Below are positions 1 through 45,595 of a stretch of 45,595 nt of DNA, one piece after another; positions within the stretch are counted from its first letter, which is position 1, and each line of letters begins with the position of its first letter. Location: assembly GCA_016210325.1 (NCBI GenBank), contig JACQUK010000141.1, forward strand, positions 1 to 45,595, given 5' to 3'. Made by a program: the position numbers and the translations under genes. Below the pieces are notes generated by a model. That model saw only the letters and a list, made by a program, of their open reading frames with translations, made no database searches and was not told the DNA's origin. Source of the DNA: Chloroflexota bacterium. Its GTDB lineage: Bacteria; Chloroflexota; Dehalococcoidia; Lucifugimonadales; HRBIN23.

Positions 1-36
1 ACGCTAGCGTCCTGAGTTATGAGTTCATGGAACAAT

Positions 37-106
37 GTTCGTGGTTCGACGAGCTCACCACGAACGGAGGGATACACCCTACCGTTCGGCCTGAGCTTGT
101 CGAAGG
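37..106. repeat. Degenerate intergenic inverted-repeat unit
   Basis: The left edge of the window holds GTTCGTGG (37-44) and its complement CCACGAAC (58-65) around a TTCGACGAGCTCA core. A second half, GTTCGGCCTGAGCTTGTCGAA, follows at about 84-105. The TTCGAC(A/G)AGCTCA core is the one inside the MITE copies at 1419, 4548 and 37880, so this looks like a related or decayed unit. No gene is visible in bases 1-143. Confidence 0.45.
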
Positions 107-143
107 CCGCCTGAGCAATGCAACGTTCTTCAGACTCAGGACA

Positions 144-1358
144 CTAAATGGCGCCCCTCTGGCGCAGCAGCACCAGCTCCTCCTTGGAGTAGCCCAGCAT
201 GCCGCAGAGGACCTCTTCATTGTGCTGGCCCAAGGTGGGCGCAGGGCTTCGGAGCTTCCAGGGGGTCTCGCCCATCACAATGGGGCGAGAGGGCATCTTC
301 ACCCTGCCCGCCACCGGGTGCTGGACTTCCAGGAAGGCGCCGCGCTCGTTGAATACCGGGTCTTCCACCACATCGGCCACGGTGTTGACCGGAGCGCTCA
401 GGACACGGTGACGCTGGGCCAGCTCCCACAGCTCCGCCTTGGTGCGCTCAAGACACCAGGGAATGAAGTGCGCCTCGAACTCCAGCTTCAGCTCTGGGTC
501 CCGCTGGGCTGCCGGCGTGTGCCACTTGGGGTCCCGCAACCATTCAGGATCCCCCAGCATTGCCACGATGGTCTTGAACCGCTCCAGGCCGCCCATGACC
601 TCAAAGTAGCCGTCCTTGCACGGGTAGATGCCGATAGGGAAGTCGGTCAGGTCCATGGATGAGCGGCGCGTCGTCTCGCCGCAGTACTGGTAGGCTACCA
701 GGGCCGGCATGCGTCGGTCCTGGTCCCCCAGCAACACCTCCATCAGGGAGATGTCTACCTGCTGGCCATTGCCCTGGAGGCCGGCGCCAAACAGGGCCCC
801 CAGGGTAGCCATAGCAGCCACGGCACCCCCCTGGAAAAGCGAGACCGTGCCCCCCAGCTTCAGTGGCTCGCGAGAGTCCAGGCCGGTGCTGTACATCTCA
901 CCGCCCATGCCGTAGGCGATGATCTCTGACGACAGGTAGTCGCGGTAGGGGCCATGTTGACCGAAGTTGGAAATGGAGGTGTACACCAACACCGGCCTGG
1001 CTTTGTGGACCGTCTCATAGCCAAGGCCGAGGCGCTCCAAGGCCCCAGGACGGAAGGCCTCGACTACCACATCGGCCCACCCGAGCAGTTGCCAGGCGAT
1101 TCGCCTGCCGGCCTCGGTCTTGAGGTCCAAGGTAAGCGATTTCTTGTTCGTGTTCAACACAAGGAACAGGCCGCTCTTCTCAGGGTGGGGGACATCCCCC
1201 GGGAAGGGGCCAAGGCGCCGCGACGGATCGCCGCCGTCGGGCCGCTCCACCTTGATGACGTCGGCGCCGAAGTCCGCCAGGAGCTTGGTACAGTAGGGTC
1301 CGGCGATGTAGTGGGTAAAGTCCAGGACCTTCACCCCGGCTAGGGCCGCATCGGCCAT
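144..1358 (-). CDS. CaiB/BaiF-type (family III) CoA transferase
   Basis: This 404-residue protein has the length of family III CoA transferases, which move CoA between carboxylic acids. The family fingerprint is clear: an N-terminal Rossmann-like start with VLDFTHYIAGPYCTKLLADF (about residues 11-30) and GADVIKVERPDGGDPSRR, a central QQVDISLMEVLL segment where the catalytic Asp lies in relatives, and the C-terminal LGQHNEEVL motif. The ATG at 1358 is preceded by GGAGGAG. The acid substrate cannot be told from sequence. It is first in a minus-strand run facing away from the Rieske and amidohydrolase genes, separated from them by a MITE, so co-transcription is uncertain. Confidence 0.9.
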   Translation of the reverse strand: MADAALAGVKVLDFTHYIAGPYCTKLLADFGADVIKVERPDGGDPSRRLGPFPGDVPHPEKSGLFLVLNTNKKSLTLDLKTEAGRRIAWQLLGWADVVVEAFRPGALERLGLGYETVHKARPVLVYTSISNFGQHGPYRDYLSSEIIAYGMGGEMYSTGLDSREPLKLGGTVSLFQGGAVAAMATLGALFGAGLQGNGQQVDISLMEVLLGDQDRRMPALVAYQYCGETTRRSSMDLTDFPIGIYPCKDGYFEVMGGLERFKTIVAMLGDPEWLRDPKWHTPAAQRDPELKLEFEAHFIPWCLERTKAELWELAQRHRVLSAPVNTVADVVEDPVFNERGAFLEVQHPVAGRVKMPSRPIVMGETPWKLRSPAPTLGQHNEEVLCGMLGYSKEELVLLRQRGAI

Positions 1359-1418
1359 ACCGACTCCTCCCCCTCCTGGTAGCCAGGAGATGCGCAGCTA
1401 CGCATCGGGCAGATGATG

Positions 1419-1587
1419 CTAGGTTGTGTTGACATTCTGCCGTTTCCTCCGCTCGTGGTGAGCTTGTCGAACCATGATGCTTCGACAGGCTCAGCATGAA
1501 CGGAATTCAAACCCGCTCACCCCGAGCTTGTCGAGGGGTCGCCCTTCGAGGGCCTCAGGGTGAGCGGACAATGTCAACAGAGCCTAG
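1419..1587. mobile_element. MITE copy A (CTAGGTTGTGTTGACATT ends)
   Basis: A 169-bp non-coding element begins CTAGGTTGTGTTGACATTC and ends AATGTCAACAGAGCCTAG, so its ends are imperfect inverted repeats of about 18 bp. The interior has further inverted repeats built on TTCGACAAGCTCA. It is in the opposite orientation to, and longer than, the copies at 4548-4676 and 37880-38007. Its right end overlaps the stop codon of the Rieske gene. It carries no transposase, as expected of a miniature element moved in trans. Confidence 0.75.
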
Positions 1588-1895
1588 GGCACCTCGATGA
1601 GGACGTCTTGCCCCTGCACCTTGGTGGCATACCGCTGGAGGTTCTTCTTGGCCGGCTTGTCGACCACCTCACCAGTAGTCACGTTGAAGCGGCTGCCATG
1701 CCAGGGGCACTCCACCTCTTCCCCCTCCAGGGTCCCTTCAGAAAGGGGCCCACCGACGTGGGTGCAGACCTCAGACACTGCGTAGAACTTGCCGCCCACG
1801 TTTGCCAGCAGGATGCGCTCCTCCCCCACCTCCACCAGCTTCATCTGTCCAGGCTTCACGTCACTGACCTTGCCAGCGTTCACTAGCTTTGCCAT
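1584..1895 (-). CDS. Rieske-type [2Fe-2S] ferredoxin
   Basis: This 103-residue soluble Rieske protein has both cluster-binding boxes: C44-T-H46 (CTHVGGPLSEG) and C63-P-W-H66 (CPWHGSRF), the C-x-H-x16-C-x2-H spacing of bacterial Rieske ferredoxins such as those feeding ring-hydroxylating dioxygenases or nitrite-reductase small subunits. It would carry one electron at a time. An upstream in-frame start exists at 2033, but the ATG at 1895 is chosen because GGGAGGGGG lies directly before it and the family begins there. No oxygenase partner is adjacent. Its TAG stop coincides with the terminal CTAG of MITE copy A. Confidence 0.88.
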   Translation of the reverse strand: MAKLVNAGKVSDVKPGQMKLVEVGEERILLANVGGKFYAVSEVCTHVGGPLSEGTLEGEEVECPWHGSRFNVTTGEVVDKPAKKNLQRYATKVQGQDVLIEVP

Positions 1896-2032
1896 ACCCC
1901 CTCCCAAGGAAAAAGAATTCCCCCAACTCCACAGCCCCATTATAGGGCGCCGCCAGCTTGCGAAAAAGCCGACGGTGCCGGGTGCACCCAGCAAAAAACG
2001 CGGCGGCCGCGCTGATGCAGGCAGTCCGCACA

Positions 2033-3259
2033 CTAGCGGCGGTCAGCGCAGACCTGCCCACCCTTCATGACCAGTTTGATGCGGCGCGGGTCCTGGAGCA
2101 GAGTAATATCCTTCAATGGGTCACCGTCCACGGCCACTAGGTCCGCCAGCTTCCCCGGCTGGATGGTGCCAATCTGGTCCTGCATGCCCAGGCACTCCGC
2201 TGCCCAGCCCGTGGCCGTCTGAATAGCCTGTAGGGGCGGGACCCCAACCTCAACCATGCACTGAAGCTCCTGGGCATTGTAAGGGTGGTCGTGCCCGCCG
2301 GCGTCGGTCCCTGCCACCACCTTTACTCCAGCGGCCAGGGCCTGGTGAACGCTCTTGACATGGTGCGGCTGGAGCTCCAGGGCACGGACCTGCACGTGGC
2401 GGGCCTTGCTCTGGCGGTGGAAAACGTACACCGTGAGGGTAGGCACATAGAAAATACCCTTCTTGGCCATCATGGGGATTAGCTCCGGGTCCTCGTCCAA
2501 GTGGCTGCCATGATCAATGGAGTCCACACCTGCCTCGATGGCGATGCGCAGTCCGGCCCCCGCCAGGGCATGGCACATCACCTTGCGCCCCAGGGCGTGG
2601 GCCTCCTCCACCAGCGCCTGCATCTCGTCCAGGCGGTACCAGGAGTCCCGGACGTTGATGCCTGGCCGCGAGCTGGCCCCGCCGGTGGTGGCACACTTGA
2701 TGACATCTGCGCCAGCCCGGACCATCTCCCGGACCTTGGCCCGTACCCCATCCACGCCATCGGCCACCCCTGAGGGAATGCTGATGCTCTCGGAGTGGGA
2801 GAAGACGTGGCCGGAGCCGGTGACCCGGTCCGCGATGCACCCCGTGGCCGAGATGAGCCCCAGGCTCACCACCAGCCGCGGCCCGGGGATGAGGCCCTCA
2901 TCTACCGCCTTCTTGAAGCCGATATCCAGGCCACTGGCGTCGCGCACCGCGGTATAGCCCATCTCCAGGGTCTGCTTGAGGACAGCCGCCGTGCGCAGGG
3001 CCCGCAGGGTGGCGGGCTCGTCCAGGCCCCAGGCCGCCGCCATGCTATAGCCACGCGAGGCCAGGTGGTCGTGGCAGTCAATGAGCCCGGGCAGAAGCGT
3101 CATGCCGGAGAGGTTGACCACCTCGGCACCATCCGGCACCTTGACCTTGCTCCTGGTCCCGGCCGCCTGGATGCGCTCGCCATCAACCACGACCGCGCCG
3201 TCAGGGACCGGCGGTGCCCCAGTCCCGTCCACTAGCTTCGCCCCCAGCAGGACCTTCAT
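2033..3259 (-). CDS. Metal-dependent amidohydrolase (imidazolonepropionase/prolidase-like)
   Basis: This 408-residue member of the amidohydrolase superfamily hydrolyses C-N or related bonds using one or two metals held in a TIM barrel. Visible ligands are the H-x-H pair in LIDCHDHLASRG, the Lys in DVIKCATTGG (carboxylated in relatives), His in VMCHALAG and SIDHGSHLDEDP, and Asp in VVAGTDAGGHDH. The N- and C-terminal beta-sandwich parts (KVLLGAKLVDGTG and PGKLADLVAVDGDPL) are present. The start is the ATG at 3259, after GGAGGAACG, rather than the upstream in-frame start at 3328. The closest known pattern is the Xaa-Pro dipeptidase/organophosphate hydrolase-like group; the substrate is not predictable. 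Confidence 0.88.
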   Translation of the reverse strand: MKVLLGAKLVDGTGAPPVPDGAVVVDGERIQAAGTRSKVKVPDGAEVVNLSGMTLLPGLIDCHDHLASRGYSMAAAWGLDEPATLRALRTAAVLKQTLEMGYTAVRDASGLDIGFKKAVDEGLIPGPRLVVSLGLISATGCIADRVTGSGHVFSHSESISIPSGVADGVDGVRAKVREMVRAGADVIKCATTGGASSRPGINVRDSWYRLDEMQALVEEAHALGRKVMCHALAGAGLRIAIEAGVDSIDHGSHLDEDPELIPMMAKKGIFYVPTLTVYVFHRQSKARHVQVRALELQPHHVKSVHQALAAGVKVVAGTDAGGHDHPYNAQELQCMVEVGVPPLQAIQTATGWAAECLGMQDQIGTIQPGKLADLVAVDGDPLKDITLLQDPRRIKLVMKGGQVCADRR

Positions 3260-3315
3260 CGTTCCTCCTTCACGCGTGCCGCTTACATAGTGCTTGTTCT
3301 CCGTTTCACAATCCG

Positions 3316-3344
3316 TTGACTTCAACATCGCCCGTTGCTACACT
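3316..3344 (+). promoter_or_regulatory. Sigma-70-type promoter for guaB3
   Basis: TTGACT (3316-3321), a 17-nt spacer and TACACT (3339-3344) lie about 30 nt before the GuaB3 start codon. The element sits between the divergent amidohydrolase and guaB3 genes. Confidence 0.5.
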
Positions 3345-3373
3345 ATCAAAAATGTGCCGGAGGTTGGAGGGCG

Positions 3374-4516
3374 ATGGGCGTACCCCAGTTCAAAGAAATC
3401 CGCCGGGCCTACGGCTACGACGAGGTCGCCATCGTGCCCGGACAGGTCACCATCAACCCTGACCAGACGAACATTGAGTTTACTCTAGGTCCCCACAAGT
3501 CCGCCATCCCGTTCCTGGCCTCCTCCATGGACGCCGTGGTCAGCCCAAAGGTAGCCGTGCTGATGGGGAAGCTGGGCGGCATAGGGGTACTGAACCTGGA
3601 AGGGGTGTGGACCCGCTACGAGGACGCCGACTCGGTGCTGGTCGAGGTCGCAGCAGCCCCTCAGGACAAGGCAACGGGGCTGCTCCAGAAGGTCTACTCC
3701 GCGCCCATGAAGGACAACCTCGTCGGCCAGCGCGTTCAGGAGATTAAGCAGGGCGGTGCTACGGCTGCCGTGGCGCTGACCCCCCAGAACACCAAGCGGA
3801 TTGCCCCACTGGCCCAGGAGGCCGGGGCCGACATCCTGGTAGTCCAGGCCACCGTGACTACCGCGCGCCACATCTCCAAGAGCTACCGCGGCCTCATCTT
3901 CGCAGAGCTGGTGGAGTCCCTGCGCATTCCCGTGATAGTGGGCAACTGTGTCACCTACGGTGCTGCTTTGGAGCTGATGGAGACTGGCGTCAACGGTCTG
4001 CTGATAGGGGTAGGCCCCGGCGCGGCCTGCACCACTCGAGAGGTGGTGGGCGTGGGCGTGCCGCAGATCTCCGCCACCATGGACTGCGCCGCAGCCCGTG
4101 AAGAGTACAGCCGGCGGACTGGCCGCTACGTCCCCATCATCACCGACGGGGGTATCCGCACCGGCGGCGATGTGTGCAAGTCCTTCGTCGCTGGGGCCGA
4201 TGCCGTCATGCTGGGCACGCCCTTCGCCCAGGCGACCGAAGCCCCCGGACGGGGGTACAACTGGGGCATGGCCACGCCCCACGCGGCGCTACCCCGCGGC
4301 ACGCGCATCCGCGTGGGCACCAAGGCCAGCTTGGAGCAGATCCTCTTCGGCCCTTCCAACGTCACCGACGGCACCATGAACCTGGTGAGCGCCATGCGAG
4401 TGGGCATGGGGATGGTAGGCGCCTTTACCATCCGCGAGTTCCAGCAGGCGGAGTTGGTCTACGCCCCGGACATCAAGGCCGAGGGCAAGGTCTTCCAGAT
4501 GGCCCAGGGGCGGTAG
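3374..4516 (+). CDS. GuaB3-family IMP dehydrogenase-related protein
   Basis: This 380-residue TIM-barrel protein belongs to the IMP dehydrogenase/GMP reductase superfamily. The loop GVGPGAACTTREVVGVG contains the catalytic-type Cys (residue about 219), and ITDGGIRTGGDVCKSFVAG followed by ADAVMLGTPFA forms the phosphate-binding part. The CBS pair normally inserted in GuaB is absent; the length and N-terminus (FKEIRRAYGYDEVAIVPG) match the GuaB3 relatives known from Actinobacteria and Chloroflexota. Whether it makes XMP or does another reaction is not settled for the family. The ATG at 3374 follows TTGGAGGGCG. MITE copy B lies 31 bp after the stop. Confidence 0.88.
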   Translation: MGVPQFKEIRRAYGYDEVAIVPGQVTINPDQTNIEFTLGPHKSAIPFLASSMDAVVSPKVAVLMGKLGGIGVLNLEGVWTRYEDADSVLVEVAAAPQDKATGLLQKVYSAPMKDNLVGQRVQEIKQGGATAAVALTPQNTKRIAPLAQEAGADILVVQATVTTARHISKSYRGLIFAELVESLRIPVIVGNCVTYGAALELMETGVNGLLIGVGPGAACTTREVVGVGVPQISATMDCAAAREEYSRRTGRYVPIITDGGIRTGGDVCKSFVAGADAVMLGTPFAQATEAPGRGYNWGMATPHAALPRGTRIRVGTKASLEQILFGPSNVTDGTMNLVSAMRVGMGMVGAFTIREFQQAELVYAPDIKAEGKVFQMAQGR

Positions 4517-4547
4517 CGGACGCCTTCGGCGAGAGGTGTGGACTTCA

Positions 4548-4676
4548 CTAGGTTGTGCTGACATTGTCCGCTCGCCCTTCGACAAGCTCAGGGTGAGCGG
4601 ACCCAACAGCCTTCCGCTCATGGTTCGACAAGCTCACCACGAGCGGAGGAAACGGCAGAATGTCAACACAACCTAG
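4548..4676. mobile_element. MITE copy B (CTAGGTTGTGTTGACATT ends)
   Basis: A 129-bp element begins CTAGGTTGTGCTGACATTG and ends AATGTCAACACAACCTAG. Inside are TTCGACAAGCTCAGGGTGAG and GTTCGACAAGCTCACCACGA units, which fold as nested hairpins. It is in the same orientation as copy C (37880-38007) and inverted relative to copy A (1419-1587). It is non-coding and lies between guaB3 and the DHA2 transporter gene. Confidence 0.78.
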
Positions 4677-4825
4677 CTCCGTGAGGTCGTCAGGGGAACG
4701 GCTCCAGTTGACTGGCCTGTGCCAGCCTTCAGGCCACGACGGTTGCCATGACCCTCCCAGACCCCCCACCCCTCACCAAGGCCACTGTAGCATAAGACAC
4801 CACTAGCGACAGACGAGGCAAAGCT

Positions 4826-6466
4826 ATGAAGCCCACCGTGTCCCACACCGGCGCATCACCCTCGGCCAGCGACGAGTTCATTCCGCTGCCGCGGCGCACC
4901 GTGGTGCTCACCATGGCAGGGGTGATGCTGGCCATGTTCCTGGGCGCCCTGGACCAGACCGTGGTGGGCACGGCGATGCCTCGCATCATCGCTGACCTGG
5001 GAGGCTTTGACCGCTACACCTGGGTCACGACTGCCTACCTGGTGTCCTCTACCACCGTCGTGCCCATCGTGGGCCGCCTGAGCGACATCTACGGCCGCAA
5101 GTGGTTCTACGTCGTTGGCATCGCCATCTTCCTGCTGGGGTCAGCCCTCTCTGGACTCAGCCAGACCATTGACCAGCTTATCCTCTTTCGGGCCCTTCAG
5201 GGCCTGGGCGGCGGCGTCATGATCGCCAACGCCTTCGTGGCCATTGGCGACCTCTTCCCGGCGACCGAGCGAGGCAAGTACCAGGGTTTCATCGCCGCCA
5301 TCTTCGGGCTGTCTTCGGTGGTGGGGCCCGCCCTGGGAGGCTTCGTCACCGATACCCTTTCGTGGCACTGGGTGTTCTACATCAACATCCCCCTGGGCGT
5401 GCCCGTCATCGCCTTGTTCGTGCGGTACTTCCCCCAGAGCCACCGGGGTGGCAGCCGGGGGTCCTTGGACTACCTGGGGATGGTGACGCTGGTCTTCTGC
5501 GTGGTGCCTCTGCTGCTGGGGCTTTCGTGGGGTGGCGTGGTGTACGCCTGGGCCTCGCCCCAGGTCACCGGCGCCCTGGCCGTGGCAGCTCTCATGGGGG
5601 CCATCTTCGTCTTGGTGGAGCTGCGCGCGGCTTCGCCAATCATGCCCCTCACCATCTTCCGCAACGGCGTGGTCAGCGTGTCCCTGGCAGCCATCTTCCT
5701 CACCGGCTTCGGCATGTTTGGCGCTATCATCTTTGTGCCCCTGTTCTTCCAGGGCGTCCTGGGGTCGTCAGCTACCAGCAGCGGGAGCTTCCTGACCCCC
5801 ATGATGCTGGGCGTGGTGGCGGGCTCCGTGCTCTCAGGGCAAGCCCTCTCGCGCCTTGGGGGCCACTACAAGTTGCAGAGCCTGGCCGGGCTGGGCATCA
5901 TGGCTGTAGGGGCCTTCCTGCTCTCGCGGATCAGCGCGCAGACCAGCTATGCCCAGGCGGTGCTCAGCATCGTGGTCCTGGGCTTGGGGCTGGGCACTAC
6001 CTTCCCCCCCTTCACCATCGCGGTGCAAAACGCTGTGCCCTACCGGGTCATGGGCATCGCCACATCCTCGACTCAGTTCTTCCGCTCCATTGGTGGCACC
6101 CTTGGCCTTGCCGTCCTGGGCGCGTTCATGACCACCCGTTTCGATACCCACCTGGCTGCGGCCCTGTCCCCGGCAATACGGCAGGCGATGCCTCCCGAGC
6201 GCCTGGCAGAGCTGAGCAGTAACCCCCAGGCCCTGATGAGCCCGGGCGCGATAGCCCGCCTCCAGGGGGAGCTTGCCCAGTTGGGGCCACAGGGTGTGGC
6301 GCTGGGACAGCAACTCATTGCTGGGCTTCGCGAGGCCCTGGCCTCCGCCATTGGCGACGTCTTTCTGGTAGCTGTGGCCGCCGTGCTGGCCGCGTGGGTC
6401 ATCACACTGTTCTTGAAGGAAATCCCCCTGAAAGGGCGCTCGGCGGCACCCCCACCATCGTCCTAG
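4826..6466 (+). CDS. DHA2-family (EmrB/QacA-like) MFS efflux transporter
   Basis: This 546-residue, very hydrophobic protein is of the length and pattern expected for 14-helix proton/drug antiporters of the inner membrane. LDQTVVGTAMPRIIADLGG in the first helix is the DHA2 signature, GRLSDIYGRKW is the MFS loop 2-3 motif A, and FRALQGLGGGVMIANAF plus FGLSSVVGPALGGFVTD are motifs B and C. Helix 14 ends near residue 530 (AAVLAAWVITLFL). It probably exports hydrophobic compounds, but the substrate is unknown. No MarR/TetR regulator or adaptor protein lies beside it. Its ATG at 4826 lacks a strong Shine-Dalgarno sequence (GAGGCAAAGCT). Confidence 0.9.
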   Translation: MKPTVSHTGASPSASDEFIPLPRRTVVLTMAGVMLAMFLGALDQTVVGTAMPRIIADLGGFDRYTWVTTAYLVSSTTVVPIVGRLSDIYGRKWFYVVGIAIFLLGSALSGLSQTIDQLILFRALQGLGGGVMIANAFVAIGDLFPATERGKYQGFIAAIFGLSSVVGPALGGFVTDTLSWHWVFYINIPLGVPVIALFVRYFPQSHRGGSRGSLDYLGMVTLVFCVVPLLLGLSWGGVVYAWASPQVTGALAVAALMGAIFVLVELRAASPIMPLTIFRNGVVSVSLAAIFLTGFGMFGAIIFVPLFFQGVLGSSATSSGSFLTPMMLGVVAGSVLSGQALSRLGGHYKLQSLAGLGIMAVGAFLLSRISAQTSYAQAVLSIVVLGLGLGTTFPPFTIAVQNAVPYRVMGIATSSTQFFRSIGGTLGLAVLGAFMTTRFDTHLAAALSPAIRQAMPPERLAELSSNPQALMSPGAIARLQGELAQLGPQGVALGQQLIAGLREALASAIGDVFLVAVAAVLAAWVITLFLKEIPLKGRSAAPPPSS

Positions 6467-6521
6467 AAGTCTTTCCACCACACCAGCGAACGCGCCTGGG
6501 CCGGCCCAGCAAGCCATCGCC

Positions 6522-6550
6522 TTGCAGGGCTTGGTGCCCAGGGGTATGAT
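6522..6550 (+). promoter_or_regulatory. Candidate promoter of the CoA transferase operon
   Basis: TTGCAG, a 17-nt spacer and TATGAT (6545-6550) lie 111 nt before the GTG start of the A subunit. The -10 is five of six to consensus; the -35 is weak. Confidence 0.35.
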
Positions 6551-6661
6551 GGGCGTGGTCTCAGACTCAAGGCCAGAGGACAACGGTGGGCCATCACCCA
6601 GACCTGAGACCTGGGCCTGAGAGCAGGCCAGCCGCCGTAGCCGCGCATAAAGGAGGACTCC

Positions 6662-6976
6662 GTGAGCGCCAAGGTGAAGGTAGCAACCCTGGACCAGGCT
6701 GCCGCACTGGTCCATAACGGCGACCACATCGCCATGACCAGCGGCGGGTTCCACTCGGCCCCTATGGGGTTGCTGCGGCAGTTGCTCCGCAGGCGCGTCT
6801 CCGGCTTGCGCGTGGTGGGCCTCACCGGCGGTGGCATCAACATTGACCTGCTCATCGGGGCGGGCGTGGTGAGCCAGGTGCAGACCTGCCACATGAGCAT
6901 GGGGGAGTTCGGCACCTGCCCCAACTTCAACCGCTACGTCAAGGCGGGCGCCCTCAAGGTGCTGGACAACACCTGA
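6662..6976 (+). CDS. CoA transferase subunit A, N-terminal part, ended by an in-frame TGA
   Basis: These 104 residues match the start of the alpha subunit of family I CoA transferases (glutaconate/3-oxoacid type): VKVATLDQAAALVHNGDHIA, then MTSGGFHSAPMGLLRQLLRR. The GTG at 6662 follows AAAGGAGGACTCC. Reading stops at TGA 6974-6976, yet the next bases continue in the same frame into the rest of the subunit (GVEFSMVQAGSMGVPFVPVR). No frameshift is needed, so one codon alone breaks the gene. Nonsense mutation, sequencing error and recoding are all possible; the intact B subunit downstream argues that the locus is not long dead. Confidence 0.8.
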   Translation: MSAKVKVATLDQAAALVHNGDHIAMTSGGFHSAPMGLLRQLLRRRVSGLRVVGLTGGGINIDLLIGAGVVSQVQTCHMSMGEFGTCPNFNRYVKAGALKVLDNT

Positions 6977-6991
6977 GGGGTCGAATTTTCA

Positions 6992-7531
6992 ATGGTCCAG
7001 GCTGGATCAATGGGCGTCCCCTTCGTCCCCGTGCGGGGCCTCTTCGGCACCGACGTGCTGGCCCACCGGCCAGACTTCAAGGTCGTTGACAACCCCATGA
7101 ACCCGGGCGAGCCGGTGGTGGTCTGCCCACCCATCAACCCGGACGTGGCCCTGTTCCACGCTGCCCTGGCTGACCGCTTTGGCAACGTCCTGATGGCCGA
7201 GACCCACGACGAACTGATGATGGCCCAGGCCTCCGGCAGCGTCATTGTCACCGCCGAGCAGGTGGTAGATGGCCCGCTGTCCCACCGGGACGGCGATGGC
7301 ACCTTCATTCCGGGGATTTATGTCAACGCCGTGGTGCCCCTGCCCCACGGCGCCCACCCCACCGGCGTGCCGGGCCACTACCATCCCGACATGGCCCACG
7401 TAGGCGAGTACGCGACGGCGGCCAAGCAGGAGGCGACCTTCGCCCAGTACCTGGCCCGCTACGTCTACGGCACCGCAGATGAGGCTGCCTACGACTCGCT
7501 GGTGGGAGCCACGGCCGGGAGACCATCATGA
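6992..7531 (+). CDS. CoA transferase subunit A, C-terminal part
   Basis: This is the same reading frame as the preceding fragment, resuming after the TGA; the first ATG is at 6992, but the similarity starts at 6977. Family features include QAGSMGVPFVPVRGLFGTD, INPDVALFHAALADRFGNV and the late HAHP-type turn LPHGAHPTGVPGHY. Together with 6662-6976 it makes about 289 residues, the usual length of the alpha subunit. If translated separately it would lack the N-terminal sheet. The stop overlaps the start of subunit B (ATGA at 7528-7531), showing translational coupling of A and B. Confidence 0.8.
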   Translation: MVQAGSMGVPFVPVRGLFGTDVLAHRPDFKVVDNPMNPGEPVVVCPPINPDVALFHAALADRFGNVLMAETHDELMMAQASGSVIVTAEQVVDGPLSHRDGDGTFIPGIYVNAVVPLPHGAHPTGVPGHYHPDMAHVGEYATAAKQEATFAQYLARYVYGTADEAAYDSLVGATAGRPS

Positions 7532-8274
7532 ACGACGGCGCCGCGCCTTACACCATCGAGGAGATGATGTGCTGCGTCATCGCCCGAGAGGTGCGCGACC
7601 GCGAGACCTCGGCCGTGGGCGCCGTGTCGCCCATCCCGGCGGCGGGCTGCCTGCTGGCCCAGCGCACCCACGCGCCGAACGCAACCATCATCATCCTGGG
7701 CCACCCTGACTACACCCCGTTCGCCGCCGGCTCCAGCGAGTTCCACTTCCTGGCCCAGCGGGGCAAGCTGGACCTGTTTTTCCTGAGCGGCATCCAGATT
7801 GACGGGCACGGCAACTTCAACCTGCACGTCATCGGCGACTACGAGCGCCCCCAGGTGCGCATGCCGGGCGCCTACGGCTCAGGGATGCTGTACTACATGG
7901 CCAAGCGGGTCATCCTCTTCCGCACCGAGCACACCAAGCGCACCTTCGTGGAGAAGGTGGACTTCGTGAGCGGCGCCGGCTCCACGCCCGACAGCGTCTA
8001 CCGCCTGGGCGGGCCTGCCAACGTGGTGACCACCAAGGCGCTGATGGCCTTCGACAAGCAAGCGAAAGGCTGGCTGGTGGTGTCGGCCCACCCCGGCGTG
8101 ACCTGGGACGACCTCCAGGCCAACACCGGCTTCCCCCTCAAGCAGGCCCCCGGCTTCGGCGTCACGCCGCCGCCAACCGCCGAGGAGCTTCGCATCCTCC
8201 GCACCGATATCCGCAACGACCTCCTCAAGATCTATCCCCGCTTCGCCCAGGAGAAGCTGCTGGCGCCGGGGTAG
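7528..8274 (+). CDS. CoA transferase subunit B
   Basis: This 248-residue beta subunit is of the glutaconate/3-oxoacid CoA transferase type, which with subunit A exchanges CoA between an acyl-CoA and a free acid through a glutamyl-CoA intermediate. The family pattern is visible in the N-terminal helix (YTIEEMMCCVIAREV), the glycine- and proline-rich SPIPAAGCLLAQ turn, and LFFLSGIQIDGHGNFNLHV. The gene starts inside the last codons of subunit A (ATGA overlap). The acid substrate is unknown; the divergence from ScoA/B and the SPIPAAG turn put it among the uncharacterised actinobacterial/Chloroflexota group. Confidence 0.85.
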   Translation: MNDGAAPYTIEEMMCCVIAREVRDRETSAVGAVSPIPAAGCLLAQRTHAPNATIIILGHPDYTPFAAGSSEFHFLAQRGKLDLFFLSGIQIDGHGNFNLHVIGDYERPQVRMPGAYGSGMLYYMAKRVILFRTEHTKRTFVEKVDFVSGAGSTPDSVYRLGGPANVVTTKALMAFDKQAKGWLVVSAHPGVTWDDLQANTGFPLKQAPGFGVTPPPTAEELRILRTDIRNDLLKIYPRFAQEKLLAPG

Positions 8275-8476
8275 GGTGCTGCCCTGGCGCTTGTGGTAGC
8301 TGTCTGTGGTGCTGGCCAGTAGCCGAGCGGTTCGGATGGGGGCGGTGTGGGTGCTCGAGCGCTAACGGAAGGCCTCGGGCGCGCAAGAGAAGAGCGGACG
8401 ACCAGAAGCGACGCTGGGCAGGCGCGGGGTGGACAGAGGAGCGTCACGCCTGCAACGCAAGGGGGGGACCATTGAT

Positions 8477-9397
8477 GTGCCAGAGCTAAATACGATTGAC
8501 GCAGGTATGAGCAGCGCCCACCGGGGCTCGGAGTTAGAATACGCCCGACATTTCATGCAGTGGGTCACTACGTGGCAGCCAGCGCGCATTGCCAGGCTCG
8601 ACCAAAAGTCGAACCGTGCACGGCCTGACTTTGCTTTCTACTACCAAGCAGGGCAACATTATACCTTAGAGCTGACAGCTTGGCTTACGCCGCAACTCAA
8701 AGGATTCCAGAACTTTCTGCAAGAGAAGATATCACAAGCGCTCACTGACAGGTTGCCTGGCACGTTTGCGCTGTACATCTCTTTCGGTCGACTCACCCCA
8801 GCGCAAGCTCAAACTCTTATCGCTGAAATCGAGCAGATTGCCGGTTCACAAGTTGACCAGTCGAGCTATCGGCTAAGCACAGGAGCGCTAGTCAAAGTTA
8901 GAGATGATGGACATAGACTTGTGCCCGTAATCACACTTCCTGAGATCGTCGACTTAGACGAGGGCAGCGGGATGGCCATGGTGTTGAAGGCTAAGCTCAC
9001 CAGAATACTGAACGAAGCCAAGCGAAAGTTCCGCTACTACAGGGGTATCCGCGTGCTTCTCTTGGACATATCGCAGAATGGTCTGGATATCGACTATCAC
9101 GGCGGTATTTCAGCAGAAGGACCTGGAATAATCCGTAGGTGGATTTCATCAATATTGCTCGGCCGTTCTGCAGAAATACATTACGTCTGCGTGAGCCAAG
9201 GTGTGCGGGTTTGGGAGGGAAGCAGCTTCGACAGGATGCTGACTGGTCATAGATATGAAGGCAAACCAGCACCTAACTACAGAGAGGTTTGGCGCAGGCC
9301 AGGCCTCCCTGCGATTCTTCAATCGTTTGTGCGCCCACCAGACACCACATTCGCCAACGCTGTAGCTCGGGGTTCCCAGCCGGACTTACCCTCGTGA
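8477..9397 (+). CDS. Hypothetical protein, possible nuclease fold, AT-richer than neighbours
   Basis: I do not recognise this 306-residue protein. Its codon use is visibly less GC-rich than the genes on either side, suggesting transfer. Early residues give an RPDFAFYY... LELTAW pattern, which resembles the D...ExT/K core of PD-(D/E)XK nucleases, but no full motif can be assigned. The second half alternates hydrophobic strands (IRVLLLDIS, IHYVCVSQGVRVWEG). Start choice is uncertain: GTG at 8477 follows a GGGGGGG tract, the next in-frame ATG is at 8507, and the frame is open back to a GTG at 8429. No partner gene is obvious; REP-like palindromes follow directly. Confidence 0.6.
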   Translation: MPELNTIDAGMSSAHRGSELEYARHFMQWVTTWQPARIARLDQKSNRARPDFAFYYQAGQHYTLELTAWLTPQLKGFQNFLQEKISQALTDRLPGTFALYISFGRLTPAQAQTLIAEIEQIAGSQVDQSSYRLSTGALVKVRDDGHRLVPVITLPEIVDLDEGSGMAMVLKAKLTRILNEAKRKFRYYRGIRVLLLDISQNGLDIDYHGGISAEGPGIIRRWISSILLGRSAEIHYVCVSQGVRVWEGSSFDRMLTGHRYEGKPAPNYREVWRRPGLPAILQSFVRPPDTTFANAVARGSQPDLPS

Positions 9398-9412
9398 CCT
9401 GGCACGAGCGCT

Positions 9413-9522
9413 GGGCAGGTTGGGAAACCTGCCCACAGGGGGTACACGATGTGGCCGGCAACTACATCCGGTCCCACAGAAGTCCATCCGTCAACCCTGT
9501 AGGTCGGGTTTCCTAACCCGAC
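9413..9522. repeat. REP/BIME-like pair of palindromes
   Basis: GGGCAGGTT-GGGA-AACCTGCCC (9413-9434) and GTCGGGTT-TCCT-AACCCGAC (9503-9522) are two hairpins of the same design in opposite sense. The rest of 9398-9698 holds no gene. Similar units are at 10117-10177 and 17917-17938. REP-like units of this kind spread by RAYT-type transposases in other bacteria; none is seen in this window. Confidence 0.6.
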
Positions 9523-9698
9523 GATCCGCATACTCCTGGCAGGCGGTAGGCCAGACTTCCGTCGCTACCCCAATGAAGGTCTCCCTTACCTCGTCACCAC
9601 AGTTGTCTGAAGGAGCAACGAGGTCACAACGCATCCGGGAATGGGAATTAAACGATTGCAGGCTTGAGGGCCGAAAATAGACTCGAAGGGAGCCTCCT

Positions 9699-10013
9699 AT
9701 GTCTTTTATCATGCGAAGAGTCATGTACGGTAAACCGGGTACTGCCGATCAAATTGTCCAAGTCTTGAAGGACAGCGAGCAGCTTGTTCGGCGTTATGAC
9801 GCCCGCACAAAGATGCGTATTCTGGTGGACCATATGAGCGGGCGCTCAGATAGAGTGGTCGGCGAGTTCGAGATGAATGACGTTGCGGACTTCTATGCCT
9901 TTATGGGACAGGTTATGTCCAAACCTGAAGTCGCGGCTGAATACAAAGCCCTGGAGGAAAGAGGCTTTCAGCTTGTAGATTACTCTGAAGCAGAGTGGTG
10001 GCGAGTGGTCTAG
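9699..10013 (+). CDS. Hypothetical protein, dimeric alpha/beta-barrel-like
   Basis: This is a 104-residue unknown. The order strand (FIMRRVMYGKPG), helix (ADQIVQVLKDSEQLVRRY), strand (KMRILVDHMSGRSDRVVGEFEM), helix (ADFYAFMGQVMS) and a final helix with a Trp pair resembles one half of a ferredoxin-like dimeric alpha/beta barrel (NIPSNAP/ABM-type). No catalytic residue can be named. GAAGGGAG lies 8 nt before the ATG. It stands alone between two REP-like regions. Confidence 0.6.
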   Translation: MSFIMRRVMYGKPGTADQIVQVLKDSEQLVRRYDARTKMRILVDHMSGRSDRVVGEFEMNDVADFYAFMGQVMSKPEVAAEYKALEERGFQLVDYSEAEWWRVV

Positions 10014-10116
10014 CCCATAGCTGTCCAGCTTCGGGGTTCAGGAGTGAGCGAGTTGAGCGTCGTTCTTGATGGCATGGACTGTCTTTGGTGCGTGCCCAGC
10101 AGTCCTGAGCAAGCTG

Positions 10117-10177
10117 TAGGTCGGCCTTCCTAACCAGACCGTCCGGGCGGGGGCTGGGCAGGTTGGGAAACCTGCCC
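10117..10177. repeat. REP/BIME-like pair of palindromes
   Basis: A degenerate GGTCGGCC-TTCC-TAACCAGACC unit (10119-10140) is followed by the perfect hairpin GGGCAGGTT-GGGA-AACCTGCCC (10156-10177). Arrangement and loops match the pair at 9413-9522. No gene is visible in 10014-10299. Confidence 0.55.
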
Positions 10178-10299
10178 TACTTGGATAGACGGCGCGGCCG
10201 CAGCTTCGCCCTGTCCCACACCAATGTTCTCGCCGCGTTAGCCCGGGAGCTTAATGCTATGCTATGGTGTGGTGAGAGGCCCGAGCAGAGGAAGCAGCT

Positions 10300-10524
10300 A
10301 TGGTGAGAAGGTTCCGGGTGATCTTGGAGGCCAATGAGCTGGGCGGTTACACGGTAACCGTCCCGCTGCTGCCGGGGTGCATCAGCGAGGGTGATACCAG
10401 ACAGGAAGCCCTCGACAACATCAAAGAGGCCATTGAGCTTTATATCGAAAGCCTGCTGGTTGACGGGGAGCCGGTCCCCAGCGAGGAGGCTGTTGAAGAG
10501 GCTGTGGTAGAGGTTGCCGTGTGA
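10300..10524 (+). CDS. hicB: HicB-family antitoxin
   Basis: This 74-residue protein has the HicB partial RNase H-like fold. RFRVILEANELGGYTVTVPL is followed by LPGCISEGDTRQEALDNIKE and AIELYIESL, the usual HicB helix. There is no added helix-turn-helix or ribbon-helix-helix region, so it is the short form of the antitoxin. It neutralises HicA and normally autoregulates the pair. Its stop codon overlaps the GTG of hicA (GTGA at 10521-10524), so the two are coupled. The order hicB-hicA is the reverse of the classical E. coli hicAB order. Confidence 0.85.
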   Translation: MVRRFRVILEANELGGYTVTVPLLPGCISEGDTRQEALDNIKEAIELYIESLLVDGEPVPSEEAVEEAVVEVAV

Positions 10525-10742
10525 GGCTGCCCACGGCTAGCGGCAAGCAGACTGTGGAGGCACTTCTGCGAGTTGGTTTTGAGGTACACCGCATTCGTGG
10601 AAGCCATTACATCCTCAAGCACCCCAAGACTGGGCAGAGGGTCACCGTCCCCTATCACCGTCGAGAGCTAGCTCCAAAGACGCTGCGCTCCATCCTGAAA
10701 CAGGCCGCGATAAGTCCTGAGAGGTTCTCCCAACTCCTATGA
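10521..10742 (+). CDS. hicA: HicA-family mRNA interferase toxin
   Basis: This 73-residue toxin has a double-stranded-RNA-binding-like fold. The catalytic His is H29 in RGSHYILKHP, preceded by the family pattern ALLRVGFEVHRIRGSH; the second half, RVTVPYHRRELAPKTLRSIL, is typical. It cleaves mRNA when not bound by HicB. The GTG start overlaps the hicB stop. Confidence 0.87.
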   Translation: MRLPTASGKQTVEALLRVGFEVHRIRGSHYILKHPKTGQRVTVPYHRRELAPKTLRSILKQAAISPERFSQLL

Positions 10743-10938
10743 CCGTCTCGCCGTCATTATCCTGGCTGCCACTCCCTGATACCTGGGGGGAAGCGGTCCA
10801 CCGCAGCCGGCCAACTCCGCCAGACCAAGCAACCCTCCCACTATGCCACTCCGGCCCAGGGAGCTAGAGGTCTTCTTTCTCTACCCCATTTGCCCGGCCA
10901 GGAAAGGAGGCTACAATTGTAGGGGCGAGGAGGGTAGC

Positions 10939-11511
10939 ATGGCAGAGCGCCCCGGCACCCCAGAAGAAGGCACCGTGGACCTGGGTGTATGCATTTTCCC
11001 CCACCTGGACGAGTTTCTGGTGGTTGACCTGCGTGATGAGGAGACCACAGCACCCTCGGTGAAGCTGCTGCGCGCGCAGGAAGCGCTGGACGAGGAGTTC
11101 TACCATCAGGTGGAGGCCCAGTTCTCACAGATGCTGCGAGAAAAGACGCAGCCCTTCGCCAACCTTATGTCCATGCCGCTACGCCTGGAAGGAATGATCC
11201 GCGAGGAGGGCCTGGCTGCCCTAGTACGCAAGGTCACCGGGCATGGCTTTGAAGGCCAGCGGCCCCGGGTGGCGGTCTTCCTCTTCGCCGGGGACCTGGT
11301 GCATGCCAATGCCGAGCAACTGGCCCACGCCGCGCAGCAGATGGTGGGGACAAAAGGCTCTCCGCCACTCGTCGAGCAGGTCTCCCAGCACTTGCAGCGC
11401 CTTATCAAGCAAGAGCGGAGCTTCGTTCGACAGGAAGAGAAGGACCAGTTGCGGCGCATGGTGCAGGGCCAGGCCGACGAGTTCATCAGCCTGTGGGAGA
11501 AGGATGAGTGA
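10939..11511 (+). CDS. Hypothetical helical protein
   Basis: This 190-residue protein resembles no family I can name. It is mainly helical and highly charged (a 12-residue LLRAQEALDEEF run, QVEAQFSQMLREK, QHLQRLIKQERSFVRQEEKD), with a central hydrophobic strand RVAVFLFAGDLVH. There is no signal or membrane segment, so it is probably cytoplasmic. The ATG at 10939 follows GAGGAGGG; the longer in-frame start at 10843 has no such site. Confidence 0.6.
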   Translation: MAERPGTPEEGTVDLGVCIFPHLDEFLVVDLRDEETTAPSVKLLRAQEALDEEFYHQVEAQFSQMLREKTQPFANLMSMPLRLEGMIREEGLAALVRKVTGHGFEGQRPRVAVFLFAGDLVHANAEQLAHAAQQMVGTKGSPPLVEQVSQHLQRLIKQERSFVRQEEKDQLRRMVQGQADEFISLWEKDE

Positions 11512-11616
11512 CCCGGGGCTCAGGGAGCCTGCCTGTGAGCGATTTCGCAGGAATCTCGTACCCGTGCCTATGTTGGTCAACAACTTGTTTGGGTAATGGC
11601 GCCTCACCCCCTCTGA

Positions 11617-11642
11617 CTCTCCCCCGTGCAAGCGGGGGAGAG
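11617..11642. repeat. Hairpin repeat or terminator after the hypothetical gene
   Basis: CTCTCCCCC (11617-11625) pairs with GGGGGAGAG (11634-11642) around GTGCAAGC. It has the look of the C-rich/G-rich hairpins dispersed in such genomes and could also stop transcription of the upstream gene, though no T tract follows. The rest of 11512-11820 shows no gene. Confidence 0.45.
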
Positions 11643-11820
11643 ACTTCTCCCTTCCCCCTTTTGGGGTTAGGATGGGGGCGGGCTTCTTCAATTACCCAGC
11701 TAAGTTGTCAAAGACCATAAGTCAGGGGTAGTGAAGAATCTCAGATGACCTGAGGCCCCTTGGAGAAGGTAACCACCAGCGGCGCCTCAGCAAGGCGCCG
11801 GGTCGAGAGGGAGCACAAAC

Positions 11821-12843
11821 ATGAAGGTCTATGCAGGTCTTCGCGGTGCCACGCTGGCGGAGGTGCCTGAGGAAGCCCATCGAGTGGAAGGCCTGGGGTT
11901 TGATGGCGCCACGCTGAGCGAGTTGAAGCACGATCCCTTCATGGCCTGCGCCCTGGCCATTGAGCACACCTCCCGTCTCAAGGTGGGCACCTCTATTGCC
12001 CTGGCCTTCCCTCGAAGCCCCATGACCACCGCCTACGCTGCCTGGGACCTTCAGCACTTCTCCCAGGGCCGCTTCGAGCTGGGGCTGGGCACCCAGGTCA
12101 AAGGCCACATCGAGCGGCGTTTCAGTGTGCGCTGGACACCGCCAGGGCCCCGAATGAAAGAGTATGTGCTGGCCTTGCGGGCCATCTGGGCCACCTGGCA
12201 GCAGGGGGCCCCGCTCAATTTCCGCGGCAAGGACTACTCCCTGACCCTGATGACTCCAGAGTTCAACCCCGGCCCCATCAACCACCCTCGCGTGCCCATC
12301 TTCACGGCTGCGGTGAACCCGTGGATGTGCGGCATGGGGGGCGAGGTCAGCGATGGGGTGTTGCTGCACGGGTACATGACCTGGCAGTACATCGCCGAGG
12401 TAGCCCTGCCTGCCATCGAAGCGGGCGCCAAGAAGGCCGGACGTACTCTGAAGGACCTGGAGATCGCCGGCGGCGGCTTCGTGGTCACGGCCCCGTCGCA
12501 GCAGGAGTTAGAGCGACAGTTGGAGGTAACCAGGCGCCGCATTGCTTTCTACGCCTCTACTCGGACCTACTTGCCAGTGATGGGGCTGCACGGGTGGGAG
12601 CAGGCGGCGCTGGACCTGCACCGCCTTTCGGTGGAGGGCCACTGGGAGAAGATGCCTGGGCTGGTCACAGACCAGATGCTGGACGCCTTCTGCGTCATCG
12701 GCACGTATGACGACATCGTGTCGCGCCTGCGCGCCCGCTACGGCGGCTGGGCAACACGCATCTCCTTCCCTCTCCCTCTGGACAGCACCAGCGACGACAG
12801 CCGCATTCAGGGAATCGTCAACGAAATCCACCAGATCGCCTGA
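11821..12843 (+). CDS. LLM-class F420-dependent oxidoreductase (TIGR03617-like)
   Basis: This 340-residue luciferase-like monooxygenase-fold TIM barrel is of the group that uses cofactor F420. Family positions include KVYAGLRGATLAEVPEEAHR, then LGFDGATLSELKHDPF, RLKVGTSIALAFPRSPMTTA and RFELGLGTQVKGHIERRF, the latter being the phosphate/F420 region. It is followed by HPRVPIFTAAVNP. The substrate is unknown; such enzymes oxidise alcohols or reduce activated double bonds by hydride transfer. The stop is 3 nt before the era start codon, so both are probably one transcript. Confidence 0.87.
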   Translation: MKVYAGLRGATLAEVPEEAHRVEGLGFDGATLSELKHDPFMACALAIEHTSRLKVGTSIALAFPRSPMTTAYAAWDLQHFSQGRFELGLGTQVKGHIERRFSVRWTPPGPRMKEYVLALRAIWATWQQGAPLNFRGKDYSLTLMTPEFNPGPINHPRVPIFTAAVNPWMCGMGGEVSDGVLLHGYMTWQYIAEVALPAIEAGAKKAGRTLKDLEIAGGGFVVTAPSQQELERQLEVTRRRIAFYASTRTYLPVMGLHGWEQAALDLHRLSVEGHWEKMPGLVTDQMLDAFCVIGTYDDIVSRLRARYGGWATRISFPLPLDSTSDDSRIQGIVNEIHQIA

Positions 12844-12846
12844 CTT

Positions 12847-13830
12847 GTGACTACCCAACAGGAGCACCCAGTAGCCAAGGCGGCACCGGCACGTCGAACG
12901 CCGACAGCGGAGAAAGGCGCGGCCACAAAAAGGCGGCAGCGCGCCTTTCGCTGCGGCACAGTGGCCATTGTGGGGCGGCCCAGTGTTGGGAAGTCCACCC
13001 TCCTCAACGCCTTCCTGAAGTTCAAGCTCAGCATCGTCTCCCCCAAGCCCCAGACCACACGCCACAAGCTCCTGGGCATCCTCAACGGGAAGGGCTACCA
13101 GGCCATCTTCCTGGACACCCCCGGCTTCATGGAGCGGGCCCGGGATGTCCTGGACACCCGCATGATGCGGCGCATCCTGGACGCGATGGACGAGGCGGAC
13201 CTGGTGGTCCTCCTGGCTGAGCCACGCCCTCCCGGCACTGTCGAGGAGCGCATTGCGGCTGAGTTGCGCAAGCGCCAGAAGACCGCTATCCTCGTCATCA
13301 ACAAGATTGACCGTGTAGCCAAGCCGCAGCTTCTGCCGGTGATAGAGGCGTACAGCCGTCTCTACCAGTTTGAGGAGATCATCCCCATCAGCGCCCTTCA
13401 GCAGGACGGGGTGGACGCGCTGCTGGACATGGTGGTGCAGCACCTCCCACGCGGGGAGGCTGTCTTTGGGCCTGACGACATTACCGACAGGACGGAGCGC
13501 TTCCTGGCCGCCGAGTTGGTCCGCGAGCAGGTCTTTCGCCACTACGGCAAAGAGGTGCCCTACGACGTTGCCGTGGAGCTCGAGAGCTTCCGCGAGCGCG
13601 CTGCGGAGGATGCCGGCAAGGACTACATCCAGGCCACCATCTATGTCAACCGTCCATCCCAGAAGAAGATCCTGGTGGGACGCGATGGGGAAGCCCTCAA
13701 GGCGGTGGGCACAGAAGCCCGCAAGGCCATCGAGGAGCTCGTGGGCAGGCCCGTGTTCCTGGAGCTGTGGGTGAAGGTCCGCCCTGGCTGGCGCCGCATC
13801 CCTGGGTTCCTGGAGCAACTCGGCTACTAG
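12847..13830 (+). CDS. era: GTPase Era
   Basis: Era is a GTPase that binds the 3' end of 16S rRNA during 30S assembly. Visible are G1 GRPSVGKST (residues 43-51), the G2 region TTRHK, G3 DTPGF, G4 NKID (about residue 153), G5 SALQ, and the C-terminal KH domain with VGRDGEALKAVGTEARKAIE and LELWVKVRPGWRR. At 327 residues it is longer than E. coli Era (301), because of a basic Lys/Arg/Ala-rich N-terminal tail of about 35 residues before the G domain. It starts at GTG 12847, 3 nt after the LLM oxidoreductase gene. Confidence 0.95.
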   Translation: MTTQQEHPVAKAAPARRTPTAEKGAATKRRQRAFRCGTVAIVGRPSVGKSTLLNAFLKFKLSIVSPKPQTTRHKLLGILNGKGYQAIFLDTPGFMERARDVLDTRMMRRILDAMDEADLVVLLAEPRPPGTVEERIAAELRKRQKTAILVINKIDRVAKPQLLPVIEAYSRLYQFEEIIPISALQQDGVDALLDMVVQHLPRGEAVFGPDDITDRTERFLAAELVREQVFRHYGKEVPYDVAVELESFRERAAEDAGKDYIQATIYVNRPSQKKILVGRDGEALKAVGTEARKAIEELVGRPVFLELWVKVRPGWRRIPGFLEQLGY

Positions 13831-13875
13831 ACACGTGGCCCACACCAACCCCCAGGTGGAAGTGCTCCTACCCCC

Positions 13876-13905
13876 TTGACAGCACGGAAACAAGTGTTCT
13901 ATCAT
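13876..13905 (+). promoter_or_regulatory. Promoter with embedded LexA-like (SOS) box
   Basis: TTGACA (13876-13881), an 18-nt spacer and TATCAT (13900-13905) make a strong sigma-70-type promoter. Between the two elements lies AAAC-AAGT-GTTC (13888-13899), one base from the GAAC-N4-GTTC LexA box of Gram-positive, actinobacterial and related bacteria. Its position would block polymerase. The transcript would run into 14070-15331. Confidence 0.55.
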
Positions 13906-14069
13906 TTGGCTAACGACAGTTTAGAACTAATGGTCGTTCGGAACGCGGCGGCGGACGGCGCCTGCGGAGGGGGTAGACGTCGCGAGCCGACCCAGCACAG
14001 TCCTGGGCCAGGGGATGCGCGGCACACTGGCGCTCCCTGGCCCAGTAGGACCTGGGAGGGCAAGGGACG

Positions 14070-14381
14070 ATGGCATATCCTGCAGTCCTGGAACGACGGC
14101 GTCGGGAAACAGCGGCCCAGCAACTCCCGCTCCTGGGGGCGGATGAAGCAGCGGGCTGCACGATCCCCTGCTTCGCGCCATCGCGCATCCCCAAGCTAGG
14201 CCAAGCGGTCATCTACCTGGGCAGACTTCCCGGCGGCCCGGTCACCGGCGCTTGTGGGCGCGTAGTGAGGCTGGGCCGCGCCAACGCCGTAGTCCACTTC
14301 CGGCGCCATGGCCTCTGGCACATCCCCTACTACTTCCTGGGTCTGCCCACAACCACCTCCACACCCCAGCAAGAGAACTAG
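14070..14381 (+). CDS. Small hypothetical protein, upstream partner of the radical SAM gene
   Basis: This is a 103-residue unknown. The N-terminal half is basic and Ala/Arg-rich. The second half (LGQAVIYLGRLPGGPVTGAC, then GRVVRLGRANAVVHF) looks like a small SH3-like beta barrel, ending in an aromatic stretch (WHIPYYFLGL). GGGAGGGCAAGGG precedes the ATG. It ends 14 nt before the likely start of the radical SAM gene and shares its promoter, so a role together with that enzyme is probable. An overlapping long N-terminal extension of the radical SAM frame is treated as spurious. Confidence 0.55.
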   Translation: MAYPAVLERRRRETAAQQLPLLGADEAAGCTIPCFAPSRIPKLGQAVIYLGRLPGGPVTGACGRVVRLGRANAVVHFRRHGLWHIPYYFLGLPTTTSTPQQEN

Positions 14382-14395
14382 GGAGCAGCTCTGCG

Positions 14396-15331
14396 GTGGC
14401 CACGGGGAGGGCCCAATACCATGAGGTCCAGTGCCACACCGCGCTGAACCGCGTGGCAGGCATGGGATTCCGCTGGTCCTTGAACCCGTACCAGGGCTGC
14501 GTCCACGGCTGCCACTACTGCTACGCCCGGCGGTACTACGCCTTTCTCGACCTGGACGCCGGCGACGACTTCACCGGCATCATCTTCGTCAAGGTCAACA
14601 TCCTTGATGTCCTCCGCTGCGAGCTCTCGCGGCCCTCCTGGCAGCGAGAGCGGGTAGCTGTGGGGACTGCCACCGACCCCTACCAGCCCATCGAGGGCAA
14701 GTACCGCCTGACCCGTGGCTGCCTTCAGGTCCTCTGTGAGCGGCGCACTCCGGTCAGCCTGGTGACCAAAGGCACCATGGCCCTGCGCGACGCAGACGTG
14801 CTGGCGGACCTGGCACGGCGGGCCGGCTGTACCGTCTGCTTCAGCATCACCACCCTGGACTCCGCGCTCTGGCGCAAGCTGGAGCCGGGCACGCCGTCGC
14901 CCTGGAAGCGGCTGGAGGTGATGGAACGGCTGGTCCAAGCTGGCATCACTGCGGGCGTCCTGCTGGCGCCAGTCCTCCCTGGCCTCACCGACAGCTCTCG
15001 AAACCTGGAAGAGGTGGTCCGGACGGCCGCACAGCGCGGGGCATGCTTTCTGGGTGCTAATGTCCTTAACCTCAAAGAGGGGACCAAGGAGCACTTCCTG
15101 GGCTTTCTCAAAGACGAGTACCCTGAGATGGTGGAGATGTACCAGCGTCTCTACCCGGCCGGGTTCGCACCCAAGCAGTTCCAGGAGCGTGTCCATCTCA
15201 GGGTGGCAGAGATCAAGCAAGGCTATGGGCTGCCCGACCGTGAGGCGCTAGGCCGCCAGCCCCAGCGACCCTCTCAACTGCCCCTGCTCGCCCAGTCGGG
15301 GACAGACGAAGCTGCTTCCCAATGTACCTAG
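14396..15331 (+). CDS. Radical SAM protein of the SPL/Rv2578c type
   Basis: This 311-residue radical SAM enzyme has the cluster motif C35-VHG-C39-HY-C42 (NPYQGCVHGCHYCYARRYY), VGTATDPYQPIEGKYRLTRG and the glycine-rich LVTKGTMALRDADVL strand, which are the marks of the spore photoproduct lyase-like family that includes mycobacterial Rv2578c (splB). SPL proper repairs thymine dimers; this group lacks proven chemistry but is DNA-damage induced in mycobacteria. The GTG at 14396, just after GGGAGCAG, is chosen; the frame is open upstream into the preceding small gene. A LexA-like box lies in the operon promoter. Confidence 0.82.
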   Translation: MATGRAQYHEVQCHTALNRVAGMGFRWSLNPYQGCVHGCHYCYARRYYAFLDLDAGDDFTGIIFVKVNILDVLRCELSRPSWQRERVAVGTATDPYQPIEGKYRLTRGCLQVLCERRTPVSLVTKGTMALRDADVLADLARRAGCTVCFSITTLDSALWRKLEPGTPSPWKRLEVMERLVQAGITAGVLLAPVLPGLTDSSRNLEEVVRTAAQRGACFLGANVLNLKEGTKEHFLGFLKDEYPEMVEMYQRLYPAGFAPKQFQERVHLRVAEIKQGYGLPDREALGRQPQRPSQLPLLAQSGTDEAASQCT

Positions 15332-15356
15332 CCGCCAGATCGAGGCCCCAGAACGG

Positions 15357-16355
15357 TCAGCGCCCAGGCGCCAGGGCCTTGAGGCCCTCATCTGCCATCT
15401 GAGCGGTGGTGCCGTGGACAAAGGAGATGATGGGCAAGGTGACGCCGGCGGCCCGGTAGTCCTCCAGCTTCTGGCGGCACTCCGCAGGCGTCCCTGCAAT
15501 CCCCAAATCGTCCAGCATGGCCGGCGTCACCAGCGATGCGGCCCGCTCCCGGTCCCGTGCTTGCCACGCCTTCTGGATCGCCTCAGCCTCCTCCACATAG
15601 CCGTAGCGGCGGACCAGATTGTTGTAGTAGACCCCCATGCCGCCGATGTAGTAGGCCATGTGGGCCCGCACCAGGGCCTTGGCTTGGGCACCATCGCTTG
15701 ACACCGCAGTGAAGATGTATGGTGCTAGCTCTATGACCTTCGGGCTGCGCCCCTTGCGCGCCGCTCCGGCCGCCAGCTCCTTGCGGTAGTAGTCCACGTT
15801 GCGCCGCGACGGGAGGAAGGCGATGCACCCGTCTGCCAGCTCCCCGGTCAGGCGAAGGTTCTCCGGCCCCATGGCCGCCACAAAGACGGGTAGGTCGGCC
15901 CTGGGGGGCTGAAAGGCCAGACGGAAGTTCCGCAGGTGAAAGACATTCCCCTGGTAGTCCACCCGCTGCCCGCTTAGGGCCAGTTTCACCACGTCGATGA
16001 ACTCCCGGGTGCGCTGAAGGGGGCTGCGGAAGGGCGCGCCGTGCCAGTTCTCGATCACCACCTGGCCACTGGTGCCAATGCCCAAGATGAACCGCCGCCC
16101 GGAAAGCTCGTCTAGGCTGGCAGCAGTCATGGCCACCAGGGATGGCGTCCGGCTGAAGACGTTGACGATGCCGGAGCCCAGGCGCAGACGGGACGTCTTG
16201 ACCGCCAGGACGGTCAACTGTGTGAAGAGGTCCCGCCCCCAGGACTCACCCAGCCACAGGGACTCATACCCCAGCTCCTCCGCCCGCTGGGCTAGGACCG
16301 TCAGCTCCTGGAGCCCACCCTCCGCCCCACGGGCCGTCAGACCAATCCTTTCCAT
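15357..16355 (-). CDS. LLM-class F420-dependent oxidoreductase
   Basis: This 332-residue luciferase-like TIM-barrel oxidoreductase is distinct from the one at 11821. Family features are LAQRAEELGYESLWLGESWG, LRLGSGIVNVFSRTPSLVA, ILGIGTSGQVVIENWHG and LPVFVAAMGPENLRLTGE; the C-terminus has IAGTPAECRQKLEDYRAAGV. It is predicted to transfer hydride to or from F420H2; the substrate is unknown. It converges on the radical SAM gene with only 25 bp between the stops. Confidence 0.87.
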   Translation of the reverse strand: MERIGLTARGAEGGLQELTVLAQRAEELGYESLWLGESWGRDLFTQLTVLAVKTSRLRLGSGIVNVFSRTPSLVAMTAASLDELSGRRFILGIGTSGQVVIENWHGAPFRSPLQRTREFIDVVKLALSGQRVDYQGNVFHLRNFRLAFQPPRADLPVFVAAMGPENLRLTGELADGCIAFLPSRRNVDYYRKELAAGAARKGRSPKVIELAPYIFTAVSSDGAQAKALVRAHMAYYIGGMGVYYNNLVRRYGYVEEAEAIQKAWQARDRERAASLVTPAMLDDLGIAGTPAECRQKLEDYRAAGVTLPIISFVHGTTAQMADEGLKALAPGR

Positions 16356-16467
16356 GCGCTGGACCTCCGTTCATAAATACGCTGGCTCCCAGTACCTGGG
16401 CCAGGCTGTCCTTAAGGCTCCCCTTAGTCCCTAGTGTCCGGCCACAGTGTTCCAAGGACTGCGAGAC

Positions 16468-17724
16468 TCAGTCCAGCACCGCAATGGCCTCAATCTCAAT
16501 AAGGGCGGCGGGGGTCAACAAGCGGTTGCACACAGCCGTGGTGGCGGCGGGCAGGCCTTGCCCAAAGAGCTCCCGGCGCACCTCAGCGGCCTGGGCGTAG
16601 TCCCCCAGGCCCGCCTCGTCTATGTAGTCGGTCACCTTCACCACGTCGTCGAAGCTGGCACCGCCGGCCTCCAGCACCTCAGCGATGTTCCGGTACGCCT
16701 GGCGGGTCTGGGCCACGATGTCCCCAGGGGCCAGCTTGCCGGTGGCGGGGTCTACGCCTGTCGTCCCAGAGACAAAGAACAGGTTGCCCTTCTTGACGCC
16801 GGGCATGTAGGTAAGCCCACGTGCACGCGCCCGCTCCGCCAACACCACCTCCCTCTTGCCCCCCTTCACCGCCACCAGGTTAATCTCGATGAGCCAGTCG
16901 GGGGCAATGAGGGCCAGGCAAACGACCCCGGTGGAGGCGGGGAAGTCCTCCCCAAAGACCTCGTGGCGGACATCGGCGGTGGCGCGGTAGTACGGGCGGG
17001 CCCCAGGGACGATGAAGTCCCGCGTCATGATGACATCCTTCATCGTGGCGCCGGCGTCCGCCAGGATGCGCCCGAACTTTTCGTAGAGGAAGCGGGTCTG
17101 CTCCACCAGGGTCGGGGGCGAGCCAACCTTCCAGTTGGCATCAAAGAACCAGGGCGCCTGGCCGGCCGCCCAGACGACGCCGTTCTTGAGAGCCGCAGGG
17201 CGGTTGGTGCTCCACTCGTAGAACTGGATGGCCTTCTGCGGCTCCGGCGGGAACCCGGGATTGATGTAGCGCCGCTCGCCTGGCCGCATGTCCAGGGTCA
17301 ACTCGCCGCACCAGACAGCTTGGAGGTTCAGGTTGCCCTGCATGAACAGGCCGGTGCCGGGGGCGTAGTGCTTGCCAAAGAACCGCTCCCGTGGGCTGGG
17401 CCCAGCAGGCGGCCCTGGCTTCAGCCACCGCCCGTGGTCCATGGCTGGCCTGCCGTTGGCCATCCTGAAGTGGGTGCCGGTTACCAGGTGCTCAGGGGTA
17501 GCACCGGCGGCGTCCATGAGAAGCCGTTGCTTCTCCATGGCCAGAAGCATCTGCTCGTCAGGGGTGCCACGGCAGACCAACTGGCCCGTAGCAGGGTCTT
17601 CCCGCTCAGCGGTCTGGCCGGAGATGAACAGCAGCCCACTTTTTTCCACCGCCAGGGAGTAGGGCAGCTTGGTGTAGTCAAAGTAGGGCCAGCGGGCTGG
17701 CTTGATGATACGTTTGCCTGCCAC
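16468..17724 (-). CDS. Protein with repeated RidA (YjgF/YER057c/UK114) domains
   Basis: This 418-residue protein is built from RidA-like units, each normally about 130 residues and trimeric. Unit 1 has LPYSLAVEKSGLLFISGQTA, a middle unit retains the C-terminal half (FPASTGVVCLALIAPDWLIE), and the last has GNLFFVSGTTGVDPATGKL with LPAATTAVCNRLLTPAALIE. The Arg that binds substrate carboxylate in RidA (usually R in PxR) is not seen at the expected place in the last unit, so imine deaminase activity is doubtful. The start is GTG 17724, after GGAAGGAGGAGCC, not the ATG at 17760. It is read divergently from comM. Confidence 0.78.
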   Translation of the reverse strand: MAGKRIIKPARWPYFDYTKLPYSLAVEKSGLLFISGQTAEREDPATGQLVCRGTPDEQMLLAMEKQRLLMDAAGATPEHLVTGTHFRMANGRPAMDHGRWLKPGPPAGPSPRERFFGKHYAPGTGLFMQGNLNLQAVWCGELTLDMRPGERRYINPGFPPEPQKAIQFYEWSTNRPAALKNGVVWAAGQAPWFFDANWKVGSPPTLVEQTRFLYEKFGRILADAGATMKDVIMTRDFIVPGARPYYRATADVRHEVFGEDFPASTGVVCLALIAPDWLIEINLVAVKGGKREVVLAERARARGLTYMPGVKKGNLFFVSGTTGVDPATGKLAPGDIVAQTRQAYRNIAEVLEAGGASFDDVVKVTDYIDEAGLGDYAQAAEVRRELFGQGLPAATTAVCNRLLTPAALIEIEAIAVLD

Positions 17725-17899
17725 GGCTCCTCCTTCCTCCAGGCCATCTTTCATGAGCAAACTGCTGGCTGCGCCGCTCTATGCACAGGCCACCGGGCAA
17801 AACCCACGGGCCAGGCCAGGGCACCAGCCCACTCCGGCGGCGTGCCTGCATCCTACTGCGGGGAGCCTGGGGGCTGTCAAGCTACACGGGTCCCAAGAA

Positions 17900-17998
17900 T
17901 AGCGATTCAAGCTGTAGGTCGGGTTTCCCAACCCGACCGTCCGCCGCGGGCAGGTTCGTCCCGATGTGTCGGGATGCCCTACGGGGGTCAATCGCTGT
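17900..17998. repeat. REP/BIME-like element between the RidA gene and comM
   Basis: The palindrome GGTCGGGTT-TCCC-AACCCGACC (17917-17938) lies inside outer inverted repeats AGCGATT (17901-17907) and AATCGCT (17989-17995). A second hairpin of the GTCCCGATGTGTCGGGAT type follows. It is the same family as 9413-9522. The rest of 17725-18098 contains only the comM promoter. Confidence 0.55.
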
Positions 17999-18018
17999 TT
18001 TCGGGGGGGTGCTCGCCT

Positions 18019-18047
18019 TTGACGCTCTCACTCAGCGCCGATATGAT
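18019..18047 (+). promoter_or_regulatory. comM promoter
   Basis: TTGACG (18019-18024), a 17-nt spacer and TATGAT (18042-18047) lie 51 nt before the TTG start at 18099. Its position argues against the longer frame that starts at 17781. Confidence 0.5.
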
Positions 18048-18098
18048 AGGGGCCGGCCCTTCCTCTCGAAGGGCCAGCCAGGGTCCAGGAGGCGCACG

Positions 18099-19625
18099 TT
18101 GCTGGCCAAGGTGCTCACCTGCGCCGTGGTGGGGCTGGAGGGTGCCATCGTCGAGGTGGAGGTGGACATCTCGCCGGGGCTGCCCGCCTTCACCGTCGTG
18201 GGCCTGGCCGACACCGCCGTCCAGGAGGCCCGGGAGCGGGTGCGGGCAGCGGTCCGCAACTCTGGCTGCGAGTTCCCCATGCGTCGCATCACCGTCAACC
18301 TGGCTCCCGCCGACCTCAAGAAGGAAGGCCCCTCGTACGACCTGCCCATTGCCGTCGGGCTGCTCCAGTCCTCCGGCCAGGTCCCCTCGGACTCAAGCAA
18401 AGCCGTGTTCCTGGGCGAGCTGGGGCTGGACGGCAACCTGCACCACACCAACGGGGTATTCCCTATGGTGGCCCTGGCCCGCGATGTCGGGACTGGGACC
18501 GTCTTCATACCATCAGCAGACGCCAAGGAGGCGGCGCTGGTGCAGGGTGTCACCGTGGTGCCGGTGGCCACCCTGGCAGAGCTGGTGGCCCACCTGCGCG
18601 GCGAGAAGGCCATCCCACCCTATACAGCTCAGCCTCCGGAGGCACCAGCCGTCCAGCCGACCGCCGCTTCGGCCGACCTTTCGGACATCAAGGGCCAGGA
18701 GCACGCCAAGCGCGCGCTGGAGGTGGCCGCCGCCGGGGGCCATCACCTGCTGCTCACGGGCCCACCAGGGAGCGGCAAGACGCTGCTGGCACGCGCCCTG
18801 GCCTCCATCCTCCCCAGCATGACGCCCGACGAGAGCCTGGAGGTCACCAAGATCTACAGCGTCAGCGGGCTGCTTCCATCCGACACCCCCCTCATCGCCC
18901 AGCGGCCCTTCCGCTCTCCCCACTACACCATCTCCCATGCAGGGCTGGTTGGAGGCGGGCGCTGGCCCCACCCCGGCGAGGTGACCCTGGCCCACCGGGG
19001 CGTGCTCTTCCTGGACGAGATGTCGGAGTTCGGACAGCACATCCTGGAGGTGCTGCGCCAGCCCATCGAGGACAAGGTAGTGACCATCAGCCGCGCCCAG
19101 GGCAGTGTCACTTTTCCCTCCAACTTCACCCTGGTCGGTGCCATGAACCCCTGCTTCTGCGGCAACTATGGCGACCCGGTGAAACCCTGTACCTGCTCCT
19201 CCACGATGGTGGCCCGCTACCAGAAGCGCATCTCCGGCCCCCTGCTGGACCGGATTGACCTCTACGTGGAGGTGCCACGAGTCGAGTACGAGAAGCTCAC
19301 CGGCGAGGCGACCGGCGAGCCTTCAGAAGTCGTCCGCGCCCGGGTGCAGGCGGCCAGGGAGCGGCAGCGCCGCCGCTTTGCGGGCACTCCCCTGCTGTGT
19401 AACGCGGAGATGGGGCCGGCCCAGGTGTGGCAGGTCTGCAAGCTGGAGAGCGGCGCCCAGGGCCTGGCCAAGGTGGCCATGGAGCAGCTCCACCTCTCAG
19501 CCAGGGCTTTCCACCGCACCCTGAAGGTAGCCCGCACCGTCGCCGACCTGGCGGGCGCCGAGACCATCAGCACCGTCCACCTGGCCGAGGCGGTCCAGTA
19601 CAGGCAGCGGGGGGCGGGGCGCTAA
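18099..19625 (+). CDS. comM: YifB/ComM family Mg-chelatase-like AAA+ ATPase
   Basis: This 508-residue protein has the standard ComM length. Its N-terminal lid/Lon-protease-like domain starts KVLTCAVVGLEGAIVEVEVD and includes GLPAFTVVGLADTAVQEARE. Walker A is GPPGSGKT (from residue 221), Walker B LFLDEM (about 302-307), and the MNPCFCGNYGD...C-C segment (about 348-370) is the zinc-like insert of the family. The C-terminus is a helical Mg-chelatase domain. ComM is a hexameric helicase that promotes branch migration in natural transformation. TTG 18099 follows CCAGGAGG. Three degenerate copies of its 3' end lie downstream. Confidence 0.93.
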   Translation: MLAKVLTCAVVGLEGAIVEVEVDISPGLPAFTVVGLADTAVQEARERVRAAVRNSGCEFPMRRITVNLAPADLKKEGPSYDLPIAVGLLQSSGQVPSDSSKAVFLGELGLDGNLHHTNGVFPMVALARDVGTGTVFIPSADAKEAALVQGVTVVPVATLAELVAHLRGEKAIPPYTAQPPEAPAVQPTAASADLSDIKGQEHAKRALEVAAAGGHHLLLTGPPGSGKTLLARALASILPSMTPDESLEVTKIYSVSGLLPSDTPLIAQRPFRSPHYTISHAGLVGGGRWPHPGEVTLAHRGVLFLDEMSEFGQHILEVLRQPIEDKVVTISRAQGSVTFPSNFTLVGAMNPCFCGNYGDPVKPCTCSSTMVARYQKRISGPLLDRIDLYVEVPRVEYEKLTGEATGEPSEVVRARVQAARERQRRRFAGTPLLCNAEMGPAQVWQVCKLESGAQGLAKVAMEQLHLSARAFHRTLKVARTVADLAGAETISTVHLAEAVQYRQRGAGR

Positions 19626-19626
19626 C

Positions 19627-19866
19627 GTGAAGCCAGTCTATCTGAGCCGACACGCCAGCCGACGGATGCAACTTTACGAGATTACTCTTGAGCAGGTGAT
19701 GGAGACCTTCATGAGTCCGGACTCGTTAGCTCCAACCCTCAAAGAGCGCTACAATGCTTTCAGGAGAGTCGAGAACAGGCTCCTTCGGGTAACCTACAAA
19801 GAGGACGCGGAGCGCATGGTGGTGGTGACGGTGACCCCGCTGAGGCGAGGGGAGGAGGGACCATGA
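19627..19866 (+). CDS. DUF4258-like small protein (putative toxin of a pair)
   Basis: This 79-residue protein opens VYLSRHASRRMQLYEITLEQV, the H-A-x-x-R-M pattern of DUF4258/RelE-like small proteins, followed by a helix and a beta hairpin ending RMVVVTVTPL. The GTG at 19627 begins one base after the comM stop, and its stop overlaps the start of the next gene (ATGA at 19863-19866). The pairing with a DUF2283 gene is a frequent toxin-antitoxin-like arrangement, but neither activity has been shown here. Confidence 0.72.
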   Translation: MKPVYLSRHASRRMQLYEITLEQVMETFMSPDSLAPTLKERYNAFRRVENRLLRVTYKEDAERMVVVTVTPLRRGEEGP

Positions 19867-20108
19867 GAATTGAGTACGACAAGGAGGTGGATGCGCTTTA
19901 CATCCACCTTCGAGACGCCAAGCCCGTTGAAGCCAGAGATATTGAGGAGGGCGTGACTGCAGACCTCGATGCAGAGGGACACATTGTTGGCATCGAGATT
20001 CTTGACGCTGTAGAAAAGCTGGGGCTGGAGTCCCTTCTGAATGTAACTATCGAAAACATGCCACTGGAGAAGGTGTCCTCCCCATCTACTTCGTGGCCTG
20101 CACCATAG
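19863..20108 (+). CDS. DUF2283-family small protein (putative antitoxin)
   Basis: This 81-residue protein opens MRIEYDKEVDALYIHL, followed by VEARDIEEGVTADLDAEG and HIVGIEILDAVEKL, which is the DUF2283 signature (D.LYI.L ... D.DG.IVGIEIL). The last 15 residues (SSPSTSWPAP) diverge from the family and run to the edge of a comM remnant, so the C-terminus may have been rewritten by a recombination event. It is coupled to the preceding gene by a 4-nt overlap. Confidence 0.75.
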   Translation: MRIEYDKEVDALYIHLRDAKPVEARDIEEGVTADLDAEGHIVGIEILDAVEKLGLESLLNVTIENMPLEKVSSPSTSWPAP

Positions 20109-20112
20109 TGAA

Positions 20113-20165
20113 CCTTTCAGCAGGCTCATGGCAGGCTCTGGCGGGAGCCGAGACCATCAGCACCG
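20113..20165 (+). pseudogene. comM 3'-end remnant B
   Basis: Bases 20138-20165 match comM 19548-19575 (CTGGCGGG-GCCGAGACCATC...). The 5' part, CCTTTC(A/G)GCAGGCTCA onward (20113-20145), is not in intact comM but is nearly identical (two mismatches in 33) to 22656-22688 in remnant D. It ends in a GCAGCGGG tail like the comM end. It is not translated as a comM frame. Confidence 0.65.
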
Positions 20166-20186
20166 GCAGCGGGAGGCTGGGTAATT

Positions 20187-20507
20187 GTGGCCGAGGCTCT
20201 TAGGCAGCACGTAAGAGCAGCGATTCTCAGTGGTGAATATCGTCTCACTGCACACGCTGAACAACAGCGAGAGGCAGAAGCCGTCTCTATGTCAGATCTC
20301 GAAGAGGCGCTAAGTTCGGAGCGGTTAGAGATCTTGGAAGACTACCCCGATGACTCCAGGGGGCACAGCACTCTACTCCTCGGCTTCACCAAGGATGGTG
20401 CGCCACTCCATGCAGTAGTTGGGCTTTCCAACCCAGCGATTGTCGTTATCATTACTCTGTACCGACCGGACCCAAAGCTATGGTATGATTGGCGCAGGAG
20501 GGTCTGA
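20187..20507 (+). CDS. DUF4258-family protein (putative toxin)
   Basis: This 106-residue DUF4258 protein opens LRQHVRAAILSGEYRLTAHA, followed by EQQREAEAVSMSDLEEAL, a bend with YPDDSRGHSTLLLGFTKDG and the closing VVIITLYRPDPKLWYDW. This is the pattern of RelE-like proteins encoded next to a YgiT/MqsA zinc finger. The GTG start at 20187 lies in the AT-richer block after remnant B. It is read with the zinc-finger gene 3 nt downstream. Confidence 0.8.
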   Translation: MAEALRQHVRAAILSGEYRLTAHAEQQREAEAVSMSDLEEALSSERLEILEDYPDDSRGHSTLLLGFTKDGAPLHAVVGLSNPAIVVIITLYRPDPKLWYDWRRRV

Positions 20508-20510
20508 GTC

Positions 20511-20738
20511 ATGATGGAAGAGTGCCCTTTCTGCAAAGGAGCAGTCGAGCAACGGCGGATCGAGCACGTCCACCGCTGGAAGGAGCGCTTGTTTGTTTTG
20601 CGGAACGTGCCTGCTGAGGTCTGCACTCAATGCGGCGAGGTGTTCTTCGCACCGCCTGCTCTGAAGGCGATGGATAGAATCGTCTCACAAGACCACGCGC
20701 CAGAAGCGCATCTCTCAATCCCCGTGTTTTCCCTCTAG
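20511..20738 (+). CDS. YgiT-type zinc-finger protein (putative antitoxin)
   Basis: This 75-residue protein corresponds to the N-terminal zinc domain of MqsA/YgiT. C5-x2-C8 (EECPFCKG) and C38-x2-C41 (EVCTQCGEVFF) bind zinc. It ends shortly after a helix (ALKAMDRIVSQ), so the C-terminal helix-turn-helix of MqsA is missing, as in many short YgiT partners of DUF4258 proteins. It probably neutralises the upstream protein; DNA binding is not expected. Confidence 0.83.
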   Translation: MMEECPFCKGAVEQRRIEHVHRWKERLFVLRNVPAEVCTQCGEVFFAPPALKAMDRIVSQDHAPEAHLSIPVFSL

Positions 20739-20740
20739 AG

Positions 20741-20843
20741 CTTCAAGGTTGCCCGCACCGTCGCCGATCTCGCAGACGCTGAGCACGTCAGCGTGGCCCA
20801 TGTAGCCGAGGCGTTACAGTACCGCTCGCACTATCTGATGTGA
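20741..20843 (+). pseudogene. comM 3'-end remnant C
   Basis: An open stretch from 20742 to the TGA at 20841-20843 encodes FKVARTVADLADAEHVSVAH followed by VAEALQYRSHYLM. This aligns with the last 33 codons of comM (LKVARTVADLAGAETISTVH...), but with many differences, so it came from a diverged comM rather than a recent duplication. There is no start signal and the N-terminal 470 codons are absent. Confidence 0.8.
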
Positions 20844-20999
20844 GCGCGCGCCTACGCATCAGCGCGTGTGTAGCGAGCAGCAGCTCGGTGTTGCGCCGGT
20901 CGAATGGGCGCGCTGTCCCTCTCTACTCGGGCCTTTTATCTTGTTGCATCCCTGAACAATCGGCGTACAATGACCAACTGCTGAGAAGGGAGGTGACCA

Positions 21000-22250
21000 A
21001 TGGTTACTCACAGCGACTTCGTTGTCCACGTCCCGCAGCGCGAGTTCTTCACCGTTTGCCCGTATCTGGGGAACTGGACCTACCTGGGCAATATGCCAGA
21101 AGGGCGCGCATGGCTAGCGGCAGCGGGACCCAGCCAGCCCTCAAATGCCCCTTTCTTCTACGTGGTTGGAGGCAGAAATATCACCTCGGGCACCGACGAA
21201 ATCTTGTCCACTGTAGGCACCATGGAGCCCGCGACTGGCGCCTGGGCTTCGCTACCTTCCATGCCGGTAGAACGGATGGCCCATGCGGCTGTCTGTGTAG
21301 GTGAGAAGCTGTACGCGCTGGGAGGAGCCAGCTATTCTCCCCACGGAGGGGGGCATCTCAACACAGTGGATGAATACGACCCGAACGGCCATACGTGGAG
21401 CGCAAAGGCACCAATGCCCACAGGTCGTGCTTCCTTTGCAGCCGTGGAGCTGGACGGCAAGATCTATGTCGTGGGTGGAGCAGCTCCTAACCAGACCCTT
21501 GCGACGCTAGAGGTGTACGACCCTGTCAGTGACAGATGGGATACCCTCCGTCCCATGCCTAACGGACGCTTTGACCTAGGGGCAGCAACCATTGATGGCC
21601 TGTTGTATGTGGTAGGAGGGAGGGGACCAGGGAAAGGATTGAAGGGGCAGACACTCGAGGCATACGACCCAACCACCGATACCTGGGAAACCCGACGACC
21701 GATGCCGACGGGTCGCTATGAGTTGGCGGCTACAGTCCTGGACAACAAGCTGTATGCGATGGGAGGGGAAGGCACAGCACAATTCTACCCCGCGAACCAA
21801 CCTGGGTACGCCTTTCTCCAGCTACTGGCAGATGTAGAAGTGTACGACCCGATCAGCGATAGCTGGTGTATTGCGCCCCACATGCGGACTCCTCGCAAGG
21901 CCTTTGCTGCGGTGACACTGACTGAAGAGGTCCTGGTGCCCGGCTCTCCAACGAATGTACCTTTTGTGCCGCCGGCGGGTGGGCCCGGTCTTCCATACGT
22001 CGTGCCGGGAGTCCCGCTTCGGGGTGGCGGACAGGATGCGTCGAATGCGCTGGGCTTCAGCGTGCATGGACCTACGCCCCTCCCGGTACAGCGAATCTAC
22101 GCGATAGGTGGAGCGGTATTCCATCAGGACTGGGAGTACACAGCAAGCATTGACGTGTATCCGACACTGCCAGTCGCAGCGTACAAGTCCAGCGAAAGAA
22201 GCACAGGGGTCCGACGAAACAGAAGAACTGCTGGACGCAGGAGTGCGTGA
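21000..22250 (+). CDS. Kelch-repeat beta-propeller protein
   Basis: This 416-residue protein is made of about six kelch blades. Repeated units have the glycine pair (YVVGG, YALGG, YVVGG, YVVGG, YAMGG, YAIGG) followed by a Tyr/Trp-bearing hairpin such as VDEYDPNGHTWSAKAPMPTG, LEVYDPVSDRWDTLRPMPNG and LEAYDPTTDTWETRRPMPTG. There is no signal peptide or membrane segment. It probably binds a protein partner. A Pro/Gly-rich insert (about 320-350) breaks the last blades. The ATG at 21000 follows GGGAGGTGACCA, a near-ideal ribosome site; TACAAT at 20966-20971 is a possible -10. It lies between two comM 3'-end remnants and is probably cargo of this accretion zone. Confidence 0.85.
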   Translation: MVTHSDFVVHVPQREFFTVCPYLGNWTYLGNMPEGRAWLAAAGPSQPSNAPFFYVVGGRNITSGTDEILSTVGTMEPATGAWASLPSMPVERMAHAAVCVGEKLYALGGASYSPHGGGHLNTVDEYDPNGHTWSAKAPMPTGRASFAAVELDGKIYVVGGAAPNQTLATLEVYDPVSDRWDTLRPMPNGRFDLGAATIDGLLYVVGGRGPGKGLKGQTLEAYDPTTDTWETRRPMPTGRYELAATVLDNKLYAMGGEGTAQFYPANQPGYAFLQLLADVEVYDPISDSWCIAPHMRTPRKAFAAVTLTEEVLVPGSPTNVPFVPPAGGPGLPYVVPGVPLRGGGQDASNALGFSVHGPTPLPVQRIYAIGGAVFHQDWEYTASIDVYPTLPVAAYKSSERSTGVRRNRRTAGRRSA

Positions 22251-22324
22251 CTCGTAAGACGATTCCAAGCCGCTGGTGCGGGGACCGTCTTGTGGAGCAC
22301 TCGCTGGGGCAGCACGGTGACCAA

Positions 22325-22695
22325 GTACCAGCGCCGCACTCTCCGGCCCCCTGCTGGACCGGATTGACCTCTACGTGGAGGTGCCACGGGTCGAGTACGA
22401 GAAGCTCACCGGCGATGCGACCGGCGAGCCTTCAGAGGTCGTCCGCGCCCGAGTGCAGGCGGCCAGGGAGCAGCAGCGCCGCCGCTTTGCGGGCACCCCG
22501 CTGCTGTGCAACGCGGAGATGGGGCCGGCCCAGGTGTGGCAGGTCTGCAAGCTGGAGAGCGGCGCCTAGGGCCTGGCTAAAGCGGCCATGGAGCAGCTCC
22601 ACCTCTCAGCCAGGGCCTTCCACCGCACCCTGAAGGTGGCCTGCACCGTCGGCGACCTTTCGGCAGGCTCAAGGCAGGCTCTGGCGGGTGTCGAG
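22325..22695 (+). pseudogene. comM 3'-end remnant D
   Basis: About 370 bp match comM from codon position 377 to near its end (19229-19556), roughly nine bases in ten. The stretch is open from 22375 (MEVPRVEYEKLTGDATGEPS...) but stops at TAG 22567-22569, and an insertion of about 24 bp (TTTCGGCAGGCTCAAGGC...) lies before the end. The upstream 20 bases are frame-shifted against comM. It is therefore a decayed copy. It ends 50 bp from the znuB stop. Confidence 0.88.
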
Positions 22696-22744
22696 GCCCG
22701 GGTAGGGCCAGGCCCAAAGCGAGACACGTCGCTTGGGAGCAGGC

Positions 22745-23581
22745 TTACCTTTCCCCCCGCGCCACGGGCCGCAGCACTAGCTTTGCTGCCGCCTTGCCCA
22801 GGGTCACCGCCAGCAGCACGGCCAACGACACCAGCACCACCGCACCGCCGGCCGCCAGCTCCCAGTAGTAGGCGGCGGTCAGGCCAACCAGCACGGAGAA
22901 GACCCCGATGCCTACGGCGATGAGCACCGCTGTGCGGAACCCCCGGGCCACCTGAAGGCTGGCCAGCACCGGGATGACCATCAGTGCCCCCACCAGCAGC
23001 ACCCCAACCACGCGCATGGACAGGGTCACCGTGGCCCCGGTCAGGACGGCCATGCCCAGGTTCACCCAACCCACCGGGACGCCGCTGACGCGCGCCAGGT
23101 CGGGGTCGAAGGTGGTCTGCACCAGCTCCGTATAGAAGAGCACGATGAAGGCCAGGACCAGCGCCGCCAGCCCCGCGATGAGCCACAGGTCCAGCCAGCC
23201 CACAGTGACGATGCTGCCGAAGAGGTAGTTGAACAGGGAGGCGTTGAAGCCGCCCGCCAGGCTGATGACCACCAAGGCAACGGCCAGGGCGGTGTACAGG
23301 AACAGGGCCAGGGCCGCCTCGCCGTACAAACGGCCAGAGGCCCGCAGCCGCTCGATGATGGCAGCGGCCGTGACCGAGGTGGCCAGCGCGGTCAGGGGTG
23401 GGAAGACCCTGGTCAGCAGCCCGATCGCCACCCCCGCCAGGGCCACGTGGGACAGGCTGTCGGCAATGAGGGAGAGGCGCCGCAGCACCAGGAACACCCC
23501 CAGGGCGGGTGCGACCACGCCTACCAGGGTGCCCGCGATGAACGCCCGCACCATGAAACTGTAGGTGAAGACCTCAGGCAT
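22745..23581 (-). CDS. znuB: Zinc/manganese ABC transporter permease, ZnuB-like
   Basis: This 278-residue inner-membrane permease of the ZnuB/MntB family has eight or so hydrophobic helices. It opens FMVRAFIAGTLVGVVAPALG and LSLIADSLSHVALAGVAIGL, which hold the conserved family pattern (the latter includes D-x-L-x-H-x-x-L). The C-terminal end has ALMVIPVLASLQVARG. It forms the channel for the ZnuC ATPase. It is separated from znuC by an opposite-strand gene and its leader, so it needs its own promoter in 23582-23640. The ATG at 23581 follows AGGGGGTCGAAC. Confidence 0.88.
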   Translation of the reverse strand: MPEVFTYSFMVRAFIAGTLVGVVAPALGVFLVLRRLSLIADSLSHVALAGVAIGLLTRVFPPLTALATSVTAAAIIERLRASGRLYGEAALALFLYTALAVALVVISLAGGFNASLFNYLFGSIVTVGWLDLWLIAGLAALVLAFIVLFYTELVQTTFDPDLARVSGVPVGWVNLGMAVLTGATVTLSMRVVGVLLVGALMVIPVLASLQVARGFRTAVLIAVGIGVFSVLVGLTAAYYWELAAGGAVVLVSLAVLLAVTLGKAAAKLVLRPVARGER

Positions 23582-23631
23582 GTTCGACCCCCTGTTCCTC
23601 GCCGATGACGAGGTAGCCCTTCGTACGTTGT

Positions 23632-23660
23632 TTGACAGGCCCTGTTCAGGCGCCTAGACT
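23632..23660 (+). promoter_or_regulatory. Promoter of the attenuated small-gene transcript
   Basis: TTGACA (23632-23637), a 17-nt spacer and TAGACT (23655-23660) predict a start near 23667, two bases before the leader ATG. A perfect 13-bp dyad GTATCTCAGATAC (23676-23688) lies just downstream and might be an operator. Confidence 0.45.
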
Positions 23661-23668
23661 ATAAGGCG

Positions 23669-23734
23669 ATGCTTCGTATCTCAGATACCCTGTGCATCTG
23701 TAGCAGCCCCTCTTCCGGGGGAGGGGTCTCCTAG
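23669..23734 (+). CDS. Predicted 21-residue leader peptide with Cys/Ser codons
   Basis: An ATG at 23669 opens a 21-codon frame, MLRISDTLCICSS followed by PSSGGGVS, ending TAG at 23732-23734. Two Cys codons (TGC 23693, TGT 23699) and Ser codons lie just before stem segment 1. The stop falls directly after segment 2 (23717-23726). That is the geometry of trp-type attenuators. Only a weak AAGGCG precedes the ATG, as the start is close to the predicted transcript end. Confidence 0.45.
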   Translation: MLRISDTLCICSSPSSGGGVS

Positions 23735-23801
23735 CGCCACGCTCTCAGCACGACCTGCGAGGCCCCTCTCCGCAGCATGTTGGAAGAGGGGCTTTTGTTT
23801 T
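23705..23801 (+). terminator. Four-segment transcription attenuator
   Basis: Segment 1 is 23705-23716 (AGCCCCTCTTCC), segment 2 is 23717-23726 (GGGGGAGGGG), segment 3 is 23761-23771 (GGCCCCTCTCC) and segment 4 is 23782-23793 (GGAAGAGGGGCT), followed by TTTTGTTTT. Segments 3:4 form a terminator with a one-base bulge, 1:2 and 2:3 are alternative pairs, and 1:4 are perfectly complementary over 12 bp. It lies between leader peptide and the gene at 23840. Confidence 0.6.
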
Positions 23802-23839
23802 GGGCATCGCCCTGCGAATCTCACTTGAGTGGAGGAACC

Positions 23840-24130
23840 ATGTCCCTGTTCGTGGTCCAGCACAAGCACGCCGCCGAGACCTGCCCCGCCGGCCATCCGC
23901 AGATGGGGCCAATGCTGCTGAAACACCTGTCCCCGACCAACACCTCCAGGTTCGGCATCAAGGTCCACGGTGAGGCCGTCGTGAACGGCGGCCACACTTT
24001 CTACCTGGTCCTGGAGGCCCAGGGCGCCGAGGTGGTCAAAGAGTTCATGGCCCCCTTCTACCAGGCTGGCACCGTGGAGGTCTGGCCCGCCAGCACCTGC
24101 GAGCAGGTGGTCGCAAGGGCCGGGTGCTAG
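23840..24130 (+). CDS. Hypothetical small His/Cys-rich protein
   Basis: This is a 96-residue unknown. It opens MSLFVVQHKHAAETCPAGHP, placing three His and one Cys in the first 20 residues, and ends with two more Cys (STCEQVV...AGC). The order strand-helix-strand (FYLVLEAQG)-helix (VVKEFMAPFYQ) suggests a small dimeric alpha/beta-barrel fold. A metal or thiol role is possible in view of the surrounding zinc locus, but is not shown. GGAGG lies 4 nt before the ATG at 23840; an ATG at 23777 within the terminator hairpin is rejected. It is read opposite to znuC and znuB. Confidence 0.6.
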   Translation: MSLFVVQHKHAAETCPAGHPQMGPMLLKHLSPTNTSRFGIKVHGEAVVNGGHTFYLVLEAQGAEVVKEFMAPFYQAGTVEVWPASTCEQVVARAGC

Positions 24131-24161
24131 CCGGCGGCGCTCCAGGTCACGCCGCCCATCG

Positions 24162-24206
24162 CTATGCAGGCCCGGAGGCGCCACCTCGGCGGCCGGGCCC
24201 GCATAG
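24162..24206. terminator. Bidirectional hairpin between convergent genes
   Basis: CTATGC (24162-24167) pairs with GCATAG (24201-24206), and GGCCCGG (24169-24175) with CCGGGCC (24193-24199), giving a long GC-rich stem. It lies between the stop of the small gene (24130) and the stop of znuC (24222). Confidence 0.55.
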
Positions 24207-24221
24207 GGCATCCTCAGCCAG

Positions 24222-24980
24222 CTACCTCTCGTCATGCCGGTGCTCCAACGGGTTCACCGGCACGCCGTAGAGGGCCGACAGGGTGTCCTGGGGCATCTGG
24301 CCCGGCGGCCCATGGAAGACCAGCCTGCCGTTCACACAGGCCACCTTGCTGGCCTCTCGAAAGACCACACCGATGTCATGGGTGACCAGCAGAATGCTCA
24401 GGCCCCGTTCACGGACCAGGGTCCGCAGCATGGCGTAGAAGTGCTCCTCGGCCCCGGCGTCAACCCCCGCGGTAGGCTCGTCCAGAATGAGCAGCCTGGG
24501 ATGCCCCACCAGCGCCCGCGCGATGAGCACCCGCTGCTGCTGTCCTGCGGAGAGGTTTCCGGTCCGCTGGCCCCGCTGTTCCCAAAGGCCCACGGCCTCC
24601 AGGGCATCCCGCACCGAGCGGGGCACCCCCCGCCGGAAGAAGGCCAGCGGGGCGAACCCCTTGTACGCGCCGTGGGCCACCACCTCCGCTACCGTGGCCG
24701 GGAAGGTGTTGTCGAAGCCCGCGGCCCGCTGCGGCACGTACCCGACCCGGTGCCAGTCCCCGAAACCGGCCACCTCCTGGCCGAAGAGGACCACGCGCCC
24801 CCCCTGGGGGTGCAGCAGGCCCAGGGCCAGCTTCACCAGGGTGGTCTTTCCACCCCCATTGGGCCCTACCAGGGCCACCAGCTCGCCCTCGCCGACATTA
24901 AAAGATACATGAGAGACGGACGGCCGTGTGCCGTAGCCAAACGACACGTCCTCAAAGGACAGGAGCGGTGCGCTTCCCAC
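24222..24980 (-). CDS. znuC: Zinc ABC transporter ATP-binding protein, ZnuC-like
   Basis: This 252-residue ABC ATPase has Walker A GPNGGGKTT, signature LSAGQQQRVLIARAL, Walker B LLILDEPTAGVDAG and the switch His in LLVTHDIG. It drives uptake of Zn or Mn through ZnuB. The start is taken as GTG 24980, which shares one base with the znuA stop (TAGTG); a GTG at 24989 is also possible. The longer frame extending to 25331 is inside znuA and is spurious. Confidence 0.9.
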   Translation of the reverse strand: MGSAPLLSFEDVSFGYGTRPSVSHVSFNVGEGELVALVGPNGGGKTTLVKLALGLLHPQGGRVVLFGQEVAGFGDWHRVGYVPQRAAGFDNTFPATVAEVVAHGAYKGFAPLAFFRRGVPRSVRDALEAVGLWEQRGQRTGNLSAGQQQRVLIARALVGHPRLLILDEPTAGVDAGAEEHFYAMLRTLVRERGLSILLVTHDIGVVFREASKVACVNGRLVFHGPPGQMPQDTLSALYGVPVNPLEHRHDER

Positions 24981-25900
24981 TACCGACACTCCATCGCCAA
25001 CCGCAGTGCTTCCAAGTTCTCCGCCATGATGGAGAAGTAGTCCTTGCCAGCAGCCACATCGTCCCGGGTCAGCCCCTCCACGGGATTCAAGACTATCGTC
25101 TGGGCGCCCACCTCGCGGGCTAAGGTCTTGGCCAGCGCCGGGCTTACCAGGGGCTCCACAAAGATGTAGCGCTGGCCAAGCTCCCTGGCCTGCTGGGCAA
25201 TCGAGGCCAACTGCGCCGGGCTTGGCTCCACATCGGTGGAGATCCCGGCGATGGCGATGACCTGGAAGTCGTAGCGGCTGGCCAGGTAGCCCAGAAAGGC
25301 GTGGGACGCAATGACCGTCCGGCGGCCACACTGGGCAAGGCCTTCTCGGTACCGCTGGTCCAGCTCCCCCAGCCTCTGGGCCAGGCGCTGGGCGTTCTCC
25401 TCGAACACCTTCTGCTGGCCGGGGGCGACCCTGATGAGACCGTCCCTGACCGCCGTGGCCTCTTGGGTGGCCAGGATGGGGTCTAGCCAGACATGAGGGT
25501 CGGTCGTGGCCTCACCAGCCTGGCCTTCCGAGGCGGAGATCAGGTCCATCCCGCGGGTGGCTTCCACCACGACCAGGTTGGGCGACTGGACAGCCGCCAG
25601 AGCACGCTCGGCCCAGGGATCGAGCCCCGCACCGTTGTAGACAAACAGGTCCCCAGCGCCAATGTCGGCCATGTCCCGTGGCGATGGCTCCCACTCGTGG
25701 GGCTCCACCCCCAGGGGGACCAGGTTCCTGACCTCCACGGCGTCGCCCCCAATCTGTCGAGCAAAGAACTCCAGCGGGTATGCGGTGGTGACCACGCTCA
25801 CCCTCTCGCCAAGGCCCTCGCGCCCTCTCCCGGCACAGCCACCGGTGGCCAGGGCCACCGCAGCCAGGAGCAGCGCCAACGCCCACACGGGCTTCCTCAT
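24980..25900 (-). CDS. znuA: Zinc ABC transporter substrate-binding lipoprotein, ZnuA-like
   Basis: This 306-residue cluster A-I metal-binding protein has an N-terminal signal (MRKPVWALALLLAAVALATG) and a Cys directly after it as lipid anchor. Metal ligands are His in VEPHEWEPS and in DPHVWLDP, and His in ASHAFLGYLASRY. The acidic His-rich loop of E. coli ZnuA is short or absent. The start at ATG 25900 is preceded by CAGGGATGGCGCGA; an ATG at 25909 is possible. The frame's first start (25939) lies in the candidate Zur box and is rejected. It is the first gene of the znuAC unit. Confidence 0.9.
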   Translation of the reverse strand: MRKPVWALALLLAAVALATGGCAGRGREGLGERVSVVTTAYPLEFFARQIGGDAVEVRNLVPLGVEPHEWEPSPRDMADIGAGDLFVYNGAGLDPWAERALAAVQSPNLVVVEATRGMDLISASEGQAGEATTDPHVWLDPILATQEATAVRDGLIRVAPGQQKVFEENAQRLAQRLGELDQRYREGLAQCGRRTVIASHAFLGYLASRYDFQVIAIAGISTDVEPSPAQLASIAQQARELGQRYIFVEPLVSPALAKTLAREVGAQTIVLNPVEGLTRDDVAAGKDYFSIMAENLEALRLAMECR

Positions 25901-25923
25901 TCGCGCCATCCCTGCAGACTTAC

Positions 25924-25938
25924 TGATACATTGTCTCA
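25924..25938. promoter_or_regulatory. Candidate Zur box upstream of znuA
   Basis: TGATAC-ATT-GTCTCA is a near-palindrome (six of seven pairs). It shares all 12 non-spacer bases with the sequence at 26443-26457 in front of zur. It lies 24 nt before the znuA start. Confidence 0.55.
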
Positions 25939-25981
25939 ATTTGCCGCACGGTTAGCTATGCAATAACCGCTGCCACCCCTG

Positions 25982-26443
25982 CTAGGGGGTTGAAACAGGG
26001 GCCAGCCCGGTCCGTCCCCCCTGGTCAACACAGCTACCACACCGCACGTACACCTCGATGCGGTGCCCTACGATCTGGCCCATGACGTCGGCGCGCAGCT
26101 CCCCCAGGACACTCTCCACGGTGCTGTAGCGGAACTCCTTCACCGCACCACATTCAATGCAGACAGCATGGTGGTGGTGGCCACCCCCCGCGACCACGTA
26201 GCGGGGGGCGCCCTCGGGCAGAGCAATCTTGCAGACCAGCCCCAGGTCTACCAGCAGCCGGATGGTCCGGTAGACCGTGGCCCGGCCAATGCTGGGGTGC
26301 TGGTCCCTGAGCTCCTCGGCCGTGAAGCCTTCTGGATAGCGGGCGATGGCCCGGAACAGGGCGAGGCGCGGGCCAGTGAGGCGATGCCCGGCCTGCCCGA
26401 CCCGCTCCTCCAGGAACAGGGACCCCGGTGCCCAAGTACTCAT
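25982..26443 (-). CDS. zur: Fur-family metalloregulator, Zur-like
   Basis: This 153-residue winged-helix repressor has DNA-recognition helix IGRATVYRTIRLLVDLGLV and the sensor region GGGHHHHAVCIECGAVKEF, with a CxxC structural zinc site and the C-terminal CGSC. The His cluster HHHH plus the next-door znuACB genes argue for zinc sensing. Start ATG 26443 is preferred over the upstream TTG at 26464; the candidate operator TGATACTCGGTCTCA ends on that codon, so the mRNA may be nearly leaderless. It would bind the boxes at 26443 and 25924 when zinc-loaded. Confidence 0.87.
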   Translation of the reverse strand: MSTWAPGSLFLEERVGQAGHRLTGPRLALFRAIARYPEGFTAEELRDQHPSIGRATVYRTIRLLVDLGLVCKIALPEGAPRYVVAGGGHHHHAVCIECGAVKEFRYSTVESVLGELRADVMGQIVGHRIEVYVRCGSCVDQGGRTGLAPVSTP

Positions 26444-26457
26444 GATACTCGGTCTCA
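26443..26457. promoter_or_regulatory. Candidate Zur box at the zur start
   Basis: TGATAC-TCG-GTCTCA repeats the half-sites of the box before znuA in the same orientation. Its last base pair overlaps the zur start codon. The rest of 26465-26678 shows no gene. Confidence 0.5.
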
Positions 26458-26678
26458 GTTGCAACCCAATTTTTAACTCGGCATGGATACCGCTGCCGAG
26501 TTCTCTTAAGCGCGAGTATAGGCTTCCACACGTGGGCCGTCAAGCACAAGCCGGGATAGACCGCTCCCGCCCGCTGGCCTATACTCACGGCAGCAGCGAA
26601 AGAGCTGCGGGCACCAGCACGGGACCTTGTCAGCAGCGGGGCAGCAAGCCGAAGGCCCAGTCCAGGAGGTGAGCGCAC

Positions 26679-28190
26679 ATGACCAAGTACGGAGAGGTAC
26701 AGCAGCACTACGGTAGAATCAAGAATCTCGTCGGCGGTAGCTTCCGCGATTCCCAGAGCGGTGAGATGCTCCCGGTCACCAACCCAGCCACCGGGCAGAC
26801 CATCGCGGAAGTCCCCCTCTCCACAAAGCAGGAGGTAGCAGAGGCGGTGGCGGCGGCCAAGAAGGCGTTCTTAGCCTGGCGAGAGACGCCACCAATGCGG
26901 CGGGTACAGCACCTCTTTCGGCTGAAGGACCTGCTGGAGGCCCACCTGGAGGAGCTAGCCCGCATCGTGACTCAAGAAGAGGGGAAGGCCCTGGAGGAGG
27001 CACGCGGAGAGGTCCGGCGCGCCATCGAGACCACCGAGATGGCCTGTGGCATCCCCACCTTGATGGCAGGCCGCAACCTGGAGGACGTAGCGCCTGGGAT
27101 AGACGAGCATGAGGTCCGGCAGCCATTGGGGGTATTCTGCCAGATTGCTCCTTTCAACTTCCCCGCAATGATCCCCTTCTGGTTCCTCCCCTACGCCGTG
27201 GCCTGCGGCAACACCTACGTGGTGAAGCCATCGGAGCAGGTGCCGCTTACCCAAAGCCGCATCGCCACCCTGATTCAGGAAGCGGGGTTCCCTCCAGGCG
27301 TGGTCAACATGGTCAACGGCGCCAAAGATGTCGTAGACGCCCTCCTGGAGCACCCCGACATCAGGGGCGCCTCCTTCGTGGGGTCAACACCGGTGGCCAG
27401 GTACGTTTATAGCAAGGCCACCGCTCAAGGCAAGCGGGCCCAGTGCCACGCTGGTGCCAAGAACTTCCTGGTAGTTATGCCTGACGCCGACATGCGAGGC
27501 ACCATTGACGCCCTTATCTCCTCCATCTTCGGCTCAGCCGGGGAGCGGTGCCTGGCTGGGTCCGTGGTGATGCCCATAGGGCTGGCCTATGAACCCGTGA
27601 AGGCGGAACTGATGGGGGCCGCCCGCTCCCTGAGGGTCGGGTACGGGCTGGACCCGGCCACCCAAATGGGCCCGGTTATCTCCCGGCGCCACCTCGAGCG
27701 CGTCCATCACTACATCGAACAGGGCGTCCAAGAAGGGGCAAGGCTGCTGCTGGACGGGCGGGACATCCGGGTGCCGGGGTTCGAGGAGGGCTACTTCGTC
27801 GGTCCGACTGTTTTCGACGAAGTGCGCCCGGACATGGCCATCGCCAAGGAAGAGATCTTCGGGCCTGTCGCTTGCCTGATGCCGGCGCGGGACCTGGAGG
27901 AGGCCATCGGGGTCATTGAGGCCAGCCGCTACGGCAACGCCGCCTCCATCTTCACCACCAACGGGGGCCACGCCCGCGAGTTCCAGCACCGGGTGACCTG
28001 CGGCAACATCGGTATCAACGTGGGCATCCCGGCGCCGGTGGCCCCCTTCCCCTTCTCCGGCATGCGGGAGTCCTTCTTCGGCGACCTGCACGGCCAGGGG
28101 CTAGACAGCATCAACTTCTTCACCGAGAGGAAGATCGTCATCACCCGCTGGGCGGGCAAGGAGTACCAGCCCTTCAGGGCCAAGGCGTAG
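26679..28190 (+). CDS. mmsA: CoA-acylating methylmalonate-semialdehyde dehydrogenase
   Basis: This 503-residue member of the CoA-acylating aldehyde dehydrogenase group converts (methyl)malonate semialdehyde to propionyl- or acetyl-CoA with NAD. Features are GGSFRDSQSGEMLPVTNPAT, the NAD site GASFVGSTPVARYVY, HAGAKNFLVVMPDAD and the nucleophile C291 in GERCLAG. The general-base Glu of hydrolytic ALDHs is absent, and GAKNFLVV is typical of MMSDH. It functions in valine, beta-alanine or inositol breakdown. TCCAGGAGGTGAG precedes ATG 26679, a strong ribosome site. It stands alone, with no other pathway gene next to it. Confidence 0.92.
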   Translation: MTKYGEVQQHYGRIKNLVGGSFRDSQSGEMLPVTNPATGQTIAEVPLSTKQEVAEAVAAAKKAFLAWRETPPMRRVQHLFRLKDLLEAHLEELARIVTQEEGKALEEARGEVRRAIETTEMACGIPTLMAGRNLEDVAPGIDEHEVRQPLGVFCQIAPFNFPAMIPFWFLPYAVACGNTYVVKPSEQVPLTQSRIATLIQEAGFPPGVVNMVNGAKDVVDALLEHPDIRGASFVGSTPVARYVYSKATAQGKRAQCHAGAKNFLVVMPDADMRGTIDALISSIFGSAGERCLAGSVVMPIGLAYEPVKAELMGAARSLRVGYGLDPATQMGPVISRRHLERVHHYIEQGVQEGARLLLDGRDIRVPGFEEGYFVGPTVFDEVRPDMAIAKEEIFGPVACLMPARDLEEAIGVIEASRYGNAASIFTTNGGHAREFQHRVTCGNIGINVGIPAPVAPFPFSGMRESFFGDLHGQGLDSINFFTERKIVITRWAGKEYQPFRAKA

Positions 28191-28413
28191 CTGCCCACCG
28201 GCACCTGAGCCTGCCTCCGGTGACAGGGCCTCTGGACCACCCTGTAGCCAGGCAGCACCGTCCACCGCTCGCCCCAAGCAGGCGGGCCGCTAGACCTGCG
28301 TGCTTGGGCATGCTCGCCATTGGCGCGCTGTGGCCGCCCTCTCGCACAATCCGCGATGTTCGTCCTCCCTCAGTTACTGAGCTATGCATAGCCATCTAAA
28401 CTGGTAGCCACAT

Positions 28414-28495
28414 TGTCATGCTGAGGAGCGAAGCGACGAAGCATCTGGGGGCTGTGCCCCACCATCCCAGACCCTTTGCTGCGCTCAGGGTGACA
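28414..28495. repeat. TGTCA-ended dispersed intergenic element
   Basis: An 82-bp unit has TGTCATGCTGAGGAGCG at its left and CGCTCAGGGTGACA at its right, imperfect inverted repeats. It resembles a short intergenic repeat common in this and other genomes. The rest of 28191-28609 has no gene I can support. Confidence 0.5.
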
Positions 28496-28609
28496 GCTTG
28501 GTTTAGGTTTCTGTTCAAGGAACAGTAACACCCCATGCCACCGGATGAAACGAAATGCCGTGGTACCTGCGATAATAGAAGCAGGTAGACCGACATCAAT
28601 GGTCCATTC

Positions 28610-30679
28610 GTGAGAAATCCTTTCGCACCAAACGCCACGATCTCAGAGCGTCAGCTTGCCCGTGGCTTGCGCTGGTGGCTGGGGGAGGGGGTCGTCTCCC
28701 TTGGCTTTAGCAGCATCATGACCAGCGGGTTCCTCACCGCGTTCGCCCTGGCCCTGGGTGCCAGCAACTTCGAAGTCGGCGTCCTTGCCGCCCTACCCTT
28801 TCTTGCCCAACCCCTTCAGTTGGCCACCATCCCATTGGTCGAACGCCTGCGCAGGCGTAAGGCCATCACCGTTTCGAGTTGGGTATTGGCGCAGATGCTG
28901 TGGGTGCCTATCGCGCTGGTCCCGCTGATTGTCGGGGCGCCAAGCTATAGCACGGTCACGGTGCTGCTGGGGCTGGTGGGCATGCGAGCGGTGCTGAGCG
29001 CCGTGACAAGCTGCGCGTGGAATAGCTGGCTCCGAGACCTGCTGCCTCAGGAGAGGCTGGGACGCCTCAACGCACAGCGTCAGGCGTTGGCCAACGCGGC
29101 CGGCCTGGCGTTCGGGCTTGCCGCAGCGCTCTTCGTTGACTTCTGGCTGCGGACTGCCGCGCCGGACCGAGCGGTGATTGGCTATGTGGTGCCCCTGTTG
29201 GCCGGAGCCCTCACCTTGGGTCTGGCTTCGCCCGTCATGATGACCATGATGCCGGAACCCCTCATGCCCGCTCCATCTGGCCCTCGCCCTTCTCTGCTCA
29301 AGACGGTATGGGAGCCCTTCCAGGACCCCAACTACAAGCTGCTGGTGCGATTCCTCTTCCTCTGGGGCCTGGCGTTGAACCTGGCCACTCCCTTCTTCGC
29401 TGTCTATATGCTGAAGCAGTTGGGGCTGTCCGTCTCCGCCGTCATTGCCCTCAGCGTGCTAAGCCAGATGTCGAGCATCCTGTTTCTGGGTGTCTGGGGG
29501 CCTTTCACCGACCGCTTCGGCACGAAGGCTGTGCTGTCCGCCTCGGCCTCCCTCTACATCCTGGTGGTGCTGGGGTGGACCTTCACCACCCTACCAGGGC
29601 GTTACCTCCTCACCATCCCGCTCCTGGTGCTGCTCCACATCATGGCGGGCATCGCCGCGGCGGGTGTCGGGCTCGTGACCAGCACCATAGGGCTGAAGCT
29701 TGCCCCGGCAGGCAAGGCCACTGCCTACCTTGCCGCGGCAGCTCTGGCCGCCAGCCTTGGCGCCGGCCTGGGGCCGCTCATTGGCGGGCGTATTGCGGAC
29801 TACTTTGCTACTCGCCACCTCAGGCTGACCTTGGCCTGGGCAGACCCAACACATGTGATCCAGCTTCCCGCCCTTGACCTGACGGGTTTCGATTTCCTCT
29901 TCGGCATCTCAGTGGTCCTGGGCATCGTCACCTTGAGCGTCCTGCGTGCCCTGCGCGAAGAGGGGGAGGCCCCTCGCACTGCCGTCCTGCAAGCGCTCCT
30001 GGCGCCGGCGCGGGAAAGCCTGCGCCCCATGAGCTCGGTGCCTGGCATAAGCCTCCTGAGCCAGTTCCCGTACAGCTACCTGATGCGAGTGCCCCTGCCA
30101 GGCTTTGACATAGCCCTGGGCGTCGCGGCGTACCAACTAGGGTCATCGGTGCGGACCGCCGTAGCCACCGCCAGCCGCACCCAGCGGATAGGCCGCACGG
30201 TCACCGATGCGGTATCGCGGTCCCTTGGAGAGGCCGCAAGGGACACGATGGAAGCTGGAGAGCGTGGCGCCGACCTGGCCTTCTCCGCCGCCCGAGGCGC
30301 GATGCACGCTGCCACAGAGGTCGCCGGGGACGTTGGGCACCTGGCCCGGCAGGCGATGATTGGGGTTGTCCGTGCCTTCCACCCCACCCCCGCCGACACG
30401 TTGCAGGTCATCAGGGCTGCCGCCTACGGCGCCTTCCAGGGTGCAGAGGAGCTTGACGCCGAGAACCTGGTCAAGATCGCGCTTCAGGTGCTTGAAGGGG
30501 CCCAGGAAGAAGCCGCGGCTTTGGGCCTGCCTCCAGACCTGGCCGCCGCACGAGCAGCCCAGGGCATCCTCGCCGCTGCCCAGCGGCTTCCGCCAGACGT
30601 GCAAGCCAGCCTCCGCCTGAGCATCATGGAGGCGCTACCGCAGGCCTCCCGCGACTTGCTCTCTGTTGCCGGGAGCTAA
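28610..30679 (+). CDS. MFS transporter with a long C-terminal helical extension
   Basis: The first 450 or so residues are a 12-helix MFS domain beginning RGLRWWLGEGVVSLGFSSIM and LALGASNFEVGVLAALPF, of the same lineage as the transporter at 39964-41340. A further 230 residues follow helix 12 with no membrane segment. They are Ala-rich amphipathic helices (ASRTQRIGRTVTDAVSR, AARDTMEAGERGADLAF, ALQVLEGAQEEAAALGLP), which is unusual for MFS proteins of this size (689 residues). The tail probably lies in the cytoplasm. The GTG at 28610 has no strong Shine-Dalgarno sequence (TGGTCCATTC). The substrate is unknown. Confidence 0.82.
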   Translation: MRNPFAPNATISERQLARGLRWWLGEGVVSLGFSSIMTSGFLTAFALALGASNFEVGVLAALPFLAQPLQLATIPLVERLRRRKAITVSSWVLAQMLWVPIALVPLIVGAPSYSTVTVLLGLVGMRAVLSAVTSCAWNSWLRDLLPQERLGRLNAQRQALANAAGLAFGLAAALFVDFWLRTAAPDRAVIGYVVPLLAGALTLGLASPVMMTMMPEPLMPAPSGPRPSLLKTVWEPFQDPNYKLLVRFLFLWGLALNLATPFFAVYMLKQLGLSVSAVIALSVLSQMSSILFLGVWGPFTDRFGTKAVLSASASLYILVVLGWTFTTLPGRYLLTIPLLVLLHIMAGIAAAGVGLVTSTIGLKLAPAGKATAYLAAAALAASLGAGLGPLIGGRIADYFATRHLRLTLAWADPTHVIQLPALDLTGFDFLFGISVVLGIVTLSVLRALREEGEAPRTAVLQALLAPARESLRPMSSVPGISLLSQFPYSYLMRVPLPGFDIALGVAAYQLGSSVRTAVATASRTQRIGRTVTDAVSRSLGEAARDTMEAGERGADLAFSAARGAMHAATEVAGDVGHLARQAMIGVVRAFHPTPADTLQVIRAAAYGAFQGAEELDAENLVKIALQVLEGAQEEAAALGLPPDLAAARAAQGILAAAQRLPPDVQASLRLSIMEALPQASRDLLSVAGS

Positions 30680-30829
30680 GTGGACCGTTCCCTCCCCCAC
30701 CCACCCCAGAAGCACGCCTGGCCGGCTCCAGGGAACAAGCTCTCCAAGGGCTCTTCACCTGGCCACATGGAAAGCTGTAACAGGAACATCGCCAGAAACG
30801 TTGTCCAAGGGTTGCGGCCGCCTGCCCTG

Positions 30830-30867
30830 CACACGGTGGCTGCACGCGCGCGTGCAGCCACCGTGTG
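30830..30867. repeat. 38-bp perfect palindrome
   Basis: The 38 bases 30830-30867 are perfectly self-complementary (CACACGGTGGCTGCACGCG and its complement), with the centre between 30848 and 30849. No T tract follows. It lies 150 bp after the MFS stop and 100 bp before the next promoter, so it may be a terminator or a binding or recombination site. Confidence 0.7.
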
Positions 30868-30968
30868 GTACAAGAAGGCTTGACCTTGGTGGTCACCAGC
30901 GGGCCGGAGGGGCCGATTGACCTCTCCCTGCTTCACCCGAACGATAGCATCGAGTTGCGGTCACGATA

Positions 30969-30997
30969 TTGACACCAGAATAGTCTCCGTATATCAT
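30969..30997 (+). promoter_or_regulatory. Promoter of the copper-protein gene
   Basis: TTGACA (30969-30974), a 17-nt spacer and TATCAT (30992-30997) form a near-consensus promoter. It would give a leader of nearly 290 nt before the ATG at 31293. In 31004-31292 I see no gene other than a possible 49-codon remnant frame (31031-31177) lacking a start codon. Confidence 0.55.
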
Positions 30998-31292
30998 CAT
31001 AGGCATTCTACGTACTTCATCATAGACGTTCATAGGCCCGCAGCCGCACGCTGTCTGGAAGGAGACCATCCGCACCTTCCAAACCAACGGACCGCAGCCA
31101 CGCTGGCGCGTTGATGCTGGCAAAGCAGGCCTCATCTATGTTCCGTCCCCCAGCCAGGACTACGCCCCCAGCCACCTATGACCTGGATCCTCCCCTGACC
31201 CCGAGCGTACGCTCCGGCGCACGATGGAGTTGCCCATCAGGCATTCAAGCTCACGGCGACACAGATTTTCCACTCTACGGAGGTGAGGTGCT

Positions 31293-33260
31293 ATGGCAAA
31301 GTCCTTCAAGGCCGACACAGGCTTCGCCCCAGCAACAGCAATGCGCCGCCGCGCTCCGGGCGTGCACCGCTCGTTGCCTGGATGGCGTCTCGTGTGGCGG
31401 ACGGCAGTGTTCGCCTCGTTCCTCGCCCTGGTCGTCATTGCTACGTTCGTCTCCCGCATCAGCCACAGCCCTGCCCCCGCCGCTGCCGCGGGTACCGCCT
31501 ACAGAGTCCAGTTCGTCCTCAACGACGACCCGGCAAGCTGGTTCAGGAACACCTCCCAACCACCGGTTGCCGGCACGCAGTCGCTGGCAGTGGTGAACCC
31601 TGGCGCCAGGATTGACTTTGGAACAGACTCCAACACCGTGCACACTGTCACCAGCCTGGTCTTCCCGACCGGCGCGGCCGGCATGCCATTCGACCAGCCC
31701 AAGGCGTTCAATGGCTCGGTATCCACCCCAGTCGTTACGCCCGGCCTCTACGTGTTCACCTGCAAGGTTCATCCCTACATGTTTGGGGCGGTTATCGCCG
31801 ATGACCCAGCCACCCAGGGGCTGGACCTGGGCGAGAGCATCTCCTTGCTCAACGGCATCACGGTGCCAACCAGCAGCGACCTCGCCACCAGGCTGCTCAG
31901 GACGTTCTTCATCGCCACCAATCCCTCCAACTGGCAAGACTACAATCCCGCCACCAATCCCAGTGGGGTATGGCACATCACCTACCCTAACGTTGACGTG
32001 CGGATCACTGGCGGCGCGGTAGTAAACCTGCCCAGCGTCCTCAACGCAAGGTACGGCAACGATACCGCTCTGGCGACCGTGAGCGACCCCGCAACGCCGG
32101 GTGTGGGGCAAGTGTGGGTAGATACCCAATTCGAGCTGACCTCCGGCAAGAGCAAGCCCGGCACGGCAACAGCGGTCGAGGCAGCCACCTGGCAGGTCTC
32201 CAGGAAGGTAGCGTTGCCGCAGATCAACATGAACAACCCCCACAACATGTGGACTGACAGAGACCAGCGACTCATCTTCCAGACGCAGTGGTTCGACTCG
32301 AGGCTCACGGTGTTCGAGCGGGAGACGGGGAGGCTGGTTGACGACATCGCCGTAGGGCCCGCGCCGGCGCATGCGATGACCAGGGTTGATACCGACGAGG
32401 TACACGTGACGCTGAACGGGTCGGATGCCATTGCTTCGGTGGTGGAGCTCTCGCCCCGCGCCGGGCGCATTGAGCGAAAGATCGACATCGGAAGGGCCTT
32501 CCCACATGCCCACTGGATGAGCCATGATGGGAAGAAGATGGTGACCCCCAATGCGTTCAGCGCCGATTCGACGTTGCACGATTTTCCCACCGCCTCAAAC
32601 CGCATCCAGGCAACCGGCGCCCACCCCCTCGCCACGGGTATGATGCCAGACTCCAGTAAGTACTACGTGGCGAACTTCCTCGATAGCACCCTCACATGCA
32701 TCTCCATAGACGCTCCGGCATGCAAGCAGGGAGGCAGCGCCGTAGACGTGAAGCAGATCAACCTCCTCGCTGCCTACGACCCCATCGGCGGGGCGATCAC
32801 CGGGCCGGCGGGCGCCCTGCCCATCCAGACTCCTGTCAGTCCCAACGGCAAGAATATGGTCACGGCCAACACCCTGACCGCCACGATGACCATTGTGGAC
32901 CCCGCCACCGATGCCCTGGTGAACATGCTGCCCTGCGACCCAGGGTGCCACGGAGTCCAGTACGGGGCCAAGCAAGGTGGCGGGTATTACGCCTACGTAT
33001 CGAGCAAGTTCTCCAACACCATGCTCGTTGTTGACCCGGACCCGAATGGCGATGGGAACGCTTCGGACGCAGCGATTGCGGGCAGGGTCCTCCTGGTCGC
33101 CTTGGACAGCACCGCCAGCGACGCCGTCATCACTGGCAACGCCGGCATGGGGGGGCAGGGGGTGCTGGCGGTCCCAGTGGTATACAACGGATGGGTGCAG
33201 AACCTACCCAAGGAGTGGAAGGAACTGCTCACAAGGGAGCAGCAGGACCCGGTGCCATAG
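31293..33260 (+). CDS. Cupredoxin/beta-propeller copper protein, exported
   Basis: This 655-residue protein starts with a basic N-terminus and one hydrophobic segment (VFASFLALVVIATFVS) as signal or anchor. A cupredoxin domain follows with type-1 copper ligands H117 (NTVHTVTSL), C157, H160 and M163 (TCKVHPYMFG). Residues 270-640 form a YncE/NosZ-like beta-propeller (NNPHNMWTDRDQRLIFQTQW, VTLNGSDAIASVV, ANTLTATMTIVDPATD). Electron transfer or a periplasmic oxidoreductase role with copper is plausible; no NosZ Cu-Z His pattern is complete. GGAGGTGAGGTGCT precedes the ATG. It stands alone. Confidence 0.75.
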   Translation: MAKSFKADTGFAPATAMRRRAPGVHRSLPGWRLVWRTAVFASFLALVVIATFVSRISHSPAPAAAAGTAYRVQFVLNDDPASWFRNTSQPPVAGTQSLAVVNPGARIDFGTDSNTVHTVTSLVFPTGAAGMPFDQPKAFNGSVSTPVVTPGLYVFTCKVHPYMFGAVIADDPATQGLDLGESISLLNGITVPTSSDLATRLLRTFFIATNPSNWQDYNPATNPSGVWHITYPNVDVRITGGAVVNLPSVLNARYGNDTALATVSDPATPGVGQVWVDTQFELTSGKSKPGTATAVEAATWQVSRKVALPQINMNNPHNMWTDRDQRLIFQTQWFDSRLTVFERETGRLVDDIAVGPAPAHAMTRVDTDEVHVTLNGSDAIASVVELSPRAGRIERKIDIGRAFPHAHWMSHDGKKMVTPNAFSADSTLHDFPTASNRIQATGAHPLATGMMPDSSKYYVANFLDSTLTCISIDAPACKQGGSAVDVKQINLLAAYDPIGGAITGPAGALPIQTPVSPNGKNMVTANTLTATMTIVDPATDALVNMLPCDPGCHGVQYGAKQGGGYYAYVSSKFSNTMLVVDPDPNGDGNASDAAIAGRVLLVALDSTASDAVITGNAGMGGQGVLAVPVVYNGWVQNLPKEWKELLTREQQDPVP

Positions 33261-33289
33261 TCCGCACCTGAAAACCAAAGGCTGAAGCG

Positions 33290-33323
33290 TGCAGAGAGGG
33301 GGCCAAAGCCCCCCCTCTCTGCA
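33290..33323. terminator. Bidirectional terminator
   Basis: TGCAGAGAGGGGG (33290-33302) pairs exactly with CCCCCTCTCTGCA (33311-33323) around a short loop. It lies between two convergent genes (ends 33260 and 33394). Confidence 0.75.
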
Positions 33324-33393
33324 CTTGAGGAATCGCACCTCACAACGGGAGGCTGCGCAGTGCAGCGCTCCCCGAGAAGGCGTGAGCCTGGCC

Positions 33394-34341
33394 CTACACC
33401 ACGTTGGCCGGCCGCCCTGCCAGGAAGCCGCGGATGTTGGCAACCACGATGTTCTTCGTCTGCCGCTCCGGGACCATGCCGGTGTTGTGGGGGAACAGCA
33501 CCACATTCTCCAGCGTGGTGAGCGGATTGTCCTGGCGCAAGGGCTCGGTGGTATACACGTCCAGCCCCGCTCCGCGAATGCGCTTCTGTCGCAGCGCCTC
33601 CACCAGCGCCTCCTCATCCACCACGTCGCCGCGCGCGGTATTGACCAGGATTGCGGTGGGTTGCATCAGCCCGATGAGACGTCGGCCGATGAGCTTCTGG
33701 GTGTCCGGAGAGCTGCGTACGCTGACCGAGACCACATCGGCAGTCCGCATCAACTCCTCCAGGGCCACGAACTCGACGGCCATCTCCCGGGCCCGCTCCG
33801 CCGAAGGGTGGAACGTCCAGGCGATGACCTTCATCCCCAAGCCCTTGCCAAGCTGTGCCATGCGCCGGCCAATGTGGCCGGTCCCCACCACACCCAGGGT
33901 CTTGCCACAAAGCTGGGTGATAGGCTCCCCCTGGGGCCAGCGGCCCTCCCGCGTCATGCGGTCCACGGCAGGGACCCACCGGGCCACGGCCAGGGCTAGC
34001 GTGATGGCCCCCTCGGCCACGGCTTCGGCGTTGGCACCGGGGGTGTTGGCCACCAGGACGCCTCGCTGATGGCATGCTGCCAGGTCTATGTTGTCAATCC
34101 CCACACCGACACGGGCAATGAGCTTCAACCGGGGGGCCTGCTCCAGGACAGCCGCAGTGAAGCGCGTTGTGCCATAGACGGCCACCACCACGTCAGCCTC
34201 CCTCACCCGTTCGGCCAAGGCGTCTGGCTGAGCGGGACGAGAGCGATGCACCGTCACTTCTCCAAGCTGGCGAAGGGCTGCCTCTGTTGGGGAGCCGCCG
34301 ATGACCGGCGGGTCGTCGTCCACCACAACGATGTGGGCCAT
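33394..34341 (-). CDS. D-2-hydroxyacid dehydrogenase family protein
   Basis: This 315-residue NAD-dependent D-2-hydroxyacid dehydrogenase has NAD site LGVVGTGHIGRRMAQLGKGL, substrate-binding Arg in VVSVSVRSSPDT, NTARGDVVDEEALVEALR, Glu in DVYTTEPLRQDN and a terminal His in LFPHNTGM. The pattern N-terminal ARVGVGIDNIDLAACHQRGV is intact. Related enzymes reduce glyoxylate, hydroxypyruvate or phosphoglycerate; the substrate is unknown. It lies next to a D-amino-acid-oxidase-like gene read in the same direction, so both may act on one amino or hydroxy acid. Confidence 0.9.
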   Translation of the reverse strand: MAHIVVVDDDPPVIGGSPTEAALRQLGEVTVHRSRPAQPDALAERVREADVVVAVYGTTRFTAAVLEQAPRLKLIARVGVGIDNIDLAACHQRGVLVANTPGANAEAVAEGAITLALAVARWVPAVDRMTREGRWPQGEPITQLCGKTLGVVGTGHIGRRMAQLGKGLGMKVIAWTFHPSAERAREMAVEFVALEELMRTADVVSVSVRSSPDTQKLIGRRLIGLMQPTAILVNTARGDVVDEEALVEALRQKRIRGAGLDVYTTEPLRQDNPLTTLENVVLFPHNTGMVPERQTKNIVVANIRGFLAGRPANVV

Positions 34342-34450
34342 AGCGCCTCCTTATCGGCTAGACGGGCTGCCAGCAGTCTTGGACCGTGACTGCCTCTCCC
34401 CTGTGGCATAGCTATCATGGCCAGAGGCAGGCGAGAAGCCAGTGGCAGGC

Positions 34451-35644
34451 TCACCCGTGCCGCGCTGCCGCCTCCCTGAGCGCCATGATGCCGTACTTGC
34501 CTTGAACGGGGGCGGAGAACCTGTCCGGCAGGAACGGCTTGAGGGAGTAGGAGAGAGGACGCCGCAGCACCAGGTCCCGCACAAGCTGGCCCCACAGGAT
34601 GCAGCAGTAGACCCCGGGGTTCCCCACCACCACGTAGGCGCCCTCCAATGAGGGCACCGGGCCAAGGATGGGCATGCCGTCGGGCGGAATGGGCCGGGGT
34701 CCGCTCATGTGCCCCGTCACCCTGGCCTCCGCAAGACAGGGCAGCAGCCGGACCGCAAAGCTGAGCAGGGCCTGCTTGGCCTCTTCCCTGAGGATGCTGT
34801 CAAACACGTAGCTCTCGTATGCGGTGACTCCCACCAGGTAGGTATTCTCTGAGCGGCGAGTGAAGAGAAAGTTGACCATCGGCGGGTTCGAGATGCCCGC
34901 CCCGCTGATGTGCGTGTCAATGGGTGGGCCGTCGTAGTCCAGCAGGAGCTGCTCTCCCTTCATGGGGTGGACCGGCAGAGGCACACCCACCCATTTGGAC
35001 GCCTCAGGCGTCCACACTCCTGTCGCCAGCAGGACATGGTCGCACAGGACGCGCTCCCCAGTGCTGGTCACCACCCCTGCCACACGGGAGCCTTGCTTCA
35101 CCAGACCCGCGGCCTTGCGCGTGAGGAACTGCGCGCCTCTCTTCTGGGCCGCCTGGGCCAGGGCCAGGGTCAGGCGGTAGCTGTCAACCCTGGCGGCCCA
35201 GTCGCACCACAGCCCCCCGTAGAGCTTCACATCGCGGCTCAGGCGCGGCTCTCTGGCATAGCATTGCTCAGCGGTCAGCAGCTCATTGTCCAGGTTCTGC
35301 TTGGGGGCCAGCCGCTGGATTTCCTCCCACCCATGCGGCGAGAATGCCAGCGCAAGGTCCGGCTGTCTTCTGAACCCGACGTCAATGCCCGTCTCCTCGG
35401 CGATGGCCGGGGCCATCTCCATCACCGCCTGGGAGCCCCGCCTGGACATCTCGCATAGCTCCGGAGGCTCCGTGTAGTGCAGCGTCAGGCCCAGGGAGGC
35501 CGGGGCGTGGCCCGAAGTGCCGCTGGCAATGGCGTTCTGCTCCAGCACGACTACCTTTAGCTTCTCCTGGCTCAGGAAGTAGGCGGCGCTGCATCCCACG
35601 ATCCCGGCGCCGACGATGACCACATCTGCCTTCTCGGCTGGCAT
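34451..35644 (-). CDS. FAD-dependent oxidoreductase, DAO/glycine-oxidase family
   Basis: This 397-residue flavoprotein has an N-terminal FAD motif DVVIVGAGIVGCSAAYFLSQ, followed by KVVVLEQNAIASGTSGHA, typical of DAO-fold enzymes. Its late GMPILGPVPSLEGAYVVVGN closes the FAD site. It oxidises a secondary amine or amino acid and passes electrons to oxygen or a carrier. There is no membrane anchor. It is followed by the hydroxyacid dehydrogenase gene 109 bp downstream and preceded by an oligopeptide-type binding lipoprotein; a shared catabolic role is likely but unproven. Confidence 0.87.
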   Translation of the reverse strand: MPAEKADVVIVGAGIVGCSAAYFLSQEKLKVVVLEQNAIASGTSGHAPASLGLTLHYTEPPELCEMSRRGSQAVMEMAPAIAEETGIDVGFRRQPDLALAFSPHGWEEIQRLAPKQNLDNELLTAEQCYAREPRLSRDVKLYGGLWCDWAARVDSYRLTLALAQAAQKRGAQFLTRKAAGLVKQGSRVAGVVTSTGERVLCDHVLLATGVWTPEASKWVGVPLPVHPMKGEQLLLDYDGPPIDTHISGAGISNPPMVNFLFTRRSENTYLVGVTAYESYVFDSILREEAKQALLSFAVRLLPCLAEARVTGHMSGPRPIPPDGMPILGPVPSLEGAYVVVGNPGVYCCILWGQLVRDLVLRRPLSYSLKPFLPDRFSAPVQGKYGIMALREAAARHG

Positions 35645-35746
35645 CCCGGCCTCCTTCTTCGGCGGGCCAATGTTGGCAGGCTACTGGGCGCCAGATTGCC
35701 TCAGCAGCATAGCATTGTTGGTACCCTGCGCTTTCCTCCCAGCAAC

Positions 35747-37753
35747 CTACAGTGACCTGAAACCTACATTGGGGTTCTCCCGGTCAATCCAGGACCGCGT
35801 CACGCCGAAGCCCCAGCGGAAGGACCCCAACGAGGAGTTGAACATGTGGTTCTTGACGTAGGGCTGGGCCACATAGGGGTATGCGTAGGCTCCCGAAGGG
35901 TACGTTGAATAGCGCTGCACCGCCATGTAGCGGATGATCTCGTACACCTTCTTGACACGCGCCCAGTGGTCCAGCTCCGCGGACATGGCGTCTACCATCG
36001 CGTCCAGCTTGGGGTCGTTCAGGTGAAGCGCGGTGCCGCCCAGGGCCTTGGAGTGGTAAGGATCACGGAGCCACTGGTCCGGGTCATTGCCCAGGCTGTA
36101 GAAGTCGTACATCACCTCGTGCCAGTTGCCCGCGTTAAGGATGCTCCGGTGGGCACCAACGTCCCTGGAGACGATCTTGGCGTTGATGCCGATGTCCTTC
36201 AGGTTGGCAACGAACAGCTCAACCTCAGCAATGGTGTAGGGCACCGTGGGCGCCATGTTGACGGTGAAGGTCAGCTCGCCGGGCTTGTACCCCGCCTCCG
36301 CCAGCAGCTTTTTGGCCAGGGCCGCGTCATAGGAGCTATACTTCGCCCCTTCACCGTACTCAAAGGTAGGCAGGAACCACTCCGCGGCACCAGCGTAGAT
36401 GTACTCACCTGGCACGCACCAGCCCGCCTGGGGCCCGTCGCACATACCGTTCTGGTCTATGGCGGTCGAAACTGCCTGGCGCAGCTTCAGGTTGTCAAAG
36501 GGCGGCTCGTCCGTGCGGAAGAGAAAGGCCCGCCGCCCCGAAGGAGATAGCGAGATAGTCCAGGTGGCATCAGGGTTGGTCTTCGATAGGCTCTCGTAGC
36601 GGGGCTTGCGGATGGACTGGCCCCAGCCCATCATGTCAATCTTCTGGGCCCGGAAGCCGGCGTCCATGGCCGCCTCGTCCTTGAGCTGTAGCCAGCTCAC
36701 CCCATCGAAGAAAGGCAGCCGGTACTGGGTGGGCGTCTCCAGGATCTTGTTGTCCTGGACCCCGCTCCAGTAACCCCAGTAGTCGGGGTTGCGCTTGAAT
36801 CTGACCTCGCTGCCAGGGGTGAACTTTTCGATCATGAAGGGGCCGCTGGCCACCAGGTCGGCTTCGGTGGCGGGCCGCTTGCCCCCTTCGTACAGCTCCT
36901 TGGGCAGCACCCCGAACCCGCTGTCATAGCCAAGTTGGAGCAGCAGGGCAGGGTAAGTCCGGGCCGTCTTTATCTCCAGGGTGTAGTCGTCCAGCGCCTT
37001 GAAGGAGGTCACCGGCTGGAACGGCGCCGCCACGGCAGCCAGCGCTGAGGAGGCCCGCAGCTTCTCAAAGCTCCACACCCAGTCCTGGGCAGTGACCGGC
37101 CGACCGTTCACCGGCGGCTTGTTCCAGAACTTGGCTGTCCTGGTCAGATGCAGGACCAGAGTCGTGGGGTCTTTGTACTCCCAAGACTGGGCTGCCACGG
37201 GGTTCACCACGGAGCCAGTGGCGGAGTACTGAGGCCCAACGGCCACCTCGACCAGATTGTCCACGATAGCTGCGTTGGCGATGTTGGAGTTGGTGAACGG
37301 GTCCAGAGTCGTGACTTCACGGAAGGCCTGGATGGCAGGATAGCCGCCGCCACCACCTGTGCCACCGTACTTGGGGGGTGTGGTGGGCAGCGGTGGCCGC
37401 CGACCGGGGATCTTGCGCTTCTCGATCTGGTCCAGTACCCAGGGATGAATAGCCCCCTCGCCACGCGCTTTGGCCTGGGCCACCAGGGTATCAATAGGGG
37501 TGCCGGCATCCGTGGGGGGAGGTGGAGCAGCAGTTGCGGTAGCGGTCGGTTGGGCCACAGCAGTAGTGGGTGTGACCGTTGGCTGGGCCACTACTGTGGT
37601 AGGTGTGGCGGTCGGCTGGACCACTGCCGTGGTAGGCGTGGGGGTCGCCGCTGGCCGGGTGGGGGTCGGCGTTGGCTCGGCGGCGCGGCACGCCACGCCC
37701 AGGAGCAGCAGCAGCACAAACGCGAAGCCCGCAAAGAAAAGGATGCGACGCAT
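35747..37753 (-). CDS. ABC transporter substrate-binding lipoprotein (family 5, oligopeptide type)
   Basis: This 668-residue extracellular binding protein has signal MRRILFFAGFAFVLLLLLGV and a Cys lipobox (LLGVAC). Residues 20-75 are a repetitive Thr/Pro linker (TPTPTRPAATPTPTT..., three runs of PTATPTT-like units). The family 5 part has WEYKDPTTLVLHLTRTAKF, then a long DppA/OppA-like body. No permease or ATPase gene is adjacent. The start is ATG 37753 after GAGGAGACCG; the open frame reaches 37801. GTG or TTG alternatives are not needed. Confidence 0.88.
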   Translation of the reverse strand: MRRILFFAGFAFVLLLLLGVACRAAEPTPTPTRPAATPTPTTAVVQPTATPTTVVAQPTVTPTTAVAQPTATATAAPPPPTDAGTPIDTLVAQAKARGEGAIHPWVLDQIEKRKIPGRRPPLPTTPPKYGGTGGGGGYPAIQAFREVTTLDPFTNSNIANAAIVDNLVEVAVGPQYSATGSVVNPVAAQSWEYKDPTTLVLHLTRTAKFWNKPPVNGRPVTAQDWVWSFEKLRASSALAAVAAPFQPVTSFKALDDYTLEIKTARTYPALLLQLGYDSGFGVLPKELYEGGKRPATEADLVASGPFMIEKFTPGSEVRFKRNPDYWGYWSGVQDNKILETPTQYRLPFFDGVSWLQLKDEAAMDAGFRAQKIDMMGWGQSIRKPRYESLSKTNPDATWTISLSPSGRRAFLFRTDEPPFDNLKLRQAVSTAIDQNGMCDGPQAGWCVPGEYIYAGAAEWFLPTFEYGEGAKYSSYDAALAKKLLAEAGYKPGELTFTVNMAPTVPYTIAEVELFVANLKDIGINAKIVSRDVGAHRSILNAGNWHEVMYDFYSLGNDPDQWLRDPYHSKALGGTALHLNDPKLDAMVDAMSAELDHWARVKKVYEIIRYMAVQRYSTYPSGAYAYPYVAQPYVKNHMFNSSLGSFRWGFGVTRSWIDRENPNVGFRSL

Positions 37754-37879
37754 GGCGGTCTCCTCGGTACGATCTCCCCCGCGCCGGGCACCGCTCAGCA
37801 CTCCTAGCTGTTAGCACACCTCAGAGGTCGAATTTCTGCGCCGGGCCAGCGGCACGAACCACATTGTCGGCCAGAGTTG

Positions 37880-38007
37880 CTAGGCTGTGTTGACATTGTC
37901 CGCTCACCCTGAGGCTCTCGAAGGGCGAGCGGGTTCAGCGGCCTTCCGCTCATAGTTCGACAAGCTCACCACGAGCGGAAAAACGGCAGAATGTCAACAG
38001 AACCTGG
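37880..38007. mobile_element. MITE copy C
   Basis: A 128-bp element starts CTAGGCTGTGTTGACATTG and ends AATGTCAACAGAACCTGG. It is closely similar to copy B (4548-4676) throughout, including the GTTCGACAAGCTCACCACGA unit. It lies 12 bp beyond the end of the HlyD-like gene. Confidence 0.75.
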
Positions 38008-38018
38008 TGCCGCTGCCC

Positions 38019-39845
38019 TCACCTGCAAACAGGGCGTATTCTGGCACTCCCACAGGGCGAAGTCAACAAAGTGTCCCGGTCGGTAAAGTTCACTCTTTCC
38101 AAAGAGTGAACTTTACCGCTGACGATGCCCGCTTGACGGGTAGAGAGAAGCGATACCCTTTTGACCGTCCCCGTCAACCGGGCTTGCGGAAACGCCTGGA
38201 GCGAGAGCCTGACTTCCTGCCCCGTCCGAATGCTTAGCACGTCCACCTCGTCCACCACTGCCTGGACTTCCACCTGGGTGGGGTCCACCAGCCGCACGGC
38301 CGCCGTGCTGGCGTTGACGCTATCTCCAACATTCACATTCACAGCAGCCACTACACCGTCGAAAGGCGCCTTTATGGATGCTTTAGCCAGGCGGTCCTTG
38401 GCGTCATCCAGGCCCACCTGAGCATCTCGGAGTCCGACCTTCCGCTGCTCCACCAGCAACGGGTCGGGGCCCGCCGTGGCCGTCGCCAGGTCCTCTTGCG
38501 CCTTGCTCAGAGTAGCCTGGGCCGTGGCGACCCTGGCCTCCTTCAGAGCTACATCTAGCGGGTCGGGGCCGGCCTTCATGGTAGCCAGGGTATCCTCGGC
38601 GGCCTTGAGGCCTGCCTCCGCACTGGCCACCCTGGCCTGCTTCAGGGCCACGTCCAGAAGGTCAGGGCCTACCTTCATGGTAGCCAGGGTATCCTCGGCG
38701 GCCTTGAGGCCCGCCTCCGCGCTGGCCACTCTGGCCTCCTTCAGGGCCACGTCCAGGGTGTCTGGGCCTGCTTGCATGGTATCCAGGGTAACTTGAGCGT
38801 TCCGCAGGGCATCCTGGGCCTGGGTGAGGGCTTTCTGGGCCGCGGTGAGAGCCACAGCCTGCTGGACCTGGGCCGTTGCCAGGCTATTCTTGGCCGCGAC
38901 GAGGTCCTTCCAGGCCTTGTTGGGGTCGCCAAGGTTCGCGGTGTAGTTGGCATCGTATTTTGCCAAGACCGCCGTCGGGTCCAGAAAGATATCCGCATCA
39001 GGTATGAATATGCCGTACTTAAGGAGATGCACTTGCCTATAGGCTTCCTTGCGGCTGGCCAGCAGGTCGCTCGCATCGCTGACGACCTGGGCTTGCACCT
39101 GCTGCGTGTTCTCAAGCTGTTGCTGGCTGTTGTCGGCCGTCTCCCTGGCCCACTGGACGTTCGCTGAGGCCGACGCCACATCCGCCGGGGTGTAAGGCGC
39201 CCTGGCTTTGTCCAGCGCATCCTGGGCTGCCTGGAGCTGGGACTGGGCGCTGACCACTGCCTCTTCTTGTTTCTTGACGTCCTGGTCAGTATAGGGGGCC
39301 TTGGCCTTGTCCAATGCATCCTGGGCTGCCTGGAGCTGGGACTTGGCGGTGGCTACCGCTTCTTCTTGCTTCTTTATGTCCTGGTCAGTGTAGGGGGCCT
39401 TGGCCTTGCCCAGCGCGTCCTGGGCTGCTTGAAGCTGGGACCTGGCGCTGGCTACCGCTTCCACAGCCTTGGCCTGGCTCAACCCCTGGTCCGCCGGCTG
39501 CACGGTCTCGTCCAGCGCTTGCTGGGCGCTCTTCAGATTGTATTCAGCTTGGGCTACCGCCTTTTCCAACGACGCCGTGTCCAGGCTGGCGAGGGCCTGG
39601 CCTGCTTTGACCGCCGCCCCTTCCTGGACTACCACCTCCTTGACCGTCCCCACGCTGCCAAAAGTGAGTGTTGCCTGGTGTGGCAGAGAGACATTGCCTG
39701 ACGATGCCACCGAGACCTCGATGGTACCCCTGGTCACGGCCACAACCTGGTCTTGGGCGGTCTGTTGCGGCGCCTTGCTGCATGCCGTCAACGCTACTGC
39801 CATCATCAACACAACTGCTGTCCCAACTGCGCTCCAGGGCCTCAT
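38019..39845 (-). CDS. HlyD/MacA-type periplasmic adaptor, C-terminally truncated
   Basis: This 608-residue membrane-fusion protein has a lipobox Cys in its signal (AVALTACSKAP), a biotinyl-lipoyl half (GSVGTVKEVVVQEGAAVKAG, re-joined by IKAPFDGVVAAVNVNVGDSV), a very long helical hairpin and VDEVDVLSIRTGQEVRLSLQ. The hairpin contains three AAQDAL.KA(K/R)APYT modules and three copies of an ALKEARVASAEAGLKAAEDT module. The frame leaves family similarity at residue ~581 (STRQAGIVSG), runs through a 38-bp palindrome and stops. The membrane-proximal domain is therefore incomplete. No ABC partner (MacB-like) is next to it. GGAGGGGCAC precedes ATG 39845. Confidence 0.85.
   Translation of the reverse strand: MRPWSAVGTAVVLMMAVALTACSKAPQQTAQDQVVAVTRGTIEVSVASSGNVSLPHQATLTFGSVGTVKEVVVQEGAAVKAGQALASLDTASLEKAVAQAEYNLKSAQQALDETVQPADQGLSQAKAVEAVASARSQLQAAQDALGKAKAPYTDQDIKKQEEAVATAKSQLQAAQDALDKAKAPYTDQDVKKQEEAVVSAQSQLQAAQDALDKARAPYTPADVASASANVQWARETADNSQQQLENTQQVQAQVVSDASDLLASRKEAYRQVHLLKYGIFIPDADIFLDPTAVLAKYDANYTANLGDPNKAWKDLVAAKNSLATAQVQQAVALTAAQKALTQAQDALRNAQVTLDTMQAGPDTLDVALKEARVASAEAGLKAAEDTLATMKVGPDLLDVALKQARVASAEAGLKAAEDTLATMKAGPDPLDVALKEARVATAQATLSKAQEDLATATAGPDPLLVEQRKVGLRDAQVGLDDAKDRLAKASIKAPFDGVVAAVNVNVGDSVNASTAAVRLVDPTQVEVQAVVDEVDVLSIRTGQEVRLSLQAFPQARLTGTVKRVSLLSTRQAGIVSGKVHSLERVNFTDRDTLLTSPCGSARIRPVCR
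38081..38118. repeat. 38-bp inverted repeat inside the HlyD-like 3' end
   Basis: CGGTAAAGTTCACTCTTT (38081-38098) and its exact complement (38101-38118) flank a central CC. It begins where the HlyD-like protein loses its similarity to the family and lies 74 bp from MITE copy C. Confidence 0.7.
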
Positions 39846-39963
39846 GTGCCCCTCCTACAAGAATCGTCATTACGGCGCAGAAGTCGCTGCACTACTTAAC
39901 GGGTCCGGGGCTGCTGGGTTAGGTCTGTTAATAGCCACGACACAAATCCACGAGCACTGACAC

Positions 39964-41340
39964 TTATTGGTGCGCAGGGGGCTTGTCGTTCACCGCCTCC
40001 CGGTGCCCATGGGGATGGTGTTGCACCCTGGCTGTGCCTACTGCGCGGTGCACAGGACGGCCACCCACCATGATGTGGAACAGCTCCGCCGCCGAGGTCT
40101 GACGGACGCGACGGACCTCTTCCAGGCGTGGCAGGAAGGCCAGGGCCGCCAGCAGGCGCAGGATACCTGAGAGGAGGAACATCGTGAGCAGGGCTGAGCC
40201 TAGCAGCGGGGGGACCTGACCAACCAGGAGGCTTCCGGCCAGGGCGCCCAGGCCGCCAGCGATGCCGACCCCCGCGTTGAAATAGGCCAGGTAGGCGGTG
40301 CGGTTCTTGGCAGTGGTGGCATCGTAGATGAAGTTGGTAGAGACCAGATTGAAGCCTGCCCAGGCGACACCCGTGTACACCTGCACGAAGCCCAGGAAGA
40401 CTACGTTCCTGGAAAACAGCCAGAGCAATGGCACCACTCCAATGAGTACGCCTGCCCACCTCAGCATTCTTCGGTTGCCCGCCCGGTCAGCGGCGGTGCC
40501 CCAGTGGGTGACGACCAACAGCGCCGCCAGGGAAGAGGCGACGCCGAGGACCGTGAAGGTCAAGTAGTCCAGCTTGAGCTCTCGCAGCATGTAGGGGGTG
40601 AAGAAGGGGCCACCGATGTTCACGACGAAGTACACACAGAACAGGTACAGCATCGCCCTGCCCAGGTTCGTCCTGGGGAGCTGACGGAAAAAGTCTGCCA
40701 GGCCCACTCGCTCGTCGTCGTTGGCACCGTGTGGCAACTCCACCAGGGTAGTCAGGAGGGCCAACGAGACCCCCCGGAACCCAAGTGCCAGTGCGAAGAC
40801 TAGCGCAAAGCCGGTGACGCCCCGGTCACGCAGGAGGAAAAGCAACCCCCCAGCCAGGAGGAACGTCAGCATGTTTGTCAGGGTAGACCAGCGGCTGCGT
40901 GTGCTGAAGTAGCGGCCCCGAATCTGGTCCGGCACCACTTCAGCCATGATGCCACCCCACGCCGGGATAGTGATGGCATTGAAGAGGGTGTACAACACAA
41001 GGAAGGCGACAAGCCAGGCGGCTGCCGAGCCAGGGAAAAGGTAGCCCACGCTCATCACCGGCAACCACATGCTGCCGCTCAGGGCAGCGAAAAGGAGCAC
41101 CACCCGCTTGCGGCCACCCAGGAGCGGCACCAGGCGCACCGCAGCAGTCTGGGCCAGAGCACCGAAGAAGGTGGGGACCGAGGTCAGCAGCGCAAGCTGG
41201 GAGTTGGATGCGCCGAGGGCTACGGCGTAAGCAGGGGTAAAATACTCCCCCGTGCCCTGTACGGCCCCGTAAGCCATCCCTTCCAGGGTTGAGAATCGGA
41301 GCGCACGTTTCACGCGCTGGACCAGGTCATGGGTGAGCAT
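39964..41340 (-). CDS. MFS transporter, 12 helices
   Basis: This 458-residue MFS protein begins RVKRALRFSTLEGMAYGAVQ and has YAVALGASNSQLALLTSVP, like the N-terminal domain of the protein at 28610, to which it is paralogous, but it lacks that protein's C-terminal tail. Loop motif RVVLLFAALSG replaces the classical motif A. The start is ATG 41340; a GAGGAGG site lies about 20 nt upstream and TATCAT 9 nt upstream, so a short or leaderless mRNA is possible. The frame is open to 41436. The substrate is unknown. Confidence 0.85.
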   Translation of the reverse strand: MLTHDLVQRVKRALRFSTLEGMAYGAVQGTGEYFTPAYAVALGASNSQLALLTSVPTFFGALAQTAAVRLVPLLGGRKRVVLLFAALSGSMWLPVMSVGYLFPGSAAAWLVAFLVLYTLFNAITIPAWGGIMAEVVPDQIRGRYFSTRSRWSTLTNMLTFLLAGGLLFLLRDRGVTGFALVFALALGFRGVSLALLTTLVELPHGANDDERVGLADFFRQLPRTNLGRAMLYLFCVYFVVNIGGPFFTPYMLRELKLDYLTFTVLGVASSLAALLVVTHWGTAADRAGNRRMLRWAGVLIGVVPLLWLFSRNVVFLGFVQVYTGVAWAGFNLVSTNFIYDATTAKNRTAYLAYFNAGVGIAGGLGALAGSLLVGQVPPLLGSALLTMFLLSGILRLLAALAFLPRLEEVRRVRQTSAAELFHIMVGGRPVHRAVGTARVQHHPHGHREAVNDKPPAHQ

Positions 41341-41568
41341 CAAGGGTATATGATAGCACCTCCTCAGCAGCGGCCTGCTGTGCGCTAGCAAGGGAAAACC
41401 CCCAACGAGCAGCCCCAGCATGGAAGGTACCGGCACCCGGACAACACGGTAGAAGCGGTGTTACAGATTGCCCATGCGGTGCAGGCGTCAGCAAGGCCCC
41501 GCGGCACGCCGCACAGTACAATGTGCTTCGAGAGCACGCTGGCATGGCATCTGCCTTGAGGAGGCTCC

Positions 41569-43176
41569 ATGGTACAGGTCACGTGTTACCGTGGCGTTGG
41601 CCAGATCGGCGGCAACCAGTTCATGCTGGAGGATGGCGATGCCCGCCTCCTGCTGGACTTCGGGACACCCTTCTCGGAGCGGGGGCGCTTCTACGAAGAG
41701 TACCTGAACCCGCGGCCGGCCTTCGGCCTCCTTGACCCGCTGACCATGGGCCTTCTACCGCCCCTGCGGGGCCTCTACCGCACAGATATGGAGCAGGGCC
41801 TCCCAGACCTGTGGGAAAGGTCCAAGGACTCTCCCTGGTACAGGGACCTGCGAGATGCCCCGGTGCACGGCGTCCTGCTGTCCCACGCCCACCTGGACCA
41901 TAGCGGGTACATCTCCTTCCTGCGAGGGGATATTCCGGTCCTCGCCAGCGCCCTGACCGCCTTCGCGGCCAAAGCCATTCAGGACAGCGGCCGCACCGAC
42001 TTCGAAAGCGAGGTTGTCTATGCCGTCCCCAGGGAGGCCAAGGGCAGCGGCCTGATAGCCAGCGGAGACTACAGAAAGGTGCCAGCAGAGCAGCGGCCGT
42101 TCCAGGTGTTCGGCGCCGAGCGCCTCACCGACGAGTCCCATGCCTTCTGGGAGGCCACGCCCGGAGCGCGGCGCCTAGAGCCTCGTTCCCTGGTGGGGCC
42201 GGGCAATGCTGGCGGGTTGGAGGTGCGCTGCTACCCCGTGGATCACTCCATCCCCGGGGCCTGCGCCTTCGCCATCAGGACCTCGGCCGGATGGGTGGCC
42301 TACACCGGCGACCTGCGGCTGCACGGCGCCCAGGGCCACATGACCCGGCGGTCCCTCCAGGAGCTCAGGTCCCTCAAGCCAGTCCTTCTCCTGTGCGAGG
42401 GCACCAGGGCCGACCTGGAGCGGGAAGGCCAGCCCAACCCCACCGAGCAGGATGTCCAGGAGCGGGCACGCCAGGAGCTACGCAGCGCCCAGGGCCTGGT
42501 CATCGCCGACTTCGGGCCCAGGAACGTCGAGCGGCTGCTCACCTTCGCCGCCATCGCCCACGAGGCCGGGCGCGCCCTGGTGGTGCTCGCCAAGGACGCC
42601 TACCTCCTGAAGGCAGCGCACCTGGCCGACCCTGCCATCCCTTCCGCTATGGACATCCCCGACCTGCTGGTCTACGCCGAGCCAAGGCTCCAGCTTGACC
42701 GCTGGGAGCGGGCCATCCGCGAGGAGTACGGCGCCCGCATGGTGGGGCCAGCCCAGGTGCAGGCGCACCAGGATAGCTACGTCCTCTGCTTCAGCTTCTA
42801 CGACCTGGACCAGCTCCCTACCATCCGCCCCCGGCCGGGGAGCCTCTACCTGTACTCTTCCCACGAGGCCTTCAGCGAGGAGCTCCAGTTGGACTTCCGC
42901 CGCCTGCGGGCGTGGCTCGACCACTTCGGGATGCGCCACGTGGGCCTGCCACTGGAGGAGCTTGGCTGGACCGCGCGACCAGAGGAGCAGGGGTTGCACG
43001 CCTCGGGCCACGCCGACCCCAAGGGCCTTGCAGAGGTCGTCCAGGAGATTGCTCCGCAGGTCCTGGTGCCGGTCCACACGGACAAAGAGCGGGGCATCGC
43101 CTACTTCCGCCAGCGGGTGCTGGAGCCTGGCGTCCGGATCATCGTCCCCAGCTACGGAGGGCCTATCAGGGTGTAG
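41569..43176 (+). CDS. Metallo-beta-lactamase-fold hydrolase, RNase J-like
   Basis: This 535-residue protein has the MBL zinc motif SHAHLDHSG (H106-x-H-x-D-H), a second His in YPVDHSIPGA and Asp in YTGDLRLHG. A central beta-CASP-like region (VLAKDAYLLKAAHL, YSSHEAFSEE) and the late ASGHADPKGL and LVPVHTDK motifs match RNase J and related RNA nucleases. It lacks the C-terminal domain of standard RNase J. It probably processes RNA. The ATG at 41569 follows TTGAGGAGGCTCC. It is divergent from the MFS gene. Confidence 0.85.
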   Translation: MVQVTCYRGVGQIGGNQFMLEDGDARLLLDFGTPFSERGRFYEEYLNPRPAFGLLDPLTMGLLPPLRGLYRTDMEQGLPDLWERSKDSPWYRDLRDAPVHGVLLSHAHLDHSGYISFLRGDIPVLASALTAFAAKAIQDSGRTDFESEVVYAVPREAKGSGLIASGDYRKVPAEQRPFQVFGAERLTDESHAFWEATPGARRLEPRSLVGPGNAGGLEVRCYPVDHSIPGACAFAIRTSAGWVAYTGDLRLHGAQGHMTRRSLQELRSLKPVLLLCEGTRADLEREGQPNPTEQDVQERARQELRSAQGLVIADFGPRNVERLLTFAAIAHEAGRALVVLAKDAYLLKAAHLADPAIPSAMDIPDLLVYAEPRLQLDRWERAIREEYGARMVGPAQVQAHQDSYVLCFSFYDLDQLPTIRPRPGSLYLYSSHEAFSEELQLDFRRLRAWLDHFGMRHVGLPLEELGWTARPEEQGLHASGHADPKGLAEVVQEIAPQVLVPVHTDKERGIAYFRQRVLEPGVRIIVPSYGGPIRV

Positions 43177-43209
43177 GTCTTCGTGGTTTAGCTGCTATGG
43201 AGTGGCTGC

Positions 43210-43233
43210 CTGTATGGAATCAAGAACTTTTGA
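43210..43233. repeat. 24-bp direct repeat, left copy
   Basis: This sequence recurs at 44892-44915 with one mismatch (CTGTATGGAATC versus CTGTATAGAATC, then AAGAACTTTTGA in both). A CCGCTTAG follows 29-30 nt later at both sites (43262-43269 and 44945-44952). The two copies flank the two glycosylase-like genes. Confidence 0.75.
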
Positions 43234-43257
43234 ACTGAGCCTTCAAGCCTCAACCCA

Positions 43258-43983
43258 TCATCCGCTTAGGGTTTTGTCAAAGACACATTTATAGCCATAG
43301 ACGAGTTGGAGCAATGATGGGTTCACTTTAGACCTCAGTATCCGTTCTCTGATTGGCTCCTGAATCTTCTGGGCCATGTCGGCCCGTTTGAGGACATCGT
43401 CGACAACTTCATCATATTGCTGCCTTCTAAAAGAGGCCTTGAACCTTCTGAAGCTGTCTTCACTGTCGACGTATATCGACCTGTATCGGGCAGCCTGCTG
43501 CGAGTAATGGAGAAGCATAGAGACAGCCGGAGCGGATTCTTGACCACTCAGGAAATCCCGCACTCTTCGTCCGATCGCAAATATCTTCGTATCCGGCCCT
43601 GAAATCGCCTGAAGTTCATCTCGGAGCAGCGGATACCAACGGCGATAGCGTTCCATCTGCCCGAGGCGGGCCTCGGCTGTTAGCATTGCGCCCTTCGATA
43701 AGTCCGTCAGGTGATAACTTTCGCCATTCGTGCACAGAAAAGTACGGATGGCGAAGTGTAACGCAAAGTCCTCCTTCGACCAGCAGAAATTCTTGAAGCG
43801 CAGAGAGATCATCCTTTTAGCCTCGTCGGGGAACTTAGCCCAACGTCCAAGAGATGGTTCCATCGCGATGAAGACGTACTCCGCAGGTCCGTTAGGGACG
43901 AGATTTGGAAGATAAACACTGCCCTCTCTGGCTGCCTCTGCCTGGAACCTGCGTTCGAGCTGTGACCAAAGCTCGTGAAACAT
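43258..43983 (-). CDS. Uracil-DNA-glycosylase-superfamily-like protein 1
   Basis: This 241-residue protein matches the layout of UDG-fold proteins: motif A-like YVFIAMEPSLGRW, ESYHLTDLSKGAML in place of the family's LTNxVKC strand, DTKIFAIGRRVRDFL like the IxALGxxA strand and LLHYSQQ near the HPSP position. The catalytic Asp/Asn of named families is not certain, so base removal is only inferred. ATG 43983 is chosen; the frame is open to TTG 44049, which overlaps the next gene. Codon use is AT-richer than the genes to the left. Confidence 0.55.
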   Translation of the reverse strand: MFHELWSQLERRFQAEAAREGSVYLPNLVPNGPAEYVFIAMEPSLGRWAKFPDEAKRMISLRFKNFCWSKEDFALHFAIRTFLCTNGESYHLTDLSKGAMLTAEARLGQMERYRRWYPLLRDELQAISGPDTKIFAIGRRVRDFLSGQESAPAVSMLLHYSQQAARYRSIYVDSEDSFRRFKASFRRQQYDEVVDDVLKRADMAQKIQEPIRERILRSKVNPSLLQLVYGYKCVFDKTLSG

Positions 43984-44045
43984 CAAGATGTTCCCTACTG
44001 TTGCATGTTTGTCCTGGGTGTTTTGTGGTGCTGCCCGGCCAGGAC

Positions 44046-44801
44046 TCAAATCAGAGCGAGGAGTGTCTCCCCTATAAGTCTTTTGTCTGCACCCGACACT
44101 GCGCCAAACGGTGTTTGTGCAGCGCGGCCAAAGACGAACAGGGGCTCTTTCCCTGAAAGCAGCCTTCGACGGAAGGCCTTAACCTGATAAGGGCTTCGGC
44201 GGTTCTTATCGTCAACGGTATAGACGACACCTGGCTCTTGAGTCTGAGGAAAGTCAATCTTGGCGAGGTAGCCCTGCCTGACAGAAACAAGGACCACATC
44301 GGGCTGGAGTGCCTCGACGAGGTCACGCCACAACTGCCGGCCCTCGGGCTCTAGGATGGCCTGCTCGGAACGGTTTAGGCGCGACCAAGTTGGGTCGGTC
44401 GCTAGCGGCGAACAAAGGTCAGTGTGAAGAGCCCTCGACCTGTCACCCGGGTAATAGCTTGCGCTCAAGCCCTGGAGGATGGGATCAAAGGATTGGAACC
44501 AGCCTTTGTACGGGGACACACGAAAATAGCTGTTGAGCGAAGCGAGGTAAATGTCCGCATCGAGGTCTACCGCCTCTGAAACGTGAGCGGCGCCCGGGAA
44601 GCGCGAAAACGGCGAGTCACATGGAAACTCCTTTAGAGAGGGGTTCAGACCAACAGTGACCACTTTAATAGGGGAGGTAAGGTAACTGAGGCTGTCGCCG
44701 AAGTAGAGGATCGGGATTGACGGGTGCACCAACTGCCGAAAGCCATTGTGTTCAGCCCGTTTGTACAATCCCCAGGCGCGGAAAGCAAGCTCGCGTAGCA
44801 C
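44046..44801 (-). CDS. Uracil-DNA-glycosylase-superfamily-like protein 2
   Basis: This 251-residue protein, upstream of the first in transcription order, is diverged from it. It has KVVTVGLNPSLKEFP (motif A of MUG/UDG-like proteins), a Ser/Tyr-rich loop (YFRVSPYKGWFQSF), ALHTDLCSPLATDPTW and DVVLVSVRQGYLAKI. The final strand FVFGRAAQTPFGAVSG could be the C-terminal motif. It is probably cotranscribed with the gene at 43258; the stop overlaps the long frame of that gene by 4 nt. It may be a nucleic-acid or nucleotide glycosylase of a poorly studied subfamily. Confidence 0.55.
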   Translation of the reverse strand: MLRELAFRAWGLYKRAEHNGFRQLVHPSIPILYFGDSLSYLTSPIKVVTVGLNPSLKEFPCDSPFSRFPGAAHVSEAVDLDADIYLASLNSYFRVSPYKGWFQSFDPILQGLSASYYPGDRSRALHTDLCSPLATDPTWSRLNRSEQAILEPEGRQLWRDLVEALQPDVVLVSVRQGYLAKIDFPQTQEPGVVYTVDDKNRRSPYQVKAFRRRLLSGKEPLFVFGRAAQTPFGAVSGADKRLIGETLLALI

Positions 44802-44891
44802 TGCTCGGACCCTCCAGCGGATGCCTCAAGGTTTACGAATTTACGAGTTGAGCAAAACGCTTGTCTACTCCTGTAAGTAGTGCTGCCCGGC

Positions 44892-44915
44892 CTGTATAGA
44901 ATCAAGAACTTTTGA
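44892..44915. repeat. 24-bp direct repeat, right copy
   Basis: This is the second copy of 43210-43233 (23 of 24 bases). GTGCTGCCCGGCC occurs right before it (44879-44891) and again at 44029-44041, next to the upstream end of the gene at 43258. Confidence 0.75.
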
Positions 44916-44960
44916 GATGGCTTTCAGAGTAGGCTTACGGGCAACCGCTTAGAGATCGGG

Positions 44961-45452
44961 CTAGCCAAACAAAGGTCGCTGGGCCGAGGGTCCGGCCCCC
45001 TTCCTTGGATGACGCCGGTATGGATGTGCCACGGCCGGGCCAAACTCGCCCAGCACACCCTCTAAGTCTCGTTCCCCTTTTATAGTCACGAAGCTTTGCT
45101 TAGGTGAGATGTAGACCAAAGCAGGGCGTCCACGCTTTAGCAGCATTCGTATGCTGTTCAATGTGCCACAGCTCTTCCCATTCCAGAGGAACAAGCCGTA
45201 GTCAGCCTCTACCGCCATCCGCGCATCTTTCTGGGCGTAATGCTCAAAGTCGAGTTGTTGGCGACCCGTGGGGATGAAGACCGTCTTCCAGTTTCCAAGG
45301 TTGTTTCGGCAAACATGACCCGAGCAGAAGACCGTAACTTTCTCGTAGCCACGGGTGGCCAGATATTCTTGAAGTGCTTTGTCAGCGCCATTGGCGTCCC
45401 CAATAACGACGTCAAAGCCCTGAGAGACTATGTTGTCAACCCGCTCTCTCAC
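44961..45452 (-). CDS. SLOG-domain nucleotide-binding protein, probably 5'-truncated
   Basis: The 163 residues from GTG 45452 match SLOG/DprA-like Rossmann proteins: VDNIVSQGFDVVIGDANGAD, then KALQEYLATRGYEKVTVFC, a DARMAVEADYGLFLWNGKS strand and the GTLNSIRMLLKRGRPALVYI end. The usual first strand (ISGSRS-like) is found upstream of the GTG in the same frame as LSTRSVSRLNAP, but a TGA at 45489-45491 precedes it, and no start codon is visible. The N-terminus is thus broken or starts at a non-canonical codon. It probably senses or processes a nucleotide. Confidence 0.65.
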   Translation of the reverse strand: MRERVDNIVSQGFDVVIGDANGADKALQEYLATRGYEKVTVFCSGHVCRNNLGNWKTVFIPTGRQQLDFEHYAQKDARMAVEADYGLFLWNGKSCGTLNSIRMLLKRGRPALVYISPKQSFVTIKGERDLEGVLGEFGPAVAHPYRRHPRKGAGPSAQRPLFG

Positions 45453-45529
45453 AGGCGCATTCAGGCGCGAAACAGACCTAGTACTCAGTCATGCTGGTTT
45501 TGAACGGATTTGAAATAAAGCATAGACTA

Positions 45530-45557
45530 GGGGACAATCGGTGAAAGGGGTGTCCCC
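45530..45557. repeat. Inverted repeat at the IS end
   Basis: GGGGACA (45530-45536) and TGTCCCC (45551-45557) face each other 3 bp before the transposase ATG. They probably form part of an IS630-type left end or its translation-control hairpin. Nothing else is seen in 45453-45559 besides the lost SLOG N-terminus. Confidence 0.4.
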
Positions 45558-45559
45558 TC

Positions 45560-45595
45560 ATGGTAGCGGCGAAGTACGTCGTTCGATTGACCCAG
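45560..45595 (+). CDS. IS630-type transposase, first 12 codons (runs off the window)
   Basis: ATG 45560 opens MVAAKYVVRLTQ. The KYVVRLT pattern is how IS630-family transposases (ORF A or the full protein) typically begin. Only 12 codons are inside the window, so identification rests on that short match and the nearby inverted repeat. Confidence 0.4.
   Translation, partial: MVAAKYVVRLTQ

Follow-up and report, generated by a model that had tools for sequence, protein, structure and literature searches.

The window that was analyzed, a stretch of 45,595 nt from a Chloroflexota bacterium, contains a leader at positions 23632 to 23801 in front of a gene for a small protein, and the question is whether this leader is a regulatory switch and, if so, to which signal it responds. 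In the initial annotation it had been read as an attenuator that senses cysteine by the logic of the trp leader, and a link to zinc had been suggested because of the neighboring genes. Its promoter, terminator, fold, reading frame and phylogenetic distribution were therefore analyzed.

Promoter, terminator and fold of the leader

A sigma-70-type promoter, TTGACA-N17-TAGACT, was found by a consensus scan on the forward strand at 23632-23660, with 10 of 12 matches (TTGACA at 23632-23637, a spacer of 17 nt, and TAGACT at 23655-23660). The scan detected three promoter-like sites in 4.7 kb, including this one, compared to 0.3 expected from shuffled sequences. The proposed promoter was thus well above chance, and its coordinates are correct. 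Based on the usual distance from the -10 box, the transcript is predicted to start at about 23666-23669, which is at the ATG of a short open reading frame (ORF) or at most 3 nt away from it. The distance from this predicted 5' end to the ATG of the downstream gene, which encodes a DUF3303 protein, is about 180 nt in the window. In several close relatives, the ATG of the DUF3303 gene is preceded by -10-like hexamers at a distance of about 30-46 nt, and the positions of these hexamers suggest that the respective mRNAs have short 5' ends.

The second element is an intrinsic terminator on the forward strand at 23762-23801, i.e., a GC-rich hairpin with the U-tract TTTTGTTTT at 23793-23801. It lies about 135 nt past the promoter and before the start of the DUF3303 ORF. 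When a 331-kb sample of this genome (the window plus 20 further stretches) was scanned, it ranked in the top tier, together with clear intrinsic terminators. Two relatives also have similar hairpins with T-runs 3' of open reading frames, namely L100 (GGCCCCTCTTCC..GGAAGAGGGGCTTCTTTTTG) and L103 (AAAGCCCCTCTCC..GGGAGAGGGGCTTTTGCATTTTG, immediately past the stop codon). Judged from its sequence, the premature terminator looks genuine. An origin from a repeat element was considered and rejected, as the leader is single-copy in the genome and CCCCTCT words showed no enrichment in the 331-kb sample. A T-box riboswitch was also rejected; the motif UGGA is present in the terminator loop, but there was no match to the covariance model.

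The initial annotation had described four segments, and all of their coordinates match the sequence: segment 1 (AGCCCCTCTTCC, 23705-23716), segment 2 (GGGGGAGGGG, 23717-23726), segment 3 (GGCCCCTCTCC, 23761-23771) and segment 4 (GGAAGAGGGGCT, 23782-23793), all on the forward strand. The perfect complementarity of segments 1 and 4 over 12 nt was also verified. Segment 1 can pair with 2 as well as with 4, segment 3 with 2 or 4, and segment 4 with 3 or 1. The leader RNA is predicted to fold with -62.4 kcal/mol, while shuffled sequences gave -46.9 +/- 4.0 kcal/mol (z -3.9), and none of the 200 shuffles reached its value. The minimum-energy state is, in contrast to the proposed choice between 3:4 and 2:3, a single nested hairpin with 1:4 outside and 2:3 inside. 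This nested 1:4 stem abuts the U-tract in the same way as 3:4 does, and it is therefore predicted to be a terminator as well, so that segment 4 would close a terminator stem with either partner. The proposed 3:4 terminator was supported, and the 2:3 antiterminator is formally possible; however, 2:3 cannot coexist with 3:4 but can do so with 1:4, and according to the predicted folds this combination would itself terminate. The fold energies were -14.3 kcal/mol for the stretch with 1:2 only, -24.5 kcal/mol for the stretch with 3:4 only, and about -53 kcal/mol for 1:4 together with 2:3. The 2:3 hairpin (-30.1 kcal/mol) can form before segment 4 has been made.

The possible leader reading frame and predicted effects of ribosome stalling

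The possible leader ORF has 21 codons (MLRISDTLCICSSPSSGGGVS, 23669-23734, forward strand), with the ATG at 23669, the stop codon TAG at 23732-23734 and Cys codons at 23693 and 23699, exactly as initially annotated. Since the predicted transcription start is at the ATG or within 3 nt of it, translation from this promoter would be nearly leaderless. No Shine-Dalgarno (SD) site was found in a usable position, and the ATG is predicted to be buried in the stem of a 5' hairpin at 23668-23698 (forward strand, GAUGC..GCAUC with GUAUC..GAUAC above, -9.1 kcal/mol), which is also part of the minimum-energy fold of the whole leader. Leaderless genes have been detected in 4 of 12 published Chloroflexi genomes and comprised about 5% of the genes (PMC3160421). 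In the sample of the genome studied here, no excess of TANNNT was observed 6-9 nt before 182 ATG starts, which were uncurated.

The two Cys codons do not form a run, but are interrupted by an Ile codon (TGC-ATC-TGT). An ORF of 8-30 codons that starts within the first 45 nt was present in 44% of shuffled intergenic regions, and in 38% of the shuffles such an ORF had a residue repeated within three positions. A doubling of Cys within three positions was much rarer (1.4% of shuffled leaders). However, the density of Ser and of Gly in the peptide equals that of Cys. Cys is a post-hoc pick, one choice among many.

To mimic the masking of the RNA by a ribosome, everything upstream of a chosen position was treated as unavailable, and the pairing at the base of the terminator stem was computed for the remaining RNA. 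In this thermodynamic model, the base was about 100% paired with free ends from 23667 to 23706, it was paired in 6-42% of the ensemble with the RNA free from 23709-23712 (6% at 23711), and it was again paired to more than 94% from 23713. At equilibrium, the modeled terminator thus opens only in a window of about 5 nt of free 5' ends, which could be widened by slow refolding of 2:3. The edge of a ribosome lies about 12-13 nt beyond the first base of the A-site codon. In the model, a stall at the first Cys codon left the terminator fully formed, while stalling at the second one would place the free end in or near the opening window. Only the second stall would clearly disrupt the terminator, since segment 4 has segment 1 as an alternative partner to segment 3. 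A stall at the Ser codons after the second Cys would mask segment 1 more completely. The expectation that a stall at the Cys codons frees segment 2 would thus apply to the second of them, but not to the first. A ribosome that finishes the ORF would leave 3:4 intact, as had been proposed from the position of the stop codon. According to these calculations, the leader design is default-off, irrespective of whether it is translated.

Absence from relatives and competing explanations

The DUF3303 protein was used to search one public genome set as well as samples of the class (393 genomes) and of the order (250 genomes), and many homologues were found. The upstream regions of 30 relatives were compared (44-70% protein identity), 29 of which are distinct (L002 and L068 are the same). 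Upstream of the gene, neither the leader nor its peptide nor a terminator of a comparable kind was found in any of the 29 distinct relatives. No convincing homologue of the leader DNA was found in these order and class samples; apart from the leader, the search returned only short matches at scattered places, and the best match covered the terminator hairpin alone. A broader hairpin scan yielded the window and one relative with a weak hairpin (L069), while shuffled sequences gave 1.6 matches per 29. The stems and the frame are thus missing in all 29 distinct relatives examined, although these keep the gene. This is the result that the initial annotation had named as refuting it, and it argues strongly against a conserved regulatory role; a recent, lineage-specific role would still fit this distribution.

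Unrelated short frames with two close Cys were seen in three relatives. A short Cys-Cys frame in L069, at about 1810-1886 on the reverse strand, is MVRCCFGYRRLLKWRTFL, which lies inside a hairpin that ends with TTTTTG before the DUF3303 gene. It was rejected as a counterpart of the leader, because it follows a tRNA-like 3' end and the hairpin occurs at the rate of shuffled sequences; the hairpin is possibly a tRNA terminator.

With modest confidence, we favor a premature intrinsic terminator that is specific for this lineage and lies between the promoter and the DUF3303 gene, acting mainly as a default-off brake with leaky read-through and probably without a dedicated release signal. RNA synthesis would begin near 23667, and the 2:3 hairpin would be the first fold as the RNA emerges. 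Segment 4 would then close on segment 1, or 3:4 would form after 1:2. Either way, a GC-rich stem would stand against the U-tract, and most transcripts would end near 23801. The DUF3303 gene would be expressed by leaky read-through. The four-way complementarity would stem from two near-repeats of one C-rich/G-rich hairpin, the sequence of which is also that of an ordinary-looking terminator at gene ends in relatives. The promoter above chance, the top-tier terminator, the fold with a z of -3.9 that permits termination for nearly all free 5' ends, the similar hairpins in L100 and L103, the lack of the leader in the 29 relatives, the lack of a convincing DNA homologue in the order and class samples and the lack of an Rfam family argue for this brake. 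We infer transcription, termination efficiency and the lack of a dedicated releasing signal; the sequence, the predicted folds, the absence from relatives and the gene position inside the znu operon are direct results. Against a plain brake, a terminator about 135 nt past a promoter together with a 2:3 hairpin that excludes 3:4 has the look of a regulated attenuator, and a young regulatory element would equally explain the absence from relatives.

Three other explanations were weighed against this brake. Promoter, compact fold and terminator form a complete transcription unit, and the leader might be a stand-alone gene for a short RNA (about 135 nt) that just happens to precede the DUF3303 gene. 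This is unlikely, as the promoter scan revealed no separate promoter for the DUF3303 gene between 23801 and 23840, and RNA homologues were lacking in the order and class samples. Rather improbable is also another kind of switch, in which a protein, a small molecule or an RNA binds the 5' hairpin or segment 1 and frees 2:3 for read-through. The default-off design, the accessible 5' hairpin and the narrow condition for antitermination, i.e., the masking of segment 1, would be in accordance with it. However, the leader had no Rfam match at the gathering threshold, and at a relaxed threshold (E up to 5) the only match was to serC, on the other strand and below the cut-off of that family. In addition, the order and class samples contained no homologue that could reveal a conserved binding site.

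The proposed trp-type attenuator, in which a ribosome that lacks charged tRNA-Cys (or tRNA-Ser) stalls at the second Cys or at Ser, masks segment 1 and frees 2:3, appears quite improbable. The opening of the modeled terminator near the position of the second-Cys stall, the formation of 2:3 before segment 4 exists, the position of the leader stop and the rarity of two Cys within three residues speak for it. On the other side are the missing run of Cys codons, the missing SD site, the ATG within a hairpin, the lack of any sign of leaderless starts in the genome sample, the ineffective stall at the first Cys codon, the frequency of some doubled residue by chance, and the absence of leader and ORF from relatives. 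In addition, the DUF3303 gene has no known role in cysteine metabolism and lies outside known amino-acid metabolism. Cysteine attenuation by ribosome stalling is thus mechanically possible for one codon in the model, but is without comparative support, and the original claim of cysteine sensing was not upheld. The full version, a recently evolved cysteine- or serine-responsive ribosome-mediated attenuator in Chloroflexi that controls a His/Cys-containing DUF3303 protein inside a zinc-uptake operon, is highly improbable.

Ribosome-mediated transcription attenuators of the trp/his/leu type are known from Enterobacteria, and for trp from Corynebacterium and Streptomyces (PMC1262725). The leader shares with them a promoter, a short ORF, potentially mutually exclusive hairpins and an intrinsic terminator before the structural gene. 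In contrast to them, it has no tandem regulatory codons and no SD site for its ORF, its segment 1 can form a terminator stem with segment 4 as well, the gene is outside amino-acid pathways, and the leader is not conserved. Cysteine-responsive leader ORFs without an obvious intrinsic terminator have been predicted (PMC1262725). As far as it is described in the accounts of Canestrari et al. 2020 given in PMC9031893 and PMC13236596, mycobacterial cys operons are preceded by short, leaderless polycysteine ORFs. According to these accounts, the similarity is that a short ORF containing Cys codons, predicted to be nearly leaderless in the present case, precedes a gene, but the mycobacterial ORFs have contiguous Cys codons, precede cys operons and recur across species, whereas the leader has C-I-C, a terminator and an unrelated gene, and occurs in one lineage. 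Since cysteine-responsive leader ORFs are already known, cysteine attenuation would not be a new principle here, even if true.

Uncharacterized premature terminators in 5' regions and "mobile attenuators" are a described class, which includes 5' terminators exapted from ordinary terminators (Naville and Gautheret 2010, PMC2965389). The leader resembles this class in having a 5' intrinsic terminator with an unknown signal before a gene, and its terminator may likewise have been exapted from an ordinary one; the published candidates, however, had been identified because they recur within a gene family in different species, and the leader is one occurrence. If it is regulated, an ordinary terminator hairpin that became nearly duplicated would have given rise to attenuation within a short time, which would be one birth route for switches. 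As it stands, the leader illustrates a pitfall: a tandem of two similar hairpins by itself creates an attenuator-like pairing of four segments, and short ORFs in which an amino acid is doubled often arise by chance.

The DUF3303 gene inside the zinc-uptake operon

The gene downstream of the terminator (23840-24130, forward strand, 96 aa) had been described as an unknown His/Cys-rich gene in a znu locus. It does lie between znuC and znuB, and it can now be assigned to DUF3303 (PF11746, Pfam E 4.4e-7). Its ATG is preceded by the SD sequence GGAGG. In an alignment of 29 sequences, H10, C15, H52 and C87 were invariant; a search for solved structures of the protein found none.

The divergent neighbor is a gene for a znuB-type permease (ABC-3, identified by Pfam; 22745-23581, reverse strand), which is outside the control of the leader, and the convergent neighbor is a gene for a znuC-type ATPase (24222-24980, reverse strand), identified by Pfam and by synteny in relatives, where it is followed by znuB in the same direction. 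The DUF3303 gene and its own promoter have the reverse orientation between the two. At 22745-25939 of the window it splits a znu operon that is collinear in relatives. In the znu-bearing relatives that were checked, znuA (or zur), znuC and znuB all have the same orientation and enclose no DUF3303 gene; znuB either follows znuC immediately or is separated from it by at most about 280 nt. Conversely, no relative examined had the DUF3303 gene beside znuA or znuB, with most loci covering only about 1.5 kb on each side; ATPases near the DUF3303 genes of L008 and L083 match znuC weakly (29-41% identity). This synteny in relatives and the reverse placement in the window indicate that the link to zinc is most likely an accident of insertion, and it was thus not maintained.

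In four relatives (L055, L056, L058 and L098) the gap between znuC and znuB contains GC-rich, repeat-like inserts, such as GGGGGTCTGGGGGTGTCCCCCAGAT...CCCCCTTCC...GGAAGGGGG, and therefore the gap may be a recurrent insertion site. The DUF3303 gene of other relatives is directly 3' of tRNA genes (Gln, Gly; L070, L073 and L078) or of the tRNA-like 3' end mentioned above (L069), and this position is perhaps an insertion site.

Further repeats were observed in the window. A 333-bp stretch from the 3' part of a ComM/Mg-chelatase-like gene is present twice, with 94% identity (19218-19549 and 22326-22658), and one copy sits just downstream of znuB. Direct repeats with a spacing of about 99 bp and 80-86% identity are present at 38460-39461, and two 38-bp palindromes, one of them perfect, at 30830-30867 and 38081-38118.
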